Of a stretch of DNA of 64,000 bases, positions 1-64,000 are shown in pieces. Under the pieces are notes generated by a model. It worked only from the letters and a program-made list of their open reading frames with translations, was not told the origin of the DNA and did no database searches. The stretch covers positions 16,724-80,723 of IMG/VR virus record IMGVR_UViG_3300036820_000012; one strand, 5' to 3'. The position numbers were made by a program, and so were the translations under genes. The stretch's first letter is position 1, and every line of letters starts with the position of its first letter. Source of the stretch: a virus.

Positions 1-1
1 C

Positions 2-160
2 GTCGTCCTGCTGCCAGCCGACACGGCCGATGACTGGTACGAGTTCGGAGGCCGCTGCACCTGCAATCCGGACTACGACGACGCGGAAGCCGGGAAGCGC
101 TGCGCCCACAACGACATGGCTCGGCTTCGCGCGGTGCTTGCGCCAGAGCAGGAGGGGTGA
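2..160 (+). CDS. Hypothetical protein, 5' truncated by window edge
   Basis: An open frame enters from the left edge and ends in TGA at 158-160, giving the last 52 residues. It holds CTCNP and CAHND segments, so a small zinc-binding protein is possible. It ends 3 bases before the next gene and lies in the same plus-strand run of small phage genes. Its start lies outside the window and its function is unknown. Confidence 0.6.
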   Translation, partial: VVLLPADTADDWYEFGGRCTCNPDYDDAEAGKRCAHNDMARLRAVLAPEQEG

Positions 161-163
161 CCG

Positions 164-400
164 GTGGCTGAGCAGCTGCGCACCCACGCCATCACCACCC
201 TCGCCGAGCTCGAGAAGGCGATCGCCGAAGCCGTGGACGAAGCCTCCGACGCTGTGGCACCCGGTGCTGAGTTCCGCAAGGCACTGGCGCGGCGCATCTA
301 CGTGGATGCGTGTGAGTTCGCTGCGGCAGAGGCAGAGAGGGTTGCCCGGCCTGCGTACCGGAACTGGAAAGAGCGGCAGCAGGAGGCGAAGCCAGCGTGA
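164..400 (+). CDS. Hypothetical alpha-helical protein
   Basis: A 78-residue protein starting at GTG (164), with an AGGAGGGG ribosome site at the end of the preceding gene. It is rich in Ala and Glu with heptad-like spacing, so mostly helical, and no catalytic motif is visible. Its stop overlaps the GTG of the next gene by 4 bases (GTGA), the usual sign of translational coupling. Function unknown. Confidence 0.6.
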   Translation: MAEQLRTHAITTLAELEKAIAEAVDEASDAVAPGAEFRKALARRIYVDACEFAAAEAERVARPAYRNWKERQQEAKPA

Positions 401-753
401 TCTTCAACTTCGCTGCCGGCTTGCTGCTGCCGCCGCTGTCGGGCGTGGGCTGGCACTGGTTCTACCGGATCTTCCGCGTCCGCGCCTCCGTGCTCAGCGG
501 GTGGATGTGCAGCGCTGTCGTCGGCGGGACGTACTCCGTGATCCAGAAGGAGGACGCCTTCGCTGCGGGAGGCGGGATCAGCCTCATGATCGCGCTGGCC
601 ATCTGGCTCTGGCGCAGGCGGGAGGGCCGCAAGCGGGCCCCTAAGGCTCTCGGCTACAAGGCCCGTGCCCTCGTCGCTGCTCTTGTCCAGCGGGCCCGTG
701 AAGCCGCACAGCCCAGGCCAGTTCTGAAACCGCAGCGAGGAGGGGCGTTGTGA
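397..753 (+). CDS. Putative small membrane protein
   Basis: A 118-residue protein starting with GTG inside a GTGA overlap. Hydrophobic stretches at about residues 2-20 and 32-70 suggest two or three membrane segments. A basic C-terminal tail (RRREGRKRAPK and following) would face the cytoplasm. It sits at the end of the leftmost gene cluster, just before the repeat cluster at 846-932. Function unknown. Confidence 0.6.
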   Translation: MIFNFAAGLLLPPLSGVGWHWFYRIFRVRASVLSGWMCSAVVGGTYSVIQKEDAFAAGGGISLMIALAIWLWRRREGRKRAPKALGYKARALVAALVQRAREAAQPRPVLKPQRGGAL

Positions 754-845
754 AACGCCGTGGCGGCAAACGCTTCTCGTCGGCGGGGCCGCGTGTGGAT
801 GACCCGGAATCAATGGACGGTACATGGAAGGTGTGCGAACGGAGG

Positions 846-932
846 TTCCGGTGTTCCTGTCGTCAGCTTCCGGTGTTCTGCGCGACGTTCCGGTGTTGCG
901 CGTCAGGATCACGTGATCCTGGTTCCGGTGTT
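846..932. repeat. Iteron-like direct repeats, four copies of TTCCGGTGTT
   Basis: The 10-base unit TTCCGGTGTT occurs exactly at 846-855, 868-877, 888-897 and 923-932. The first three copies are 20 and 22 bases apart, about two helical turns; the fourth is 35 bases on, after an 18-bp palindrome. The cluster covers the 3' end of the winged-helix gene at 909-1331 and its downstream flank. Same-face spacing beside a DNA-binding protein gene suggests iterons of a replication origin or an autoregulatory operator. The function is inferred. Confidence 0.65.
904..921. promoter_or_regulatory. Perfect 18-bp palindrome within the iteron cluster
   Basis: CAGGATCACGTGATCCTG is identical to its reverse complement. 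It lies between repeat copies 3 and 4 and covers the TGA stop (909-911) of the winged-helix gene. A dimeric DNA-binding protein could bind it. No U-tract follows on either strand, so it does not look like an intrinsic terminator. Confidence 0.55.
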
Positions 933-1331
933 CCACTCAGCCTCAGCCTTCCGGGCGAGTGCAATCTTGCGCTCGTCGGCGCACAGCACGAAGACGCTGG
1001 CCCATCCACGCCGACCGTGGAACTTCCCGTTGGAGTGCCGGTACAGCAGGCCCTCCTCGAGCAGCACGTTGACGTGCTCGCGGACGGCCCGGGTGGACAG
1101 TCCCGTGGCCTGAGCGAGAAGCCGCTCACCGGGGCGCACGTTCTCGCCCGTGCCGTAGTCGGCGAAGGTGGCCAGCGCGTAGGCGACGGCCTTGGTCGTG
1201 GACGCGAGCGGCAGCCAGCGGATCAGGGGCACCCAGTCTTTGGGCGGCTGGGCCACGAGTTGGCGGGCGGTCACTGCTCGCTCGCCGTGCGGGGAGTGCC
1301 ACGGTGAGTCACCGCGCGAGTCCGTGGACAA
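909..1331 (-). CDS. Winged-helix DNA-binding protein, candidate replication initiator or regulator
   Basis: A 140-residue ORF. Residues about 65-110 form a wHTH: RPGERLLAQATGLSTRAVRE is the recognition part and HVNVLLEEGLLYR the next helix and wing start, as in GntR or Rep-type proteins. The C-terminus ends WNTGTRIT, where NTG is encoded by the fourth iteron copy. The listed start is TTG; a GTG at 1274, giving a protein starting MTARQLVAQP, is a credible alternative. The 3' repeat cluster makes a Rep-like or self-regulating role likely. It is transcribed against the genes on its left. Confidence 0.65.
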   Translation of the reverse strand: MSTDSRGDSPWHSPHGERAVTARQLVAQPPKDWVPLIRWLPLASTTKAVAYALATFADYGTGENVRPGERLLAQATGLSTRAVREHVNVLLEEGLLYRHSNGKFHGRRGWASVFVLCADERKIALARKAEAEWNTGTRIT

Positions 1332-1434
1332 GTAGGGGCACTTCGCTTAGCATGAGGGCGTTCCTTGGGCTAACGGGGGCACGCAGGGCCGGTTATCTCT
1401 TGGCAGGGAGACCGGCCTTTCGCATGCGCGAGGG

Positions 1435-1653
1435 CTATTCAGGCTTGCGGGCCGGCCTCTGCGGCATGTCGTCGATGTCGCCCACGTACCACCGGGCGAA
1501 CTTGCGCAGAAGTGCGGAGCGGTTGGAGTCGGGGTCGGCGCGCTTAGCCGACTCGTCCAGCCGCCGCCATAGGTCGTCATCCATGCGGATGCGCCGGAAT
1601 GGCGTTCCCTCTTGGGCCACGTGCTCTCCGTTGTCGGGCTTGCTGTCGTCCAC
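1435..1653 (-). CDS. Putative ribbon-helix-helix DNA-binding protein
   Basis: A protein of about 72 residues. The segment FRRIRMDDDLWRRLDESA followed by SNRSALLRKFARWYVGD has the beta-helix-helix pattern of Arc/CopG-type proteins. I chose the GTG at 1653 because AGAGGA lies 6 bases upstream; an ATG at 1668 is also open. The gene is divergent from the early operon and its start is next to the promoter at 1674-1702, so it may regulate that operon. The fold call is tentative. Confidence 0.6.
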   Translation of the reverse strand: MDDSKPDNGEHVAQEGTPFRRIRMDDDLWRRLDESAKRADPDSNRSALLRKFARWYVGDIDDMPQRPARKPE

Positions 1654-1673
1654 CGGACATCCTCTCATGTGGG

Positions 1674-1702
1674 TTGACTGTGCCTACAGTATGCCCTACG
1701 CT
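1674..1702 (+). promoter_or_regulatory. Sigma70-like promoter for the early plus-strand operon
   Basis: TTGACT at 1674-1679 and TACGCT at 1697-1702 are separated by 17 bases, a good match to an actinobacterial housekeeping promoter. Transcription would start near 1709, 25 bases before the first ATG of the operon at 1734. It lies in the short divergent gap beside the ribbon-helix-helix gene. Confidence 0.6.
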
Positions 1703-1733
1703 GGGGAGGACAGCAAGCGATCTAGGAGTACCG

Positions 1734-2093
1734 ATGAGCGTGACCCTCACCACCATCGAGGCGACTGGCGACGCCATCGCGGTCCTGCGTGACGCTGGCT
1801 ACCCCGGCGCGTACTTCGCCCCGGACGGCGGCGTCACGGTCGAGAGCCACGAGTCCGCATACCCCGGAATCCAGCGCGCCGATCACACGCCGAAGGCGAT
1901 CCGCACCGTCGTGCGGAAGGCCGCGCCGCGGACCGATCTCAGCGCCGCCACCGTTGCGCTCCGCTCGCTGCCGGGCGTCCTCCAGATCTCGGCGGACGCC
2001 GACACCGTGATCGTCATCCGCAACAAGGATCACTGCGGCCATCCCGGCTGCGTCTTCACGACGCCGCACACCCATGGAGGGATCGCGCCGTGA
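1734..2093 (+). CDS. Hypothetical early protein
   Basis: A 119-residue protein, the first gene of the early operon, with AGGAG 5 bases before ATG. The segment GVTVESHESAYPGI and the later DTVIVIRN strand suggest a small alpha/beta fold. A His/Cys-rich C-terminus (HCGHPGCVFTTPHTHGG) may bind metal. It overlaps the next gene by 4 bases. No family recognised. Confidence 0.65.
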   Translation: MSVTLTTIEATGDAIAVLRDAGYPGAYFAPDGGVTVESHESAYPGIQRADHTPKAIRTVVRKAAPRTDLSAATVALRSLPGVLQISADADTVIVIRNKDHCGHPGCVFTTPHTHGGIAP

Positions 2094-2305
2094 GCGTCAC
2101 CGCCCGCGACATCCTTCTCGACGCCGATACCTTCCGCCGGGCGTATCCGCACTGGCCGCACCCAGAGCCAGAGCCCGTCACCAGCGACTCGCGCTACGAC
2201 TCCGTCCGGACCATGCTGCACAACCGCTACAACGGCGTCATCCCAGTCACTGACGAGATGGTCCTGGCAGTCCTGGACGCGATAGACGAGGAGGCAGGGC
2301 AGTGA
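2090..2305 (+). CDS. Hypothetical early protein
   Basis: A 71-residue protein starting with GTG in a GTGA overlap with the preceding stop. It is acidic and Tyr/His-containing with a helical C-terminus (VTDEMVLAVLDAIDEEA). No catalytic or metal-binding motif is seen. It is coupled to its neighbours on both sides. Function unknown. Confidence 0.6.
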   Translation: MSVTARDILLDADTFRRAYPHWPHPEPEPVTSDSRYDSVRTMLHNRYNGVIPVTDEMVLAVLDAIDEEAGQ

Positions 2306-2559
2306 CCGACCTACCGCGCGGCTCACTGAAAGCTGGAGCCGAAGCCATCGACGGCGACCGCAAGACCGCCGAGGCAGTCCTGCGCGCAGCAATGCCGCAC
2401 ATCGAACGGGACGTGCGCCGCCAGATGGCCCGGCAGATGAAGAACGGCGCCATCGGCCTGGACCTGTACGGCACCTACTACGCGTGGCAGCGGTCACTGA
2501 GCCACGCTGCGCGGTCCGGGCTGCTGCCTGAGCCCGCAGATACGGAGGAGTCCCGATGA
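2302..2559 (+). CDS. Hypothetical helical protein
   Basis: An 85-residue protein with a GTG start overlapping the preceding TGA by 4 bases. The central part (IERDVRRQMARQMKNG) is a charged amphipathic helix, followed by LYGTYYAWQRSLSHAARSG. No motif identifies a function. It is part of the tightly packed early operon. Confidence 0.6.
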   Translation: MTDLPRGSLKAGAEAIDGDRKTAEAVLRAAMPHIERDVRRQMARQMKNGAIGLDLYGTYYAWQRSLSHAARSGLLPEPADTEESR

Positions 2560-2861
2560 CCAGCCAGCCCACACCCGACACCCTCGCCGCGCTGCTGCGC
2601 GAGACCTTCGCCGAGTACGACGGCGACCACATGGGCTTCCACGTCTACAAGGCAGTCCTTCGCCAGGTGATCATCGTGGAGATCCGCGGCGTCGACCTGC
2701 TGCCGTTCAATCCCGGCGAGGGGCCGAGGGCGGTCCTGGATGACTACGCGGCGGTGATCGCCGCTGCGGGCCATGAGGTGTGCAGCACGGGCTCGGTGCT
2801 CATGGTGTCGCCCACCCCTCCCACCTCCCCACCTGACCCAGCGCTGAGGAGCGAGCAATGA
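2556..2861 (+). CDS. Hypothetical early protein
   Basis: A 101-residue protein with ATGA overlap at its start and a well-placed GGAGG upstream. The pattern LLRETFAEYDGDHMGFHVYK followed by VIIVEIRGVDL suggests an alpha/beta domain. The C-terminus is Pro/Ser-rich and probably disordered. Function unknown. Confidence 0.6.
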   Translation: MTSQPTPDTLAALLRETFAEYDGDHMGFHVYKAVLRQVIIVEIRGVDLLPFNPGEGPRAVLDDYAAVIAAAGHEVCSTGSVLMVSPTPPTSPPDPALRSEQ

Positions 2862-3262
2862 CCGAGACCACGACTACGGAGCGAGCGTTTGACCGCCGCT
2901 GCCTTTGCCGCAAGCCCATCAGGAAACTGGCCCCCGAGAACCCCGAAGGCAACGCGTGGGAGGACGAGAAGGGCGACCTCTGGCACGAAGGCGGTGCGCT
3001 GCACGCACCAGACCCGGCATGGAAGCCACCTGAGACCGCGCCCTTCGTTTACGGCGTCGTCTTCTGCGGCGCCGACTGGGTCAGCGACTACTTCGGCGGC
3101 TGCCACGCGCACTCCCGCTACCGGGTGGAGCGCCCCGGCGACGGCTACGAGCCAGCCGAAGCGTGCCCAGCCCATCTCGCTGACATGATCGCCTACCTCG
3201 TGGACGGCGATGACGTGGCGGCCACGGTGCACGTCCGGTGGGACGAGGAGGACTCCCCGTGA
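2858..3262 (+). CDS. Hypothetical Cys/Trp-rich early protein
   Basis: A 134-residue acidic protein. Cysteines in RRCLCRKP, VVFCGAD and FGGCHAHS, with later EACPAH, could form one metal site. It ends with an acidic tail (WDEEDSP). Start and stop overlap the neighbouring genes by 4 bases. No known family recognised. Confidence 0.6.
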   Translation: MTETTTTERAFDRRCLCRKPIRKLAPENPEGNAWEDEKGDLWHEGGALHAPDPAWKPPETAPFVYGVVFCGADWVSDYFGGCHAHSRYRVERPGDGYEPAEACPAHLADMIAYLVDGDDVAATVHVRWDEEDSP

Positions 3263-3621
3263 CCACCGCCACCCTCCCGCTCCAGCCGGGCTGCATCCGT
3301 CTCATGCTCATCTGGGACGTGGCAGGCATCAGGATCATCAACGCGGACGTCTTCACCGACGCCGCCGAGGCAGCCCAGGCCCGCGCGAACCTGCGGGCCG
3401 GCCTGGATAGCGAGTTCCGCGACTATCCCGTCTCGCTGCCGGGGTTCATCTCGGCCGCATCCCTCCGTGAGCATCTGGAACGGCAGGCAGGCATCGAGCA
3501 CGAACTCGGCGACGACTACTCCGAGCGCGACATGAACGACGCGTACGAGCACTGGGGCGCTGCCCGCGGGTTCCGGGAAGCCGTCAAGCACATCGATCAC
3601 GAACTGGAGACATCCCGATGA
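3259..3621 (+). CDS. Hypothetical early protein
   Basis: A 120-residue protein. I placed the start at GTG 3259 because it forms a GTGA overlap with the previous stop; an in-frame start at 3238 would overlap more. The N-terminal half looks beta-stranded (CIRLMLIWDVAGIRIINADV), and the C-terminal half is helical and acidic. It ends in HELETSR, similar to the DELETAR end of the next gene, which reflects a shared ribosome-site sequence. Function unknown. Confidence 0.6.
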   Translation: MTTATLPLQPGCIRLMLIWDVAGIRIINADVFTDAAEAAQARANLRAGLDSEFRDYPVSLPGFISAASLREHLERQAGIEHELGDDYSERDMNDAYEHWGAARGFREAVKHIDHELETSR

Positions 3622-3911
3622 CCACCCGCCAGCCACCCCCTGACCGTGACGCCCCCGAGGGCTACCACCTGGTCGCCGTCCCCGAGGCCATAGGGCACTG
3701 GAGGGTGGCCGACGGGAAGCCGTGCCGCTATGCCCGGCAGGGTCACATCCGGTGCGGCCAGCCGTCTGTCGCCGAGATCCAGCGCGGAACCGTGCGGCGC
3801 CAGTGGTGGGCCTACTGCGAAACCCACGCCTACAGCCGCTGGGTCGAGAACGGGCGCGTCTGGGTCTGGATCCTGCGGGCCGACGATGACGAACTGGAGA
3901 CGGCCCGATGA
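3618..3911 (+). CDS. Hypothetical early protein
   Basis: A 97-residue protein with ATGA overlaps at both ends. It has Cys and His pairs (KPCRYARQGHIRCGQ and YCETHAYS), a likely single zinc site, with Trp-rich strands following. No family recognised. Confidence 0.6.
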   Translation: MTTRQPPPDRDAPEGYHLVAVPEAIGHWRVADGKPCRYARQGHIRCGQPSVAEIQRGTVRRQWWAYCETHAYSRWVENGRVWVWILRADDDELETAR

Positions 3912-4120
3912 CCACCGAAGCTCTGGACTGGCCAGCCGCACGCAAGGCCATCGACACCGCCATAGAACGCGCCCGGATCGAGATCGGGCGCACGGTCGAG
4001 GGTGCGCTGTACGAGCTCGGTGACGTCGGGAAGCGCATCGAGGCCACCATCCTGAGCCAGGTGCAGGACTCCCTGGACGACATAGACCAGACCGTGCCAC
4101 CGGAGGAAGACGATGGCTGA
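3908..4120 (+). CDS. Hypothetical helical protein
   Basis: A 70-residue protein in ATGA overlap with the previous gene. The sequence is almost entirely amphipathic helix (ARKAIDTAIERARIEIGRTV) with an acidic tail. No motif. It overlaps the next gene by 8 bases, and the GGAGGAAG inside its 3' end serves as that gene's ribosome site. Confidence 0.6.
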   Translation: MTTEALDWPAARKAIDTAIERARIEIGRTVEGALYELGDVGKRIEATILSQVQDSLDDIDQTVPPEEDDG

Positions 4121-4361
4121 CGAGCGCCCCCCCAACATCCACCTCGGCGCCGAGGCGACCGGCATCAAGGTCGGCCACGCCTGGACCGATGAGTGGGGTA
4201 CCACCCACGGCTCGCTGGACTTCGCCGCCTACAGCGACATCGTGTTCCACGACCCGCACCAGCCGCGCCACGTTGCTGCACTGCTGGAGGAACTCGCCGC
4301 AGCGATGGAGGCCGAGGCCGCAAGAGCGGAAGCAGAGAAGGAGGAACCCGATGGCGACTGA
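4113..4361 (+). CDS. Hypothetical early protein
   Basis: An 82-residue protein with GGAGGAAG upstream of its ATG. A beta-rich N-terminal part (IHLGAEATGIKVGHAW and SDIVFHD) is followed by an Ala/Glu helix. It contains the AAGGAGG site for the next gene. Function unknown. Confidence 0.6.
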   Translation: MADERPPNIHLGAEATGIKVGHAWTDEWGTTHGSLDFAAYSDIVFHDPHQPRHVAALLEELAAAMEAEAARAEAEKEEPDGD

Positions 4362-4848
4362 GACTGACCCCGTAACCGCCGAACTGGCCAAGATCTGCGC
4401 GATCACGGACGCGGCGACGCAAGGCCCGTGGGAGCACCTGCTTGACAACGAGGTCACCTACGGCTATCGGCGCGAAGGCTCCAAGCACATCGCTACCTGG
4501 ATCGCCACAGCCGGCGAAGGTGACGAGGACATCAGCGAGGAGGAGGACGACGCCAACGCCGACTTCATTGCTGCTGCCCGGTCCTACGTCCCCGTTCTCC
4601 TCGCTGCGGTTGAAGCGGTGCTGGCGCTCCACCAGCCGGGGCCCTTCGTGCTGCTCGGCGCCCTGTGCAAGGACCATGCGGTGTGCCGCGACTTCTCGAT
4701 TACCAGCAATGAGGCAGATCGCGTCAGGGCCTGCCCGGACTGCTCGGCGACCGTCAGGGTCTCCTGCACCTGCGGCTACCCGGATATCGAACGCTGCCCG
4801 CACCGTGAGGCCATCACCGCCAAACTGCTCAGCGAGGAGGGGGAGTGA
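4351..4848 (+). CDS. Hypothetical protein with C-terminal zinc site
   Basis: A 165-residue protein; ATG at 4351 follows AAGGAGG by 8 bases, which decides the start. The N-terminal two thirds resemble phage proteins that begin with a GPWEH segment and later have ADFIAAARSYVP. The C-terminal part has CPDCSATVRVSCTCGYP and CPHR, a plausible zinc ribbon. Overlaps the next gene by 4 bases. The family was not named with confidence. Confidence 0.65.
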   Translation: MATETDPVTAELAKICAITDAATQGPWEHLLDNEVTYGYRREGSKHIATWIATAGEGDEDISEEEDDANADFIAAARSYVPVLLAAVEAVLALHQPGPFVLLGALCKDHAVCRDFSITSNEADRVRACPDCSATVRVSCTCGYPDIERCPHREAITAKLLSEEGE

Positions 4849-5201
4849 ACAAGGAAGCGCTGGACTGGCTCGGCGAGGTCGTCCCCGTCTTCCGGGAGGC
4901 ACCGGCCGCCAACTATCCGCTGGCCGCCATCGGCGGATGGTCGCACGCCAATACCACTGTCCGCGAGGTTGCCGCCGAACCGGAGTTCTGGGAGTACGCG
5001 GACCTGCCGCGAGCCGAACTGGAGGCGCGCATCGCGGCAGCCGACGGCATCGAGCCCGCCCACGCGCTCTACGGCTGCACGTTCCTGTCTGGCGAGGTTC
5101 TTCTCGTTGACGGCTGCCACCGCTGGGCTGCCGCCGCAGCCCTCGGCTTCACGATCGCGCCGGTAGAGATGGCGTTCGAGCTGGTGAAGACCGATGACTG
5201 A
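4845..5201 (+). CDS. ParB/Srx-like fold protein (putative)
   Basis: A 118-residue protein. Residues about 82-97 read EVLLVDGCHRWAAAAALG, close to the DGxHRxxAA motif of ParB/sulfiredoxin-fold proteins, with a Cys in place of the usual His in the third motif position. The upstream N-terminal half does not give a clear partner motif. Start is GTG in a GTGA overlap. The role could be DNA binding, nuclease or regulation; the motif is the only evidence. Confidence 0.5.
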   Translation: MNKEALDWLGEVVPVFREAPAANYPLAAIGGWSHANTTVREVAAEPEFWEYADLPRAELEARIAAADGIEPAHALYGCTFLSGEVLLVDGCHRWAAAAALGFTIAPVEMAFELVKTDD

Positions 5202-5433
5202 CACCGCCTTCGTCACCGCCTTCCTCGAGGACGTCCGCGCCCAGGCACAGCAGGGCATGGTTCCCGCTGACGACGCGCTCAGGCTGCTGGCCATCGCCCA
5301 GGGCGTGCTGGACCTCGCCGACGGCTGGGAGGACAAAGCCACCACGCAGTACGCAGCTGTCCGGCAGTGCGCGGACGAGCTAAGGCGGCGGGTGGAACGG
5401 GAACTGCTCGGCGAGGGGGAGAGCGATGCCTGA
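5194..5433 (+). CDS. Hypothetical helical protein
   Basis: A 79-residue protein, mostly helical (VTAFLEDVRAQAQQGM and LRRRVERELLGEG). It overlaps both neighbours by 8 bases. Short helical proteins of this kind are common in actinophage early regions. Function unknown. Confidence 0.6.
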   Translation: MTDTAFVTAFLEDVRAQAQQGMVPADDALRLLAIAQGVLDLADGWEDKATTQYAAVRQCADELRRRVERELLGEGESDA

Positions 5434-5971
5434 CCCCGGAGAGCGCGTGGCCGAGACGAGCGGCCACCAGCATCGTTGGACTAGGCGCAGCTGGAAGGCG
5501 CAGCGCAGGTTCTGCGTCTGCGGCGAATGGGAGCCGGAGCCCGAGACGCCACTCCGCCCCCCACCCGAGCCGTGGATGACGCCCGAGGAAATGCTCCGCG
5601 AGTTCCACGAGACGGCCGGCCTCAGGCTGCCGGATCACCCGACGTTCGACATCGGCGCCGAGTTCGTCTCCGACGAGGTGCGGCAGAAAATGCTGGACTC
5701 CGAGGTGCAGGAACTCCGCGATGCCGTGGCGGCCGGGAACCTCACCGAAATAGCCGACGCGCTGGCCGACATCGTCTATGTCGCGGTCGGAACAGCGGTG
5801 ACCTACGGCATCCCGTTCGACGCGGTTTTTACTGAGGTCCACCGCAGCAATATGACCAAGTTCCTGCCGGGCGGCCCCGTGATCAACGAGGACGGGAAGA
5901 TCGTCAAAGGGACTGGCTACAAGCCGCCGCGCATCGCCGAACTACTCGGCAAGGAGACGGACCATGCCTGA
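5426..5971 (+). CDS. MazG-like nucleotide pyrophosphohydrolase domain protein
   Basis: A 181-residue protein. Residues about 60-170 fit an all-alpha NTP pyrophosphohydrolase: EFHETAGL near the start, SEVQELRDAV (ExxE), then EIADALADIVYVAVGTA (metal-binding E and D residues), and a C-terminal MTKFLPGGPVINEDGKIVKG typical of MazG-like phage enzymes. The family hydrolyses (d)NTPs or related phosphates to monophosphates and may alter nucleotide pools or alarmone signalling. The N-terminal 50 residues hold HQH and CVC and may bind zinc. Confidence 0.75.
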   Translation: MPDPGERVAETSGHQHRWTRRSWKAQRRFCVCGEWEPEPETPLRPPPEPWMTPEEMLREFHETAGLRLPDHPTFDIGAEFVSDEVRQKMLDSEVQELRDAVAAGNLTEIADALADIVYVAVGTAVTYGIPFDAVFTEVHRSNMTKFLPGGPVINEDGKIVKGTGYKPPRIAELLGKETDHA

Positions 5972-6293
5972 CTACCCAGACGAGGCCGTCCAGCGCGCCG
6001 CCGAGGTGATGCTGCGCCAGTACGAGAGCCAGTACGACGCGGCCCATCTCACCTGGCAGGACTTCGCCGATGACGCCAAGGCAATCCTGGACGCCGCCGC
6101 ACCTTCCCTCGCTGAGCCTTATGAGGATCTGCTCGGCAGCATCCACCTCTACATCCCCTGGCGCTTCGTCACGCTGCACCTCACGACGGAGCAGAAGGAA
6201 CTGTGGGCCGACGCGGTTGAGGCATGGTCAGCACGGCTGAACGCGGGCACCGAGGAGACGGCGACGGTCGACCGGTGGTGGCGTGATGCCTGA
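5964..6293 (+). CDS. Hypothetical early protein
   Basis: A 109-residue protein overlapping the MazG-like gene by 8 bases. The N-terminus (DEAVQRAAEVMLRQYESQYD) and the middle (WQDFADDAKAILDAA) are helical and acidic. No catalytic motif. Function unknown. Confidence 0.6.
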   Translation: MPDYPDEAVQRAAEVMLRQYESQYDAAHLTWQDFADDAKAILDAAAPSLAEPYEDLLGSIHLYIPWRFVTLHLTTEQKELWADAVEAWSARLNAGTEETATVDRWWRDA

Positions 6294-6609
6294 CCTGTCC
6301 CTCCTCCTCGGTGCCGCTGTCTTCGCCGCAGGCATGCTCACGGGACGGCTGTGGCCAGCGCGGCGCAAGCACCCGAAGCCGCCGAAGGCCGTGAAGCCCA
6401 CCTGCGGCTGTAAGCACGACCTGGCACACCACGAGCCAGACGGCAATGGCGGGGGAACCGTCTGCCACGGCACGCGCTCCGTGCCCATCGGGTGGAACAT
6501 CTACGGTGAGGAGCGGCAGTGGCGCGAGGAGCCATGCACCTGCAGGCAGTACACAGGAGCAAGGATCATCGACCCTGGCTACGTGGCCAGGGAACTGACG
6601 GAGGGTTAG
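6286..6609 (+). CDS. Small membrane-anchored protein with Cys/His site
   Basis: About 107 residues; an in-frame GTG at 6283 is an alternative start. One N-terminal membrane segment (LSLLLGAAVFAAGMLTG) is followed by a basic patch and then CGCKHDLAHH, VCHG and CTCRQY, enough for one or two zinc sites. The arrangement suggests a membrane-tethered cytoplasmic zinc domain. Function unknown. Confidence 0.6.
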   Translation: MPDLSLLLGAAVFAAGMLTGRLWPARRKHPKPPKAVKPTCGCKHDLAHHEPDGNGGGTVCHGTRSVPIGWNIYGEERQWREEPCTCRQYTGARIIDPGYVARELTEG

Positions 6610-6619
6610 CCTGAGTCCC

Positions 6620-6871
6620 GTGACCGACGACACCGCCTACCTCCAGGCAATCCTTGACAGGGGAGGCTGGCCGCCGCCAGGCGTGTATCAGATCAGCGCT
6701 CCGCTGACTCTGACAGGTGGCGGCGGCGGGTGGACTTCCGGTATCGCGGGCGCTAACGGAGGCTCAGGCGCCCCGAGCACCACGGCTGCCGTTCTCGCTG
6801 AGATTGACGCGGTCCTTGAAGACTGGGAAGACGACGAGGACGCCGCGCGGTGGCGGCCGGATGGCGAGTGA
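6620..6871 (+). CDS. Hypothetical protein
   Basis: An 83-residue protein starting with GTG. DDTAYLQAILDRGG and then GVYQISAPLTL resemble the start of a pectin-lyase-type beta-helix protein, but the sequence turns into a glycine stretch and an acidic tail, so it is either a remnant or a small unrelated protein. It overlaps the next gene by 11 bases. Confidence 0.5.
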   Translation: MTDDTAYLQAILDRGGWPPPGVYQISAPLTLTGGGGGWTSGIAGANGGSGAPSTTAAVLAEIDAVLEDWEDDEDAARWRPDGE

Positions 6872-7115
6872 CGGCCCGGTCATCCTCACCGCGTTCTGTC
6901 CGCCCGTCTGTGAGCACGGCCACGTCCTGCGTTACGGGGGCCGCAAGGACGCCAGGTTCCTGCCGAACAGAGTCACAGTCTCGTTCGCTACCTGCGACTG
7001 CCCGGCAGCCAGAGCGAAACCCGGTGCGTCAGGGCACATCGCCGTGCTCTGCCGCCGTTGCGAAGACGCAGGAGTTGAGACCTTGTTCTACGACCCTCCC
7101 CACGTTCCCGGTTAG
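6861..7115 (+). CDS. Hypothetical Cys-rich protein
   Basis: An 84-residue protein. Cysteines at FCPPVCEHGH, ATCDCPA and LCRRCED suggest two zinc sites. It is the last plus-strand gene of the early run; its stop overlaps the end of the convergent GIY-YIG gene by 4 bases. Function unknown. Confidence 0.6.
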   Translation: MASDGPVILTAFCPPVCEHGHVLRYGGRKDARFLPNRVTVSFATCDCPAARAKPGASGHIAVLCRRCEDAGVETLFYDPPHVPG

Positions 7116-8527
7116 GGCGCGGGAGGGGCAGACCCCCAAAGTGCGTGGACCTCGGCCAGATAGTCGTCCGGGCTCATATGGTCAGGCTGGGCGAGGCCCC
7201 TGCGAACCAGCGCGCCGCTGATTGCCCGTGCCTCGATGACTCCGCGCCCTGACCAGTTGTAGTAGTCCGGGAGTGCGACGGCAGGCAACGTCTGCGCTGA
7301 GCGGTCGGCGGCCCGCCGGACCCCTACGCCAGCCGAATGCGGGCCGAGGCGCTCAACCAGCGCCTGGAGCACGCGGCCCGTAGTGCCCGCTGGCAGGCTG
7401 AGGCTGAGATCTAGGTCGCGGGCGACATCATTGCCGAAGGCCGAATCGAGCGCGCCCGGGTCCAGTTGCACGAGCAGATCGGCCATGGGCCGCGTCAGCA
7501 TGTGGTCTCTGGCAGCATCGCTCAGGACGCCCCCGACATTGGACCGGATGGCCGGTGCCGGGATCACGTCCGAATACGCGGCCGAAACTGCGCCGAGCAG
7601 GTAACCCGGGCCCTCTTCCCACGGTTTGCGGCCTACCGACAGCTTCGCCAGCATCCCATCACCACGGCCAGCCAGGAAGCCGAGCGCCTCTCTGACCGCA
7701 GCATCTTGGCCGGCCCACCTGGTGAAGGATGCGTCATCCATTGGCAGCCCTGCGAGTTCCGCCAGGTGTCGCCATGGGTCCACCGCCACCATGTACCAGA
7801 CGATCAGCGCCAGGAACTGGGAGGCGTCCTCGCGCCTGCCGCATGGCGTTTCTGACGCACGAGAGAAGTTGCGCTGCATCCGCGGGCCGAAGAAATCGTC
7901 GCTCATCCCGCGGACTTGCCCCCACGTCCGGCGCGTCTCGCGCCACAGGTACTCCGCCGCGCCGTCCTGCTCGCTGCTCAGGGCGCGCCAGAGTTCGTGC
8001 TTCCCGGCAGTCCTGGTCAGCGACCTCATGTACTCGTGGTGGCGTGGGCCCACTTTCGACATGAAGCGCCACGACACGTCCGGGATCGTGATCTCGGGCA
8101 GGTCGCCGGGCGGCACCGGGCCGCCCAGGACGGACATGGCGAGGTCGGCTAGTTCTGCCCAGCCCGCTCGCTCAGATGCTTTGCGTTCCGCGTCGTGGCG
8201 CTCGTACAGCAGCTCGCGCCCGAGTGCTGTCGCTTGTTCATTCAGGAGCGTGCCGCCCGCGGCGACGATGCGCGTGATCTCTTCGCTCTCGGCTACGAGA
8301 AGATCCCCTGCCGGTACGTCCTCCCGGATTGGGACCATCAGGGGCCTAAGCCCGGCGTTCCGCAATTCGGCTATCCAGGAGCGCACTCGCCGCGCATAGC
8401 TACCGCGCAGGCGCTCCGGGAGAGTCTTGGTGGTCTGGCCGATGTACTTCAACTGGTCGTCGCGCGGGTCAACGAGTCCGTAGACGGTGCCCGTGGCGGG
8501 GGGTGCCGCAGTTGTCGTCGCCATCAT
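7112..8527 (-). CDS. GIY-YIG domain protein with long unknown C-terminal region
   Basis: A 471-residue protein. Residues about 13-90 contain VYGLVDPRDDQLKYIGQTT followed by LPERL, the core of a GIY-YIG nuclease. The remaining ~380 residues are unrecognised and Trp-rich, and do not look like a second nuclease. It lies 3' of the tyrosine recombinase gene with overlapping ends, so the two are probably co-transcribed. It could be a homing or defence-type nuclease; free-standing phage GIY-YIG enzymes are usually much shorter. Confidence 0.65.
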   Translation of the reverse strand: MMATTTAAPPATGTVYGLVDPRDDQLKYIGQTTKTLPERLRGSYARRVRSWIAELRNAGLRPLMVPIREDVPAGDLLVAESEEITRIVAAGGTLLNEQATALGRELLYERHDAERKASERAGWAELADLAMSVLGGPVPPGDLPEITIPDVSWRFMSKVGPRHHEYMRSLTRTAGKHELWRALSSEQDGAAEYLWRETRRTWGQVRGMSDDFFGPRMQRNFSRASETPCGRREDASQFLALIVWYMVAVDPWRHLAELAGLPMDDASFTRWAGQDAAVREALGFLAGRGDGMLAKLSVGRKPWEEGPGYLLGAVSAAYSDVIPAPAIRSNVGGVLSDAARDHMLTRPMADLLVQLDPGALDSAFGNDVARDLDLSLSLPAGTTGRVLQALVERLGPHSAGVGVRRAADRSAQTLPAVALPDYYNWSGRGVIEARAISGALVRRGLAQPDHMSPDDYLAEVHALWGSAPPAP

Positions 8528-9177
8528 GCGTCCACGTGCGGCAGGTCGACGGCTTGCAGCGCCGCGATGGCCTCACGGTTGGTGAGGTGTGACAGATAGC
8601 GGTGGGTCACGGCGATGGATGAGTGGCCCAGCAACTTTGAAATCTGGGTCACCGGCACGCCTGCCGTCTCAAGCTCAGCCGCATAGGTGTGCCGCAGACC
8701 GTGGGGCGTCACCCGCTTTTCCACCCCCGCCTCTGCAGCGAGGCGGTGAAGCATCAGCCGCACATACTGGGCCCGTAGCGGGGAACCCCTGAGGGTGCAG
8801 AACAGCGGGCCCCGGATGCCCATGGCCTTCCGGGTGTCGATCCACCTTGCCACCGCGTCCGTGGCGCTCAGGTGGAAACCGCGAGTCGTGGCCACGTCGC
8901 CCTTGCCGTGAAGCACGCGGATGCTGTGCTCGCTCAGGCTGACGTCAGACACCTTGAGCGGGGGTATGTCCCGCCGGTCATCCCCGACCGCCTCCGCGAC
9001 CCGCAGCCCGGAGCGGTACAGCAGCATCAGGAGCGCGCGATTGCGGATACCTGTCGGTGCTGCGGCTGAGCAGCCCGCGATTATGGCCTGGACTTCATCG
9101 GTCGTCAGGACCTGGGGTGGGTACTTCTCACCCTTGTTGGCAGGCTCCTGGCCCTTCACCGAGCCAAACTGCACCAT
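8524..9177 (-). CDS. Tyrosine recombinase, catalytic-domain sized
   Basis: A 217-residue protein; ATG at 9177 is preceded by GGGAGG, which decides the start. The catalytic set is present in order: Arg in LYRSGLRVAEA, a Lys in LHGKGDVATT, HGLRHTY (HxxR) and LGHSSIAVTHRYLS (His and nucleophilic Tyr). It is shorter than usual phage integrases of 300-400 residues and seems to lack most of the N-terminal core-binding domain. It may act in excision, dimer resolution or as a second integrase beside the serine recombinase. Confidence 0.85.
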   Translation of the reverse strand: MVQFGSVKGQEPANKGEKYPPQVLTTDEVQAIIAGCSAAAPTGIRNRALLMLLYRSGLRVAEAVGDDRRDIPPLKVSDVSLSEHSIRVLHGKGDVATTRGFHLSATDAVARWIDTRKAMGIRGPLFCTLRGSPLRAQYVRLMLHRLAAEAGVEKRVTPHGLRHTYAAELETAGVPVTQISKLLGHSSIAVTHRYLSHLTNREAIAALQAVDLPHVDA

Positions 9178-9201
9178 GCGGGTCCTCCCGGCCGGTTTAG
9201 A

Positions 9202-9223
9202 AGTGCTACTGCACAGAAGCACT
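9202..9223. promoter_or_regulatory. Inverted repeat upstream of the tyrosine recombinase
   Basis: AGTGCT (9202-9207) and AGCACT (9218-9223) are inverted, with 10 bases between, in the gap between the two recombinase genes. It could be an operator, or a weak hairpin ending the serine recombinase transcript. There is no clear U-tract. Confidence 0.35.
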
Positions 9224-9286
9224 ATCATTTCAGCCTGGAATCCAGCCCTCCACATGCCACGCCGCAGAAGCGCAACTATTTCGGCC

Positions 9287-10678
9287 CTACTCGCGCGGCT
9301 CTACCTTCACCGAATCGCGGTCAAAGCCAGGCCCGCGCCGAGCCGGCAAGATCGTGATGCGGAAGCTTGCCGCCACCAGCCCCCGCCGTGTAGCCAGCGG
9401 AAGCGCCTCCCACTCCTCCAGCGTGATCCCCTCGTACTGGGCCAGCAGCCGCCGTCCCGGTGTAGCTGCGATCCGCTCCCGCACCGCGGCGATGCGCTCG
9501 TCAAACGAGGCGATGGCCCGCACCGTCACTGCCGGGTCCAGCCCCGGATGGTCGGCCAGTGCCTCCAGCGACTTCTGAGCCGCAGCCTTCCGCTTCTCAA
9601 GGACGGTGATCTCTGACGCTGCTGCAGGCTCCGGGGCCTTGCGGACGAGCGCGGCCAGCTGGTCCGAGGACAGCCACTCCAGCATCCGTCCCACGATGTA
9701 GGCGTCGAGGTGGGCCACCGACCGGTGCAACTGTCGCTTGCACGCCGGGTTCACGCAGCCGTAGCCCAGGCGCAGGATGCCGGCCCGCCTGGTCTGGCGC
9801 GGGCCGGCTGGCTTGCCGCAGCTGCCGCACAGCGCGATACCTGAGAGCAGGTGCCGACGCTGGCCGGAGGCGTTCGCGTACCCGGCGGCCCGCCCGGCGA
9901 GCATGGCGCACGCCAGTTCCCAGTCGTCGCGCTCCAGCACCGGCTCCCACGCCGCTTTCTGCTCTCCGTCCGGCATCAGCCCGGCGTAGCGCGGGTTCGT
10001 CACCACACGGCGGATCCCGGCATGCGTCCACGCCTTGCCGGTGACGGTCGTCTCGCCGCGGCTGTTGAGGCTGGCGGCGATGATCCGTGTGCCTTCCCCG
10101 GCCAGCACGCGGCGGGCCATCTCCCGGATGAGCGCAGTTTCGGCCGGGACGTGGGTGACGCCGTCGCTGGTGAAGCCGTAGAACCGGCCGCCGGGGCCGC
10201 CGGGGCGCACGAGGCCCTCGCGCCGCATCCGGTCGTACTGGGTTTTCTTGCGCCGGGAGATGGTGTCGGACTCGTTGCAGGCGCGGGCGACTTCCCAGCG
10301 CATCATCATCCGGTGGTCGGGGTTGTCGAAGTCGTACTGCCCGGCGATGGAGGCCACGGTGATGTGCCGGCCGTCGCGCAGGTCGAGCAGGTCTTCGAGG
10401 TCGCGGGGCTGGCGGACGATCCGGTCGCCCCAGTAGCTGACGATCGCGGCTGCCTTGCCTGCGGCGACGTCGGCGAGCATCTGGTCCCAGGCGGGGCGCT
10501 TGCGGTTGCGTTTCCAGGCAGATTTTGAGTGGTCGGTGTAAACGCCGGCGATCTCCCAGCCGCGCTGCCGGCACAGTTCCCGGCACTGGCGTTCCTGGTC
10601 GTCGGTTTTCGTGGTGTCCTCAAGGGCGGCAAGGCTGATCCTGCAGTAGATTGCAGCGCGCAGGCGTGGCTTAGGCAC
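9287..10678 (-). CDS. Large serine recombinase (putative phage integrase)
   Basis: A 463-residue protein. The N-terminus has YCRIS with Arg13 and the catalytic Ser15, followed by QERQCRELCRQRGWEI and the resolvase-type region ending IVRQPRDLEDLLDL. A recombinase domain (ARRVLAGEGTRIIAASLNSR) is followed by a zinc ribbon (CGSCGKPAG, then CVNPACKRQ) and a C-terminal coiled coil. This is the layout of serine integrases, which recombine attP with attB without supercoiling. It is the likely integrase of this element. Confidence 0.9.
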   Translation of the reverse strand: MPKPRLRAAIYCRISLAALEDTTKTDDQERQCRELCRQRGWEIAGVYTDHSKSAWKRNRKRPAWDQMLADVAAGKAAAIVSYWGDRIVRQPRDLEDLLDLRDGRHITVASIAGQYDFDNPDHRMMMRWEVARACNESDTISRRKKTQYDRMRREGLVRPGGPGGRFYGFTSDGVTHVPAETALIREMARRVLAGEGTRIIAASLNSRGETTVTGKAWTHAGIRRVVTNPRYAGLMPDGEQKAAWEPVLERDDWELACAMLAGRAAGYANASGQRRHLLSGIALCGSCGKPAGPRQTRRAGILRLGYGCVNPACKRQLHRSVAHLDAYIVGRMLEWLSSDQLAALVRKAPEPAAASEITVLEKRKAAAQKSLEALADHPGLDPAVTVRAIASFDERIAAVRERIAATPGRRLLAQYEGITLEEWEALPLATRRGLVAASFRITILPARRGPGFDRDSVKVEPRE

Positions 10679-10687
10679 CGCCCGATA

Positions 10688-10739
10688 TTACCGCTACCTG
10701 GGGACAATGAACAATTTCACTGTATAAGTCTGGCGGTAA
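10688..10739. other. Candidate phage attachment site next to the serine integrase
   Basis: TTACCGC (10688-10694) and GCGGTAA (10733-10739) form an inverted pair around a comparatively AT-rich 38-base centre, 52 bases in total, starting 9 bases beyond the integrase start codon. Serine-integrase attP sites are about 50 bp, imperfectly symmetric and usually beside the integrase gene. The assignment rests on size, position and symmetry only. The same stretch could hold the integrase promoter. Confidence 0.4.
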
Positions 10740-10852
10740 CCTGAACGGGCTCGCTGGACGTCCTACAGGAGCACGGAACCGTCCCCGTGGTACGTGGCCG
10801 CGCGCAGGCCGAGGGCGACGGCGTGACAGGAGTTCGATGAAGGGGGAACTGC

Positions 10853-10978
10853 ATGGCCGCCATCGGTGAGCCCGTCAAGACCTACGAGATACCGGATCCA
10901 GAGGAAGTCCCCGATGAGATTCCGCAGGAGGAGCCAGCCGAGCCCGTCCGCGAGCCCGGCGCCCCCGTCCCAGCGTGA
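10853..10978 (+). CDS. Small Pro/Glu-rich protein
   Basis: A 41-residue ORF starting MAAIGEPVKTYEIPDPEEVP, with GGGGGA 5 bases before ATG. Very short acidic, proline-rich proteins of this type are found at this position, between integrase and accessory genes, in actinobacterial phages and integrative elements. It overlaps the start of the next ORF. Function unknown. Confidence 0.6.
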   Translation: MAAIGEPVKTYEIPDPEEVPDEIPQEEPAEPVREPGAPVPA

Positions 10979-11720
10979 GCCACCGGACCCGGAGAAGGAA
11001 GCAGCGGGGGAGATGTCCAAAGAGGTAGCGAAGCCAGGGCTTCCGCAGGAGCCCCGGCAGGACCCGATCCGCGCCCGGAAGGCCGCGTACCTGATGGCCA
11101 CCAATGAGCGCATCGGGTTCGGGCCGCTGACCCAGTCCGGCGTGATGTACGCCCCGGAAGGGGTGGCCGAGTGCCGGTGCGGTAGCTCCAGCGGCTACGT
11201 GCTGGCATCCGGTGGCAGCATCTCGGTGACACCGGGCACCTACTACGGCCTGGTCGCCAACAGCGGCGGCGGAGGCGGCTACCCGGTGGTCTACGGCGGC
11301 GGCGGTGGGGGGGGCTCGGCCTTCTATTACCCGGAGCCAGAGCCGGCCAAGCAGCACGGCCGGCCCGACCCCGACAACTCATGCGGGTTCTACGCCTGGA
11401 AAGCGGACAGCGACCTCCCGTGGCAGGTCGGCACATGGCTGCTGGAAGTTGACCTTTACGGGACCGTCATCGAGCACGAGAGCGGCTACCGCGCGCAGAA
11501 GCAGCGGGTCCTGTCCATCTCCCCGGTGCCGGGTTTCCTGTGCGACGAGCCCACGTCGCTGAGCGTCGATCGCGACAGCGGGCACCTGACGGCCCTTTGC
11601 CCAGCGTGCCCGTCACCAGCAGGCCACGTAGTCACCCCGGACCGCCTGCGCAGTTTCCTGAACGTGGAGGTCGACATGACCCGCGCGTGGCGGATGCGCA
11701 AGTCCGCGACCGCTCCGTAG
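10914..11720 (+). CDS. Hypothetical protein with glycine-rich linker
   Basis: About 268 residues from the ATG at 10914, which has AGGAAG 7 bases upstream; ATG 11013 is an alternative. Domain order: disordered basic/Pro N-terminus, ECRCGSSSGYV region, a glycine-rich linker, then a C-terminal domain with SCGFYAWKADSD, a strand pair around VGTWLLEVDLYGTVIEHE, GYRAQKQRVLSISP, and a Cys pair (LCPACP). The C-terminal domain resembles conserved small proteins near integrases in actinobacterial mobile elements. No activity known. Confidence 0.65.
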   Translation: MRFRRRSQPSPSASPAPPSQREPPDPEKEAAGEMSKEVAKPGLPQEPRQDPIRARKAAYLMATNERIGFGPLTQSGVMYAPEGVAECRCGSSSGYVLASGGSISVTPGTYYGLVANSGGGGGYPVVYGGGGGGGSAFYYPEPEPAKQHGRPDPDNSCGFYAWKADSDLPWQVGTWLLEVDLYGTVIEHESGYRAQKQRVLSISPVPGFLCDEPTSLSVDRDSGHLTALCPACPSPAGHVVTPDRLRSFLNVEVDMTRAWRMRKSATAP

Positions 11721-11843
11721 CCCGAAAGCTTCCCCGTAGCCCGCTCCACGGGGGGAACGCGCAACCGCCCGCGTGGCACGTGGCCTGAGGGCCGAGGGCG
11801 GGAAACGAAAGCTAGCTAGCTACGAAGTGAAAGCGAGATCTCT

Positions 11844-12551
11844 GTGAGATTCCCGAAGTTCCTTCCCACCCTGGCGGTCGTGGCGCCTGTCGTGGCTGCC
11901 GGCGCCCTGTCGGTAGCGATGGCAACGCCAGCGTCAGCCGCGGTGCACGGCGTGAAGCCGCAGGCCACCTCGGCGTGCGGCCATAAGTGCTTCGACCTGT
12001 CCAGCCTGCAGCTCGGGCCGGGCTTCATCCAGGACAAGTCCAACACGAAGGCCGGCCGGGTGATCCTGCGGATCGCCTCAAACACCTTCACCAACGAGGA
12101 CTTCATCGACCAGGCCGACGGGACGGTGGCCGACTACTGCACCACCGGCACGCCGTCGGCGCAGCAGTTCGCGTCGACCAGCTACATCTGCTCGCACTAC
12201 AGCGCGTTCCCGGTGTTCGAGGCGAACTTCGCGCCGGACACCAACGAGAGCGGCCTGTGCGCGGGCGTCTCGGCGCCGAACACCTCTGGCGCCAACGTCA
12301 AGATGATCGCCTGCGGCCAGACCACGGCGACGCTGTGGATCTCCGACATCGCTGACGGCACCTTCCACCACGGGCACCTGTACACCCCGTGGATCAACGG
12401 CGGCGACACGTCGTTCAGCCACCCCGAGATCATGACGCTGAACATGGGCACGAAGCCCGCGGATGAGCTCCAGCTTGAGCCGGAGAACACCACGGGCGGC
12501 GCGCTGCCGCTAACCCAGGAGTTCACGGAAGTGCAGGGTCCGGCATCCTGA
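11844..12551 (+). CDS. Secreted protein, possible lysogenic conversion factor
   Basis: A 235-residue protein with a clear Sec signal peptide: basic MRFPKF, a hydrophobic core, and cleavage after ASA near residue 32. The mature part has eight cysteines likely to form disulfides and a segment ESGLCAGVSAPNTSG with later CGQTTATLWISD, reminiscent of ricin-B-like or related extracellular folds. It is transcribed alone on the plus strand and followed by a strong terminator at 12709-12750. A secreted product next to the integrase fits a gene expressed from the lysogen; the role is unknown. Confidence 0.65.
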   Translation: MRFPKFLPTLAVVAPVVAAGALSVAMATPASAAVHGVKPQATSACGHKCFDLSSLQLGPGFIQDKSNTKAGRVILRIASNTFTNEDFIDQADGTVADYCTTGTPSAQQFASTSYICSHYSAFPVFEANFAPDTNESGLCAGVSAPNTSGANVKMIACGQTTATLWISDIADGTFHHGHLYTPWINGGDTSFSHPEIMTLNMGTKPADELQLEPENTTGGALPLTQEFTEVQGPAS

Positions 12552-12708
12552 TCCGCTAGATGTGCCCGGTTCGCGCGGCCTTTGCTGCTGGGGGGTTCAG
12601 GCCGTGGACGTCCGGGCACCCGCGCAGGACTGGGGTCCTCCCCCGAGGCTCTGGTCCCGCGCCTGACGGGCGGCAGCCGTCCCGCGCATGAGGCGGCTGT
12701 AGCCCCCG

Positions 12709-12750
12709 GCCCCCGGCAGTCTGGTGCTCCAGGCCCAGACTGCCGGGGGC
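12709..12750 (+). terminator. Strong 16-bp hairpin after the secreted-protein gene
   Basis: GCCCCCGGCAGTCTGG (12709-12724) and its exact reverse complement (12735-12750) flank a 10-base loop. TCTCGTAT follows, a weak T-rich tail. Its place between two plus-strand genes and the length of the perfect stem support a terminator. Confidence 0.65.
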
Positions 12751-12778
12751 TCTCGTATCCCAATCGGCAGGAGAAGCG

Positions 12779-12943
12779 ATGGGACTGCTGAGGCGTAAAC
12801 GCGGCAAGCCCGAACCCGAGGCTGGCGAAGACCGCAGCGAAGAGGAAGCCGAAGTCCGCGAGGTTGGCGAGCCCGACCCGTCCAAGGTGACGGTTCGCAA
12901 GGACACTGTGACTGGCCGCTGGGCCAGCCTGAAGGGCATGTGA
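12779..12943 (+). CDS. Small charged protein
   Basis: A 54-residue ORF with GGCAGGAGAAGC before ATG. It starts with a basic segment (MGLLRRKRGK), has a Glu-rich middle and ends TVTGRWASLKGM. It is placed 7 bases before the next gene and is probably co-translated. No family recognised; the ribosome site is the main support. Confidence 0.55.
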   Translation: MGLLRRKRGKPEPEAGEDRSEEEAEVREVGEPDPSKVTVRKDTVTGRWASLKGM

Positions 12944-12949
12944 TCCGCC

Positions 12950-13201
12950 GTGGACGATGACGCCGTGATCACGCTGACCAGGACGGCGGCCGGCCAGTTC
13001 CAGGTCACCGTAGACGGGGACGGGGCGCCTGACGTGATCGACCTCTGGCTGTCGGTGTCTGCTGAGTCGCATCCTTCAGCGGCATCCATCGGCCTGACCC
13101 GGATGAGGGTCGAGGGCGATGACCTGTGGAAGGCGGAGCAGCACTTCGAGGTCACCGAGGTCACGATGACAGTCAAGGGGAAGCGCTACCCGCGGCACTA
13201 G
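12950..13201 (+). CDS. Hypothetical beta-rich protein
   Basis: An 83-residue protein starting with GTG. Alternating strands (AVITLTRTAAGQFQVTVDG, IDLWLSV and EVTMTVKGKRY) suggest a small beta-sandwich. It is the last plus-strand gene before the terminator that faces the lysis module. Function unknown. Confidence 0.6.
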   Translation: MDDDAVITLTRTAAGQFQVTVDGDGAPDVIDLWLSVSAESHPSAASIGLTRMRVEGDDLWKAEQHFEVTEVTMTVKGKRYPRH

Positions 13202-13213
13202 TCCGGGCACACG

Positions 13214-13260
13214 AAAAAAGCCGCTCGCCGCACCACCCATTAGGGCAGTGCGGCGAGCGG
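13214..13260 (-). terminator. Intrinsic terminator of the lysis and late transcript
   Basis: CCGCTCGCCGCA (13221-13232) pairs exactly with TGCGGCGAGCGG (13249-13260). On the minus strand the stem is followed by a U-run, from the A-run at 13214-13219. It lies just past the stop of the putative endolysin, so it ends the long leftward late transcript. Confidence 0.8.
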
Positions 13261-13322
13261 TTATGGCGTCAGCGCCGAGTGTCGCAAGCAGGGATCAGGC
13301 TAGCAGGGCGCGGCGACAGTCC

Positions 13323-13826
13323 TCACCAGGTCCCCAGGAGCAGCGACGTATCGTAGGCCGCTGTCATGCCGCCGGCGTACTGCTGAGCCCAGACGTGGGC
13401 CGGGTCAAGCGTGACGTGGTAGCGGGTGGCCATCTCCGCGAGCTCGGCTGCGGTGCGCTGCACGCCGTCGAGCGTTGCAAGCCACCAGCGCACGTTGGCC
13501 AGTCCCTGCAGCCGCGCGGCTGCGAGGGCGAGGTTGGCGAAGCTCGTGTAGCAGCGGGCGAGGTTGCCGGCCGCGAGGCGCCCTTGCGCCCAGGCACGCA
13601 GCGCAGCCGGGTCCTCGAAGCTCTCGTTACCCGGCTCGAAGTCGCATGCGCCCGCTCTGGCTGCGACGGCCTGCCCGGCGAGCACGGTGTTCCACCGGAC
13701 GTGCGGGATCGCCTTCACCTGCTCGGCGGTGGCTGCGTAGCGGCCGTCGACATACGGGATGGCGTACTGGGTGCCTGCCGGGAAGTGCTCGCTCGCTGCG
13801 TCGTAGACGCGGATGATCTCGGTCAC
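13323..13826 (-). CDS. Putative endolysin or glycoside-hydrolase-like protein
   Basis: A 167-residue protein. It begins TEIIRVYDAASEHFPAGTQY and continues YVDGRY, with an acidic strand ACDFEPGNES, then VRWWLATLDG and WAQQYAGG near the end. This order (D in the first strand, an Asp/Glu strand, a Trp strand, then a Q-Y-A strand) matches GH25-like or DUF1906 TIM-barrel proteins that serve as lysins in actinophages. It is shorter than a full GH25 domain. It directly follows a membrane protein gene (possible holin), with overlapping ends. Confidence 0.55.
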   Translation of the reverse strand: MTEIIRVYDAASEHFPAGTQYAIPYVDGRYAATAEQVKAIPHVRWNTVLAGQAVAARAGACDFEPGNESFEDPAALRAWAQGRLAAGNLARCYTSFANLALAAARLQGLANVRWWLATLDGVQRTAAELAEMATRYHVTLDPAHVWAQQYAGGMTAAYDTSLLLGTW

Positions 13827-14302
13827 GGCTGGCGCTCCTTCGGGTCACGCAGCTTGCGGGAGTCGGTCACCGTTGGCTCGCTGGGCGGCCCGGCTCGCTC
13901 GTCGCGGGTGGCGAGTCTCTCGCTGGTGCCGTTCGGCTTCGCTGGCCTGCGCGCTGGGGGCATCACGGCCAGTCCCTTGTGGTGCTCCGCGAGCCGTTCT
14001 TCCAGGTGCCGCTTGATGCGTCCTTCGGCCTTGTCGACGTGGGTCGCTGTCAACCCGCTGGTAAAGAGGGAGAAGCTGGCGCCAAAGAGCGGGACCACCG
14101 ACAGGCACTCGCCGGCGTTGACTATGTGCGCCCAGACGCCCACCGGGGTCACGTCCCCGCCGAGGGTCACGGCGTTGGCTAGCGCGTTGTAGAGCCCGTC
14201 CCAGACGCCGATGTGCATGGCTGCCGAGTAGGCGATGCCGAGCCCTGCGTCGAGCACCAGGGCGCTGGCGATCACCAGCAGGGCAACCCGGTGGTGCCTC
14301 AC
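13823..14302 (-). CDS. Membrane protein, possible holin or ion-channel-like
   Basis: A 159-residue protein with two membrane segments, about residues 5-28 and 45-85, separated by a loop (GGDVTPVGVWAHIVN) that resembles the pore region of two-helix channels. A long basic cytoplasmic tail follows. It overlaps the putative endolysin start by 4 bases, the usual holin-endolysin arrangement, but the loop also fits an ion-channel-like membrane protein. Confidence 0.55.
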   Translation of the reverse strand: MRHHRVALLVIASALVLDAGLGIAYSAAMHIGVWDGLYNALANAVTLGGDVTPVGVWAHIVNAGECLSVVPLFGASFSLFTSGLTATHVDKAEGRIKRHLEERLAEHHKGLAVMPPARRPAKPNGTSERLATRDERAGPPSEPTVTDSRKLRDPKERQP

Positions 14303-14433
14303 ACCCGCTCTCGCAGGAGAGCTATCAGTTCGTCAAGCTTGTCCTCGAGCGTCTCCTCTGGCCGCGCGTCCTCGTGGTGGCGGTTGCACCACGCGGAAAT
14401 GGTAGGATCATCACATGCCCGAGTGGAATCCAT
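14299..14433 (-). CDS. Small acidic helical protein
   Basis: A 44-residue ORF ending in EETLEDKLDELIALLRERV, an amphipathic helix. The stop overlaps the start of the membrane protein gene by 4 bases, supporting coupling. The ATG at 14431-14433 overlaps the start of the convergent HNH gene on the other strand, so this start may have been lost or changed by the HNH insertion. Confidence 0.45.
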   Translation of the reverse strand: MDSTRACDDPTISAWCNRHHEDARPEETLEDKLDELIALLRERV

Positions 14434-14870
14434 GCAGCGTTGAGACCTGCGGCAGGCTCGCTCAGAGCAGCGGTGGCCGGTTTTGCTCGAAGCACCTTTC
14501 CCGCTTCCGCAAGCATGGAGATCCGCTGTTTGAGCGGAGGCCGGGACGTCCTGACAAGCACGGCCATGCGAAGCGCAGGGGTAAGGGCGCGGTACGGCCT
14601 CCCACTCGCGAGTACGTGACTTGGTGCGCGATGAAGGCGCGCTGTCAGAGCACGGCGTGCAAAGACTGGCCCCGGTATGGCGCCCGTGGGATATCAGTGT
14701 GCGAACGCTGGCAAGTCTTCGAGAACTTCCTGGCCGATATGGGTACGCGCCCGGCAGGCATGACACTTGACCGGATTGATGGTGACGGTAACTACGAGCC
14801 CGGTAACTGCAGGTGGGCAACGTACGCCAAGCAGCGGGCCAACCAGCGCCGGACGCGGCGCTCCGGCTGA
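14415..14870 (+). CDS. HNH homing endonuclease
   Basis: A 151-residue plus-strand gene between minus-strand genes. N-terminal zinc module (CSVETCGRLAQ and RFCSKHLSR), then YVTWCAMKARCQ and the HNH core MTLDRIDGDGNYEPGNCRWA, well known in free-standing phage HNH nucleases. The family nicks or cuts intron-less alleles in co-infecting phages. Position and orientation suggest recent insertion. No flanking intron structure was seen. Confidence 0.8.
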   Translation: MPEWNPCSVETCGRLAQSSGGRFCSKHLSRFRKHGDPLFERRPGRPDKHGHAKRRGKGAVRPPTREYVTWCAMKARCQSTACKDWPRYGARGISVCERWQVFENFLADMGTRPAGMTLDRIDGDGNYEPGNCRWATYAKQRANQRRTRRSG

Positions 14871-14899
14871 TAAGTGGCGCTATCGCGCTGCCGACTGGG

Positions 14900-15259
14900 C
14901 TATGCATGATCGTCATGCCACCTCTTGATGTGGCTGTGGCTAACGTTGCCGTGCCTGACCTCATCTGCTGGGTGATGCCTGCGGCACACGCGAAAGGCCC
15001 CCCCGGCTACGTGGTAGCGGCCTACTCTCATGCACCTGTCAACATGACAGTTCACGGAATGCCACAGGCCGGTGATGATCGTGGACATGCCGACGATGGA
15101 GACAATGGCGGGCACAGAGCCGGACCACGCCGAATAGTTGTCCGAGGTCTGGCCGTCCCAGCCGAGGAAGTGCAGCAGGACGCGGTCAAAGACGCAGACG
15201 TAGGTGATGGCCAGGGCAACCAGGAGGAAGACGATCAGCAGGCGCAGCGGCCGTCTCAC
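14900..15259 (-). CDS. Membrane protein
   Basis: A 119-residue protein starting with GTG in a GTGA overlap with the upstream ORF. Two membrane segments: LRLLIVFLLVALAITYVCVF and VPAIVSIVGMSTIITGLWH. The C-terminal third is His/Arg-rich and not family-like, so its real end may have been altered by the neighbouring HNH insertion. Related two-helix proteins are common in actinophage lysis regions. Confidence 0.55.
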   Translation of the reverse strand: MRRPLRLLIVFLLVALAITYVCVFDRVLLHFLGWDGQTSDNYSAWSGSVPAIVSIVGMSTIITGLWHSVNCHVDRCMRVGRYHVAGGAFRVCRRHHPADEVRHGNVSHSHIKRWHDDHA

Positions 15260-15417
15260 GCCGGCGGCGTCCTGCGGAACGGCCAGACAGCCCAGACAAG
15301 GTGCGCGGCGATGCAGAGCCAGCCGAGGATCTCGGCGTCGCTGACGTACTTGCCGACCCCGGCGACGTGGAGGATAAACGCTACAGCGAAGGCGATGATG
15401 GCCAAGATCGCGAACAT
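15256..15417 (-). CDS. Small two-helix membrane protein
   Basis: A 53-residue ORF. Two hydrophobic helices (FAILAIIAFAVAFILHVAG and EILGWLCIAAHLVWAVW) are joined by a short polar turn. Its GTGA overlap with the following gene supports translation. Size and shape fit a phage holin partner or antiholin; no specific family assigned. Confidence 0.65.
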   Translation of the reverse strand: MFAILAIIAFAVAFILHVAGVGKYVSDAEILGWLCIAAHLVWAVWPFRRTPPA

Positions 15418-15439
15418 GGCTAGCCCCTCTCAGGGATGG

Positions 15440-15901
15440 TCACTTGCGCCCCAACGCGGCACAGTTGCGAGGCGCGTACGTCTTCGCCAGATAGGCCTTG
15501 AACGACCGCTCGAAAACCCGGGCCGCCTGCGTCTTCGGCTCTCCGAGGTCGCCCAGGAGGGTGTCCCAGACGCCGATGGTCTGGCGCCTGCTGGTGTTGC
15601 TGGCCTCGCACAGGGCCTTGTTGCTGGCGTAGGCGTGCTGGGCGGTCGCCGTGGCCCTCGTCGCCCGGCTGCTGGCGTCCGTGGCCTGGTTGCTGGCGTC
15701 GTGTGCCTGCACGGCGACCAGGCCGAGGATGATCGTCAGGGCCACGTCCACGCACAGCGAGACCGCCAGGGCGATGATGATGTGCCGGGACCGGCGCACG
15801 CGGCCGTTGAGCCGCTCAAGCTCAGCCCGGACGCCGCCCAGCGCCTCGGTGAGGCCTCTTGCCGTGTTCAGTGCTTCGCGGTCCGGGGTCGGCTCGGTCA
15901 C
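15440..15901 (-). CDS. Single-pass membrane protein with flanking helices
   Basis: A 153-residue protein. An N-terminal coiled-coil-like segment (EALGGVRAELERLNGRV) is followed by one membrane helix (HIIIALAVSLCVDVALTIIL), then an Ala/Thr-rich helical region (SNQATDASSRATRATATAQ) and a C-terminus with two Cys. Such proteins occur near lysis genes in actinophages. Function unknown. Confidence 0.6.
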   Translation of the reverse strand: MTEPTPDREALNTARGLTEALGGVRAELERLNGRVRRSRHIIIALAVSLCVDVALTIILGLVAVQAHDASNQATDASSRATRATATAQHAYASNKALCEASNTSRRQTIGVWDTLLGDLGEPKTQAARVFERSFKAYLAKTYAPRNCAALGRK

Positions 15902-16083
15902 TGCGGCACCAGCCTTTCCTGGGCGTCATCGCCGGGCGGCGCCGCCGGGCGCGTGAGGATCTCGTTCATCGCGGCGACGTTGCCTTCGAGCCGGGCCAGC
16001 AGCGCATCTAGCTCGGCGGCGACCCGGCGCACTTCGGCGTCCTTGTCCTTAGCCACCAGGACTCCCTGCGGGATCGCCATCAT
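15898..16083 (-). CDS. Small helical protein
   Basis: A 61-residue protein dominated by one amphipathic helix (EVRRVAAELDALLARLEGNV). It overlaps both the upstream gene's 3' end and the downstream gene by a few bases. Function unknown. Confidence 0.5.
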   Translation of the reverse strand: MMAIPQGVLVAKDKDAEVRRVAAELDALLARLEGNVAAMNEILTRPAAPPGDDAQERLVPQ

Positions 16084-16312
16084 CGAGGAGAGCGGCCAGG
16101 CTTCCGAGCAGGTAGGCGACCCTGGCCGCCTGGGCGATGGCGTCAGTGGCGAGCTGGCGGATCTCGTCCGGCGTCATGTCCGCTCCCGAGGTCATGGCCA
16201 TCTGGGCTATCTCGGATGCCTGCGGGGCGTGCGCGGCCCGTTCCTGGACGCGGGCAGCGATCACGCGGGCTTCGTCCGAGATGTCATCGTCGCGGCCTGC
16301 GGTCGATGGCAC
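16049..16312 (-). CDS. Small helical protein
   Basis: An 87-residue Ala-rich helical protein with DEARVIAARVQERAA and DEIRQLATDAIAQAARVAYL. It overlaps neighbouring genes at both ends and has no motif. It is part of the membrane-protein operon. Confidence 0.55.
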   Translation of the reverse strand: MPSTAGRDDDISDEARVIAARVQERAAHAPQASEIAQMAMTSGADMTPDEIRQLATDAIAQAARVAYLLGSLAALLDDGDPAGSPGG

Positions 16313-16703
16313 GGCGGTCCTCCCGGTCGCGAATCAGCTCCTGCAAGACCGGCAGCAGGCTTCCCGTGGCGGCCGTAAATTGCCCGAGCAGCGGGACCAG
16401 TTGCTGGACGGCGAAGTCGCGGGCGTCATCCCGCTGCCGCTCGGCTTCGGCCTTCTCGGCGATGAGCCGCTTGTTCTCCTCCATCAGGTCGGCCCGCGCC
16501 TGTTCCCTGGCCTCGTCGACGGCCTTGCCGGGAACGATGACGCGCATCGTGTAGAGGACGACGCCGATCCCGAGTGGCCCGAAGCCCAGCACGTAGGTCG
16601 TGATATCGCCCGCTACCGAGGAGAGCGGGGAGATGTTGCCGCCCGTCGCCATGAGCCACGGGGCAGCGGCGGGGAGGCCCGATGCAAGATAAGCCAGCCA
16701 CAT
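16284..16703 (-). CDS. Membrane protein with cytoplasmic coiled coil
   Basis: A 139-residue protein. An N-terminal hydrophobic segment precedes a main membrane helix (TTYVLGFGPLGIGVVLYTM), followed by a long charged coiled coil (EAREQARADLMEENKRLIAE). Proteins with this order are frequent in actinophages between tail and lysis genes and are sometimes annotated as holins. It is in the same frame as the upstream zinc/HTH gene, with no other stop codon between them apart from that gene's TGA. Confidence 0.6.
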   Translation of the reverse strand: MWLAYLASGLPAAAPWLMATGGNISPLSSVAGDITTYVLGFGPLGIGVVLYTMRVIVPGKAVDEAREQARADLMEENKRLIAEKAEAERQRDDARDFAVQQLVPLLGQFTAATGSLLPVLQELIRDREDRRAIDRRPRR

Positions 16704-16848
16704 TCGCCGCCTCCTCGCCAGGGTTTGCCGCCTCCCGGCGAGGGGGTGTGGGTGCTTGTTTCGGCTCAGCCAGCCGCCGGTCCTTGTCCGGACCGCGCTA
16801 GCGTAGCACGAGGAAGCAAACTCGTCATATCGGCACTTCTTAGCCCTC

Positions 16849-16960
16849 TGACCTGCGGTGTTGTCGCGGATTTGCGACAGCGTTCCGAAGCGTTCCGATG
16901 TCAGGATGTCGCAGAATTGCGACAGTCACTGACCTGCGGGTTTGTCGCAGAATTCCGACA
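16849..16960. repeat. Iteron-like cluster: three TGTCGC...GCGACA palindromes plus direct repeats
   Basis: Near-identical palindromic units (TGTCGC, 6 bases, GCGACA) lie at 16862-16879 and 16907-16924; a third with one changed arm is at 16943-16960. The first and third are each preceded by TGACCTGCGG (16849-16858 and 16930-16939), making a direct repeat of about 32 bases. The third copy lies inside the 3' end of the zinc/HTH gene. The layout mirrors the cluster at 846-932: repeats at the 3' end of a DNA-binding protein gene. Origin iterons or operators are possible. Confidence 0.65.
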
Positions 16961-17387
16961 GCTGATCTCGTATCCGGTAGCGGCTCGTGCGGTCAATCCC
17001 GAGTTTGTCCATCGCGGCATTCCGGCCCATGCCAGCCATCTCGAGGAGCGCCACCTTGAGGGCGGTCGCCGGGATGCCCGACAGCGCCAGGGCGGTGAGG
17101 TCGTCGGCGCTCATGGCCGCTCGCCGCTGCGATGGCTTCTTGCCCGTGACGCAGTCCGGCAGCAGGTCCCGCAGCGCGGCTGTCACGACGTCCTGCGGGC
17201 ACGGGTCGCCGCAGTGGCACTTCCACAGCAGCCCTTTGCCCTTGACCGTCAGCGACAGTCCTGGCTTGCCGTGGACCGGGCACCAGCCGTCCCACTGCTG
17301 ACCCGCGCGGGTGCAGCGGAGATGGAGTGGGGCTATCTCACACCAGTGCTGGACAACGCACTCAGCGGCATCGCGTCCGCAGTGCAC
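16926..17387 (-). CDS. Zinc-ribbon plus HTH protein, candidate replication initiator or regulator
   Basis: A 153-residue protein. The N-terminal part has CPVHG, LLWKCHCGDPC and strands resembling the CHC2-type zinc domain of primases. The C-terminal part has GRNAAMDKLGIDRTSRYRIR, a helix-turn-helix. Its last residues, LSEFCDKPAGQ, are encoded by one of the palindromic repeats. This could be a primase-like or repressor-like protein acting on the adjacent repeats. It is the first gene of the membrane-protein operon, and its start faces a divergent control region. Confidence 0.6.
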   Translation of the reverse strand: MHCGRDAAECVVQHWCEIAPLHLRCTRAGQQWDGWCPVHGKPGLSLTVKGKGLLWKCHCGDPCPQDVVTAALRDLLPDCVTGKKPSQRRAAMSADDLTALALSGIPATALKVALLEMAGMGRNAAMDKLGIDRTSRYRIRDQLSEFCDKPAGQ

Positions 17388-17681
17388 GGGGCGGCTACGC
17401 GGCGGGAGAAGGGGAGGCTATCGAGAGGGGCGCCCGCGCGAGGGCAGGCGCAAAAGGTATCGTGCTCATGGGCTTCACCGTGTTCTTAGCGGAGGCGGTG
17501 TGGTCAAGTCCCTGGCGGTGGCCGAGAATCCATCGCTGGGGGCGTTTTAAGTTGTGCCGACCACAATAGCGGATAGTCGCTACCTGATCACTGGCGGTCG
17601 AAAAGCTGACCGATAGCGCTCTCGTTAGCGCTTACCCGATTACCCGACGTGACGGAGTGGTGACCGGTAGGGTCTGCGGGC
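17388..17681. promoter_or_regulatory. Divergent intergenic region
   Basis: 294 bases between divergent genes with no convincing ORF. It contains AGCGGATAGTCGCT (inverted AGCG...CGCT) near 17570-17583, repeated AGCGCT at about 17614-17633, and direct TTACCCGA repeats near 17634-17648. These could be operators or promoters for both sides. No clear -10/-35 pair was fixed. Confidence 0.4.
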
Positions 17682-17888
17682 ATGACCAACGGGGGATGGT
17701 TAGCAAGAAGGCGCCGGCGGCAGGCCGCGTGGTGCGTGACCGGGTTCGGTGCCCTCTGCTTCAGCGCGGCGCTCGTCCTTTACGCAGCCCGGGTGATCTC
17801 GCGTGAAGGTGCGATGGCGGTCACTGAACTGGCTGTGCTCGTGGTGCTGGGAGGTGCCCGGTGTGCGTACCTGTGGCGCCGTCAGTGA
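17682..17888 (+). CDS. Small two-helix membrane protein
   Basis: A 68-residue protein with two hydrophobic segments (AAWCVTGFGALCFSAALVLY and AVTELAVLVVLGGARCAYLW) between Arg-rich ends. It is a lone plus-strand gene between minus-strand modules, placed like a moron. Function unknown; a superinfection role is only a guess. Confidence 0.55.
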   Translation: MTNGGWLARRRRRQAAWCVTGFGALCFSAALVLYAARVISREGAMAVTELAVLVVLGGARCAYLWRRQ

Positions 17889-17896
17889 CCAGGCGC

Positions 17897-20800
17897 CTAG
17901 GTATTGATCCCGGTGGCCCGGCACTTCTCCACCCAGTACGTGCCGTTGTAGATGAACGTGACCGAGTCGGTGTAGTTCGCCGTCGCGGTCGCTGACGGAG
18001 CCGAAGCGCCGGCGAACTTGCACGCCGTCGGCCACGCGTAGGTGCGTGACCCGGTGGCGTCCTGAATCCACTGGATGGTCAGTTCCTGCCCGGTCACGGG
18101 GTTGGTGATGGACGAACTGGTTGCGTTCGCCTCCAGGGTGACGGCCTGGACGTTGCCGTTGTTCGCGTTGATCGTGACCGCGCCGTTTGAGGCCAGCGTC
18201 TGGGTGGCGATGAGGTCAGCGACGCCGCCGCCGAACACGGTCTGCGCGGCGTTGCAGGTGATCGGGTTCAAACTCTCGCTGCCGTTGTAGAGCCTGAACG
18301 GGATGCCGCCGCCCGAGCTGTATGCAAGCCCGAGACCCCATGACACGTCACTGCTGAGCCACACCGCTATGCGCCTGTTGTCGGTGCCGTCGTTCTGGTA
18401 GGCGGTGAACCCGACCGTGCCCGCCGCGCTTTCCGTCGTGACGCTGAACTGGCCCTGCTGCAGTGGCAGCGCGGTGTTCCTCGGGGGCGCGCCGTTGACG
18501 TACATGTATGACGGGACGATCACGCCATAGCCGGGGTCAATAACCTGGCAAGTCGTCCCGGACGTGTCGGTGTAGTTTGCGACGCTGCTGTCGACGTAGA
18601 GCGGGCCGATGATGTAGTTGTAGTTGCTGTCAGCGTCAGTGGTCCAGCCGGTCGCGTTCGCCTCGAACCGGCAGCCGTCGATCACGTTGCCGGTGCTGTT
18701 GCCGCCAGAGCCTCCGGTCGAGGTCATCGCCACGCCGGTCGTGTTGGACTCGAACTGGCAGCCGAGGAACTGGTTCTGGTTGGAGTCGGCTATCGCCACG
18801 CCCGTCGTGCCGCCGCTGCCCCGGCAGCCCATGAGGGTGTTGGAGTTGGAGCCTTCCCCGCCGATCTGCCAGCCGGTGCCGTTGCCGATGGAGTCGACGT
18901 TCTGGAACCGGTTGTAGACGCAGCCGCCATCGGTCGTGGAGGTGAGGCTGACACCGGTCCCGAAATCGGTGACCAGGACGTCCTTGACGGTGGCCGCGCT
19001 GCGGCTGTTGAGGTCCAGGCCGATCGTCGCGTTGCCGGAGTCGGCGCCGTAGAGCTCAAAGCCTTCCAGGTGCCCGAACGTGATCAGCGTGCCGGGGCTC
19101 GGGTTGGCGAACGCGGAGCCGGAGGTGATCGTGGAGTGGAACTTGGTGACGTCCTCACCCTGGCCGGTGATGGAGATGCCCTGCGCCCAGTTGATGGTTG
19201 TGAACGCGAACGTCCCGGCCCCGGCGGTGATCATCCCGGGGCTGCCGCCGAGGGCGGAGATGGCCCCGGCGAGGGTGGCTTTCGCCGACCCCCAGGACAG
19301 CCCGTCGCCGGTGTCGCTGGCATAGGCGTCCGACGACAGGTAGATCACCGCGTCAGCGGAGGTGCCCTTGGCCGCGTACGGGACCGTGACCACGCCGTAG
19401 GCGTCGTCGATCTCCGTTGCGGCGGCGGATGAGCCGCGGTAGTAGGTGACGCGGTTGGTTGAGGCGTCGTTGAAGATCCCGTAGACGTTGACGTGGGCCG
19501 GGGCCTGCCCGGCGAACCCGGCGGAGATCGTCCCCGAGCCCGAGGAGAGGGTGACGCCGGTCAGCGTCGTCGAGGTCGTGCCGGTGTAGGCGAGCACCGC
19601 GGTGCCTGCGGAGGTGGGGACCGTGACCGTGCCGGAGCCAGCGAAAACTGATGTGGGAGAGGTGTTGCGGAGGGTTCCCTGGAGGGTCAGCGTCGTGACC
19701 GAGGACACGTTCAGGCCCACGGAGGCGGAGGCCAGGACGGCCTGGGCCTGCACGGTTCCCGTCGTGCAGGTCAGCACCGGCCCGATCGTCCCGGTGCTGT
19801 ACCCGGACGGCAGCCAGACCGCGCCGGCGTGGCCGAGGGTGTCCCACGCGTCGGTGACGGTGTTCGCCCCGATGGTGAAGCCGTCGTTGTCGTGGTAGAG
19901 GCAGATCCCCGCCGGGCCGCAGCCGTGGACCGTGTTCCCGGTGATCACCAGGCTCTGGGTGGCGAACGCGGTGATGCCGCCCTCGGTGACCGTCGACTCG
20001 TAGGGCTGCCCGTAGCCGGTGACCTCGTTCCCGGTCACCGAGCACCCGGTGGCCGGGTCAGTGGGTGACCCGGTGGTGACGATGGCGCCGGAGACGACGA
20101 TCCCGTATGTCCCCTGCCCGGCGCCGAGCGCCCCGATGTCGGCGACGTTCCCGGTGATCTTGACCCGGTGGGGGCCGGTGACGGGCGTGCTGGCGGTGTC
20201 GTGCTGGGCGCCGACCTGAATGGCGAGGTTGCAGCCCTGGACGATGTTGTTCGCGATCGTGACGTTGGTCCCGGCGTGCATGTCGATGCCGGTCCAGATT
20301 GCAACATTGGTGACCGTGTTGCCGGTGATGGCGATGTTCTCGCACACCGGGTCGATGGAGCCGACGCCGAGGATCGCTTCCGACAGGCTGATCCCGTAGC
20401 AGTCCGTGGAGTTCGAGGACGACCCGGTGATGTTGTTCACCCGGTTATCCGCTATCTGCCCGGTGGCCACGCTGAGGTAGACGCAGCCCGCGTACTGGAT
20501 GTCGTAGATGTCGTTATCGGCGACCACAACATCGTTCGCGTACTGCGCGTACACGCCGTAGGCGCCCCAGCTTGAGATCGCGGCGTGGCGGATGCGGATG
20601 AAGCTGATGTAGGACGAGGACGATGCGCCGGTTACCTTGATCGCTGACTCTGATGCGTGGTAGGCGGCGTACTGCGGGCCGGTGAGCGCGGGGCCGTCCC
20701 AGGTGAACCCGCCTGCGGTGACCAGCACGCCCGCCGTGTTGGAGGTGACCTGGATGATCGTGGCGCTGCCGTAGAAGGCCAGGGATTTGCTGACCGTCAG

Positions 20801-21556
20801 CGCGGTGTCGATGTAGTACGGGGCGCTGGCGTTCAGCGTGATGGCGCTCCCCGCCGGGGCCGCGCTGATGAGGGCCGACAGCGCGGCGTAATCGGTTGCC
20901 CCGGAGGTGTCGTTACTGGGCGCGGGGACCGCCACGCCCGTGCCGCCGCTGCCCGTCGCCAGTGTGGAACTCAGCCCCGCTGCGGTCCCGGAAGTGCTCG
21001 CGGCATTGGCCGGGATGTCGGCGGAGACGAGCCCGCGGAACGACGGTGCGCCAGTGCCGCCGCTCCCTGGCCCGGCGAAGATCTCGTTCTGCGGCGCGCC
21101 GGTTTCCGTTCCGGTGCCGCCCTGGTTTACGGGCAGCGCGGCTGTCAGGTGGGTGCTGACCACGGCGGGAACGGCGGTGGTGCCGCCGAGATCCCCGGCG
21201 AGCTGCACGGTGCCCGAGGTGCCGCTTTCGAGGGCCGCGATGGCTGCGGTGTTCGCCTGGATCAGCGCCGGCTCATAGCCGGTTGTGCCGTGCTCGACCT
21301 GCGCGCCCGCGTTGTGCGCCTGCTGCGTGGTTCCGTCTATCCCGCGGGTGCAGGGGAGGGTGTACGGGCCGGTCCCGGTCGGGGCTGAGGTGACCAGGAT
21401 CGCTTCCTGCGCCGACGTGCCCCAGTCGATCAGGACAGGAAAGGGATATTCCGTCGGCCACGTTCCGGGCAGGTTCAGCACCGAGGGATTCCCGCTGGCC
21501 CCGAGGGCCGAAGACAGGACTGTCGGGAGCGCTGTGCTGACGTAATACCGGGTCAC
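17897..21556 (-). CDS. Tail fibre or tailspike with right-handed beta-helix
   Basis: A 1219-residue protein. The N-terminal ~190 residues look like a fibre shaft, with LPVNQGGTGTETG and GTGAPSFRGLVSADIP motifs typical of fibres. From about residue 215 come many short repeats of a parallel beta-helix (ISFIRIRHAAISSWGAYGVY, VVVADNDIYDIQYAGC, IAITGNTVTNVA, LVITGNTVHGCG), and a second helix follows after residue 700. The C-terminal ~170 residues are beta-rich. Such proteins recognise and often degrade cell-surface polysaccharide. No catalytic site was identified. Confidence 0.8.
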   Translation of the reverse strand: MTRYYVSTALPTVLSSALGASGNPSVLNLPGTWPTEYPFPVLIDWGTSAQEAILVTSAPTGTGPYTLPCTRGIDGTTQQAHNAGAQVEHGTTGYEPALIQANTAAIAALESGTSGTVQLAGDLGGTTAVPAVVSTHLTAALPVNQGGTGTETGAPQNEIFAGPGSGGTGAPSFRGLVSADIPANAASTSGTAAGLSSTLATGSGGTGVAVPAPSNDTSGATDYAALSALISAAPAGSAITLNASAPYYIDTALTVSKSLAFYGSATIIQVTSNTAGVLVTAGGFTWDGPALTGPQYAAYHASESAIKVTGASSSSYISFIRIRHAAISSWGAYGVYAQYANDVVVADNDIYDIQYAGCVYLSVATGQIADNRVNNITGSSSNSTDCYGISLSEAILGVGSIDPVCENIAITGNTVTNVAIWTGIDMHAGTNVTIANNIVQGCNLAIQVGAQHDTASTPVTGPHRVKITGNVADIGALGAGQGTYGIVVSGAIVTTGSPTDPATGCSVTGNEVTGYGQPYESTVTEGGITAFATQSLVITGNTVHGCGPAGICLYHDNDGFTIGANTVTDAWDTLGHAGAVWLPSGYSTGTIGPVLTCTTGTVQAQAVLASASVGLNVSSVTTLTLQGTLRNTSPTSVFAGSGTVTVPTSAGTAVLAYTGTTSTTLTGVTLSSGSGTISAGFAGQAPAHVNVYGIFNDASTNRVTYYRGSSAAATEIDDAYGVVTVPYAAKGTSADAVIYLSSDAYASDTGDGLSWGSAKATLAGAISALGGSPGMITAGAGTFAFTTINWAQGISITGQGEDVTKFHSTITSGSAFANPSPGTLITFGHLEGFELYGADSGNATIGLDLNSRSAATVKDVLVTDFGTGVSLTSTTDGGCVYNRFQNVDSIGNGTGWQIGGEGSNSNTLMGCRGSGGTTGVAIADSNQNQFLGCQFESNTTGVAMTSTGGSGGNSTGNVIDGCRFEANATGWTTDADSNYNYIIGPLYVDSSVANYTDTSGTTCQVIDPGYGVIVPSYMYVNGAPPRNTALPLQQGQFSVTTESAAGTVGFTAYQNDGTDNRRIAVWLSSDVSWGLGLAYSSGGGIPFRLYNGSESLNPITCNAAQTVFGGGVADLIATQTLASNGAVTINANNGNVQAVTLEANATSSSITNPVTGQELTIQWIQDATGSRTYAWPTACKFAGASAPSATATANYTDSVTFIYNGTYWVEKCRATGINT

Positions 21557-21609
21557 AGCGCCCCCTCAGGAACAGGTAAAGCGTGCTTGACCCAAATTCG
21601 GGCGAACCG

Positions 21610-22977
21610 TTACTGGAAGTACGTCACGACCAGGACGTAGCCCTGGGCGCCGGTCCCGCCCGCTCCGGAGCTGAACGCGGATTCCGCGGCACCCCCTCCG
21701 CCACCCCCGCCGCCATAGCCTGCGGCGTTTGCGCCCTGCTGGGCGTTCGTGGTGATGGACGACGCGCCGCCGCCAGCGCCAGTGCCGCAGTTGCCGCGGA
21801 CGGCGACGGAGTTCCCGCCGCCCGGCGCGGTGCTGTCCACGACGCCGCCAGTCGCGGTGTTGCCGGTGGATGGCCCCAGCACGGATGTGCCGGCGGCGCT
21901 GCCGTTGCAGGCAGCCGGCGTGGTGATGGTCAGGCCGCCTCCCGCGCCGCCTCCCGCCGCGGCCACTGCCGTTGATGAGGTCGCCCCGATGGTGCCCGCT
22001 GCAATGCTGGGCGAGCCGGCGCCGCCGGCCGCGATCCCGGTCCCGCCGTTGCCGCCCGCTGCGGCAGTCCCGGCCCCCCCGCCGTTACCGCCAAACCCGC
22101 GGATCGCCTGGAGGTAGCCGCCGAACAGGGAGTTGCCTCCCGCAGTCCCGGTGTTTCCGGGATTCGTCCCGGTGACGGACGCGCCAGTACCCGAGCCGGC
22201 CGCACCAACGGTGACAGTGACGGTGCCGGTGAGGTCAGCCGCCGCGAACAGGCCCCATGCCGCACCGCCTCCCCCTCCGCCGCTCCCGCCGGTCCTGGCC
22301 GCCGCAGAGGTCCCCGCTGCCCCGGAGCCGCCCTGGCCCCCGCCGGCGACGGCGAACGCGTAGACCAGCGCCGCGCCCGCCGGCATAGTCCACGTGAACG
22401 TGCCCGGCGTGCCGTTGAACCACTGGACGTTCGGCGCCTTGACCCCGAGGTTCGTCAGCGCGGTGCTGGCACTAGTGAGATCCGACAGGTTGTTCGCGGT
22501 CTGCGCGACGGCTGCGGACGCCAGGGTTGCGGCAGTGCCGAGGCCGAGGGCCGTCCGGGTGGCGCTGCTGTTCAGCGCGTTGCCGGCGATCTGCGCCACG
22601 GCGGGGTTCGGGTAGGTGCCCGACAGGTCCCCGCCAGCGGCCCCGGTGGGCGGGCCCCCGCCGCCAGTCTGTCCCTCTAAGCTGTATGCCAGTTCAGCCG
22701 TTATCGTCCCAGTGCCGCTGTAGCCGGACAGAACAGCCTGGAAATACTGATACAAAATGCCGGTTCCCATGCTCGTCCCGGCCGTCGTGCTCGTGATCGC
22801 CGAGCCGATAGCGCCGAAGTTGAAACCGTCGATAGAGCCTTGCAGGACGACCGAAAATGCGGACACGGTGCCCGTCGTGGAGACCGAAAGCGTTAGGTTC
22901 CCGTAGGGCGTCCCGAGCCCGGCAACAGGCCCGGTTGTGTTCGCCGAGACAGCGTTCAGCAGGGTGACAACAGCCAT
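21610..22977 (-). CDS. Tail fibre protein with glycine-rich domain
   Basis: A 455-residue protein. N-terminal beta domain, a LSGTYPNPAVAQIAGNALNS linker that is common in phage fibres, then FTWTMPAGAALVYAFAVAGG and a glycine-rich domain of about 230 residues (blocks of GGxGGGG). The glycine-rich part resembles the polyglycine-helix sandwich used as receptor-binding tips. It is one of three fibre genes here with this domain type. Confidence 0.75.
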   Translation of the reverse strand: MAVVTLLNAVSANTTGPVAGLGTPYGNLTLSVSTTGTVSAFSVVLQGSIDGFNFGAIGSAITSTTAGTSMGTGILYQYFQAVLSGYSGTGTITAELAYSLEGQTGGGGPPTGAAGGDLSGTYPNPAVAQIAGNALNSSATRTALGLGTAATLASAAVAQTANNLSDLTSASTALTNLGVKAPNVQWFNGTPGTFTWTMPAGAALVYAFAVAGGGQGGSGAAGTSAAARTGGSGGGGGGAAWGLFAAADLTGTVTVTVGAAGSGTGASVTGTNPGNTGTAGGNSLFGGYLQAIRGFGGNGGGAGTAAAGGNGGTGIAAGGAGSPSIAAGTIGATSSTAVAAAGGGAGGGLTITTPAACNGSAAGTSVLGPSTGNTATGGVVDSTAPGGGNSVAVRGNCGTGAGGGASSITTNAQQGANAAGYGGGGGGGGAAESAFSSGAGGTGAQGYVLVVTYFQ

Positions 22978-22989
22978 CGGGCAGTCCTC

Positions 22990-23121
22990 TCAGGAGCCGG
23001 TCGGGACCGTAAGCAGGGTGGTTGCGTCGTGGGTGATCACGTTCACGCCCCCAGGAGCAGCCACAGCCACGTAGGAGACGACGGTGACCTGGAGGTAGGT
23101 CGGCGCGGCGGGCAGGCTCAC
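22990..23121 (-). CDS. Very small phage protein in fibre operon
   Basis: A 43-residue ORF starting with GTG in a GTGA overlap with the upstream gene. Beta-like sequence (YLQVTVVSYVAVAAPGG) and a polar end. Its tight coupling and place in the fibre cluster support translation. Function unknown. Confidence 0.55.
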   Translation of the reverse strand: MSLPAAPTYLQVTVVSYVAVAAPGGVNVITHDATTLLTVPTGS

Positions 23122-23468
23122 GGCTGCGTCACCGCGGGCGTGACAGTGAACAGCCCGGCCAGCAGCGTGACCACGTCCCCGCCGCCGTCCGTCATCTGCA
23201 GGTCGTAGACGCCGGCGCCGAACGCCCAGCCCGTGGTGACCGAGGGAGCGGCCAGCAGCGTGATGGTCCCCGCTGACCCGCCGAGGGTGATCGAGGCGTC
23301 CGTGGTCGTGAAGCTGGCGAGCAGTGCGCCTGCCTCGGAGCGGACCTGCATGGCGGCTGAGGCCCAGGCGCTCAGGTTGACCGGGGTCGCCTGATCCGAT
23401 TCGAGCCAGTAGAACTCGAGGTAGAACGTGGCCCCCTGGTCAGCCGTGATGTCGAACTGCGCGCTCAC
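23118..23468 (-). CDS. Tail/baseplate-associated protein
   Basis: A 116-residue beta protein: ITADQGATFYLEFYWL, VNLSAWASAAMQVRSE, a turn with GSAGTITLLAAPS, and GVYDLQMTDGGGDVVTLLAG. This pattern is shared by small structural proteins found beside fibre genes in many phages and resembles the N-terminal attachment domain of baseplate proteins. Likely a fibre connector. Confidence 0.65.
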   Translation of the reverse strand: MSAQFDITADQGATFYLEFYWLESDQATPVNLSAWASAAMQVRSEAGALLASFTTTDASITLGGSAGTITLLAAPSVTTGWAFGAGVYDLQMTDGGGDVVTLLAGLFTVTPAVTQP

Positions 23469-23478
23469 GGCACCTCCG

Positions 23479-24318
23479 TCACAGCATCCCGCTCATCAGC
23501 ACGCCGCCCGGCCCGTAGCCGTAGCCAGGAGGTGGTGGAGGCGGCGGAGGACCGCCCCCGCCAGAGGTGGACCAGGTGATGATCACCTGGCCGGGTGCGC
23601 CAAGACCGCCGGTCCAGTACTGGCTGCTGCCGAAGAACGAGCCGCTGGGAGGCGAACTCGCGCCACCACCACCACCGCCCGGGCTGCTGCCAGCGACTCC
23701 GTTGCCGCCTCCAACAGCGCCGCTGGCCCCCCCGGCGCCACCGCCAGCGACCGCAGCGCCGCCCGCAGCCGGGTACGCCTGGATGTCCGGCGGCGTCTGG
23801 CCCGCGTTCCCGGGCACTGACGGGCCCGCTGAGGACCCGCCGCCTCCGCCGAGCCCGGAGATGTAGCTCCCTGCCCCGCCTGCGCCCCCGGCGTTCTCCG
23901 GGTTCGCTGAGCCGCCGCCCCCGGTGCCGCCGATGGCCGGGTAGGACTGCGTCTGCGACTGCCCGCCGCCGCCGCCGTGGGCTACGATGGAACTGCCGCC
24001 CACGGTCGTGGCAGCCCCGGCCGAGCCGTTGCCGCCGAAGTTCGGCGGCAGGCCGCCAGCCGCGCCCCCGCCGCCGATCACGATGGTGACGGTGCCGGAC
24101 ACCGACAGGGCCGCCACGGACGCGTACTCCCCGCCGCCGCCGCCGCAGCCCGCGTAGGCCGTGGTGTCGCCGGACGCGTCGTTCTGCACGATGCCGGCCT
24201 GGCCACCGCCGCCGCCCGCACCCCAGCACTGAACCGTAGCCACGGTTACGCCTGCGGGGACGCTCCAGGAGTACGTTCCGGCACCGGAGCCAGCCGGCGG
24301 CCAGGTCTGGGACGGCAA
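23479..24318 (-). CDS. Glycine-rich tail fibre protein
   Basis: A 279-residue protein starting with PAGSGAGTYSWSVPAGV, then VATVQCWGAGGGGG and a long glycine-rich domain ending in a proline stretch and GYGYGPGG. It is the same module type as in the 455- and 1625-residue tail proteins. Probably a receptor-binding or fibre-tip protein. Confidence 0.7.
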   Translation of the reverse strand: MPSQTWPPAGSGAGTYSWSVPAGVTVATVQCWGAGGGGGQAGIVQNDASGDTTAYAGCGGGGGEYASVAALSVSGTVTIVIGGGGAAGGLPPNFGGNGSAGAATTVGGSSIVAHGGGGGQSQTQSYPAIGGTGGGGSANPENAGGAGGAGSYISGLGGGGGSSAGPSVPGNAGQTPPDIQAYPAAGGAAVAGGGAGGASGAVGGGNGVAGSSPGGGGGGASSPPSGSFFGSSQYWTGGLGAPGQVIITWSTSGGGGPPPPPPPPGYGYGPGGVLMSGML

Positions 24319-24319
24319 G

Positions 24320-26557
24320 CTAGACCGCTGCGACCGTGATGGTGACCGGGGCGCCCAGCGTGCCCGTCGGCGTGGTGCCGGACTGGCCGATGGCCTGGAT
24401 GGTCAGCGTGCCCGTGGCGATAGCGCCGAGCAGGTCGAACTGGTAGCTGCTGCCGCTCGTCAGGCCGCTTACAACGAAGACGAGATTGTGGAACAGCTTG
24501 ATGTTCGCGCTGCTGACCTCGCAGGTGATGACGTTGCCGACCGGCGTGGTAGTCCCGTGGTCTGCGAGCGCGAAACCGTAAACCTGGTTGGCGCTCGCCA
24601 TCGTTGCCGAGCAGGTCACGGTGACCACGACCGTGCCGCTGGCTGGCGCAAGGAACGAATTAGTGGTCAGCACCGAGGACGAGAAGGCGCTGAGCGTCGA
24701 GCCGGACGCCGTATAGGTGGTCAGGCTGCCCGGGTTTACGACAGTGGGGACGCAGAGGTACTGGCCAGAGACGGTGCCGGCGGCCACGGACGGGTTGGCG
24801 TAGGTGCCGTTGCCGCAGAGGAAGTCGCTGGAATTGCCGTTCGGCTGCGGGGTTTGCGGGATCGCCGCAGAGGCGGAGTCGATGATGGCGGAGATGAACG
24901 AGCCGCCGCCGCCGAACACAACGTTGCCGTCCAGCCGGATAGCACCCGACGGGATACCGCTGTGCCCGCTGAGCTGCAGGAGCGCCGTGACCGAGGAGCC
25001 GTTCAGATTACATTCGTTGCCCTGGAACGACATCTCGGCGGGCGACCCGACGCTGACTGCGACCAGGCTGACCGCTGTTGACGTGGATGCGGCCAGCAGG
25101 TGGTTGGAGTTAAAAACGCCCTTATCGTTGGCAAGCTGGACGCAGACGTCAGAACCGTCCTGGTCGAAATAATTGCCGACAATTGAATAGTCCCCGGCTT
25201 GCGAACCGAGGGACAGGTGGTAGCCGCCCGAGGATGCGCCCGTGTAGGTGGCGTGCACGCCGTTCATCTGCAGGCCGCCGCCACCCGCCGTGGCACCGAG
25301 CGTCACGTTTTGCAGGCAGGCGTGCAGCAAGCCGCCCCGGAGCCGCAAGTCAGTTATTCCTGCGCCGTCGCCGTATATGCCGCGCCACGAGGCCGAGAAG
25401 ATAGACCCGTCGCTCTCGAATCCGACGCCGTTGCCAGCCGTCCCCGACGCCAGTTGCACGCAGGTCCCGGTACTGCCCGGCCGGTCGAAGTTGCCCAGGA
25501 AGCACCGGTCCATGTACACATCGGCCGTGTCGGTGATCAGGATGCCGATGCAGTTCGCGGCATAAGTCGACGACGTGCCGGCTACCACGCCGGACATGCA
25601 CAGGCCCCGGAGCTTGACCCCGCACGGGTTGGTGGTGGGCGCCCCGGATGTGCCGATAGCCATCAGCGGGGTCGGCGAGCCCGTGGGGAAGCTGCTGGAC
25701 GGCTGGATGCAGCCGCCGACGAACGTGTCCGGGAAGACCCCGCCGCCCCGGTTGCCCTGGCCGGTGCAGAGGATGTCCACGCCGGGCAGCAGCGTGAACG
25801 TGGAGTCAACCGCGCAGGGCTGCTCGATCACCAGCGGGCCCGGGTTCGTGCCTGCGTTGATCGCGGCGATTGCAGCCGTGAGCGCTACCTGGTCACCGGA
25901 GGTGCCGGTGATAGTTCCGAAATCCTCTGGATGCGTACCCGTGGTCGATGCCCACCTGGCCGCCGTGGGGGACGTCGCAACCGGCGCAAGCCCCGCTGCG
26001 GGTGTGCCCGTGAGGGTCACGCCAATGCCTGCCGCATTGCCGCCCGTGGTCGAGCCCAGGAACTTCCACAGCGAGGTACCCGCGTTGTAGCTGAACCCAA
26101 CGACGTCGGTCGCCCCAGCCGCGGTGGACAGCACGGGAGCGGAGCCGCCGGTCCCGAAGTCGAACGCGGCGTTCCAGGTCACGAGCCGGGAGCCGGTGCC
26201 GTCCTGGGTGAGCCAGATCTGGATGGTCTGCCCGTCAGTGGGGGAGACCGGCGCGGCGAAGGTGGGGCTGCCGGTCAGGGTGACCCGGAAGTCATTGCCC
26301 TGCGTCGCCGTGATCGTGATCGTGGAGGCGTAGGAGAGCGAGGCGACCGAGGGCGCGACGTAGCCGGTGTACTCGGCGCCGGACAGCAGGGCGTACCCGG
26401 AGCCGCCGCCTCCGCCACCAGAGCCGCCGAGCTGGGAGACCGTGATTATCTTGGTCGTTCCCGCTGGCGACTGGGTTGGGTCAGAGACGTCAACGATGGG
26501 GATGACGTCAGCGCCCTCAACCGTGACGATGGCCGGGTAACTCGTGATGTCGGGCAC
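24320..26557 (-). CDS. Tail fibre protein with beta-helix region
   Basis: A 745-residue protein. It starts PDITSYPAIVTVEGADVIPI, a common fibre N-terminus that attaches to the tail. Residues about 220-560 hold parallel beta-helix-like repeats (CIGILITDTADVYMDRCFLG, YSIVGNYFDQDGSDVCVQL). The C-terminal ~130 residues form a beta sandwich (TYTASGSTLSAFSSSVL...VVVTVTCSATM). Probable host-binding fibre. Confidence 0.75.
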   Translation of the reverse strand: MPDITSYPAIVTVEGADVIPIVDVSDPTQSPAGTTKIITVSQLGGSGGGGGGSGYALLSGAEYTGYVAPSVASLSYASTITITATQGNDFRVTLTGSPTFAAPVSPTDGQTIQIWLTQDGTGSRLVTWNAAFDFGTGGSAPVLSTAAGATDVVGFSYNAGTSLWKFLGSTTGGNAAGIGVTLTGTPAAGLAPVATSPTAARWASTTGTHPEDFGTITGTSGDQVALTAAIAAINAGTNPGPLVIEQPCAVDSTFTLLPGVDILCTGQGNRGGGVFPDTFVGGCIQPSSSFPTGSPTPLMAIGTSGAPTTNPCGVKLRGLCMSGVVAGTSSTYAANCIGILITDTADVYMDRCFLGNFDRPGSTGTCVQLASGTAGNGVGFESDGSIFSASWRGIYGDGAGITDLRLRGGLLHACLQNVTLGATAGGGGLQMNGVHATYTGASSGGYHLSLGSQAGDYSIVGNYFDQDGSDVCVQLANDKGVFNSNHLLAASTSTAVSLVAVSVGSPAEMSFQGNECNLNGSSVTALLQLSGHSGIPSGAIRLDGNVVFGGGGSFISAIIDSASAAIPQTPQPNGNSSDFLCGNGTYANPSVAAGTVSGQYLCVPTVVNPGSLTTYTASGSTLSAFSSSVLTTNSFLAPASGTVVVTVTCSATMASANQVYGFALADHGTTTPVGNVITCEVSSANIKLFHNLVFVVSGLTSGSSYQFDLLGAIATGTLTIQAIGQSGTTPTGTLGAPVTITVAAV

Positions 26558-26610
26558 GAACCCCCCTGCTCTGCTGGGCGTGAGTGCGTGCCGGACGGAA
26601 GGATGACGGC

Positions 26611-26808
26611 ATGAGCGTCTTCGAACTGTTCAGGCAGACGTGCGATGGCTGCGGCGCGGCGATCGACGACATGGCCAAGCACGTCGTGTGGCACGAGGGA
26701 CTCAGCGAGATCACGCGGCTGGTTGTCGCACCTGACGTGTCAAAAGAGGACTGGGCCGAGGCCGCAGAGCAAGCCGCAGCGAGACGGCGCGAGGACGAAC
26801 GGAGCTAG
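26611..26808 (+). CDS. Small zinc-knuckle protein
   Basis: A 65-residue plus-strand gene between two minus-strand tail genes; GGAAGGA lies upstream of ATG. CDGCGAAIDDMAKHVVWH suggests a one-site zinc protein, followed by a charged helix. It ends 9 bases before the convergent tail gene's stop. A moron-like insertion; function unknown. Confidence 0.6.
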   Translation: MSVFELFRQTCDGCGAAIDDMAKHVVWHEGLSEITRLVVAPDVSKEDWAEAAEQAAARRREDERS

Positions 26809-26817
26809 GCGGCGCGG

Positions 26818-29800
26818 TTAGAACATCGGCTCCCCAGCCTGATCAAGGATCGGTGCGCCGGATTCGTCGTCCAGTTCCTGGGCCTGCCCGGTGCCCCACC
26901 ACCACGGCGGGCACCAGTCAGCGAGGACCGCGGCGGAGGCCGTGCCAGCAGCAAAGTTGAGCTTCCGCTTGACCTGTGTCACACGCCAGATTCCGGTGAA
27001 CGCGGACTGGCCGGGCATCCACTGGGTGACCTGGATCACGTCGCCAGGGTTGACGCTCAGCACGTACTCCCACGCCCCGGCAACGCCCGCCATCGCTGCC
27101 GCGTCCACGGTCAGCGACGTGACCCGCTGGCGGGGGGTGCCGTAGGTCGCGAACACCCACGAGGCCTGGTCCTGGATCTGCGTGGTGTCCTGCAAGTACG
27201 AGGTGAACTGAAGCTGGCAGTCACCGAATTGACCGAGGCTTGCCTGCACCGCTGCCGCGTACTCGGCGCCCGGCCCGAACACGAGGCCGCCGTGGCTCTC
27301 ACCGGAGCCCGTTGCGGACCCGGCTTCGCCTGCGGGAACGGACGTGACGTCGTACTGCGTGATGGCGATGTCGTTGTACACGCGCTGCGGGTCGGTGTCG
27401 AACGTGACGTCCGGCAAGTACGGAACCTGGCCGTAGGCGACCAGCGGGCCGAGATGCCACGCCGGGGACTGGGCGGCGAGATGCGGGCGGGAGAAGTAGC
27501 ACAGGTTGCCGCAGGTGTCGACATACATCAGCCCGTCGTCGGACTGGACGATGTTGGAGATGTTGTCGCCGCAGCTTTGCCCCGCCGTGTCGAGTTCGGC
27601 GACGCAGGCGAGGTCAGCGGGGTCGATGCACCGCTGCGGGCTGGTCACGCCACCGGACCACAGCAGCCGCTCGATGCGGTTCTGCACCGAGTCCCCGAGC
27701 GCTGAGGCTTCCGCGGGCGGCACGGGAGCGTCGGGCGGGGCGTAGGACGTGCAGTAGATGTAGGGCAGGATGCCCGAGCCGAGAAGCTGCTCGCCGCCCC
27801 CGGTGTTGCCCACCCAGAAGCTGTAGGCCGGCGCGAGGCCGGTGGCCGACAGCCACGCCTCACCCGTCTGCGCGCCCTCGGAGATCGTGAACAGGTTCAC
27901 GCTTTCGGGCTGGGAGACGGCCGAGGTCAGCTCACCCGCCGTGGCGGTGACGTAGCAGGCGAGGACTGAGCGGTCCACCCCGTGGGAGTAGAAGCTGGAC
28001 CCGGCGCCGATCAGGTTGAAGAACGGGATGTTGAGGTACGCGTTGCCGTCCGGGTAGTACGTCGGGCCGCCCGCCGCGTTGCCGAAGAACTGGCAGCTGA
28101 CCGTAGGTGCCGGAAGCTGCCCGAACGCCGAGTACGCCGCGAGGAAGTGCGCCATCACCCTGGCAGCGGGAAGGACGCCCGGGTAGATCGCCAGGTGCGA
28201 CCACGCGGCGCACGGGATGCCGGTGATCGTGGAGGCCGTGGGAGGTGCCCCGGTGTTCCCCGTCGCTGCGGTTGTGGCCCCGCCGAAGAAGACCCAGTCC
28301 CAGTTCGCCGGCATCGACGCCGTCCCGGAGACCGTGGCGATGACGCCGCCGTTCACGTAGACGGTCCACGAGTCCTGCGTCATGGTGACGGTGACGCCCA
28401 TCCAGGCGCCGTCCCAGAGGTAGTTCTCCGGGTAGATGCTGTAGATCACCGTGGAACTTGCCACGCCGCCGGACCAGGTGGTGAACGTCAGCTGGGAGTG
28501 GTTGTCGAGCCACAGCATGGCCAGCGGGCCGTCTTCGTTCGCGGCTTCCCAGATGGTCAGCGGCGCGACGGCGACCCCGGTGAAGGTGAGTTCCCGGCCG
28601 GTCATCGGCTGCCCGGTGTAGCCCTGCGGCAGCGGCACTTCGGGAATCGCCGGGGGAATGCTGTACCCCGCGTTGGCGAGGGCGGGCTGCCACCAGATCT
28701 CGATGGTTGCCCCGTCAGCGAGGGACGGGAACGTGTCGTTAGCGGACAGGTACCGGCCGCAGGTGGAGACCCCGCTGCCGGTCTGCTGCCACGCCGCGCT
28801 CAAGCTGTCCCCGTACATCCAGCCGGACTGCTGCGCGAACTGCTGGATCGCGACGTACGCGAAGACCCCGCCGGCGCCGTTGTACGGCCCGTAGGACCCG
28901 ATGCCGTTCGGGCTGACGACGATGTCCAGCGCCGTGTCCGACGCGGGCGCGGCGTTCACCAGGGACGTGGCCTGGTTGACCCCGCTGTCGTCGCACGGCC
29001 ACCACCAGCCGGGCGAGTCAGCGAGGACTTCAGCCCGGTAGCACGCCGGGACGTAGCGGTTGGCCGTGCTCCAGAGGTCAGTTCCGGTGGCGTTGCTGAC
29101 GCCGCGGAACGTCTTCTCCCACGACTGCGGCCAGCGCTCCATGTTCCGCTGGATGATGTGCCACCTGTTGCCATTCGGCGGCACGCAGCGCAGCCGGATC
29201 GGCGTTCCGGGAGTGATCCACGGGTAGTACGGGCTGCCGGGGTTCGACGGGCTCAGGTAGCCGTCCGGATTGTCGAGGGCGATCTCGGTCTCGGATGCCT
29301 CGAGCTGGTCGAGCTCGTACTGGATGCCGGTGGTCTCACTCCACGAGCGCATCCGGTGGCCGCCCTGCGGCGACTGAATGTTCGTCCACACCATCTGATC
29401 CGGCGGCGTCTGCATCCCGCTGCCGAACGCCGCCTCGGCGATCACGTACGGCCAGACGGTGTTCCTGACGACCGGGACGGGCGAGGGTGCGTCAATCACC
29501 GCAGCGAGGATCATGCCGGACAGGTTCTCCGCACCGACCGCCGTGGCGGTGATGTTCTGGCCTGCCGTGGAGATGGTGCACGCGGCGGTGAGGACGGCGT
29601 CCGAGGAGGCGTCGGTCCCGTTGGCGCAGGTCACGGTGGCCAGCGACGTCCAGCCGTACGGCTCCAAGGCGGTCTGCGCCGCGACGGAGTCCCCGCAGGC
29701 TGCGGCGAGGAAGAACGTCACCTGGGGCGTTGCGGAGGCCCCGGTGTCGCTGATGGGGTGAAGGACCGGGCTCAGCACCCCGGCCGTGTACGTGTCACTG

Positions 29801-31695
29801 ATGGTCCCCGCCGGGCAGTACATGTCCAGCGATGTGGCAGCGGGCGCGGAACCGGCCGAGGCCAGGGTCAGGTCCCAGTCCCCGAGCCCGGCGACCTCCA
29901 CGACCAGCACCGAGAAGCCGGGCGCGTAGCCGTTGGGGGCCACGTAGACGTACCCGGGCGGCCGGATCAGGTTCGGCGTGTACCAGATGGTGGTCCGCGA
30001 GCCGCCCGAGGCGTCTGAGGGGGCCTGAGGACGCCACCAGGAGCGGACGTCGTCGCCGCAGTTGATGGTCACCGGGGACTGCGCCGCGTGCCAGCCGATG
30101 ACGGTGAACAGCCAGTTGCCCGCGGTCGGGACGCCCGTGCCACCGCCGACCGACGAGGCTACGTCCAGGGCGACGACCGTCGAGGCGTTCAGCGGCAGCG
30201 ACGGCCCGAACACGGGGTTGTGCGGCGTGGTGTCAGCCCACTGGTTGACGACCTGCGGCGCGGCGAACTGGGACGCGGTGAAGCTGGACGTGCACTGGAT
30301 GCTGGCAACGGCCCACGTGAGCGTGACACGGCCCGCGAACCCGGACCCACCCGCTGCCCCGTCCCCGCCGCCTCCGCCGCCACCGGGGCCGCTGAGGGGC
30401 GTCAGGCCGCCAGGCTGGCCCGAGGCACCCCCAGCCGCACCAGGACCGCCCCCGGTGAGCGCGACACCGCCAGCACCCGCTACGGATGAGGTGGCGTTGC
30501 CGCCCGCGTTGCCGACCGAGCCGGCTGCAGCGGATGACCCGCCGCCTCCGCCGCCGCCTGAGGCACCGGTACCGCCGCTGCCGCCGTTGTAGTGCGCGGT
30601 CGCTGACGACCCGGTACCGCCAGCACCAGCCGACGTGGTCCCGGCACCAGCCGAGCCGCCGTGAGCGGTGACCGTTACCGAACCATCGCCAGGGAAGAGG
30701 GAGTTGCCGCCAGCCGATCCGGCCGAGCCGAGGGAGGTTGACCCGGCCCCGCCAGTACCGACCGTGACGCTGTAGGTGTCCCCGGGCGTGGTCGCGACGA
30801 TCTGCGCCGCGTACTCCCCGCCACCACCTGCACCAGCACCGCCAGAGGACTTCGCGCCCCCGCCGCCGCCAGCGCCCCAGCATTCGGCGAGGACCGAGAA
30901 GACGCCGGCGGGGCATGTCCACACGGGCGGCAGGACGTAGGTGAGCAGGATCTGGCCGCTGGCGCCGTTCCCGCCAGCGGTGCCGCGCCCCGGGCCGAGG
31001 CCGCAGGATCCCCCGCCCCCGCCGCCGGGGAAGCTTCCGGGCTGGCCGTTGGCGGCGAACGCCGAAGCGTAGGTGCCGCCGGTCCCGCCGGCACCGCCGC
31101 CTGACGGAGCGGTTCCCCCGTTGCCGCCAACGCCGTCACCCGTGGGAACGGACGGGTTCGGCGTGGACGACAGTCCGCCGATCTGGCCGGCTGCCCCGGC
31201 TGACGCGGTCCCGGCTGAGCTTCCGCCACCGCCGCCACCGCTGGCCTCCTCGCCGCTGAGGCCCGTCAGCCCCGCACCGCCAGCACCGCCAGCGTGGGCG
31301 ATCGGGGCTGACCCGGCCGTTCCGCCTGCCCCGGCCGCGTAGCCGTTGGTGCCGCTGCCCTGGCCGCCGTTCGCGGTGACCGTGACCGAGGTGCCGGTGA
31401 AGCTGGTAGTCCCGCCAGCGGTTCCGGGGTACATGCCGTTGGTCGTGACGAGCAGGCCGCCAGCGCCGCCCTGGCCGACGGCGAAGTTGTACAGGTTCGG
31501 GTACGAGACAGCGACAGCAGTGTTCGCCGCGTAGGCGCCACCACCACCTGCGCCACCCGAGCCGCCGTTCCAGACTCCGCCGCCACCGCCAGCGCCCCAG
31601 GCCTGGACGGAAACGGACGTAACGCCTTCCGGGCACTGCCACTGACCTGACCCGCTGAGGACAACCACCTGGGGGCCAAAGGTTACGAAAGCCAT
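26818..31695 (-). CDS. Large minor tail protein
   Basis: A 1625-residue protein. Residues about 15-250 and 255-465 are two glycine-rich domains, each introduced by a WxCPxGV...WGAGGGGG segment. A long middle region contains RVCxx-free beta domains, and about residues 1000-1190 look like a LamG/concanavalin-type lectin (ATIEIWWQPA, QLTFTTWSGG, MTQDSWTVYVNGGVIATV). The C-terminal ~300 residues resemble tail-tip proteins of siphoviruses (VYNDIAITQYDV, RVTSLTVDAA, DVIQVTQWMPG). Likely the baseplate hub or tip protein. Confidence 0.8.
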   Translation of the reverse strand: MAFVTFGPQVVVLSGSGQWQCPEGVTSVSVQAWGAGGGGGVWNGGSGGAGGGGAYAANTAVAVSYPNLYNFAVGQGGAGGLLVTTNGMYPGTAGGTTSFTGTSVTVTANGGQGSGTNGYAAGAGGTAGSAPIAHAGGAGGAGLTGLSGEEASGGGGGGSSAGTASAGAAGQIGGLSSTPNPSVPTGDGVGGNGGTAPSGGGAGGTGGTYASAFAANGQPGSFPGGGGGGSCGLGPGRGTAGGNGASGQILLTYVLPPVWTCPAGVFSVLAECWGAGGGGGAKSSGGAGAGGGGEYAAQIVATTPGDTYSVTVGTGGAGSTSLGSAGSAGGNSLFPGDGSVTVTAHGGSAGAGTTSAGAGGTGSSATAHYNGGSGGTGASGGGGGGGSSAAAGSVGNAGGNATSSVAGAGGVALTGGGPGAAGGASGQPGGLTPLSGPGGGGGGGDGAAGGSGFAGRVTLTWAVASIQCTSSFTASQFAAPQVVNQWADTTPHNPVFGPSLPLNASTVVALDVASSVGGGTGVPTAGNWLFTVIGWHAAQSPVTINCGDDVRSWWRPQAPSDASGGSRTTIWYTPNLIRPPGYVYVAPNGYAPGFSVLVVEVAGLGDWDLTLASAGSAPAATSLDMYCPAGTISDTYTAGVLSPVLHPISDTGASATPQVTFFLAAACGDSVAAQTALEPYGWTSLATVTCANGTDASSDAVLTAACTISTAGQNITATAVGAENLSGMILAAVIDAPSPVPVVRNTVWPYVIAEAAFGSGMQTPPDQMVWTNIQSPQGGHRMRSWSETTGIQYELDQLEASETEIALDNPDGYLSPSNPGSPYYPWITPGTPIRLRCVPPNGNRWHIIQRNMERWPQSWEKTFRGVSNATGTDLWSTANRYVPACYRAEVLADSPGWWWPCDDSGVNQATSLVNAAPASDTALDIVVSPNGIGSYGPYNGAGGVFAYVAIQQFAQQSGWMYGDSLSAAWQQTGSGVSTCGRYLSANDTFPSLADGATIEIWWQPALANAGYSIPPAIPEVPLPQGYTGQPMTGRELTFTGVAVAPLTIWEAANEDGPLAMLWLDNHSQLTFTTWSGGVASSTVIYSIYPENYLWDGAWMGVTVTMTQDSWTVYVNGGVIATVSGTASMPANWDWVFFGGATTAATGNTGAPPTASTITGIPCAAWSHLAIYPGVLPAARVMAHFLAAYSAFGQLPAPTVSCQFFGNAAGGPTYYPDGNAYLNIPFFNLIGAGSSFYSHGVDRSVLACYVTATAGELTSAVSQPESVNLFTISEGAQTGEAWLSATGLAPAYSFWVGNTGGGEQLLGSGILPYIYCTSYAPPDAPVPPAEASALGDSVQNRIERLLWSGGVTSPQRCIDPADLACVAELDTAGQSCGDNISNIVQSDDGLMYVDTCGNLCYFSRPHLAAQSPAWHLGPLVAYGQVPYLPDVTFDTDPQRVYNDIAITQYDVTSVPAGEAGSATGSGESHGGLVFGPGAEYAAAVQASLGQFGDCQLQFTSYLQDTTQIQDQASWVFATYGTPRQRVTSLTVDAAAMAGVAGAWEYVLSVNPGDVIQVTQWMPGQSAFTGIWRVTQVKRKLNFAAGTASAAVLADWCPPWWWGTGQAQELDDESGAPILDQAGEPMF

Positions 31696-31701
31696 ATCAG
31701 C

Positions 31702-32112
31702 TCACGACTGCGACAAAATCAGGCCGCCAGCTGCCGGCGCTAGCTCGTCCCCAGGTGGTATAAGCAGGGGCGCACCGGCCCATACGCCCTGGAACTGGCG
31801 CACGGGGGTTGCTTGCGTGGTCCAGATCTCGGCGCCGGTCACTGCCCACGGCGTGGTGCCGCTGTTGGTCCAGAGCGGGACCGACGTGTTGGACGTGAGC
31901 GCGGGGGTGCCAGTGGGCGTGGCCCACGTGACGAGCAGGCCCCCGGCTGTGTAGCCGGTGGCGACAAGCTCGGTCATGTACCCGCTGCCCGTGGGGGCCG
32001 TGGGCGCGGTCGAGCCGAGCCGCAGGTGCACGCCAGAGATCGACGGGTAGGCAGCGATGCCCAGGGCTGCTGCCATGGACGTTGCCGCAGCGCCGGAATC
32101 CCAGCCGCCCAT
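31702..32112 (-). CDS. Minor tail/structural protein
   Basis: A 136-residue beta protein: VHLRLGSTAPTAPTGSGYMT, VATGYTAGGLLVTWATP, VTGAEIWTTQATPVRQF and LIPPGDEL. Similar small proteins lie between tape measure and fibre genes in actinophages and are usually virion components. Start and the previous gene's stop overlap as ATGA. Confidence 0.65.
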   Translation of the reverse strand: MGGWDSGAAATSMAAALGIAAYPSISGVHLRLGSTAPTAPTGSGYMTELVATGYTAGGLLVTWATPTGTPALTSNTSVPLWTNSGTTPWAVTGAEIWTTQATPVRQFQGVWAGAPLLIPPGDELAPAAGGLILSQS

Positions 32113-32300
32113 CAGCCCGCTCGCAGGACCATAGGTGGCGGGCTGATCCGCACCGGCCGGCAGGGCACACCGCTGGCGATGGCTGCCTGCCCGTGGTCAT
32201 GGGGAAGCGGGCAGCAGCCGCACTGCAGGAGCAGGTGACCGCTCAGGACATCGGCAGCGAAGACGGAGGCACCGCAGCGCAGGCAGGTCACGGTCAGCAT
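32112..32300 (-). CDS. Small Cys/His-rich protein
   Basis: A 62-residue protein. LTVTCLRCGASVF, then LLLQCGCCPLPHDHGQ gives at least one zinc site. The ATGA overlap with the next tail gene supports translation. Function unknown. Confidence 0.65.
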   Translation of the reverse strand: MLTVTCLRCGASVFAADVLSGHLLLQCGCCPLPHDHGQAAIASGVPCRPVRISPPPMVLRAG

Positions 32301-32333
32301 CTCGCTCCCTTCCGGGGCGTTACGCTGGCTGGC

Positions 32334-32633
32334 GTGAGCATGAAAGCCGAGTGCCCGGCCTGCAAGGCGTATCTCTCCGGCGTCTGGGACGCGATGGAGT
32401 ACGGCGGTGCCTGCCCGAGTTGCGGACTGCCAGGGACCGCCATCGCCGATGTCTACGCAGCGCGCAAGACGAACGCCGAGAAGGAACTACTCGCCAAGTA
32501 CGAGGAGGCGGTCATCCGCGCGGGGAGGGCTGAAGCCGAGCGAGATATGCTGCGCGGCCACCTTGAGGCCATTGACTCCGAGATGCGCGTCTGGCAGGCG
32601 GATGAAAAGCACCTGGCGAAGGCCGAGGGCTAA
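32334..32633 (+). CDS. Zinc-ribbon plus coiled-coil protein
   Basis: About 99 residues, GTG at 32334 (ATG 32340 is alternative). CPACKAYLSGVWDAM and CPSCG form a zinc ribbon, followed by a helix (AEKELLAKYEEAVIRAGRAE). It is a plus-strand insert; its TAA overlaps the tape measure TAG. Function unknown. Confidence 0.6.
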   Translation: MSMKAECPACKAYLSGVWDAMEYGGACPSCGLPGTAIADVYAARKTNAEKELLAKYEEAVIRAGRAEAERDMLRGHLEAIDSEMRVWQADEKHLAKAEG

Positions 32634-35600
32634 GTTCCGCGCCCCGAGAGCTGCAGCCCGCTGCCCGTGTTCCGCCGCGCGTGCTGGAGCGTGTACGTCT
32701 GCACGACCTGCGCGATCTCCTGGCCGCCGACTTCCAAGTGAAAATGCATCGTCTGCGACCCGCCGCCACCGCCTGAGCCGCCCCCGGCAACGATGGGCAT
32801 CGGATGGGCCGTCGACCCGCCGCCGTAGCCGGAAGCCCCCCGGGACGCGACGATGGCCAGTTCCCTCGCCGCCGCGCCCACCATCGGGCCGCCCGACGTG
32901 ATGCCGCCCGCCATGCCCGCCGCGAACTGGGAGCCCATGTCGAACGCCACCATCGACGGGGAGTGGATCTTTAGGTCCTTCTGCATCTCGGTGACGATCT
33001 GCGACGCCAGGGACTTGATCGCCGTCGTCACCGAGCCGAGCTCGGACTTCAGGCCCTGCGCGAGCCCTTCGCCGATCTGCGACCCGGACTCGTAGGTGGC
33101 GTTCGCCCCGGTCGTGCCCAGCTGCTTCGCGGCGGCCCCGATCTGCTTCTGCAGCGACGCGATTTCCTGCACGCCCTTGGTGCCGCCGGACAGCATCATC
33201 TTCGAGGCTGACAGGCCCCCGCCGCTGACGCCGGCCTGCAGAAGCTGCTGCAGGGACGTCGGGTCCAGGCCCTCCGCCTTGAGCTTCTTGATGTCGCCCG
33301 TGAACGCGCGGGTCTGGCTCAGGTACTGCTGCAGCTGCCCCTGGATGGAGTCGCTGGCCGTCAGGGACGCCGGGGCCTTGATGTTCATCGTGTTGCCGGT
33401 CATCTGGTTCGCCGCGGCGACGGCCTGGGCGTTCTGCTGCGCGAGGTCGAGCGGCGTCCCGGCCGACCCGTACGGCGAGGAACTGGTGCCCGACGACGAC
33501 GATGAACTGCTGGACGACGACCCACCTGATGTCACGTTCCCGGCGAACGTCGCCACGTTCGCGCCGGCAACAGTGGCCTGGTCCACCGACTTGTACAGGG
33601 CATCGGCTGCGGTGATCTTGGACTCGATGTCCTTGCGCTGCTTGGCGAGCGACATCAGGCGCTTGTTGTCGGCGTCGAGCCACGCCGAGATGCCGGTCTC
33701 CTGCGACGGGGAGATGGTCCCGGCCTTCAGCGCGCCCTTCAGGTCGGTCTGGAGCTTGGCGATCGTGTCGGTGATCGTTTTGTCGGTGAACGGCGCCGTG
33801 ATGCCCTTGGCGGCGTCTTTCGCTGCCGTGGCGAGCTGGGACTTGCCGCCTTCGAGGCCGAGGATGTAGCCCTTCACGTCGTCCTGGGCGATGCCCTTGA
33901 AAACCTTGGACGGGGACTGCGTGCCGTGGGCCGCTTTCACCGCTGCCGTGACTTCGTTGGCCATCGTCCGCGCTGCCGCTACGGCTGCCCCGGTGGACGC
34001 GGCGATCCCGGCTGCCAGGCCCGCGCCGAGGGCGGCGCCTGCTGCCGAGCCTGCGCCGCCGAGGGATGACAGGGCGGACTTGATCTCGGCCACGACATGC
34101 TGCGCTGCCGCTTCTGGCTGCCCGGCGCCGCCGTTGATGCCCGAGGCGAGGCCCGTGTCGAACGAGCGGCCGGCGGAGGACCCGGCTGAGTTCAGCGACG
34201 AGGACAGGGCGGTCAGGCCGGACAGTTTCGCGTCGGACAGGTCGACGGTGACGCCGTGGATCTTGACGTTGCTCGCGGCCTTGTTGATGCCTGAGGTGTC
34301 TACCTTGTCCACCTGGGCGGTAGCGGGGACCTTGGTGTCGCCGCCCTTGAGGCCCGAGGTGTCGGCCTTGTCGACCTTCGCCTCGGCGGGGACCGGGACC
34401 TTCGGGCCGCCCAGGTTCAGGGACTTCACCATCGCGCCCGGGTCGATCTTGGGTTCCACCTTGACCGGCAGCGGCAGTGCCGATCCGCCGGACAGCTGGT
34501 GCGCCAGCGCGCCCGTGTCGATGTGGCCGCCCTTGACGTCGACCTTCGGGTCGACCGTGACCGGCCAGTGCAGGGTCTGCGGCTTCAGGTTGGAGCCGAG
34601 GCCGGGAATGATCTGCCCGAGCGCTTCCTTCGCGGCGCTCCCCAGGCGGCTTGTCAGCCCCTTGGGCAGCGTGTCATAGTCCTTCTCGTACTTGTCAGCC
34701 AGGCTGAGGATCTGGGTGAGCGGGTTGCTGCTCTTGCTCCCGCTGCCGCTGGCCTGGTTGCCGAGGTTGAGGATGCTCTGAAGCTGGGAATGCAGGCTGC
34801 TGAGGTTGATCTTCTCCAGGGCGCCGAGGCTGCCGGCGATCTTCCCGATCTGGGGGGCCGCCTGGGACGCGTCGTTCATGATGTCCTGCATGGCGCCAGC
34901 CAGGCCCTTGACCACACTGCCGGTACCGGGGCCGATGGCCTTCAGGAGGCCGTCGAACGACTTGATGAACGACTCGGACCCCTTGAGCCCCTCGCCGCCG
35001 AACGCGTCGCCGATGTACTTCCCGACACTGGAGATCGCCGACCCCGCCGACTTGACCGCTCCCGGGGTCTCCTTCAGCAGGTCGTTGAAGGTCTTGACCG
35101 CGCCGCCGGACTCCATGAACGTCTGGAGATTCTTGATGCCCTTGTCGAGCAGGCTCCCGCCGAGATTCGCCGCCGGCTTGAGGAACTGCGACATGCCCTC
35201 GGACACCGCCGACAGGGCATCCCCGGTGACCCGCAGCACCTCGGGCTGGAACGATTTCGCCATCGAGTCGTACTGCGACTGCAGGTTCCCGAACGCCTGG
35301 ATGACAGGGCGGATCGTGGCCGGCACGTCGGCGTAGGCGGCTTTCAGTTTCGCCGCGTCGGTGGCTGCGTCCGCGATGTTGGAGGTGGTCGGGTCAAGCT
35401 TCGCGACCTGCTCAGCCTGCGTCCACGTCTTGCGTGCCGTCGCGACGTTCTCGTAACTCGACTCGATCTTGGACAGGGTCGGCAGCGCGAGAGCGGCGAA
35501 CCCGCCGAGCGCGACACCGCCGCCCGCCGCAGCCGTCGCGAATGCCGGGCCGAGGCCGCCGACCAGCCCGATCAGGCCGCCGATCGCGCCCGTCATCGGC

Positions 35601-36673
35601 GACAGTTTGGACGTGATGGGATCGAACGCCTCGGAGACCGACTCCCCGAACCCGCCGACGCCTTCCTCAGCGTCGCCCGCGCCGGCAGCAACGCCCTCAA
35701 GGCCGGCAGCCGCGCCCTCAACCACCGGTGCGGCGTCACCCAGGGCAGCGGCCACATCGTCGTACTGGCCAGCGAAGTTGTGCAGGCCGTCAACGACCCT
35801 CGGGACGGTCCCGCCGAACTGGCCGAGATGGCTCTCGGCATCATCCAGCCCGTCGCTGAGCGAGTCCATCCGCATCTGGATGTCTTCCAGCGCGGACGCC
35901 GTCGTGCCGCCCCTGGCCCCGACTTCGCCGAGACTCTGGCCAAGGTCCTCAAGATCGTTGTGCAGGCCTGCGGTGGAGATGTCCGCCCCGCCGGCAGCCT
36001 GGTCGAACTCGCGAAGCTCGCCCGACAGCGCCGAGAACCGCTCGTTGGCTTCCGAGATCTCATCAGCCGTGGCCGCGATCCCGGACGCCTTCGCAGCGCC
36101 GCCGCCGGCACCCGCAGCGTCCATCGCGGTTACAGCGGCGGCGGCCTCGGCCGCCTCGTCCCGGACGTGGCCGAGGGAACTGGCCAGCGCATCCGCCGAC
36201 GCCGCATCCCCGGCCAGCCCTGCGCCTGACGTGCCCAGCGAGTCAAGCGCCGCTTCGGCCTCAAGGGCTTCGTCACGCAGGTGCCCGAGCGCCGTGGCGT
36301 CAGCATCAGCGGCCGGGGCAATGTCCGCGATGTCGTCGCCAGTGGTGGCGAGCGACTGGACCGCGGCCTCAGCCTCTGCGGCGTCGTCCCGCATCGAGGC
36401 GAGACCCTTGGCGGCAGCCTCAGCACCAGCGGCGACGTCGCCGACCCCGGCGCCGGCGTCCCGGATCGACTTGAGCGCCTTGGCTGCTTCCTCAGCGTCG
36501 TTGCGGAGTTTGCCTGCCGCCTCGGCGGCGGACCCGAAGGCGCCGCTGATTGAGCCAGCCGACGCCTCGGCGTCCTTCAGCGCTGAGGCGAGGTTCCGCG
36601 CTGCCTCAGCGGCATCCTCAAGAGCCCCGGCGCCTTCGACGGTGATATCTACGTTGCCTTCGACGTCAGCCAC
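32630..36673 (-). CDS. Tape measure protein
   Basis: A 1347-residue protein, the longest in the tail operon apart from the 1625-residue minor tail protein. Residues about 50-200 contain tandem units of about 36 residues (LASMRDDAAEAEAAVQSL, LGHLRDEALEAEAALDSL, LGHVRDEAAEAAAAVTAM). Hydrophobic segments lie at about 360-400 and near 870-905. The C-terminus has SPSMVAFDMGSQFAAGMAGG and THFHLEV-like end strands (QTMHFHLEVGGQEI). Length and position after the chaperones identify it; it sets tail length and is ejected with DNA. Confidence 0.9.
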   Translation of the reverse strand: MADVEGNVDITVEGAGALEDAAEAARNLASALKDAEASAGSISGAFGSAAEAAGKLRNDAEEAAKALKSIRDAGAGVGDVAAGAEAAAKGLASMRDDAAEAEAAVQSLATTGDDIADIAPAADADATALGHLRDEALEAEAALDSLGTSGAGLAGDAASADALASSLGHVRDEAAEAAAAVTAMDAAGAGGGAAKASGIAATADEISEANERFSALSGELREFDQAAGGADISTAGLHNDLEDLGQSLGEVGARGGTTASALEDIQMRMDSLSDGLDDAESHLGQFGGTVPRVVDGLHNFAGQYDDVAAALGDAAPVVEGAAAGLEGVAAGAGDAEEGVGGFGESVSEAFDPITSKLSPMTGAIGGLIGLVGGLGPAFATAAAGGGVALGGFAALALPTLSKIESSYENVATARKTWTQAEQVAKLDPTTSNIADAATDAAKLKAAYADVPATIRPVIQAFGNLQSQYDSMAKSFQPEVLRVTGDALSAVSEGMSQFLKPAANLGGSLLDKGIKNLQTFMESGGAVKTFNDLLKETPGAVKSAGSAISSVGKYIGDAFGGEGLKGSESFIKSFDGLLKAIGPGTGSVVKGLAGAMQDIMNDASQAAPQIGKIAGSLGALEKINLSSLHSQLQSILNLGNQASGSGSKSSNPLTQILSLADKYEKDYDTLPKGLTSRLGSAAKEALGQIIPGLGSNLKPQTLHWPVTVDPKVDVKGGHIDTGALAHQLSGGSALPLPVKVEPKIDPGAMVKSLNLGGPKVPVPAEAKVDKADTSGLKGGDTKVPATAQVDKVDTSGINKAASNVKIHGVTVDLSDAKLSGLTALSSSLNSAGSSAGRSFDTGLASGINGGAGQPEAAAQHVVAEIKSALSSLGGAGSAAGAALGAGLAAGIAASTGAAVAAARTMANEVTAAVKAAHGTQSPSKVFKGIAQDDVKGYILGLEGGKSQLATAAKDAAKGITAPFTDKTITDTIAKLQTDLKGALKAGTISPSQETGISAWLDADNKRLMSLAKQRKDIESKITAADALYKSVDQATVAGANVATFAGNVTSGGSSSSSSSSSSGTSSSPYGSAGTPLDLAQQNAQAVAAANQMTGNTMNIKAPASLTASDSIQGQLQQYLSQTRAFTGDIKKLKAEGLDPTSLQQLLQAGVSGGGLSASKMMLSGGTKGVQEIASLQKQIGAAAKQLGTTGANATYESGSQIGEGLAQGLKSELGSVTTAIKSLASQIVTEMQKDLKIHSPSMVAFDMGSQFAAGMAGGITSGGPMVGAAARELAIVASRGASGYGGGSTAHPMPIVAGGGSGGGGGSQTMHFHLEVGGQEIAQVVQTYTLQHARRNTGSGLQLSGRGT

Positions 36674-36707
36674 GGGTCACCCCCGTCCGCCGTCTCAGCA
36701 GGTCAGA

Positions 36708-37142
36708 TCACAGTCCGGACGCGTCGAAGATCTCCTGGACGACCTCCTCCATCACCCCGGGCAGCGCACCGTCAGCCCACGAGATCGTCCGCTCGAGGTA
36801 GTGAGCGCCTTCCTGGTGGACGTGGCGCGCGAACGTTCCGTCGAAGTGCAGGAACCCCATGTGGACCTTGCCGGTGCGCTTGTCCACGTACGTGTGCTTC
36901 GGCTCGATGTCGCCGCCGTAGTTGCGGAACGACGCATACAGCGGAAGGTGGGTGCGGAACGTCACGCCGCCGTCAGACACTTCCGTGCCCTCGGAGTCGG
37001 CCAGCGCCCCGGTCAGCTTGGGCGTATAGCCCCTGAATGCCTCAAGCAGTTCCGGGGCGAACTTCTCCGCGATGGTGCGCGGGCAGTTCTCGAGTTCCCC
37101 GGCGAGCTTGTCCAGCGCGTCAGCGAGGCCACCGAGGTCCAC
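36708..37142 (-). CDS. HK97 gp10-like neck/tail completion protein (putative)
   Basis: A 144-residue protein. GLADALDKLAGELENCP, YTPKLTGALADSE, LPLYASFRNYGGDI and EGAHYLERTISWA follow the layout of gp10-like phage neck/tail proteins. It sits between the tail chaperones and the tape measure, whereas this family is usually upstream of the tail tube gene. The role is inferred from the pattern. Confidence 0.55.
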   Translation of the reverse strand: MDLGGLADALDKLAGELENCPRTIAEKFAPELLEAFRGYTPKLTGALADSEGTEVSDGGVTFRTHLPLYASFRNYGGDIEPKHTYVDKRTGKVHMGFLHFDGTFARHVHQEGAHYLERTISWADGALPGVMEEVVQEIFDASGL

Positions 37143-37145
37143 GGG

Positions 37146-37768
37146 CTAGCCGCCGTTCTCTATGGCGCGGATGCAGGACTTCATCGGGTTGAGCCACCGG
37201 TACATCCCGAGCGGGAGCGCTTGGACCTGCGGTGGCAGCAGGTTGTGCTCCAGGAACCACCGGCAGTCCGAAGCGGTCCTAGGGTCCAGGCCGGGCGGAG
37301 GTTCTGCTACCTCACCTTTCAGCCACTGTCTGAGCCAGAGCCATCCGTCGTACTCGTCTTGGGTTCGGGCTCTTTTGGGCCGGCCGGGCCGTCCAGCGCG
37401 GCAATGTGAGGCTTGGTGGCCTCATTCAGCGTCTTGCCCGCAGTCAGCGGCAGGAGCTTGCGCGATTCCGCGGAGTAGGGCAGCGGGATGTGCGGCACCG
37501 CGCCCTCGGCCGCGTAGGACCAGTCCAGGATCAGCGAGGCGAACAGGGCGTCACGGCGCTGGGCCAGCATGTCGGCGGTGAGGCGCAGCTTCGGCTTCGG
37601 TACGCCCTCGCCCTCCTCGTCGGCGTCGGCGTCAGCTTCCTCGGCGGCCTTTTTCGCCCAGGCCTCCTGAATCACATTGCGCCACGCGTCGTCGTCGGCT
37701 GCGGTGAGCGAATCGGGATCCCGGAGTTCCACCCAATGACTGCCGGGCCCCGGGATTTCGATTCGCAT
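37146..37768 (-). CDS. Tail assembly chaperone, frameshifted GT-type product
   Basis: Translation starts at ATG 37768, shifts -1 at the slippery site 37373-37379 and ends at TAG 37146-37148, giving 207 residues: the first 132 of the G-type protein plus 75 new ones. The added part (DEYDGWLWLRQWL, DPRTASDCRWFLEHN, YRWLNPMKSC) has no start codon and ribosome site of its own, which fits frameshift expression. The G/GT pair guides tail-tube assembly around the tape measure. Confidence 0.8.
37319..37768 (-). CDS. Tail assembly chaperone, G-type product
   Basis: A 149-residue protein; ATG 37768 has AGGAGG 6 bases upstream, so I prefer it to the upstream open start at 37804. It starts MRIEIPGPGSHWVELRDPD and has AQRRDALFASLILDW and a low-complexity end (TTDGSGSDSG). 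Position between tail tube and tape measure and the -1 slippery site in the last 20 codons identify it. Confidence 0.8.
   Translation of the reverse strand: MRIEIPGPGSHWVELRDPDSLTAADDDAWRNVIQEAWAKKAAEEADADADEEGEGVPKPKLRLTADMLAQRRDALFASLILDWSYAAEGAVPHIPLPYSAESRKLLPLTAGKTLNEATKPHIAALDGPAGPKEPEPKTSTTDGSGSDSG
37373..37379 (-). other. -1 ribosomal frameshift slippery heptamer CCCAAAA
   Basis: On the minus strand the sequence reads C CCA AAA in the frame of the G-type chaperone, the X XXY YYZ form. Slipping back one base gives CCC AAA and opens a frame that runs 75 codons past the site. The 0-frame stop lies 17 codons downstream (37319-37321). The position is as expected for tail chaperone genes. 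Confidence 0.85.
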
Positions 37769-37914
37769 AGTGCCTCCTGGTCGAACACGTGTGTGGACCG
37801 CCATTGATGACGGTGAGTAGCGATAGAATGACTAGACGAAGGATCGCCGCCGCGATTAGGCCCGCGACGGCGATCTGCCGGACAGCACCTAGATGAGACC
37901 TAGGAGTGCACGAC

Positions 37915-38490
37915 ATGGAACAACTTACGCTTGACGGTGGCACGGTGCCGATCTGCACCGCCTCGGCCGATGACCTCTTCCGCTGGTGCCGCATGGCGAA
38001 CGTGGTCGCCTTTGAAATGCTCGGCTACCGGAACAGCTGCATTCTGACGTCCCACGCCCTCACTGCGTTTCTGCGCCAGAAGGGACTGGATGCCGAGCCG
38101 TTCCGTGCCGAGGTGCATGTGCACCATCTGACGGACCGCACCGTTTCCGGCTGCGGGCTGGGCTGGGACGGCGACGGGACGCGGCGCCCTGCCGCCGAAC
38201 CCGGCTCCTGGCGCGGTCATCTCGCCGTGATGTGCGACGGCTACGTGCTTGACCCGACGATCGACCAGGCCGAGGTTGGCGGCAAGACGATCCAGCCAGC
38301 CGTGTTCGCCATGCCGCCGGGCTGGGATGACGGCAAGAGGCACATCTGGACGGAGAGCGGACTCCAGGTCAGCCACCAGCGCTACCGCCGGCAGATCGGG
38401 TGGAAGTCAGCACAGGCCGCCCGGCCGATCCACTGGCGGGACGTGCTGACCGTGATGCAGAACTCCGAGGTGTACGGAGACTGGCGATGA
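37915..38490 (+). CDS. Transglutaminase-like cysteine-protease-fold protein
   Basis: A 191-residue plus-strand protein; TAGGAG lies 8 bases before ATG 37915. A Cys in YRNSCILTSHALTAFLR, then SWRGHLAVMCDGYVLDPTID provides His and Asp, the Cys-His-Asp order of transglutaminase/papain-like folds. Similar proteins occur in actinobacterial genomes and phages without known substrates. It may modify or cleave a protein, possibly as an accessory effector. It is coupled to the NUMOD4-HNH gene by ATGA. Confidence 0.6.
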   Translation: MEQLTLDGGTVPICTASADDLFRWCRMANVVAFEMLGYRNSCILTSHALTAFLRQKGLDAEPFRAEVHVHHLTDRTVSGCGLGWDGDGTRRPAAEPGSWRGHLAVMCDGYVLDPTIDQAEVGGKTIQPAVFAMPPGWDDGKRHIWTESGLQVSHQRYRRQIGWKSAQAARPIHWRDVLTVMQNSEVYGDWR

Positions 38491-39179
38491 GCGCATCAGC
38501 CGCGCTCGAGCTAGTGCCAGCATCCACAGTGGAAGATGAGCCTGAGCGCTGGCTGCCCGTCGTGGACTTCGGGCACTACGAGGTCAGCAGCCTCGGCCGT
38601 GTCCGCAGCATTGACCACGACGTCATCGCAGCCAACCGATGGGGCGGCCAGAATGTGCGCCGCCTCCGCGGTCGCATGCTTGAGGGCACGTGGGATCACA
38701 CCGGCTACCTGATGGTCTCGATGTACCGGGCTCCCGGCGAGAAGCAAGAGAAGCGGCCCGTGCACCAACTGGTCGCCGATGCCTTCATCGGCGAGTGCCC
38801 TCCTGGCCAGGAGGTGCGTCATGGGCCGAACGGGAGGACGGATAACCGGGCGTCGCAACTCTGCTACGGGACCAGGAAGGAGAACGCAGGTGACAAGAAG
38901 CGCGACGGCACGGAGTTTTACTCCAGCCGCGATGAGTGCGGCGCAGGTCACAAGTACACGCCCGAGACAAGTTACGTCCGCAACAAGCCTGACGGGACGT
39001 TCAAGCAGCGCGTCTGCCGGATCTGCGAGGCCGACGCTCATCAGCGGCGCGCGGAACGGCTGAAGGAGAACCCGCCACCGCCGTGCACCAAGCCCGGCTG
39101 TGACGATCCCCAGCTAGCCAGGGGCCTGTGCAACAAGCACTACAAGCAGTGGCGGAAGGCCCAGCCCAAGGCCGCGTAA
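38487..39179 (+). CDS. NUMOD4-HNH homing endonuclease
   Basis: A 230-residue protein. Residues about 18-45 (ERWLPVVDFGHYEVSSLGRV) are a NUMOD4 DNA-binding motif. An HNH core follows: KRPVHQLVADAFIGECPPGQ, VRHGPNGRTDN and ASQLCYGT. C-terminal zinc segments (CGAGHKYT, CRICEAD, CTKPGCDDP, CNKHYKQW) add DNA contacts. It is free-standing on the plus strand between tail genes and probably homes by cutting related phages that lack it. Confidence 0.8.
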   Translation: MSASAALELVPASTVEDEPERWLPVVDFGHYEVSSLGRVRSIDHDVIAANRWGGQNVRRLRGRMLEGTWDHTGYLMVSMYRAPGEKQEKRPVHQLVADAFIGECPPGQEVRHGPNGRTDNRASQLCYGTRKENAGDKKRDGTEFYSSRDECGAGHKYTPETSYVRNKPDGTFKQRVCRICEADAHQRRAERLKENPPPPCTKPGCDDPQLARGLCNKHYKQWRKAQPKAA

Positions 39180-39192
39180 CCTGATGTCCGTT

Positions 39193-40464
39193 TCAGTACC
39201 CGCTTATCCCGTTCTCCAAGGTGATCTGCACAGCGCCCCACCCGCCCGAGTTGCCCACGTTCACGGTGTTACCTCCCAAAATACCTGAGGTTTGGTACCC
39301 GAAGGTGGTTTTGCCCGGTGTGAGCTGCGCCTTGTTAAATGCCCCGATGTGGGCCGCCACGGAGAACGACACGAGACCCGACCCGCTGCCCCCGTTGCTG
39401 GTTGTCCACAAAAGGGTAGGTTGTACATTATTGATGTAGTTCAGGAGGGCACTCTGATCTACCGCCGGCGAGTACAGGAGGTCAAATGTCCCATCTAGGG
39501 GACCTCGTGCTATTACGTACGGGGCTTCCTGTCCGTCGATAGCCGGAATTGGCTCGACATCGCGGGTCAAAGTGACCGTCCATTCGGCCACATTGTAGAT
39601 AGATGTGCCCCCAACGGTGGATGTGCCTTTCCACGCAGGGATCGCCCGCACCGAGGACAGGGTGGGAGTCACCGCCGATGCTGGTGCCTGCTGCGGCCAG
39701 CCTGTGAAGCTGCCAGACCACATCAAAAGCCCCGTAGCTGCACCAGTCAGCTTAAGCTGTGACATGCAGCAGTACGGGTACTGGTCGGTGTAGTAGTTCG
39801 CGGATCCGCCCGTCTGGTTCCGGTCCAGGATCGCGTGGCTCGGTGGCTGGCCTGAGATGTTCCCCGTTGCCGACGCCGGGTTCAGCGTCGAAAACACGTG
39901 CGTAAAGGGAGCTACTACGGTCGTAACGGTCACGGCTGACGCGTGCGCGAACCGGATCGGCGTCGTCGCCGCGACCACGATGGAGGTGACCCCAGACCCG
40001 GTCCCCACCGTCACGATCTCGGCGAGGCTGCCGGTGTCGATCTGGATGTAGGTGCCGGCCGTGGCGGCGGTACCGGTGGTAACGGCGATCGGGCCGGCGC
40101 CGGGAGTGAGCGCGCTGGAGGTCGTCCAGGTCGGCGTGCTCGCGGTGCCGGTGTCCGTCCAGTCGCCGAGCATGTTGGCCAGGATGTGGCCGATGGTGTC
40201 GCCGAACAGGGGCGAGTCCGGGACCGTCATCTCAGTCCAGAACGCGGCAGGCTGAATGTCGAAGATCGACGTCATCGCGCCGCGGAGTCCCTTGTCCTCC
40301 ACATAGTTCAGCTTCGGATCTGGGGCAAATCCGGCAACTGGGACTTCCACGTACCCTGCGGTCGGCGGCTGCCCGTACCCGGCCAGTTCGCGTGCGATGC
40401 CGAGGTACCGCTCTGCAGGCGGGAAGATTGGGCTCGGAACGGCCAGGTTGCTCACGGAAACCAC
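39193..40464 (-). CDS. Tail tube-like protein (first of two)
   Basis: A 423-residue beta-rich protein starting at GTG. It shares layout with the 384-residue protein at 42581-43735: a TTPIRFAHASAVTVTT segment before FTHVFSTLN matches TTPLRFAHPDGDTAVSQ before HVFTQN, and both have later TVTLTRDVEPI or LTLHRDLGI segments. It occupies the tail-tube slot directly before the chaperones. Codons from about 39200 to 39850 look less GC-rich than the rest, suggesting a mosaic gene. Confidence 0.7.
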   Translation of the reverse strand: MVSVSNLAVPSPIFPPAERYLGIARELAGYGQPPTAGYVEVPVAGFAPDPKLNYVEDKGLRGAMTSIFDIQPAAFWTEMTVPDSPLFGDTIGHILANMLGDWTDTGTASTPTWTTSSALTPGAGPIAVTTGTAATAGTYIQIDTGSLAEIVTVGTGSGVTSIVVAATTPIRFAHASAVTVTTVVAPFTHVFSTLNPASATGNISGQPPSHAILDRNQTGGSANYYTDQYPYCCMSQLKLTGAATGLLMWSGSFTGWPQQAPASAVTPTLSSVRAIPAWKGTSTVGGTSIYNVAEWTVTLTRDVEPIPAIDGQEAPYVIARGPLDGTFDLLYSPAVDQSALLNYINNVQPTLLWTTSNGGSGSGLVSFSVAAHIGAFNKAQLTPGKTTFGYQTSGILGGNTVNVGNSGGWGAVQITLENGISGY

Positions 40465-40543
40465 CCGTTTCTGTCAGTCAATGGGCAGGTGGGATAGCCG
40501 GGCCGGGCCATTGCCGTCCGGTAGGTCTGCGGGGAGGTGCAGG

Positions 40544-40891
40544 TCAGGCGCCGTCAGTGCCGCTGGGCAGCGCGGAGGCGAGCGGGGGCGGCGTCACGGG
40601 CCTGGGCGCAAGTGGCGGCAGGGCCGCAGCCGCAGGAGCGCTCTCAGCCGCTTCCGGCTCCGGGTCAGCCAGCCGCTTGGGCAGCGGCCCGTCACTGGCG
40701 AACCAGTCAGCGGTTGGGGCGGGGAACCACCAGGCGCGCTCGTCAGCGTCTTCCGGAGGTGTGGCGCCGAAGGGAGCGTCGAACTCGCGCTCAGCACCGG
40801 GCTCGACGTAGCCCACGATGTCCGCGTGAGCGTCCCGGGACTCAGGAAAATTGGAGGCTACGCAGCCGCAGAAGGTGAAACTGCTGGGCAT
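40544..40891 (-). CDS. Hypothetical acidic/Pro-rich protein
   Basis: A 115-residue protein with AGGAGG before ATG. The N-terminus (SSFTFCGCVASNFP) and GATPPEDADERAWWF are followed by a Pro/Ala-rich disordered tail. It sits between the two tail-tube-like genes. Function unknown. Confidence 0.6.
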   Translation of the reverse strand: MPSSFTFCGCVASNFPESRDAHADIVGYVEPGAEREFDAPFGATPPEDADERAWWFPAPTADWFASDGPLPKRLADPEPEAAESAPAAAALPPLAPRPVTPPPLASALPSGTDGA

Positions 40892-40931
40892 GACGGCCTC
40901 CTGGGGCTAAAGAGCGGCAGCGAGTGGGACG

Positions 40932-41339
40932 ATGGCGCGCATGGTCACTGATGAGCAGGTGGCGTTCCTGCGGGACCGGTTCAGCGAGGACGAGGCGTCC
41001 GCGAAGGCTGCATGCCTGTTTGGCAGCGGGAACTGGGTGCAGGATGACCCCGGCCGGTATCCGGGCCACATTGACTCCGACACCGGCACTGTCACCTACG
41101 ACGAGGGTTCACCGACCCACGATCAGGCTGCGCACATCGCCCGCCATAACCCGGCGCGGGTGCTGCGCGATGTGGAGGTCTGGCGCAGGATCCTGCTGGA
41201 GTACGGGACCGCAGGCCTGGACGCGAAGTACGCAGGCACCGAGCGGGAGACCGGGTTCCAGCTGGCGCTCAGCTTCGCCCTGAAGTCCAAGGCCGCGGTC
41301 TACAAGGACCACCCGGACTACGGGAGGCTGTTCGGATGA
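40932..41339 (+). CDS. DUF6221-like protein
   Basis: A 135-residue protein: VAFLRDRFSEDEASAKAA, then HIARHNPARVLRDVEVWRRI and YKDHPDYGRL. The HIARHxPARxLxxVEA pattern is shared with the gene at 60247-60708 and is typical of DUF6221, a family of unknown function common in Streptomyces and their phages. Coupled to the next gene by ATGA. Confidence 0.7.
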   Translation: MARMVTDEQVAFLRDRFSEDEASAKAACLFGSGNWVQDDPGRYPGHIDSDTGTVTYDEGSPTHDQAAHIARHNPARVLRDVEVWRRILLEYGTAGLDAKYAGTERETGFQLALSFALKSKAAVYKDHPDYGRLFG

Positions 41340-41692
41340 GCGAGATGGCGCAGCGCAGCAGCCTGCCCGCGGTACCGAGCACGCAGAGTTTCGGCGACCT
41401 GCTCGGCCGCTACATGTGGGTCCAGGAGGTCGCGATGGACTGGGGCTGGATGAACGGGGTGCTCACGATCCGGGGCAACCTGAAGCCCGATCCGGACGCC
41501 GCCAGCCCGTCAGCTTTGCGCCGGTCGTTCCTGGACTCGCTAGACGCCGTGATGGCGATCATGGAGGCGGCCGGGGCGAAGTGGGAGTCGCATCCGGAGG
41601 TCGAGATCGTCGGCAGTGCGATTCACAAACTTGGCGGTGGTCAGGAGTTCGCGGGTATCGAGTGCCGCTGCAAGCTGGAGATCTTCGGCTAG
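41336..41692 (+). CDS. Hypothetical protein
   Basis: A 118-residue protein: FGDLLGRYMWVQEVAMDWGW, ALRRSFLDSLDAVMAIMEA and FAGIECRCKLEIFG. It ends with TAG in a CTAG tetramer that also supplies the stop of the convergent gene. Function unknown. Confidence 0.6.
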   Translation: MSEMAQRSSLPAVPSTQSFGDLLGRYMWVQEVAMDWGWMNGVLTIRGNLKPDPDAASPSALRRSFLDSLDAVMAIMEAAGAKWESHPEVEIVGSAIHKLGGGQEFAGIECRCKLEIFG

Positions 41693-42111
41693 CGCGTCTT
41701 CGGCGTCAGGTTGGAAGCGGTGCCGCGCTTGGCGTGCTTGAGCGGCTTGATTTCCTGCGGCGCAGCGATCCGCATCTCGGTGACCAGGAACCGGAACGTG
41801 CCGGTGACGGGCTTGCCGTCCTCGCCCAGGTGCAGCTTCGCGGGCGTGCGGTAGATGGGCTGCCCGTCCTCATCGGTGAACATGACGACCTCGGCCCAGA
41901 TGATGCCGCTGGCCTTGGCGTGGAGCGTGATCTCCGAGATGGTCGTGACCGGGCCGTCAGCGTTGAAGGGCGCGACGCCCCACCCGGCGATGGCCCATCT
42001 GGTGCCCCGCGCATGAACCGGCCACTCGATTCCGATCTCGCCGATGGCGTCGTCCCACTCGTGCGCCTGGACTAGGTCGTCGTCTGCCACGGCTGCTGCG
42101 CTCTCAGGCAT
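41689..42111 (-). CDS. Hypothetical structural-region protein
   Basis: A 140-residue beta-rich protein; ATG 42111 follows GGGAGG. ISEITLHAKASGIIWAEVVM and TPAKLHLGEDGKPVTGTFRF suggest a beta-barrel or sandwich, as for a minor tail protein. It lies between the two tail-tube-like genes. The assignment is only positional. Confidence 0.6.
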   Translation of the reverse strand: MPESAAAVADDDLVQAHEWDDAIGEIGIEWPVHARGTRWAIAGWGVAPFNADGPVTTISEITLHAKASGIIWAEVVMFTDEDGQPIYRTPAKLHLGEDGKPVTGTFRFLVTEMRIAAPQEIKPLKHAKRGTASNLTPKTR

Positions 42112-42149
42112 GAGACCTCCCAGGTGGCGTGACGTGCGACGATGGCGAA

Positions 42150-42590
42150 ATGAGCGAAACCGAAGCGCTGCCAGCCGGAACGACCGTCTACTTCTGCCCG
42201 CTGTGCGGATGGTCGCATCCCCAGTTGCCGCCGACTGAGCAGGAACTGATGGAGGCTGCAGCGGACCCGATCGTGACCTACCTGCACCGCAAGTTCCGCG
42301 ATGTGGAGGCCGCGGTTGAGGCGCACCTGAACACGCACGGCCTGCTCGACTGGCTGAACGAGGTGAGCCGTCTGCGGTCAGAGCTGGACGCCTCGCAGGA
42401 GGCATTCCGCCGGCTGGAGGTGGAGAGGCAGAACGGGGAACGCGACGCCGCAATGGTTGCGGCCGTCCTGACGCGCAAGCTTGGCGGGACCGTGCTGGTG
42501 ACCGACCTCGACCTCGTTCAGGAGAGCGCGGCGCTCGTGCGGGTTCCTGAACCGCACGGCTTCACGCTCACCATCGTGAGTCACCCGTAG
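42150..42590 (+). CDS. Zinc-finger plus coiled-coil protein
   Basis: A 146-residue protein starting MSETEALPAGTTVYFCPLCG, with WSHP completing a zinc site. A helical segment (LNEVSRLRSELDASQEAFRR) follows. Plus-strand insert; its stop overlaps the 3' end of the tail-tube gene by 10 bases. Function unknown. Confidence 0.6.
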   Translation: MSETEALPAGTTVYFCPLCGWSHPQLPPTEQELMEAAADPIVTYLHRKFRDVEAAVEAHLNTHGLLDWLNEVSRLRSELDASQEAFRRLEVERQNGERDAAMVAAVLTRKLGGTVLVTDLDLVQESAALVRVPEPHGFTLTIVSHP

Positions 42591-43735
42591 GCGTCCTGCA
42601 CGTAGTTGAGCAGCGTCGCCGTGAACGCCGCCCCGCCTGCTGGCTGCGCGATCCCGGCCAGCGAGTACGTGGCGGAAAGGTAGTTTCCGGTCGTGATCGG
42701 CTCGCCTGTCAGCCACCCGGAGCGCGGCATCGTCAGCGTGACCGAGCAGCCCCCGGCGAGGACGGGCTGCACCAGCGAGTGAACGACGGGGTCCTGCGTG
42801 TTGCCCCAGAAGTTGTCGAAATCGTCCGTGTTCTCAAAGATCGCCGTGTACGTCCCGTCCGCCTGCAGCGGCCCCGGCCAGATGCCAAGCGGCTGCTGAC
42901 TGTTGGCGATGACGGGGCAGATGCCCAGGTCCCGGTGCAGGGTCAGGTCCATCTGCTGGCCACGGGTTGACGCGCCGCCCCCGGTGGTGACCGCCCACGC
43001 CCACCCGTAAGCAGGCTGAGCGGACGTCCCTTCCCAGGCGAAGGTCTCCACCGCAGCAGGCGGGAAGCCGGACGCGCTCGCGGTGAGCTTCGCCATCCCG
43101 TCGCTGCCGATCTTCACCGCCAGCGAGGAGACGACGGTCCCTGGCCAGCCGAGCGGTCCCGTGCCGTCGTCCATCGTCAGGCTCCAGCGGGGCCAGGAGA
43201 ACGTCGGCCCTTCGGAGTTCTGCGTGAACACGTGCTGGCTCTGCGAGACCGCCGTGTCGCCGTCAGGGTGGGCGAACCGCAGCGGCGTGGTCAGCGGCAC
43301 CGTGTACGGCCCGGAACCTGTCGGAGTGCCTGCCTGCGCGTACTCCAGCGCGGCACCGGAGCCGAGCATGAGCACCGCGCCAGCGGCAGGCTCAGCGGCG
43401 AGGGAGACAGCCTCAGCGCCTGCGCTCGCCGCCGCCGTGAGCGTGGTGGTGATGCCGGGGGTGCAGTCGTCCGGCCCGATGACGCTGGCCAGCCAGAAGC
43501 CGATCAGGTCCGGGTACAGGCCGCTGGGGATGACCCACTCCGACCATGCCGGGCCCTGGAGCAGGTCCTGGAGCTCGGAGTCGCTGCCGCGCAGCGCGAT
43601 GTCCCGCAGGGGGGTGATGACCTGCTTGTACTTGGCACCGGAGGAGAAGATCACCGGGAACGTGGGGAGTTCGTAGACGCCGGGGACGGACTCAGCGGCG
43701 ATGCCGAGCTTGGCCGTGCGGCTCAGCACCGACAC
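42581..43735 (-). CDS. Tail tube-like protein (second of two)
   Basis: A 384-residue beta-rich protein. LSRTAKLGIAAESVPGVY and FSSGAKYKQVITPLRDIALR at the N-terminus resemble major tail proteins. The middle (LTTPLRFAHPDGDTAVSQSQ) and the end (TGNYLSATYSLAGIAQ) parallel the protein at 39193-40464. Likely a tail tube subunit or a variant of it. Confidence 0.7.
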   Translation of the reverse strand: MSVLSRTAKLGIAAESVPGVYELPTFPVIFSSGAKYKQVITPLRDIALRGSDSELQDLLQGPAWSEWVIPSGLYPDLIGFWLASVIGPDDCTPGITTTLTAAASAGAEAVSLAAEPAAGAVLMLGSGAALEYAQAGTPTGSGPYTVPLTTPLRFAHPDGDTAVSQSQHVFTQNSEGPTFSWPRWSLTMDDGTGPLGWPGTVVSSLAVKIGSDGMAKLTASASGFPPAAVETFAWEGTSAQPAYGWAWAVTTGGGASTRGQQMDLTLHRDLGICPVIANSQQPLGIWPGPLQADGTYTAIFENTDDFDNFWGNTQDPVVHSLVQPVLAGGCSVTLTMPRSGWLTGEPITTGNYLSATYSLAGIAQPAGGAAFTATLLNYVQDAYG

Positions 43736-43764
43736 GGCGGCCTCCCGGCGCTATCGTGGCGGCC

Positions 43765-44169
43765 ATGACCGCGAGCACGAGGATTGACAACCCGCTTGAG
43801 CTGCACTCGGCTTGCGTGCCGTGGCTCGGCCATTCATCACAGGTCAGGGTGCCGTGGCTCGGTGCCGTGACGGGCTACATCCCTGCGACAGTCGTCTCAC
43901 TTGCCGGCAACGTTGAGCCGGGCGATGGCGCGGACATGACCAGTGCCGGTGTGGCGCGACTGCACCTGCTGACGCGCGCCCACGAACTGATCACGTTCCT
44001 GGCCGCCAGCGGCTGGGTGCTGAACGACGCTCCCGTGATGGACTTCCGCGGTCACCTTGAGAGTGGCCGCTGGACTATCGGCGGCGAGATGGCCGAGCCG
44101 CCTCAGGAGTACGGCATCTGCCTGTCGGTGAGCCTTGAGTTGATCGCGAGCGGACTCCACCGGGTGTAA
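43765..44169 (+). CDS. Hypothetical protein
   Basis: A 134-residue protein (GTG or ATG starts exist just upstream). SACVPWLGHSSQVRVPWLG at the N-terminus and HLLTRAHELITFLAASGWVL later. No motif. It is a plus-strand insert between structural genes. Confidence 0.55.
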   Translation: MTASTRIDNPLELHSACVPWLGHSSQVRVPWLGAVTGYIPATVVSLAGNVEPGDGADMTSAGVARLHLLTRAHELITFLAASGWVLNDAPVMDFRGHLESGRWTIGGEMAEPPQEYGICLSVSLELIASGLHRV

Positions 44170-44220
44170 CCTTCCCGCCAGCGCGCAACGGGGGAACGTC
44201 AGCCGCGCCAGGGGGAGAAC

Positions 44221-44550
44221 ATGAACGCTGACATCAAGCCGCGCCGCAGTAACCAGCGGTGGCCCATCGTGGACGTGATCGCCGGGGGCGTACTCGTGCT
44301 CGCCCGGCTGATCGCGCCAGGGGTTCCGGGGCTGGTCTTCAGGGACAGCATCAGCCAGGTGCAGGGCATCTGCGCGTCGAACTTAGGGACGTTAGCCCAG
44401 ACCGCTGACTCATCGGTTGCGCATGGCTGCGCGAATGCATCCACCGCGATGACCGTGCTCAACGTCGCCGCCGCAGTCGGCGTCCTGCTGCTGGCAGTCG
44501 GGGGCGCGAACCTGCTGCTCAGGGCGATCCGGCAGGCCCAGCACGGCTAG
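44221..44550 (+). CDS. Two-helix membrane protein
   Basis: A 109-residue protein with GGGGGAGAAC before ATG. Membrane segments IVDVIAGGVLVLARLIAPG and MTVLNVAAAVGVLLLAVGGA flank a Cys-containing external loop. It ends in a CTAG shared with the convergent stop. Possibly a superinfection or envelope protein; unproven. Confidence 0.6.
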   Translation: MNADIKPRRSNQRWPIVDVIAGGVLVLARLIAPGVPGLVFRDSISQVQGICASNLGTLAQTADSSVAHGCANASTAMTVLNVAAAVGVLLLAVGGANLLLRAIRQAQHG

Positions 44551-45062
44551 CCGTTCACCTCGAAGTCGTCACCCTTGTAGACGACGGACGCCAGAAGCGA
44601 GTTGGACTGCGGGATCGTGACCGATGGGTCCTGCTTCTCGTAGGTGACCGTGCGCGGGTTCTCGGCGACGGACAGGAACCTGCCGCCGTGGCTCTTGTCG
44701 CCGAGCGGCCCCCGGATCCGCTCGATCAGCAGCGCCGCGGCGTTGTCGAGGTTCTGCTGTTCCGTCTCCGGGATGCGGCTGGTTCCGCTCGCGCCCGCCG
44801 TTGCGCCTTGTGCCTTGAGCGGCCACAGAAGCGTCAGGACGAACGTGTACTGGGGCCGGATGCGCTGGTTCGAGACGCGGGGGTCGGCGACCGGCCGGGC
44901 GTCCACGTAGATGCCGTGCTTGTTCTTTGCGAGGTGGGCACCGGGCCAGTACGCCTGCACCACGTCCCACGGGCCACCGTCTTCGGCGAGCAGCGATGGG
45001 AGCGAGTCGGTCGCCGTCTGGAGCCAGGCCGCCTCGCGGGCAGCGGCGTCAGCCGTTGTCAA
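44547..45062 (-). CDS. Tail terminator-like protein
   Basis: A 171-residue protein starting with TTG in a TTGA overlap with the upstream connector. PQYTFVLTLLWPLKAQG, NLDNAAALLIERIRGPLG and GGRFLSVAENPRTVTYEKQD follow the pattern of gpU-type tail terminator proteins. Position after the head-tail connector fits. Confidence 0.65.
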   Translation of the reverse strand: MTTADAAAREAAWLQTATDSLPSLLAEDGGPWDVVQAYWPGAHLAKNKHGIYVDARPVADPRVSNQRIRPQYTFVLTLLWPLKAQGATAGASGTSRIPETEQQNLDNAAALLIERIRGPLGDKSHGGRFLSVAENPRTVTYEKQDPSVTIPQSNSLLASVVYKGDDFEVNG

Positions 45063-45724
45063 GCCCGGCCCCAGTTCGTCAGGATCGCCACGGCGTCCGC
45101 GTGCAGCGCGCCCGGGTCGTGACCGGGGCCATCGGCTTCCGGGTCGAGCTCGCGGATGATGATCTCCGCCGTCAGCAGCTTGTTCGCCCGCACCAGCGGA
45201 GCCGGGACGGCCACCGTGTAGCCGCCGGAGTAGGTGCAGCGGACCCGTGAGCCGATGGGGATGAACTGGCCGAGCTGGAACCACAGATGCCCTGTGTCGT
45301 CCGGCCCGTCGAGGATCTGCGACGGGATCAGCGTCTCGGTGCCGCCGTAGGAGCGGATGATCTCCACGGTCAGGCCCGAGTAGGCCCACATGTCCTGGTA
45401 GCGCGGCGGGTGCTCGTGCAGCCAGGCGTGCCGCACCAGCGTCACCGCGCCGAGCGTTGTCGCGTAGGACAGGCCGAGGGTGCCCTGGATGTCCATCGGG
45501 ATGTTCGCCGACTCGGCGTACTCGTCGGGGTCCAGGGCTGAGGCGCGAAGGGTCTCGGTGATGGTGAACGGCGCCAGGCGCCGCTCGGTCAGGTCCTCAC
45601 AGGCCCGCGTCCCCTCGAGCAGGAAGTCCTGCAGCGCTTCCGGCTCAATGGCCGACGCCAGGTCGCTGAATGGCCCGATGCCGAAGTCGGCGAGAGACGC
45701 GAGGCTGGTACCGGGGTCGCCCAC
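45059..45724 (-). CDS. Head-tail connector protein
   Basis: A 221-residue protein. FLLEGTRACEDLTERRLAPF is a typical N-terminal helix of gp6-like adaptors, and the C-terminal AEIIIRELDP region is also helical. The middle is beta-rich. It lies between major capsid and tail terminator, where the adaptor is expected. Confidence 0.7.
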   Translation of the reverse strand: MGDPGTSLASLADFGIGPFSDLASAIEPEALQDFLLEGTRACEDLTERRLAPFTITETLRASALDPDEYAESANIPMDIQGTLGLSYATTLGAVTLVRHAWLHEHPPRYQDMWAYSGLTVEIIRSYGGTETLIPSQILDGPDDTGHLWFQLGQFIPIGSRVRCTYSGGYTVAVPAPLVRANKLLTAEIIIRELDPEADGPGHDPGALHADAVAILTNWGRA

Positions 45725-45749
45725 GCCAGCCTCCCGCTGCTGCTAGGTG

Positions 45750-45989
45750 CTACGGCTTCGCGGCAGGCTTGGCCGGCGCTGGCTCAGCCTTGACCGCTGG
45801 TGCGGCCGGTGCCTGCTTTGGCGCTGGCGCGGCGGCCTTTGCCTCGTCCTCAGTGGCCACGGAGTACCCGCCGCCGCGGATGCCGAGCAGCGACCGGGCC
45901 AGGTCGCCAGGGACTTCCTCCACGTCGCCGTCGTGTTTCCAGGTGATGCCCTCGACGGTCGAGCCGCCCTTGTCCTTGCGCAGCAGCAC
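45750..45989 (-). CDS. Small head-region protein
   Basis: A 79-residue protein with GGAAGG upstream of GTG. STVEGITWKHDGDVEEVPGD and SLLGIRGGGYSV, then an Ala/Pro/Lys tail. Proteins of this pattern often lie between capsid and connector genes in siphoviruses. Function not established. Confidence 0.6.
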   Translation of the reverse strand: MLLRKDKGGSTVEGITWKHDGDVEEVPGDLARSLLGIRGGGYSVATEDEAKAAAPAPKQAPAAPAVKAEPAPAKPAAKP

Positions 45990-46012
45990 AGCAGGCGCCT
46001 TCCTGATCTGGT

Positions 46013-46055
46013 GACCGCGCAGGTCCCGGCGGCTGAAGCCGGGACCTGCGCGGTC
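46013..46055 (-). terminator. Perfect 18-bp hairpin after the major capsid gene
   Basis: GACCGCGCAGGTCCCGGC (46013-46030) pairs without mismatch to 46038-46055 with a 7-base loop. It starts 5 bases beyond the capsid stop in the direction of transcription. No U-tract follows, so it may be a partial terminator or a stabiliser that keeps capsid mRNA above downstream genes. Confidence 0.65.
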
Positions 46056-46060
46056 GGGGC

Positions 46061-47437
46061 TTACACGCTGACGGAGACGCGGTACAGGCGCCCGAGGAAC
46101 TTCAGCGCGCGGACCGCGAAGGTCGTGTCACCGATCAGGGCGTACGGCAGCGTGTCCGGCGAACTGGTCGTCGGGTACACGTCCAGGGGAACGGCCTCGC
46201 GGACGTACGGGCGCACGACGTTGCCCGGGTCGCGGCTGATCAGGTAGAGGTTCTCCTGGCCGACCGAGGGCGGCAGCATGGCCGCGACCGTCCCGATGTA
46301 GGCCGTGGGCAGGATCGACGGCACAACCGACCCGCTGGACTGCTGCGGGATGAGCGCCGCGCCAGTGTCCACGATCTGGTTGGTGAGGATCTGCGTCACG
46401 CCATCGGACTGCAGGCCCACCGTGGCGTCCACGTAGCCGAGGAACGTCTCGCTGCCCGACGCGCCAGCGGCTGCGGTGCGCCACACCTTGTACAACTGAG
46501 GCGCCAGGCCATCGAGGCCGGTCGGCGGGGTGAACGACAGCACCGCGGCGTTGCCGGTCGTGACCGCCTGCGACACCTCGACCGAGGGCGCGATCTCGCC
46601 CTGGCGGGCGATGATGGCGCTGACCTGGTACTTATACGTGGCGTTCAGCGTCGCCCCGGAGTACGTCGCGGTGGACGGGGTGACCGTGCCGACCGAGTAG
46701 CCGCGCATCGCCTGGAACGACGACTTGACGATCGGGACGTTGCGGTAGGACGGGACGATCAGGCCCGCCTCGACTTCCACCTGGTCCACGAACCGCTGCT
46801 GGTTGGTGAGCAGCTGCGAGATCTTGGACTGGCCGGTGGACGAGGTGACGAACATCCACGAGTCGTCCTGGATGGGCATGGCGGCATTGGACTCCACCAT
46901 GTCGATGAGCTCATCGAGGAACGCCAGGGTCAGCGTGTTGCCGGCCTTGTCGATGACGTTCTGGGTGCCGCCGCTGAAGGTGTTGATGAGCGTGTCGAGA
47001 CCGTCGAACTGCGGCTGCGCCTGGTTGAGCGTCGCCGCTGCGTTGCCCCAGCCGATGAACGTCTCCAGGTCCCAGTAGTACCCCTTGATGGCGCCCTCGA
47101 TTTCAGTCGCCCTCAGGTCCTGGATGATCGCCTTGGTCACGGCTTCCGCGTAGCCCGTGACGGCGCCGACCGACTCGATGTGCTTCATGTAGTAGTTGAG
47201 CTGGGCGTACACCGAGCTCGTAACCGGCCGAGCGCCGCCATCCGGCACCGCGCCACCGGACGGGACCGACGTCCTCTGGTTGAAGAAGTACTGGTCCGCG
47301 TCCCACTGCTGCGTCGGGATCGACCGGCACAGCGGGGCGTACCGGCGCTGATACTCGACCAGCACCGGGGAGATGATCTTCGGGATGAATGGCTGTGCGC
47401 CTACGGCGTTCAGCGCTTCCCGCAGTTCGCTGGGCAT
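46061..47437 (-). CDS. Major capsid protein (HK97-fold)
   Basis: A 458-residue protein; ATG 47437 has GGAAGGA at proper spacing. Starts MPSELREALNAVGAQPFIPK; later GSVVPSILPTAYIGTVAAML and NLYLISRDPGNVVRPYVREA near the end are typical of the capsid domain. Residues about 255-360 (LNATYKYQVSAIIARQGEIA and onward) look like an inserted Ig- or fibronectin-like domain, probably surface exposed. Gene order (protease/scaffold before it) agrees. Confidence 0.8.
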   Translation of the reverse strand: MPSELREALNAVGAQPFIPKIISPVLVEYQRRYAPLCRSIPTQQWDADQYFFNQRTSVPSGGAVPDGGARPVTSSVYAQLNYYMKHIESVGAVTGYAEAVTKAIIQDLRATEIEGAIKGYYWDLETFIGWGNAAATLNQAQPQFDGLDTLINTFSGGTQNVIDKAGNTLTLAFLDELIDMVESNAAMPIQDDSWMFVTSSTGQSKISQLLTNQQRFVDQVEVEAGLIVPSYRNVPIVKSSFQAMRGYSVGTVTPSTATYSGATLNATYKYQVSAIIARQGEIAPSVEVSQAVTTGNAAVLSFTPPTGLDGLAPQLYKVWRTAAAGASGSETFLGYVDATVGLQSDGVTQILTNQIVDTGAALIPQQSSGSVVPSILPTAYIGTVAAMLPPSVGQENLYLISRDPGNVVRPYVREAVPLDVYPTTSSPDTLPYALIGDTTFAVRALKFLGRLYRVSVSV

Positions 47438-47545
47438 GCTGAAGTCCTTCCGGTTGAGATCTGGATCGGTGCGACCGTCTCCGCCGGAAGGCACCACGGC
47501 ATGAGCGCGTGGCGGTCAGGTGAAACTCAGGGATGAAGCCCGGGT

Positions 47546-48094
47546 CTAGCCGAACTTCTGGGCGCGGTCGCCGAAGACGTAGGCGGCCAGGTACGGCGCC
47601 GAGTGCCGGCGCAGTTCGGTCGCCGACAGGTCCTTCGCGTCCTTGTCCGGGAACGTGCCGGGCATGCCGTGGGCGTTCAGTTCCGGCTGCCCGCCGTCCG
47701 CCCTGGGCGCACGGTGCTCGTCTACCGAGCCCGTGGTCAGGCCCTTGCGGTCGGTGCCGACACCGCCCTCGGCGAGCTTCTGGCGCTCGGTGACGAGGGC
47801 TTCGGCGACCAGGCGGCTGACCTTCTGGTCCTCGGTCTCGGTCGCGCCGTCGATCTCGGCCGGGTGCTGCTCGCTGGCGAGCGCAGCCTTCACGCCCTCG
47901 GCGACCAGGCGGGCGATCCGTGCGTCGTCGGCCTCGGTGGCGGCAGCCGTGGCGGCAGCCTCTTCCGCAGCGGCGCGCTCAGCCGCAGCGCGGTCCTCGT
48001 CGCGCTTGGCCAGCGCGGTGGCGATGGCCTCGGCGAGGGTGTTCGGGTCGAGCGCCGGCGCAGCCTGCTCCGCCGGGGTGGTGGCGTCCGTCAT
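47546..48094 (-). CDS. Nested scaffold protein from internal start
   Basis: ATG at 48094, in frame within the protease gene, follows AAGGAGGAG by 7 bases, one of the strongest ribosome sites in the window. Translation from it gives 182 residues of Ala/Glu coiled coil (MTDATTPAEQAAPALDPN onward). Phage lambda C/Nu3 has the same nested layout. The product would supply scaffold in excess over protease. Production is inferred from sequence only. Confidence 0.6.
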   Translation of the reverse strand: MTDATTPAEQAAPALDPNTLAEAIATALAKRDEDRAAAERAAAEEAAATAAATEADDARIARLVAEGVKAALASEQHPAEIDGATETEDQKVSRLVAEALVTERQKLAEGGVGTDRKGLTTGSVDEHRAPRADGGQPELNAHGMPGTFPDKDAKDLSATELRRHSAPYLAAYVFGDRAQKFG

Positions 48095-49429
48095 CTCGGA
48101 CTCCTCCTTTGTGTTGATGGCGGCAGCCGGGCTGGCGGCCGGGTCGGTTTCGGTCTCGGGCTCGTCGTCCGGAGCGGACTCGCCGCCGTCGTGGTCGGTG
48201 TCGGAAGCGGTCGCGCCAGGGACGTCGATGTCGCCGTCCATGTCCGGGTCCAGCGCTGCGAGTGCCTTGCACGCGGCATCCGCGGCGGCCTTGAGGACCG
48301 GGTCCAGGTCGGAGGGGTCCATGGAGTAGCTGGACAGGCTCAGGCTCACCGGGCCGTTCGATGCACTGATGCACCACGAGCCGGCGCAGGACGGGTCACC
48401 GAAGTACTCCGCGACCGCCTCGGTCACCTGCACGGCCGGGTCGAACGTCCAGCCTGCGGACTCGCTGTTGACGGTTACGCCGAAGCGCTTGAGCGCGGAC
48501 ATGATCCGGCCCTTGATGCGCTTGAGCTGGGCCGAGGAGTACTTGGACGCGTTCGACTTCTGGTTGATGTACGCCCACGCGGCCTTTGCGTTGGCCTTGC
48601 TCGAAAGGTCGTACCGGGACTTCTTGTCCGACTGATAGCCCGGGTCCGCGTACGTCTTGCCGCTCCCGGACAGTCCGCTGCCGCGCTTGGACATCGCCAG
48701 CGCCGACTCAGTAAGCCCCGCACAGGTCACACAGTCGCCGTCCTCGAGCACGTGGCCTGGCTGAGGCACGAACGCCAGCGTCTCGGCCGGTGCCGCCTGC
48801 TTGCAGCACGTGTGGCCCATCTCGTCGCATGACTGCTCAGGCTTGGCGGGCGCCGTTTTCTCGGTGAAGGTCACGAGTGCCTCCTCGGCGCTCTCAAAGA
48901 TGGGGACGCGCTCGGTGGTCTCCGACGCACCGCTGCGGTCCGCCCACGCGAAGGTGTCGTTCTCGGCGCCGTCAACGCCCGGGTCCTTCGTCCAGTCCAG
49001 GCCGGCCAGTTCCAGGCCGTCGCCGGACTCCGCGGGCTCGCCATCCGGGCCCCTGACCTTGCGGACAGTGCCGGTCCAGAAGCCGCGGATCGACACGCCC
49101 TTCAGGTGCGGATCATCGCCGTCGCTGGTGTCGATCAGCGACGCTATGTCCCGGCCGGCCGTCGTGTCAGCGACTGCGGCGGTATAGCGGGCGTTGCCGT
49201 CCTCGTCCAGGCTGACGCCGGTCAGGTGAGCGACGATCTGGCGGCTGTCATCCCCGGCGCCGTGGTGCGACAGCATGACCAGCGGCTTGCTGCCGTCGCG
49301 GATCCGCTCCTGCGCCGAGGCAACCGCCCTGGCGATCATGGGCCGTGTGTAGAGACGGCGGTTACGGCTGACGCCGGGGCGCAGGGCTACGCCGCCGATG
49401 GTCGCGATGACCTTAGCCACGGCTGCCAC
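47546..49429 (-). CDS. Prohead protease-scaffold fusion
   Basis: A 627-residue protein. N-terminal protease: RPGVSRNRRLYTRPMIARAV, His pair at 55-56 (VMLSHHG), Ser113 in GVSIRGFW, as in herpes-type prohead proteases. A DUF6582-like segment (RYDLSSKANAKAAWAYINQK) lies at about 265-315, a Cys-rich stretch at about 215-240, and a C-terminal acidic and coiled-coil scaffold. It is unusually long. An internal start is listed separately. Confidence 0.75.
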   Translation of the reverse strand: MAAVAKVIATIGGVALRPGVSRNRRLYTRPMIARAVASAQERIRDGSKPLVMLSHHGAGDDSRQIVAHLTGVSLDEDGNARYTAAVADTTAGRDIASLIDTSDGDDPHLKGVSIRGFWTGTVRKVRGPDGEPAESGDGLELAGLDWTKDPGVDGAENDTFAWADRSGASETTERVPIFESAEEALVTFTEKTAPAKPEQSCDEMGHTCCKQAAPAETLAFVPQPGHVLEDGDCVTCAGLTESALAMSKRGSGLSGSGKTYADPGYQSDKKSRYDLSSKANAKAAWAYINQKSNASKYSSAQLKRIKGRIMSALKRFGVTVNSESAGWTFDPAVQVTEAVAEYFGDPSCAGSWCISASNGPVSLSLSSYSMDPSDLDPVLKAAADAACKALAALDPDMDGDIDVPGATASDTDHDGGESAPDDEPETETDPAASPAAAINTKEESEMTDATTPAEQAAPALDPNTLAEAIATALAKRDEDRAAAERAAAEEAAATAAATEADDARIARLVAEGVKAALASEQHPAEIDGATETEDQKVSRLVAEALVTERQKLAEGGVGTDRKGLTTGSVDEHRAPRADGGQPELNAHGMPGTFPDKDAKDLSATELRRHSAPYLAAYVFGDRAQKFG

Positions 49430-49447
49430 CGTTCACCGCGAAGCGGA

Positions 49448-49807
49448 TCAGCTGTAGCCGATCGTGACCTGGCCTGCGGTGATGGTCCCCGAGGCGTTGG
49501 TCAGGTAGATCCCGTTCACTGCCGGCAGGTCAACGGTGACGATCGCGCCGATGACGTTGTTGGCGGTGCTGGCGACGGGGAGGATGAACAGCGGCGTGCC
49601 GGACCCGGCGCTGGCGTTGTCCCAGAACTCAAGGACGCCACTGGAACCCACGAGTGCCACGACGACCATGATCTTGAGCAGCCGGCCGGCGCTGCCCTTG
49701 ATGACCTGGCCGGTGAGGCTGGTGGTCAGGGTCACAGACGTGGTGAACGCGGACGAGGACGGGAAGCCAGCGTCGTCGTAGGTGGTGAAGATGCCGTTCT
49801 TGGCCAT
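49448..49807 (-). CDS. Putative head decoration or structural protein
   Basis: A 119-residue beta protein: IFTTYDDAGFPSSSAFTTSV, LLKIMVVVALVGSSGVLEFW and GIYLTNASGTITAGQVTIG. It is adjacent to head genes and similar in style to the next gene. Probably a virion component. Confidence 0.6.
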   Translation of the reverse strand: MAKNGIFTTYDDAGFPSSSAFTTSVTLTTSLTGQVIKGSAGRLLKIMVVVALVGSSGVLEFWDNASAGSGTPLFILPVASTANNVIGAIVTVDLPAVNGIYLTNASGTITAGQVTIGYS

Positions 49808-49854
49808 TGCCGGAACGCCCCTCTCAAGGGTCGTGGTTACTGGTGAAGGGCGGC

Positions 49855-50271
49855 CTAGCGGCCGATGAGCTCTATCGAGGTGCCGGTGACGGTGCCGCCG
49901 GAACAGGTCCAGGCGACCTGCCCCCAGCTGCCCAAGACGACGCCAGGCGATCCGTGCAGGCCCGCGGTGACGGTCGTGGCCCCGGCGGCGTCCAGGGTTG
50001 TGGACGCGACCGGGTACGGGTTGCCGGAAACGAACACGTTCAGGACCACGGCGAACGCAGGCGTCCCGGTCACGGCGCCGACGGTGACGTACAGGGTCAC
50101 GTCGGTGACGTCGCGCAGGTCGACCGGGGTCTCGGCGTTGGCCGCCTGCTCGCCTGATCCTGCGGCGATCGTGCCGTACGCGCCCGAATTCCCGGCCGCA
50201 CTGATCGTCGTGCCGGTTCCGGAGCGCGCGAGCGACCAGAGGCCCTTTGAGCGGTGGTCGATGTTGCCCAC
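49855..50271 (-). CDS. Putative head structural protein
   Basis: A 138-residue beta protein: VDLRDVTDVTLYVTVGAVTG and VVLNVFVSGNPYPVASTTLD. It lies between the MuF-like gene and the protein at 49448. Likely a minor capsid or decoration component. Confidence 0.6.
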   Translation of the reverse strand: MGNIDHRSKGLWSLARSGTGTTISAAGNSGAYGTIAAGSGEQAANAETPVDLRDVTDVTLYVTVGAVTGTPAFAVVLNVFVSGNPYPVASTTLDAAGATTVTAGLHGSPGVVLGSWGQVAWTCSGGTVTGTSIELIGR

Positions 50272-50280
50272 GTCCGCCTC

Positions 50281-52368
50281 CTAGGCTGCGAGATAGGCGG
50301 AATAGGCGTCAGCGGGAAGCGGTGAGCGGCCATCCGGGACGATCACGCAGCGGCAGCCGAAGTGATCGGGGCAGGCAGGCATCTCGTCAAGCGGGTACGG
50401 GCCATGAGCCTCGTATCCGTCACAGACGCTGCAGTTATGGACACGAATTCCAGCGGCGTAGAATTCGTGCGCTTGTTCGACTTCGATGTCGTAAACTGGG
50501 ATTGAGCCAATCCCAACGACGCAAAGACTGGTGACCGACCCGTCATGGCAATCCGCTATGAATGCGCTCAGTGCGGCAAGGAATTCACCAGGCATTCCCG
50601 CATCATTGGCAAGCGCGCGTTCTGTGGCCGGGAGTGCTACCAGCGAGCGTCCATCAAGCACCCCGACCGGGAGTGCCCCCAGTGCGGGCGCACCTTCAGT
50701 CCCAGGAAGGGATCGCGATCCGGCCCTCGTACCGGCAACCCGAACCGGGCCTACTGCACTCGCGAATGCTACGAAGCCAGCCGTGTCAACTCGGTCACCA
50801 AGACGTGTCCCGTCTGCGGCAAGGACTTCACTATCACGAAGGGTGCCATCGCTGACCGGTACAGGAGATGCTCGGCCGCTTGCAGGGACATTGATGCGAT
50901 CTACGTTGACTGCGAGCGGTGCGGCAAGCGGTTCCGGGCCGAGAAGCATCTCAACCGCCGCCACTGCTCCGAGGAATGCCGGCGACCGCCTGTCTACGTG
51001 ACCTGCATGACGTGCGGCGAAGAATTCCGCCCAACCCCCAGCGAGGCTGCCGGGCGCCGGTTCTGCTCCGTGGCGTGCTATCGGCGGTTCCGGGGCGAGA
51101 CGACCCTCGAAGCCAAGATCCGCGTCTGCCTTGAGGGACTCGGCATCGACTTCGAGCAGGAGATCCCGGTCGGCCGATGGGCAGTCGACTTCGCGCTGCG
51201 GTCGCACATGATCGCCATTGAGGCTGACGGCGACTACTGGCATGAAATCAGCGCCGCGCGGGACCGCAAACGCGATGCGGCTCTGACCCGGCTTGGTTGG
51301 CAGGTCGTGCGCTTCGGTGAAAGCGAGGTGAACGACGCGGCTGACCTTGGCAAGCTCGTTCTCGAGCGTCTGCACGACGTCACCGGGCTGCATCTGGCCG
51401 ATCTCGCGCCAGCCGTCCCGCGTCCAGACGGGGTGATCATCGGTCGCGAGCACCGACCGGCCTTCCGCGTGAATCGCGGTCAGCCCTCCGCCGTACTGGC
51501 GGCAGGTGGCAGCGGCTATACGGTGCTCACCTTGTGGAGTGAGGATGAACTCGCCGCACTGAAGTGACTCGATCGGCCGGTCACCATCGGGCGTCGCCAC
51601 CTTCGTTCCCGCTGGGAAACAAACGCGGTTGTCGCCGGCCGTGACCCAGTTAGCGCGCTCCACGCCGTACTGGGACATCACACTCAGCGCTGACGCCGAG
51701 ATGGACGACGCCATTGAGTGCGTGAGCACTACGCCGAGCGGCTGCGCGGTCCTCAGTGCCGCAGTGATTGCCTTCGCCATCGCGGCAGCCGTGGCACCTG
51801 CGGCGGCCAGGTTCACCAGGACGCCAGCCAGCGCATAGGCGATGCCTGCGGTGATGGCCGTCGCTACCTCGGCGGGTACTGCCTGCCCGGGATTCCGCTG
51901 GCCATCCGCAACGGCAGCGTTCCAGTCGAACGATCCGTCAGCACCTGCCGCAGACGCGGCCACGGCCAGCGTGGAAGCGAATCCCTCGCCAGCGGATGCC
52001 GTGAGGGCCGTCGTGATGGCAGCGAGGAAGTCAGCGAGGTGCGGTGAGTCCGCCGTGCCGGCGAGCATCCCGGACGCCACAGCAGCAGCCAGGGCGCGGA
52101 GTTCCTTCTTGCGCTGCACCGCCGTGTCGCCGTCAGTTGCCGGGGCGGGGCTGCCATCGGAGGTCATGTACGCCTCGCGGCGGAACAGCGCGACCATCGC
52201 AGCCACGTCGAGATCCGCAACCAGCTCAAGCCACGCCTTCGTGACCGCGGCTACCTGTGTGGCGTAGAGCGCGTCCTGGCGGTCGTAGACGTCTTTCCAG
52301 GTTCCGGTGAGCTGCCCCAGGATCAGGGTCGTCTCATCGGTGCTCATGCAGGCAGCAGTCCCGTCCAT
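50281..52368 (-). CDS. MuF-like minor head protein interrupted by an intein
   Basis: A 695-residue continuous ORF. Residues 1-249 are the N-extein, helical, ending YGVERANWVTAGDNRV. Residues 250-645 are an intein. The C-extein (646-695) starts CSVCDGYEAHGPYPLDEM and has HFGCRCVIVP, the Cys-rich C-terminal pattern of Mu F / SPP1 gp7-type proteins. Splicing would give a head protein of about 299 residues. Intein residues 268-608 are antisense to a complete plus-strand nuclease gene. A second ATG at 52347 is a possible start. Confidence 0.85.
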   Translation of the reverse strand: MDGTAACMSTDETTLILGQLTGTWKDVYDRQDALYATQVAAVTKAWLELVADLDVAAMVALFRREAYMTSDGSPAPATDGDTAVQRKKELRALAAAVASGMLAGTADSPHLADFLAAITTALTASAGEGFASTLAVAASAAGADGSFDWNAAVADGQRNPGQAVPAEVATAITAGIAYALAGVLVNLAAAGATAAAMAKAITAALRTAQPLGVVLTHSMASSISASALSVMSQYGVERANWVTAGDNRVCFPAGTKVATPDGDRPIESLQCGEFILTPQGEHRIAAATCRQYGGGLTAIHAEGRSVLATDDHPVWTRDGWREIGQMQPGDVVQTLENELAKVSRVVHLAFTEAHDLPTKPGQSRIAFAVPRGADFMPVVAVSLNGDHVRPQREVDCPSADRDLLLEVDAESLKADADLGFEGRLAPEPPIARHGAEPAPGSLAGGWAEFFAARHAGHVDRRSPAFLGAVAAVEMLLGPEPLAAPLAVNVDRINVPASGRASPVPVSDGTLRDSEVLAADGTRLGDRVDTAGFVAFASAVGPVRVAGTRAGSRSLPGTEGAPALGALPVGVLDGRSLVALPATERALANDAGMPGEFLAALSAFIADCHDGSVTSLCVVGIGSIPVYDIEVEQAHEFYAAGIRVHNCSVCDGYEAHGPYPLDEMPACPDHFGCRCVIVPDGRSPLPADAYSAYLAA
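50434..51621 (-). mobile_element. Intein (Hint domain) in the MuF-like gene
   Basis: 396 residues. Block A: CFPAGTKVATPDG with Cys1. Block B: SVLATDDHPVW with the T-x-x-H motif. Block F: VYDIEVEQAHEFYAAG. Block G: VHN followed by Cys+1. All splicing residues (Cys1, His of block B, penultimate His, terminal Asn, Cys+1) are present. No LAGLIDADG motif is encoded on the intein strand; the middle (about 340-610) is the antisense of a plus-strand nuclease gene. Confidence 0.9.
50545..51567 (+). CDS. Vsr/EDxHD-like homing endonuclease, antisense to the intein
   Basis: A 340-residue protein wholly within the intein on the opposite strand. Five CxxC...CxxxC zinc modules at residues 7-31, 44-75, 88-113, 123-145 and 154-178. 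The nuclease part (185-280) has TTLEAKIRVCLEGLG, WAVDFAL, AIEADGDYWH and DRKRDAALTRLGWQVVRF, the E-D-x-H-D layout of Vsr-like (DUF559-type) enzymes. The last ~55 residues are antisense to intein block B and may be a read-on tail. It probably cuts intein-less alleles. Confidence 0.8.
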   Translation: MAIRYECAQCGKEFTRHSRIIGKRAFCGRECYQRASIKHPDRECPQCGRTFSPRKGSRSGPRTGNPNRAYCTRECYEASRVNSVTKTCPVCGKDFTITKGAIADRYRRCSAACRDIDAIYVDCERCGKRFRAEKHLNRRHCSEECRRPPVYVTCMTCGEEFRPTPSEAAGRRFCSVACYRRFRGETTLEAKIRVCLEGLGIDFEQEIPVGRWAVDFALRSHMIAIEADGDYWHEISAARDRKRDAALTRLGWQVVRFGESEVNDAADLGKLVLERLHDVTGLHLADLAPAVPRPDGVIIGREHRPAFRVNRGQPSAVLAAGGSGYTVLTLWSEDELAALK

Positions 52369-52447
52369 GCGCCCTCTGCTTCCGGCGCTGCGTCACCGCA
52401 GCCGGTGAAACGGAGTGATGACTGCCCTTGCCGGCGCATCGGCCTGC

Positions 52448-52753
52448 TCAGAGCGTCGTGCCGCCTCGGAGCGCCCACCCGGAGGCGTGCGGCGCGATGT
52501 CCTCGCCAGCGATGTGCTCAGCGACAGGGCGAGACGGCCCCAGCGTCCGCAGCATCGTCCAGGCGCATGCCCGGACTGCCTCAAGGTCACGGACGGCCAG
52601 GACGGGGAAACCGCGGACGGTCTCGCCTTCAACCGTTGCGTCCGCGTCCCAGAGGTCGCCGTCGTGGCGGGTGTAGGTGACCATGGCGGGAGGCAGGTGG
52701 GTGGTTTCGAGGACCGGCTCGGGTGTGCCGATGCGGTGCCGCTCGGCGCTCAA
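52448..52753 (-). CDS. Hypothetical protein
   Basis: A 101-residue protein starting with TTG in a TTGA overlap. AMVTYTRHDGDLWDADATVE and VLAVRDLEAVRACAWTMLRT suggest a small alpha/beta protein. It lies between portal and MuF-like genes. Function unknown. Confidence 0.55.
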   Translation of the reverse strand: MSAERHRIGTPEPVLETTHLPPAMVTYTRHDGDLWDADATVEGETVRGFPVLAVRDLEAVRACAWTMLRTLGPSRPVAEHIAGEDIAPHASGWALRGGTTL

Positions 52754-52884
52754 GCGATGACCTTTGACAGGAACGGTGCTGCGGCGGCAGCGGTGAGCGG
52801 CCAGTTAGGCAGGTTCGACGGTTCCCATGCTGGCTGCGTGCCCGGAATGGAATACGGCTGCTCGGGTGGTGGCTGCTGGCTCAC
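52750..52884 (-). CDS. Very small Pro-rich protein
   Basis: A 44-residue ORF with GTG start and a GGGGTGAG upstream. SQQPPPEQPYSIPGTQPAW is followed by a short hydrophobic end. It is coupled to the next gene by TTGA. Function unknown. Confidence 0.5.
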   Translation of the reverse strand: MSQQPPPEQPYSIPGTQPAWEPSNLPNWPLTAAAAAPFLSKVIA

Positions 52885-52888
52885 GAGC

Positions 52889-53083
52889 TCACCCCGCCTC
52901 GTGGATCTCCGTCCAGCCGGCCGGGTACTGGTGGCCGCCTGCCGGGTGGGACGTGACCGCGAACATCAGCGATGTCCCGCGCTCAGCCAGTCGCGTGTTC
53001 ACCTTGTCGACCAGGCGGCGTGCCTGCTCAATGTCGGCGTAGTCCTCGGCGGTGGGGCTGGAGTCAGGTGGCGGCTGGCTCAT
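52889..53083 (-). CDS. Hypothetical protein
   Basis: A 64-residue protein in ATGA overlap with the portal stop. DYADIEQARRLVDKVNTRLA is helical and a strand (SLMFAVTSH) follows. Function unknown. Confidence 0.55.
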   Translation of the reverse strand: MSQPPPDSSPTAEDYADIEQARRLVDKVNTRLAERGTSLMFAVTSHPAGGHQYPAGWTEIHEAG

Positions 53084-54645
53084 CGGCGCTCCGTGAACGC
53101 GCGCCGGAATGACTCAGCGAGGCGGTCCCGGTAGATGCCCTCGGCGCTGCTCACCTGCTTGCCCTTGGCGCCGGGCTTCTTGCCGGTGGCGCCAGGCTTG
53201 GCGTCGTCGTCATCGGGCTTGTCCTGGTCGTCGTCCTGGTCTGCGTCGTCCTTGGCGTCATCGTCCTGGCCTGGCGGTGGCGGGACGGGCAGCAGGCCGC
53301 TTCCGCCCCCGGCCGCAGCCTGGACCAGCGCGGCGGACAGTGCCTTCAGGTCGGACGTCAGGACCATGTTCTGGCGGTTGACGATGAACGCATCGTCGCC
53401 GCCGTCAACGGCAGGCTCGCCGATCTCGGTGCGGTACTTATTCAGGGTGTATGCGCCATCGCGCAGCCGTATGTCACGGATCTGCTCGACGACCATCGAG
53501 TCCCGGTAGTCCACGTCGCCGAACTTGGAATGCCAGTCCTCAACGCCGAAGCCGTTCTTCGCGATGCAGAAGTTCAGCTTCTCCAGGACCAGCTCAGCGA
53601 TTGGCTGGCAGGTGTTGAGCTCAAGCGTTCGGTGCTGCGAATCGCCAGTGCCGCCGCCGAGGTTGCCCGACTCGATGACCATCGCCTCAGCCGGCGGGAC
53701 GCCGTACTGGGCCAGGATCTCGTCGCGCGCCGATTCCTTCGCCGACAGGACATCGGTTAGCTTGCCGGTCTGCAGTTCCTGGAGCGTCGCCCCGCCGCGG
53801 GTCATCCACGGGACGCCGATGTTGCGCGACCCGAGGTTCTGCGCGGCGGCCTGGTTGCGCCACTTCTCGAGCTCGGTCTCGCTCCTGGTGGCGGGGAAGT
53901 CGGCGTGCAGCGCCGGCGGCAGGCCTTTCCTCAACATCTCTTTTTCCGTGGCCGCAGCGAACAGCCAGATCGTGATCGGTGTCATCGCGGCGTGCGTCGG
54001 GCCGATGCCGAACACGCCCGGCCGGGCCGAGTCCAGCGAGATGTGGATGACCTCGCGCTCCTCGAAGACCGCCCGCTGGCCGTAGTCGGTGACCTGCACG
54101 TAGCGCAGCACCTTGCCGTGCTCGTCGGCGACGGGGGTAGTGGTCGGGCAGTCGAGGTTGTACAGCGCGATCGGCTGGCTGCCAGACCAGACGACCTCGA
54201 GGTATGCGTCGCCGAACACGAGCAGGTCAGCGATCAGGTTCCGCAGCAGCTGGCGGATGTCCTGCGTCGGGTTGCAGAACGAGTAGAACCGCTCCAGGGC
54301 GACGACGGCCGGGGGCTTGTCCGGCATCTTCTGGTCGCCTTCGCCCTCGTCAGCGTCCCAGTCGCTGACAAGACCGCCGGCCGTAATCGTTCGGGCGATG
54401 ACCTGCACGCACGTCCACGACCACGGGCAGGTCAAATACGCCTGCCACAGTTCCTGCAGGGTGGAGCGCCGGTCGGTGCCGGTCGCCTCGCCCATCGTGG
54501 CTGACTGCTCGTTTATCCCGCCCTGCGGGATGCCCGGGATGAACCCGGACCGCTCTGGGAGGGTGGTCCGCTGAGCCGGGGCGCGCGACTTCGCTACCTC
54601 GGTGACGCCTTCGCGTTCACGGCGCAGCGAGGGAAGGAAGCGCAC
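53080..54645 (-). CDS. Portal protein
   Basis: A 521-residue protein starting with GTG after GGGAGG. WQAYLTCPWSWTCVQVIART, NLIADLLVFGDAYLEVVWSG, PIALYNLDCPTT and FGIGPTHAAMTPITIW follow the usual portal core, and the C-terminus is acidic and basic low complexity (DDDQDKPDDDDAKPG). It is next to terminase. The portal forms the DNA entry ring at the capsid vertex. Confidence 0.85.
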   Translation of the reverse strand: MRFLPSLRREREGVTEVAKSRAPAQRTTLPERSGFIPGIPQGGINEQSATMGEATGTDRRSTLQELWQAYLTCPWSWTCVQVIARTITAGGLVSDWDADEGEGDQKMPDKPPAVVALERFYSFCNPTQDIRQLLRNLIADLLVFGDAYLEVVWSGSQPIALYNLDCPTTTPVADEHGKVLRYVQVTDYGQRAVFEEREVIHISLDSARPGVFGIGPTHAAMTPITIWLFAAATEKEMLRKGLPPALHADFPATRSETELEKWRNQAAAQNLGSRNIGVPWMTRGGATLQELQTGKLTDVLSAKESARDEILAQYGVPPAEAMVIESGNLGGGTGDSQHRTLELNTCQPIAELVLEKLNFCIAKNGFGVEDWHSKFGDVDYRDSMVVEQIRDIRLRDGAYTLNKYRTEIGEPAVDGGDDAFIVNRQNMVLTSDLKALSAALVQAAAGGGSGLLPVPPPPGQDDDAKDDADQDDDQDKPDDDDAKPGATGKKPGAKGKQVSSAEGIYRDRLAESFRRAFTERR

Positions 54646-54717
54646 TCGTCCTCCCGGGAGCTACCGGCCAGTACGGGTGCCGACCTGCATCGACCCGGGA
54701 AGATGTCGGGATATGGG

Positions 54718-56250
54718 CTAGGCGCCGAACGGGGACCGCTGCACAGTGCCCCGTCGCGGGTCGCGCTCCACGGTGACCGGCTGCTCCCACGGGGCCGCAT
54801 ACTGGTCTGGCCGTACCGCCCAGGTGCCCCTGGCGTCCAGTACCTCGGCGATGCCGGGAGTGGGAGTGGCGCCGAGCGTGGGGAAGTCGGGGCCGCCGCC
54901 GAGGTTCAGCAGCACGTACCTGGTCGCGTCAGCGAGGTGGTCGGGAGCGCGGGTGTCGGCGTCTTCCGGGTCGCCCGTGGGGGCGTGCGGGAGGCTTTCC
55001 ATCTCCGCGTACCAGTTACGGCAGGTGGTGAAGACATGCAATTTCGGGCAATCGTCCCAGCCTTGCGCACGATGATGCGGGCACGCCGGGGCGTCTTTGA
55101 GGTATGAGTGGATGCGCTGCCAGCCCGCGATGCGCGACCCGGGGCCCTTCCCGGCCGCGCTGAGGTGGCAGCCCTCGTCGGCGTAGACATCGGCGATCGG
55201 CTTGGCGTCACCCCGGACCGCCCACATCGCATCATCTGCGTAGCGGACCGCGACCTGCTCGCCGGCTTCGGCGGCAAGGATGCGTTTCGCCTGGTCGGCC
55301 TCGCCGACGCCGGGCTGATACGCCTCGCGGTAGCACCACAGCCGGCCGTCTTCGTCCTCGGCGATCCAGATGACCGCCCATGGCGCGGTGTAGCCCCAGT
55401 CCACGCCTGCGTACCTGCGCCATGACTCCGGGATGCTGAACGGCTGGACGACGTGCCGGTCCCACGACAGTTCCGGGAACACCTGGCCCTCGAAAGTGGA
55501 CCAGTCGCCGTCTTCGTAAGCTTTCCGCAGCCTTTCGGGCAGGCCGGACAGCGCTTTGCGGTAGTCCTCACCCAGCTGCGGCGTATCGGCCAGCCTCGCC
55601 TGGATGAAGATCCGGCGCCGGCCGTACCGGTCGGTGATCTCGGTCTCGCCGTGCCGGGTCGCGTCGATAAAGTCGCGCTTCACCGCGGCGTGAGCAACCT
55701 GCCCCGGGTTGGTGGCGCTGCGGATTCCCAGGCACGGCACGCCGAGCACGCCGGAACGCACCCGGGAGTACAGCAGGTCGGTGACCTCGGCGGGGATGGT
55801 TGTGCGCTCGTCGATCACCAGCAGGTTGATCTCCGCCGACAGCAGCGCGGACGCTTCCTGCAGGTTCTTGGCGTGACCGAACGTCAGCGAGGACCCTGTG
55901 AGCATCGTGAGCTCGTACTTGCTCTCATTCCACCGGGCGCCGATCGTCTTCGCGTACCCGTAACGCGCGAGCATCCGCAGCACGGACTGCTGCAGTTCGG
56001 GGAAGGTGCGCCGGAACCAGAACGCCTGCAGCCCCGGATACCGGGAACAGGCACGCAGGGTGTACATGAGCAGGCTCGTGGATTTAGAGCCGCCAGCCGC
56101 GCCACCGTAAAGGACATCCAGGTTCTCATCCGGCAGATCCAGGAAACGTGTCTGCGGGCCCGGGTTCGGGACGAACCCCAGCCGGTCGAAAACGTCGTCC
56201 CGCGGCGGCTCAAACGCTGCAGCTGCTGCTTCCAGCCATTGCACGGTCAT
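54718..56250 (-). CDS. Terminase large subunit
   Basis: A 510-residue protein. Walker A: YGGAAGGSKSTSLL at 48-61. Walker B-like: INLLVIDERTTIP. The nuclease domain begins YAGVDWGYTAPWAVIWIA with acidic metal ligands, and HLADATRYVLL occurs near the end. It packages DNA through the portal. Start and terminase small subunit stop overlap as TGATG. Confidence 0.9.
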   Translation of the reverse strand: MTVQWLEAAAAAFEPPRDDVFDRLGFVPNPGPQTRFLDLPDENLDVLYGGAAGGSKSTSLLMYTLRACSRYPGLQAFWFRRTFPELQQSVLRMLARYGYAKTIGARWNESKYELTMLTGSSLTFGHAKNLQEASALLSAEINLLVIDERTTIPAEVTDLLYSRVRSGVLGVPCLGIRSATNPGQVAHAAVKRDFIDATRHGETEITDRYGRRRIFIQARLADTPQLGEDYRKALSGLPERLRKAYEDGDWSTFEGQVFPELSWDRHVVQPFSIPESWRRYAGVDWGYTAPWAVIWIAEDEDGRLWCYREAYQPGVGEADQAKRILAAEAGEQVAVRYADDAMWAVRGDAKPIADVYADEGCHLSAAGKGPGSRIAGWQRIHSYLKDAPACPHHRAQGWDDCPKLHVFTTCRNWYAEMESLPHAPTGDPEDADTRAPDHLADATRYVLLNLGGGPDFPTLGATPTPGIAEVLDARGTWAVRPDQYAAPWEQPVTVERDPRRGTVQRSPFGA

Positions 56251-56891
56251 CAGTTCAGGCTCAGTGACGCGGCAGCACGCCGAAGCTCCTCCGGCACCAC
56301 CACGGCAGCGAGACGGGACTGCACGTCCGACAGGTCCAGGCGCCCGAGGATGCGGCGGAACACGTCCACCACGATCTGCCCCTGCGCCTCGGCCAGCTTG
56401 ACGCGGCGCTCCTCGAGCCCAGCCGAGATCGCAGCCTTGCAGACGTCAACCAGGTGCTTGCGCTCGCGGTAGTAGAGCTCCAGCCACATGTTCACCGCTG
56501 CCGAACGGGTGACATCTGTGCCGGCGAACTCTGTCGCGTTCTTCTCCGCTTCCTCGGTGACGCCCCAGACCAGATCCCCGGACTCCAGGGCGCTGACCTG
56601 CTCACGCAGCCACATCACATGCCCGGCGGTCCACTGAACCTCTTCGAGCAGCGCATCCGTGGCGTTGATGTCCCGGCGCAGGCCGTAGGTGACGACCGCA
56701 GCTTCCGCCGCTTGCATCGCCTTGGCTGCCGCAATGGCCGGCGCGGCCTTCTTCCCCAGGTGCATCCGGCACTTGTCGCTGCCGCGCACCAGCCGGTGGC
56801 TGTGGCAGTCGCCCCGGCCGCTCTTGCGGGGACTGACACACTCCCACCGCTGATGCTCGTCGCACCAGCGGCCCCGGTCAGGAGATTGCAT
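56250..56891 (-). CDS. Putative terminase small subunit
   Basis: A 213-residue protein with GGGAGG before ATG. N-terminal zinc knuckle (WCDEHQRWECVSP, GDCHSH and KCRMHLG), then helical segments (TDALLEEVQWTAGHVMWLRE). Located directly before the large subunit. Similar zinc-headed helical proteins act as small terminases in actinophages. It would bind the packaging site. Confidence 0.7.
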   Translation of the reverse strand: MQSPDRGRWCDEHQRWECVSPRKSGRGDCHSHRLVRGSDKCRMHLGKKAAPAIAAAKAMQAAEAAVVTYGLRRDINATDALLEEVQWTAGHVMWLREQVSALESGDLVWGVTEEAEKNATEFAGTDVTRSAAVNMWLELYYRERKHLVDVCKAAISAGLEERRVKLAEAQGQIVVDVFRRILGRLDLSDVQSRLAAVVVPEELRRAAASLSLN

Positions 56892-56930
56892 GCGGGACGC
56901 CTCCCGGCCAGGTTCGCATGGGGAGACCGC

Positions 56931-57044
56931 TTAGCCTGCGTCGTCCTGCACATCGGTTCCGCAGCACTGGCACCGGGAAGAAGTGCAGGCGCCCTGGAGG
57001 TCTGTGCAGTCACCTCTTTGGCAGGGCTTGCAGACGAACTCCAC
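56931..57044 (-). CDS. Very small Cys-rich protein
   Basis: A 37-residue ORF starting with GTG: FVCKPCQRGDCTDLQGACTS and RCQCCG contain eight cysteines. It probably binds two zinc ions. It lies between the terminase genes and the preceding operon. Real-gene support is its composition and fit in the run. Confidence 0.55.
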   Translation of the reverse strand: MEFVCKPCQRGDCTDLQGACTSSRCQCCGTDVQDDAG

Positions 57045-57047
57045 GCC

Positions 57048-57317
57048 TCAGGCTCCCGGCACGCCAGGGTCTGGCTGCGGCTCCGGAGCGAGCTCGGGCG
57101 CGGGTTCCGGCTGCGCGGGTGCATGATCGCTGGCGAAGTGGTCGATGGCCATCTTCACCTGGTCGGCTGCGTTCTGCGCCCACGCGGGCGGCACACCTGC
57201 TGCGGTCATGGCCGAGTAGATCGCAGCGTCGATTGCCGGGGCGCTGGCCTCGGCTTCACGCACCGCGTCCTCCACGAATGCCTTCAGCCTGGTCTCGAGG
57301 CCTTCGAGCACGCTCAC
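57048..57317 (-). CDS. Small helical protein
   Basis: An 89-residue protein with AAGGAGGAG just before the GTG at 57317. SVLEGLETRLKAFVEDAVRE is helical, and the C-terminus is a Pro/Glu tail. Overlaps the upstream ORF's stop by 4 bases. Function unknown. Confidence 0.6.
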   Translation of the reverse strand: MSVLEGLETRLKAFVEDAVREAEASAPAIDAAIYSAMTAAGVPPAWAQNAADQVKMAIDHFASDHAPAQPEPAPELAPEPQPDPGVPGA

Positions 57318-57424
57318 GGCTCCTCCTTGGGTGGCGGGTCGCGGCGCAGTACCTCGTTGGCGAGCGAGATGAGCTCGGCTGCCTGCTCGGTGAGGCGGTC
57401 GGCCAGCCGCTGGCTGTCGGTCAC
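57314..57424 (-). CDS. Very small helical protein
   Basis: A 36-residue ORF: GTG start, TDSQRLADRLTEQAAELISL, Lys/Glu end. GTGA overlap with the next gene supports translation. Function unknown. Confidence 0.5.
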   Translation of the reverse strand: MTDSQRLADRLTEQAAELISLANEVLRRDPPPKEEP

Positions 57425-57430
57425 TGGGAC

Positions 57431-58039
57431 CTAGCTCGCCGGAGGGGTGGCGGGGGCCTCGGGCGACGGGGTGCCGGGGACGATGCCCACGGTCACGGCC
57501 TCGGAAGCCTGAACGATCACGGCTTCGGCGCCGTTCAGGACCGACGTGGACCCGTCCGGGTTGGTGATCGTCACCGCGACCGACACCAGGAGGTTGGAGT
57601 CGGGGGCGCCGGCGGACAGGACCGCGGTCGTGGTGTCCGCTGACGGGGTAAGCACCGCACCCGTGGAGTCGGGGTCGGCCAGGGTCCACGCGGCGGAGAA
57701 ACCGGCGGGAAGCGGAACTACTGCATTCTGGACGTCGAGCCCGGTCAGGGTGAACGGTACGGAATCGGCGTCGGACAGGTCGAAAGTGGTGGTCATCGGA
57801 GTGGTTCCTTCCGGGTAAGGCGTGCCTGGGGTGATGCCCACGGACACGGCTTTGAGTGAGTCCCGGCAGCGGAGCCACCGGTAAGCCTGATCGGCGAGGC
57901 TGAGCCAGACCCGGCGGGAGTCGTCGCCCTGCCACGGCCACGCCTCATCGCTGGAGCATGAGGCAGCGAGACCGGTGGCCATGTCGAGAGCGGCGCGGCG
58001 GTCAAGAGCATCAGCGAGGAGATACGCCTCGTCGCTCAC
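57431..58039 (-). CDS. Two-part protein with Ig-like domain
   Basis: A 202-residue ORF. Residues 1-66 are helical (DEAYLLADALDRRAALDMAT). Residues 82-185 are an Ig-like domain (TFDLSDADSVPFTLTGLDVQ, SVAVTITNPDGSTSVLNG). An ATG at 57796 with GGAAGGAA upstream could start the Ig-like part alone. VGITPGTPYPE and VGIVPGTPSPE occur at both ends of that domain. Virion decoration is possible. Confidence 0.55.
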   Translation of the reverse strand: MSDEAYLLADALDRRAALDMATGLAASCSSDEAWPWQGDDSRRVWLSLADQAYRWLRCRDSLKAVSVGITPGTPYPEGTTPMTTTFDLSDADSVPFTLTGLDVQNAVVPLPAGFSAAWTLADPDSTGAVLTPSADTTTAVLSAGAPDSNLLVSVAVTITNPDGSTSVLNGAEAVIVQASEAVTVGIVPGTPSPEAPATPPAS

Positions 58040-58866
58040 GCGGCGGCGCTCACGCGGGTGAAGCCGTCAAGCTTGTGCAGCACCTTGGCGACCTCCACCG
58101 CTTCGTAGACCCGCTGCCCGGCTTCGTTGAGGCCGGCGCACTCAAGATGCCCGCGGCGTTCCCAGGTGCGGATCCGCTCCACGGACACCCCGGCGACCTC
58201 AGCGGCTTCGGCGCGGGTCAGGAGCATGTCCCCTCGGGTCTGTGCGGGTACTGCCGGAGCGGGGCTGCCTGCAGGCGGTGACGGCCGGGGGGCTGGTGCA
58301 GCGGTCACCCATGACGGATCAGGTGCTCCGTGAAGCGCCCGCAAGCGGGCCGCGTGATCAACCAGTTCGGGAGCGGCGCTGAAATACTCGCCCGCACATC
58401 GCAGGTGAGCGAACTGCCGGTGACGGCGACGTTCCTGCTGGTAGGTGCCTGGCTCAACGGCGAGGATCTCGTCTGGCATGAGTTCCAGGAAGCGCCGTTC
58501 AGGGCGCCTCGTCGTGCCGATCTTGATAAGGCCGCCCCGCCGGACGTAGTAGACGATCGAGTTGGGCGCGCACGGCAGTTTGCCCGTTGATGGCGGGGCA
58601 TACTGCTCGCGGTGCTCCCATCGCTGCCGGCCAACGCTGACCGCGATCCGCACTGCGGCCTCATCCATCTCGGCACCGGATTCGCGCATCTCCCGCAGCA
58701 CGGCAATGACCGTGGCCGACGCGGGGTGATCCAGATCCACGAGATTCAGCAGGAAGGCCGCTTCTGAGCTACTGGGGCCGCACTCATCAGCGTGGAGAGT
58801 GTCGGGGATGAGCGGGTCGCCATAGAGCGCCCGGGACTTATCCTTAAGCATGTCGGGCCTGCGCAT
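58036..58866 (-). CDS. T5orf172/GIY-YIG-like domain fused to MerR-type HTH
   Basis: A 276-residue protein. Residues about 103-175 (IVYYVRRGGLIKIGTT, FLELMPDEILAVEPG and CAGEYFS) fit the T5orf172 branch of GIY-YIG-like domains. A Pro/Ala linker leads to a C-terminal MerR-like HTH (MLLTRAEAAEVAGVSVERIR). The HTH is closely related to the protein at 58945-59157. Role is probably DNA binding with or without nuclease activity. Confidence 0.7.
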   Translation of the reverse strand: MRRPDMLKDKSRALYGDPLIPDTLHADECGPSSSEAAFLLNLVDLDHPASATVIAVLREMRESGAEMDEAAVRIAVSVGRQRWEHREQYAPPSTGKLPCAPNSIVYYVRRGGLIKIGTTRRPERRFLELMPDEILAVEPGTYQQERRRHRQFAHLRCAGEYFSAAPELVDHAARLRALHGAPDPSWVTAAPAPRPSPPAGSPAPAVPAQTRGDMLLTRAEAAEVAGVSVERIRTWERRGHLECAGLNEAGQRVYEAVEVAKVLHKLDGFTRVSAAA

Positions 58867-58881
58867 TCAGGTTCGGCGTGC

Positions 58882-58922
58882 GCCACGGTGCCTGCTACTT
58901 GGAGAGGTGCAGGTGCCGTGGC
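58882..58922. repeat. Imperfect hairpin between HTH genes
   Basis: GCCACGGTGCCTGC (58882-58895) pairs with GCAGGTGCCGTGGC (58909-58922) with two G-T positions and a 13-base loop. It lies between two minus-strand HTH genes; no U-tract. It may be an operator, attenuator or part of a promoter region. Confidence 0.4.
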
Positions 58923-58944
58923 CTAATACGAAAAGTCTAGCGGA

Positions 58945-59157
58945 TCATGCGACGTTGCGCCGAGCGCGCTCACGAGTGGCGTACTCCGCTTTCGCGACAT
59001 CCACCGCCCGGTAAACGGGCCAGCCGTTCTCATCCAGCCCAGCGCGGTCAAGGTGCCCGCGCCGCACCCACTTGCGCACAGTGTCAATCTTCACACGGCA
59101 AAGCTCGGCGGCCTCGCGGGTAGTGACCAGCATGTCCGGGCCCGTGATGGTGACCAT
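58945..59157 (-). CDS. MerR-like HTH, excisionase-type protein
   Basis: About 70 residues from ATG 59157; an ATG at 59211 would extend it across the terminator. MLVTTREAAELCRVKIDTVR then KWVRRGHLDRAGLDENGWPV form a winged HTH of the excisionase/MerR type. Paralogous to the C-terminal domain of the next gene. A recombination directionality or regulatory role is possible. Confidence 0.65.
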   Translation of the reverse strand: MVTITGPDMLVTTREAAELCRVKIDTVRKWVRRGHLDRAGLDENGWPVYRAVDVAKAEYATRERARRNVA

Positions 59158-59174
59158 TTCCACCCCAGAACAGG

Positions 59175-59209
59175 AAAAAGCCCCCATCGCCGCGCTGCGG
59201 ACTGGGGGC
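59175..59209 (-). terminator. Intrinsic terminator
   Basis: GCCCCCA (59180-59186) and TGGGGGC (59203-59209) form a stem, with a five-A run at 59175-59179 that becomes a U-run on the minus strand. It lies after the 251-residue gene and before the excisionase-like gene. Confidence 0.65.
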
Positions 59210-59258
59210 ATGGTGGTACCGGTTCCTAATCATGTACGTGTCCACCACCTCGCGCAAG

Positions 59259-60014
59259 TCAGGCCGCGTCGGCCAGCGCGTCGTACTCCTGGCGGCTCAG
59301 CACACGGCCGCAGTCATCGTTGACGCACTTGATGTACTCATCGCCCACCGTCAGCCACAGCGTGTACAGATCGCAGCGAGGACAGGGCCGTTTCTGGTGG
59401 CGGCGGATCTGGCCGGCGGACGCGCGCTTCATCAGGTCGCGGTGCCAGCGCCTGACCTCCTCGCCGAAGTCTTTCCCGGCGTCCGGGTTCAGGATCAGCA
59501 CGTCATAGTGGTGATAGAGCCAAGCGGTGAGCGTTGTGGACTCGCGCGCCAGGATGCCGCGTCTCGGCCGCGGGTCGTCCTCGTCTCTCGCTGCGGCTTC
59601 CCAGGAGCGCAGCCACGAGTTCAGGTCCTCGAGGTCGTCCATCCGCGCCGAAGGGGAAGGCGCCGAGCGGGTGCCGGTCACCTTGCCGCTGCCGTCGTCT
59701 GCGGGACGGGCGAGCGGGGGGATGGCTCCGGCGAGGGCGGCGAGGTCGTCGAGCTCGGCCAGCTGCTCACGGATCGCGGACATGCACTTGCCGCACCAGA
59801 CAGGGGAGCCGTACCAGGGTGAGATGTCGGGAGGCTGCGGAGGTTCGGGAACCGGGTCGCCGTTGCGGAGGAACTCCAGTTTGCGGGTGTACTCGGCGGC
59901 GTCTGCTTCGTAGAGGGCGCGGCGGCGTCTCCAGCCAGAATTGCAACTACCGGGGCAAATGCCGTCAGGTTCCAACAGCGCCACCTCCGCAAGACGTGAT
60001 GAGGATGTGGCCAC
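59259..60014 (-). CDS. Hypothetical zinc-binding protein
   Basis: A 251-residue protein. CPGSCNSGWRRRRALYEADA, then WCGKCMSAIREQLAELDDLA, and C-terminal CPRCDLYTLWLTVGDEYIKC with VNDDCGRVLSRQEY are three zinc segments. Similar proteins are common in Streptomyces and their phages, function unknown. Its start codon is GTG. Confidence 0.65.
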   Translation of the reverse strand: MATSSSRLAEVALLEPDGICPGSCNSGWRRRRALYEADAAEYTRKLEFLRNGDPVPEPPQPPDISPWYGSPVWCGKCMSAIREQLAELDDLAALAGAIPPLARPADDGSGKVTGTRSAPSPSARMDDLEDLNSWLRSWEAAARDEDDPRPRRGILARESTTLTAWLYHHYDVLILNPDAGKDFGEEVRRWHRDLMKRASAGQIRRHQKRPCPRCDLYTLWLTVGDEYIKCVNDDCGRVLSRQEYDALADAA

Positions 60015-60053
60015 AGACTAGGTCACGCGCTGTGAGCGGGGAAACGCGGACGG

Positions 60054-60236
60054 TCAGGTCAGCGGGCTAGCGCAGCGGCAGGGCACCTGGGTATAGACCT
60101 GCTCCGTGTACGGCTTGTGCGGGTCGTCCACGACGTTGTCAGCGGCATTGCACTCCACCTGACGGGTCAGCACGTTCGCTTCGTGAAAGTAAGCCGAGTG
60201 CTGGCAGCCTGGGCTGTTCGGGCATGGCTCGCTCAC
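60054..60236 (-). CDS. Small Cys/His protein
   Basis: About 60 residues from GTG 60236. EPCPNSPGCQHSAYFHE and a C-terminal VPCRCASPLT; likely one zinc site. Function unknown. Confidence 0.55.
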   Translation of the reverse strand: MSEPCPNSPGCQHSAYFHEANVLTRQVECNAADNVVDDPHKPYTEQVYTQVPCRCASPLT

Positions 60237-60246
60237 CTCACCCACC

Positions 60247-60708
60247 CTAGGGCTGGGGGGTGCTGGCATCTACTGCCTGTCTGTCCCAGGAGCCGTAGCC
60301 GGGGTGGTCATGCCAAATCGCAGCAAGGGCCGAGCGGATAGCGGCGCCCCAGCGCTCCTCGGTGGCGTGCGTCTCGGGGCCGTGGTCCAGGCAGTCATCG
60401 GGGCAGCCGGACTCAGCGAGGCGCAGCAGCCGGCGCATGGCTTCCACCTCGCGCAGGGCGCGGGCTGGGTCATGGCGGGCGATGTGGGCGCACACTTCGG
60501 CAGTTGAATTCGTGACCGAGCTGTACATCATCGCGAAGTCGTCATCATCGGCGTCGACCACGGTTCCGTACCTGGCCACCCAGTGAGCGTGGCCGACGAG
60601 GGACATCTTCTCCTCGGGGTCGGGCTTGGCCGCCGCCATCGCCGCCGCCTCGTCTTCGTCCAGGCGTGCGGCGACAAACTCAGCGCAGCGGTAGACGCTG
60701 ACCGCCAT
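60247..60708 (-). CDS. DUF6221-like protein
   Basis: A 153-residue protein from ATG 60708, which forms an ATGA overlap with the upstream stop. EFVAARLDEDEAAAMAA, HIARHDPARALREVEAMRRL, CPDDCLDHGPET and WHDHPGYGSW are family features. It is a second member with the gene at 40932-41339. Function unknown. Confidence 0.7.
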   Translation of the reverse strand: MAVSVYRCAEFVAARLDEDEAAAMAAAKPDPEEKMSLVGHAHWVARYGTVVDADDDDFAMMYSSVTNSTAEVCAHIARHDPARALREVEAMRRLLRLAESGCPDDCLDHGPETHATEERWGAAIRSALAAIWHDHPGYGSWDRQAVDASTPQP

Positions 60709-61115
60709 CACTTCCCGCCCTTCCACTCGCCGCAGGTCTCGCACCAGCCCTTGGTTGGGCAGCGATGCGCGGGCTTGCGGCGCTTGGCAGGCGCATCGTC
60801 ATCGGCAGCAGCGGGCGGGGTGAACTTCGCCTCGGCAGCCGAGATGGACGCGCGGGCCATGTCATCAGCCCAGCTATCACCCGTGATGGCCTGCCGTGCC
60901 TCGGCGTAGGGGCCGGAGGGCTCCTTGCAGATCTGGCGCAGGCGCTCGCGGGTCAGGCCGGTGATCTCGACCAGATCCTTCTGGCGCTCACCAGCCTTGT
61001 GCGCAGCGACGATGGCGTCCAGCTGCTCCAGCCGTGCCGTCCTGGCGCCCGTCTCGGCGCTCTTGCGCGCCTGGGTGGTGCGGCGCACGCGGGCTAGCGG
61101 GGGGCTTTCGTCCAT
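60708..61115 (-). CDS. HTH protein with C-terminal zinc site
   Basis: A 135-residue protein. AAHKAGERQKDLVEITGLTR then ERLRQICKE form an HTH. C-terminus CPTKGWCETCGEWKG is a zinc site. First gene of the leftward operon and next to the divergent control region, so a regulator is likely. Confidence 0.65.
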   Translation of the reverse strand: MDESPPLARVRRTTQARKSAETGARTARLEQLDAIVAAHKAGERQKDLVEITGLTRERLRQICKEPSGPYAEARQAITGDSWADDMARASISAAEAKFTPPAAADDDAPAKRRKPAHRCPTKGWCETCGEWKGGK

Positions 61116-61122
61116 GCCAGAA

Positions 61123-61175
61123 GCATAACACGTTGTGCCTATGCCAAATGGACTTGCATGCCAACCACGTTTGGC
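61123..61175. promoter_or_regulatory. Divergent operator region with nested inverted repeats
   Basis: GCATA (61123-61127) and TATGC (61140-61144) bracket CACGTTGTG; then GCCAA (61160-61164) and TTGGC (61171-61175) form a second inverted pair. The region lies in the 74-base gap between the leftward HTH gene and the rightward short operon. These may be operators of the HTH protein. Confidence 0.5.
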
Positions 61176-61189
61176 GTACTGTCAGTGAC

Positions 61190-61540
61190 ATGAACACCAC
61201 GGGGACCACGCTCGCCGCGCCAGCCATCCAGACCACGAACCGCGAAGGCGTCTACCGCGCCCAGTCCGACAGCGGCAGCGGGTCCTACTTGTGCAGCCCG
61301 GTCGGCGCAGGCTGGTGCCAGTGCCCGGCAGGCGAGCGCGGCAGGGCCTGCAAGCACGTTGAGCGGGCACGCTCCTCCGTGGCAGACGCTCTGAGGGCGC
61401 AGGCAGCGGCGAGAGGCATCAGGGTGCTGGCAGGGGCTTCGGAGGTGGAGATGCTCGGGGCAGACGTGGAGACCGACGTGTACGGGCCTGCGCAGGACTG
61501 CGGGCTGGACGAGTGCGACTGCGAGGACTACGCGGGCTAA
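61190..61540 (+). CDS. SWIM-like zinc protein
   Basis: A 116-residue protein. YLCSPVGAGWCQCPAGERGR then ACKHVERAR matches the CxC...CxH pattern of SWIM zinc fingers. The acidic C-terminus contains CGLDECDCEDY. SWIM domains bind DNA or proteins. It is the first gene of the rightward operon. Confidence 0.65.
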   Translation: MNTTGTTLAAPAIQTTNREGVYRAQSDSGSGSYLCSPVGAGWCQCPAGERGRACKHVERARSSVADALRAQAAARGIRVLAGASEVEMLGADVETDVYGPAQDCGLDECDCEDYAG

Positions 61541-61579
61541 GCGAAGTAAGCGGATTAAACCAGCAGCGAGGAGAGCGCA

Positions 61580-61774
61580 ATGCGGATCCAGATTCCGCTG
61601 GTCATCGAGATGACCGACGAGCAGGTGAAGGTCTACGCGGGCGAGAACGGGCTGCCAGTCCCAGTGCGGGCGAAGGACGTCATTGAGAACGTGCGTTCGT
61701 ACGTCCTGACCAGCGTGCAGGACTCGTACTCGTTCGTGGGCGACCGCGCCGACGTGAGCATCAAGGGACGGTGA
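61580..61774 (+). CDS. Hypothetical protein
   Basis: A 64-residue protein with GAGGAGAGC before ATG. IPLVIEMTDEQVKVYAGENG and DVIENVRSYVLTSVQDSYSF give a small alpha/beta protein. Function unknown. Confidence 0.6.
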   Translation: MRIQIPLVIEMTDEQVKVYAGENGLPVPVRAKDVIENVRSYVLTSVQDSYSFVGDRADVSIKGR

Positions 61775-61777
61775 GCG

Positions 61778-62113
61778 ATGGGTGGCACCTTTATGGCCGA
61801 GACAGTCACCGAGGACGACGCGCACAAGGCGTCTGATGCCCTGCTGGCGCGATTCCGTGAGTGGGGCTACACCGACTCGGAACCACCCGAGGACGGCGGT
61901 TACGAAGGGCCGCAGTCGTGGCCTGACCCGTTCACCAAGGGCTTCCGTCAGGTCTGGGGCAAGCCCGTCGATGACTGCGCAATCGAGTGGATGCGCGGCT
62001 GGGTCGCGCAGCACCCGCCGCAGGGCACTGACCCTGACGACAAGTGGGGACCGTGGATGGCGTTCCGGCTCACGTCCGGAGGCTGGCATTTCTTCGGCTG
62101 GGTCAACACCTAG
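61778..62113 (+). CDS. Hypothetical protein
   Basis: A 111-residue protein. DDAHKASDALLARFREWGYT and WMAFRLTSGGWHFFGW; Trp-rich. An internal ATG at 61793 is possible. Function unknown. Confidence 0.6.
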   Translation: MGGTFMAETVTEDDAHKASDALLARFREWGYTDSEPPEDGGYEGPQSWPDPFTKGFRQVWGKPVDDCAIEWMRGWVAQHPPQGTDPDDKWGPWMAFRLTSGGWHFFGWVNT

Positions 62114-62137
62114 CCGGATCACCAAGGGGGGAGAGCA

Positions 62138-62266
62138 ATGCGGATCATCGGCAGGGCGGCGTGGATGGCCGAGAGGCACCTGCGCAGGCGGGTCACCAGG
62201 ACCGTCAGGAAGTCCGGGCGTCACCACAAGAGCGCAGCGAGGAAGCGGGGCGCGCGGAGCAGGTAG
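62138..62266 (+). CDS. Very small basic protein
   Basis: A 42-residue ORF with GGGGGGAGAGC before ATG. RRRVTRTVRKSGRHHKSAAR is strongly basic and could bind nucleic acid. It is the last gene before a terminator. Confidence 0.5.
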   Translation: MRIIGRAAWMAERHLRRRVTRTVRKSGRHHKSAARKRGARSR

Positions 62267-62280
62267 CAGTCAGAGGGGAG

Positions 62281-62310
62281 CGGCCACGTCAGGGGGAGGC
62301 GTGGCCGTTT
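62281..62310 (+). terminator. Intrinsic terminator of the rightward operon
   Basis: CGGCCACG (62281-62288) pairs with CGTGGCCG (62300-62307), followed by TTTCTGTGT. It comes 15 bases after the last plus-strand stop. Confidence 0.7.
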
Positions 62311-62318
62311 CTGTGTGC

Positions 62319-62519
62319 TCAGGTCCGCATGCTGTCCGGAATGGGCACGCCCGGCGCGGCCTGGACGTGAACGGAAGCGCCGAGCCACATGCCGCAGACG
62401 CAGTTGCCGGAACCCGAGCAGATATCGCGGGCGTAGACGTGCGGCTGGCCGTACTCACTCGGCGACGGGCCGATGGAGCCTTCCCAGCCGGGGATCTCAA
62501 TTCGCAGTTCGCTGCTCAC
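62319..62519 (-). CDS. Hypothetical protein
   Basis: A 66-residue protein starting with GTG. SSELRIEIPGWEGSIGPSPS and CSGSGNCVCGMWLG. Likely beta-rich with a Cys cluster. Function unknown. Confidence 0.6.
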   Translation of the reverse strand: MSSELRIEIPGWEGSIGPSPSEYGQPHVYARDICSGSGNCVCGMWLGASVHVQAAPGVPIPDSMRT

Positions 62520-62569
62520 CCGCCCATTCTCTCACCCTGCTGCCCGCTTACGGGGGGATAGCAGGCCGC

Positions 62570-62815
62570 CTACGCGCCGCCGAGCAGATCCTCTGGCGAC
62601 GTGAACTCCCCTGCAAGGTAGACCCCAACTTCGTCGCCGTCTGCCGCGAGTTCCTGGATCCGCGCGAACACCCGCTGCCGCTCGGCGGCCATCCGGCTCG
62701 CGCACTCGTCCAGGCTCGCGCAGGAGCGCTCCTGGAGCTCGCCGCCAAAAAAGCAGACGGCGCCGGACTCGCGGCCCTCAGGACCGTAGGCAGTGCACTC
62801 GAAGCCAGTGCTCAC
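62570..62815 (-). CDS. Hypothetical protein
   Basis: An 81-residue protein with GTG start in a GTGA overlap. TAYGPEGRESGAVCFFGGEL and a helical C-terminus (RQRVFARIQELAADGD). No family recognised. Possibly regulatory. Confidence 0.6.
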   Translation of the reverse strand: MSTGFECTAYGPEGRESGAVCFFGGELQERSCASLDECASRMAAERQRVFARIQELAADGDEVGVYLAGEFTSPEDLLGGA

Positions 62816-63939
62816 CGTGCCACCTTCAATCCCTCTTCAACCTCGCGGATACGGCCTGCGCCCCACGTCCGGGAGCGGCCGAACATCTCACCGAGGGCAC
62901 GGTCGGACAGTGGCATCTGGCTGCGCCTGGACTTCCGGTAGGCACTCCTGGCCTCTTCCGCCTCTGGCTCTTTGCTGGGGCGCCGCGGCTTCTTGCGCGG
63001 CTCGCCCGGTGGCACAGGGGCCGGCACTGCCGATGGACCGGCGGCCGGCACCGCAGCGGCTCCTGTTACGGCACCCGGGGTGGCTTGACCCGTGGCACCG
63101 GCCGCGGCTTCCGCCGGGGCGGTCCTGGTGGCTTCCGGCGTGGCTTCCGGCAGCAGGTCAAGCTCGTCCGTGACGTGCTCACGCAGGCAGTGCTGCCAGT
63201 CGTCCCCGTCGCCAGCGCCTGCGGGGAACTGGCCGGTGCCGAGCTGGAACCGCAGCGTCACCGGCAGCCTTCGCCGCCACACCAGCGGCGCCCTGCCGAC
63301 ACGCTTGTCCGCCTGGGCGATGGCGATGGCGTACAGCAGCCGCGTGTACCTCTCGTGCGCCGCCTTGCGGGACGGCTCATCCCAAGTCCGCATCCAGCGC
63401 CACAGCGCCGCCGACCGGAACGGGTGCGCCACCCACTCCCCGCCGCCGATCCTGTCGGCGCGGACCTTCCCGCCGCGCAGCAGCATCACCGTGGACTTCC
63501 CGCCGAGCAGCACCCCGTAGAACCCGTCAACGACCACGAGGTGGCCGGCCATGTCCGGGGTCGCCTTGCTCGACGCCCAGGCGACCAGGAACGTCGACCC
63601 GCCGAGGATCGCGGTCATCAGCAGGCCGCGCAGAGCGCCGGCGGGAGCGCGGCGCAGGGCCAGCAGCAGGCCGTTGAGGAACAGGAACGTGAAGGCGATC
63701 TCCCCCGACACCGGCACCACCCACGACCAGGCGCCCATGTACGGGTGCATCAGGTGGGTTACGGTCTGGTAGATGACGATGAACGCGGGCCCGGCGATGG
63801 CTGCACCGAGCAGCATCAGCGCGCCGGCGAGGATCCGGTGCGACTTCGGCCACGGCTGGCGCCCGTCCCTGGGCAGCAGGAGGACAGGCACTTCTGCAAT
63901 ATGCATCTTGGTGCGCTTCCTGTGTTTCATGCCGAACAT
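62812..63939 (-). CDS. DUF2637-like membrane protein with C-terminal HTH
   Basis: A 375-residue protein. About four membrane segments in the first 165 residues (ILAGALMLLGAAIAGPAFIV, AFTFLFLNGLLLALR, ILGGSTFLVAWASS, DGFYGVLLGGKSTVML). Then a soluble part with a Pro/Ala linker and a C-terminal HTH (LSDRALGEMFGRSRTWGAGR). The layout matches DUF2637-type proteins of actinobacterial plasmids, integrative elements and phages. Function unknown. Confidence 0.65.
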   Translation of the reverse strand: MFGMKHRKRTKMHIAEVPVLLLPRDGRQPWPKSHRILAGALMLLGAAIAGPAFIVIYQTVTHLMHPYMGAWSWVVPVSGEIAFTFLFLNGLLLALRRAPAGALRGLLMTAILGGSTFLVAWASSKATPDMAGHLVVVDGFYGVLLGGKSTVMLLRGGKVRADRIGGGEWVAHPFRSAALWRWMRTWDEPSRKAAHERYTRLLYAIAIAQADKRVGRAPLVWRRRLPVTLRFQLGTGQFPAGAGDGDDWQHCLREHVTDELDLLPEATPEATRTAPAEAAAGATGQATPGAVTGAAAVPAAGPSAVPAPVPPGEPRKKPRRPSKEPEAEEARSAYRKSRRSQMPLSDRALGEMFGRSRTWGAGRIREVEEGLKVAR

Positions 63940-64000
63940 CCTGAACGCGCTCCTGTCTTGGGTGCTGGCTTTCGGCGGTTGCGGTGAGTCGTGGGACTGG

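Follow-up and report, generated by a model that had tools for sequence, protein, structure and literature searches.

Inteins are usually described as carrying their homing nuclease as an in-frame domain, and the canonical large inteins, such as PI-SceI and the PI-MtuI RecA intein, have an in-frame LAGLIDADG or HNH endonuclease domain. As such a nuclease is an in-frame domain, its expression and evolution are tied to those of the host protein. Dassa and colleagues are said to have described, in 2009, fractured genes in which a nuclease of the EDxHD family lies between the halves of a split intein. The DUF559 domain has been placed in the EDxHD family (PMC9403480), and I-Bth0305I has been described among group I intron enzymes (PMC3943268). 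Homing endonuclease genes (HEGs) in antisense orientation occur in group I introns, for example I-DsqI, Didymium L2066 (PMC9548176). Our literature search, which did not cover the original fractured-genes paper, found no description of an HEG lying within an intein on the opposite strand or in a different reading frame.

The locus reported here lies in a 64,000-nucleotide stretch of phage DNA (hereafter the window), taken from a virus record of 80.7 kb. We interpret it as a phage head gene that carries a mobile intein, within which an EDxHD HEG on the opposite strand both mobilises the intein and encodes its disordered linker. We assign this interpretation a probability of roughly 0.83; splicing, cutting, homing and expression are inferred. 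Sequence comparison establishes that there are two coding frames with homologues, that the empty sites are exact and that both frames are under selection.

The host gene is a MuF-like head-morphogenesis gene of 695 codons on the minus strand (50281-52368), a single ORF with an in-frame intein and with known intein-less homologues. Phrog matches place the portal (53080-54645) and terminase (54718-56250) genes next to it. A large serine recombinase with Resolvase and Recombinase domains (9287-10678, minus strand) suggests a temperate phage. The intein comprises residues 250-645 (396 residues; 50434-51621, minus strand) and is flanked by an N-extein of residues 1-249 (51622-52368) and a C-extein that starts with CSVC and runs to the stop codon (50281-50433). 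All class 1 splicing residues are present (C250, T309-D-D-H312, H644, N645 and C646 at the +1 position). The MuF intein matched Hint_2 (1.4e-11), the intein C-terminal region TIGR01443 of NCBIfam (1.9e-5) and Intein_splicing, and the Hint fold required of a class 1 intein is supported by HMM, predicted model and fold match alike. Alignment to intein-less homologues delimited both exteins: in six related IMG/VR contigs, located through the window's portal gene, MuF is joined exactly between residues 249 and 646. An earlier first-pass annotation, made from the sequence alone, had proposed this junction as a test, and its intein coordinates, which run from Cys250 to Asn645 with Cys646 following, proved exact. 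The closest relative, L002 (portal 77% identity), has an Ala1 intein in its portal gene (2336-4933), which by our reading looks LAGLIDADG-type and is class 3-like by motif.

Inside the intein, on the plus strand, lies a 340-codon ORF (50545-51567) that we annotate as a homing endonuclease gene from its domain matches and from orthologues in two related contigs, L068 and L069. It is codon-on-codon with the intein frame, each plus codon lying opposite one minus codon. The first-pass annotation had described a minus-strand ORF reading through the intein with a complete plus-strand ORF in register inside it, and both ORFs were recovered at these coordinates. The encoded protein carries five CxxC...CxxxC zinc modules (residues 7-178; 50563-51078), probably the DNA-reading part, followed by an EDxHD/Vsr-like (DUF559) core (residues 185-265; 51097-51339) with E189, D215, E226 and H233. 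HMM searches with the ORF matched DUF559 (1e-12), MTES_1575 (1e-10) and phrog_1271 'HNH endonuclease' (2.2e-24). The core matched the PDB profile of 3r3p, I-Bth0305I (E 1.7e-15), which was also its best Foldseek match (E 4e-6, TM 0.80 by target). These results bear out the zinc modules and E-D-x-H-D core claimed earlier, and the lack of a nuclease-domain match in profile searches, which would have refuted the claim, did not materialise. The ORF has two of the features expected of an EDxHD homing endonuclease, namely a Vsr-like core with conserved acidic residues and a histidine, and extra DNA-binding modules. Its unstructured tail (residues 291-340 and stop; 51415-51567) lies antisense to the intein splicing blocks. 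The idea that this tail is a pure by-product of the opposite frame is weakened by partial similarity, a weak match, to the C-terminus of a free-standing nuclease, L143.

AlphaFold models of the two proteins were built on small alignments (9 and 11 sequences). The intein model was confident at residues 1-88 and 357-396, and matched intein-like and gp41-1/DnaB splicing domains. The first of these segments is the N-splicing half (51358-51621; pLDDT mostly 86-93, 72 in the last block), with block B TDDH at intein residues 60-63, and the second is the C-splicing half (50434-50553; pLDDT 82-91), which ends in RVHN and matches TIGR01443. Between them, the linker (residues 89-356; 50554-51357) is predicted to be disordered, with pLDDT below 50 throughout, and is the antisense of the functional part of the nuclease. 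Most of the first 290 residues of the nuclease were modelled confidently and residues 291-332 poorly (pLDDT below 50). As nuclease residue i lies opposite intein residue 360-i in the DNA, the structured parts of the two proteins share only about 19 codons. The earlier suggestion that the linker is a by-product of the antisense frame is supported by its predicted disorder and by its weaker conservation in the intein frame than in the nuclease frame.

Relatives were reached via the portal gene, weak tblastn matches to Vibrio Hint proteins, a C-terminal intein DNA pattern and profile scans. Single-protein searches of viral contigs with the whole MuF-intein or the nuclease as query yielded none, and neither did a DNA search against phages or two scans of genome contigs. 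Antisense nucleases in MuF-type inteins form 19 clusters at 70% identity, or 13 at 50%, and all are in the same register; the 19 clusters may share ancestry, so that the common register does not represent 19 independent events. They include three Vibrio phages and about 14 further IMG/VR clusters, one contig having a GC content of 37%, so that the two-way coding recurs in phages unrelated to that of the window. L068 and L069 have the intein at the same MuF site, and their antisense zinc-EDxHD ORFs are 41% and 39% identical to that of the window, with conserved zinc cysteines and no TTA, CTA or TCA codons. The antisense ORF is thus conserved in homologous MuF inteins, in these orthologues and in further clusters, which the first-pass annotation had proposed to test. 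The antisense nucleases have an invariant E...D...E core in common; those of the window, L068 and L069 have zinc modules, and most of the remaining members have HTH modules. No significant Pfam nuclease match was obtained for the antisense ORFs of L064 and L044 on their own. One MuF intein with an antisense nuclease inside, L065 (2595-3380), has Ala rather than Cys at position 1.

The weak Vibrio matches proved to be MuF inteins of phages 1.265.O, 1.266.O and 1.082.O, at 44-45% GC, and each contains an in-register antisense ORF of about 246 codons that had not been annotated; that of 1.265.O (DUF559 7e-13) is 51% identical to those of the other two. The MuF of Vibrio phage 1.198.B lacks the intein and has 90.7% protein identity to that of the intein-bearing 1.265.O. 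The junction reads FHYN/CRSTM when empty and FHWN-ACARG...VHN/CRSTM when filled. A Cys start for the Vibrio intein was overturned by this empty-site comparison and by the G5-T6-x-I8 spacing, which indicate an Ala1 intein. The residues REYRVL in the Vibrio nuclease tail lie opposite block B TDEHPV, and in our reading their conservation is explained by the sense strand. Intein-less homologues of the window and of the Vibrio phage provide the element-present and element-absent alleles expected around a homing endonuclease.

Third codon positions of the nuclease are first positions of the sense frame, and these should be the most variable if the nuclease is under selection. Between the window and L069, sense positions 1, 2 and 3 of the linker differ at 0.673, 0.442 and 0.446, and 87 codons differ at position 1 only versus 30 at position 3 only (p=1.3e-7). 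The order is reversed in the N-splicing half (0.438, 0.396 and 0.740; p=3.8e-5). The same strand switch was present in the L068/L069 and Vibrio pairs. It held with a sense-guided alignment (Vibrio) and with a neutral nucleotide alignment (window/L069), and this agreement indicates that it is not an alignment artefact; under neutral alignment the window/L068 switch was weak (z=1.4). As judged from aligned codons, conservation follows the nuclease frame in the linker and the intein frame in the splicing blocks, and both strands are selected.

The codon-on-codon register can accommodate any nuclease sequence, because the only codons that would stop the intein are TTA, CTA and TCA, each of which can be replaced by a synonymous one. 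A plus-strand ORF could also stay open by chance in GC-rich DNA, with the sense-strand linker as the real product. Long antisense ORFs are common in the window, one of 409 codons lies spuriously over a neighbouring gene, and openness by itself at 68% GC is weak evidence of coding. The window's ORF has none of the three codons where the phage's own codon use predicts 2.4, which is not significant (P=0.083), and we dropped depletion in the window alone as evidence. The first-pass annotation had predicted such depletion relative to free-standing genes; this depletion was not significant for the window taken singly and was upheld across 14 contiguous cases, with 0 codons against about 94 expected, the nearest free-standing relative, L143, having 2 among 240. 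Contiguous cases were defined as having none of these codons, and were therefore picked as open, so what carries weight is that frames at 37-45% GC stay open far more than chance would allow. Each AT-rich contiguous case should have about 13-21 of the codons and has none (P 1e-7 to 1e-12; about 1e-12 for L064 alone). In four cases in which the intein frame is interrupted they return, at 5-14 versus about 17 expected. A free-standing-looking zinc/EDxHD gene at 38% GC, L149 (2830-4008), also has almost none, which is mostly explained by the codon use of its contig; a 422-codon open antisense frame there has no Hint match. For the window ORF, the homologues in L068 and L069 and divergence that follows the nuclease frame exclude chance, and the DUF559 match, the conserved cysteines and the recurrence of the layout in 37-45% GC phages argue the same way. 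In our view the orthologues and the position switch already refute a chance frame, leaving it next to no probability.

Where the double frame is broken, in four clusters (L033, L034, L041 and L060), it is always the intein frame that is lost and the nuclease that is intact; the converse, a disrupted plus ORF beside the intein in most homologues, which the first-pass annotation had named as a refutation, was not seen. The sense stops of L033, L041 and L060 are confined to the nuclease region. In L034/L052 (32-33% GC; oriented 1493-2284) the N-intein ORF ends at a stop, the C-intein part has its own ATG-led ORF of about 37 residues, and an antisense EDxHD ORF lies between the two. Sense stops beside an intact nuclease would be expected if the intein were dead, with MuF broken or replaced and the sense frame incidental. 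We consider this very unlikely, since the window and 14 other clusters have an uninterrupted sense frame, which in the AT-rich cases cannot be due to chance, since the splicing blocks show sense-frame conservation and vary at third positions, and since the interrupted cases retain both intein halves and an ATG-led C-part ORF. The interrupted cases resemble split inteins that arose from the contiguous antisense layout or in parallel with it, the direction being inferred. The window itself is not a fractured gene: its host gene is one ORF, and division into two ORFs occurs only in relatives such as L034. A formerly free-standing nuclease gene may also have been caught in the intein and no longer drive homing, whether as a fixed passenger or in inter-phage exclusion. 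The nearest relative of the window nuclease overall, L143 (47% identity), comes from another phage, no intein signature was found near its gene, and many other relatives are free-standing. Conservation of active-site residues and zinc cysteines, purifying selection on the nuclease frame and the sporadic occurrence of the intein among close relatives make this unlikely, but not to be dismissed. Finally, antisense HEGs in group I introns (PMC9548176) offer a precedent for a self-splicing RNA intron whose open protein frame is incidental. This was already disfavoured, and we give it virtually no credence: no Rfam match was found over 50000-52600, which leaves a group I ribozyme without support, each end of the insert bears complete in-frame intein motifs, and its predicted structure is a Hint fold.

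Under the preferred interpretation of a mobile intein with an opposite-strand nuclease gene, the nuclease, with its zinc array and EDxHD core, would be made separately from the plus strand and would cut MuF genes that lack the intein in co-infecting phages, whereupon repair would copy the whole intein. In translation of the MuF mRNA, the nuclease region would be read in antisense, giving a disordered linker between the splicing-domain halves, and the intein would then splice itself out of MuF. The first-pass annotation had likewise proposed that the nuclease spreads the intein while expressed from the opposite strand; our comparisons favour this, and its account of the linker is supported, with cutting, plus-strand expression and MuF splicing remaining inferences. 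Most members have a Shine-Dalgarno sequence ahead of the antisense ATG, and in nine of them its core precedes the ATG by 7 nt. In the window, we noted a weak ribosome-binding-like GGTGA (50530-50534, plus strand) 10 nt before the antisense ATG, and a tentative, non-canonical promoter-like TGGACA-N15-TAGAAT (50438-50464, plus strand) 80 nt upstream. The latter pair was equalled in 1% of mononucleotide shuffles and missed by a stricter scan, and both candidates are weak. A sigma-70 promoter for the antisense gene was unsupported across members.

Other arrangements of intein and nuclease were also observed. DUF559/EDxHD ORFs lie in the same-strand +1 frame of inteins at 22 loci; five of six tested matched DUF559 (E 6e-7 to 7.5e-14), the nuclease third codon position was the most variable in pairwise comparison, and both hosts checked (L080 and L124) were helicase genes. 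At four loci, a zinc/EDxHD nuclease is encoded in the +2 sense frame of an overlapping intein ORF. The conventional in-frame layout occurs with an EDxHD nuclease in L036/L125 (L036 in MuF) and L161-L163, and with an HNH-like domain in L035. Inteins may host EDxHD HEGs in any alternative frame (antisense in register in MuF, +1 in helicases, +2 in others), separating nuclease expression from splicing, and the antisense form, in which the nuclease is already a gene of its own, may be a stage that gives rise to split inteins and fractured genes once the linker is free to gain stops; we hold this reading as a whole to be about as likely as not.

In the antisense layout the selfish gene is independent, but it is concealed within codons that also have to leave the host protein's frame open. 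It is a clean natural case of two proteins specified by one set of codons, one from each strand, and the reason why the register suits any sequence is simple. Relatives whose nuclease is intact while the intein frame is broken suggest a route from contiguous to split inteins, and make a long-standing question testable. None of the nucleases within the three deposited Vibrio phage genes had been annotated, so that many others may have gone unnoticed.

The locus combines features of several known systems. As in canonical large inteins, the Hint domain is split at the usual position by a nuclease-coding insert, and the element is inserted exactly at a conserved protein site; unlike in these, the nuclease is a separate gene on the other strand, and the insert contributes no more than a disordered linker to the intein. 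The nuclease core resembles I-Bth0305I, its best profile and fold match, and both have N-terminal DNA-reading modules, but the window gene is antisense in an intein and has zinc modules. As in fractured genes, an intein and an EDxHD-type HEG share one locus, and L034/L052 resemble the fractured layout with the HEG antisense; the window intein differs in being contiguous, with both strands coding. As in group I introns with an antisense HEG, the HEG lies on the strand opposite the host gene, inside a self-splicing element. However, the overlap in those introns is non-coding RNA, whereas in the window the same codons encode protein on both strands.
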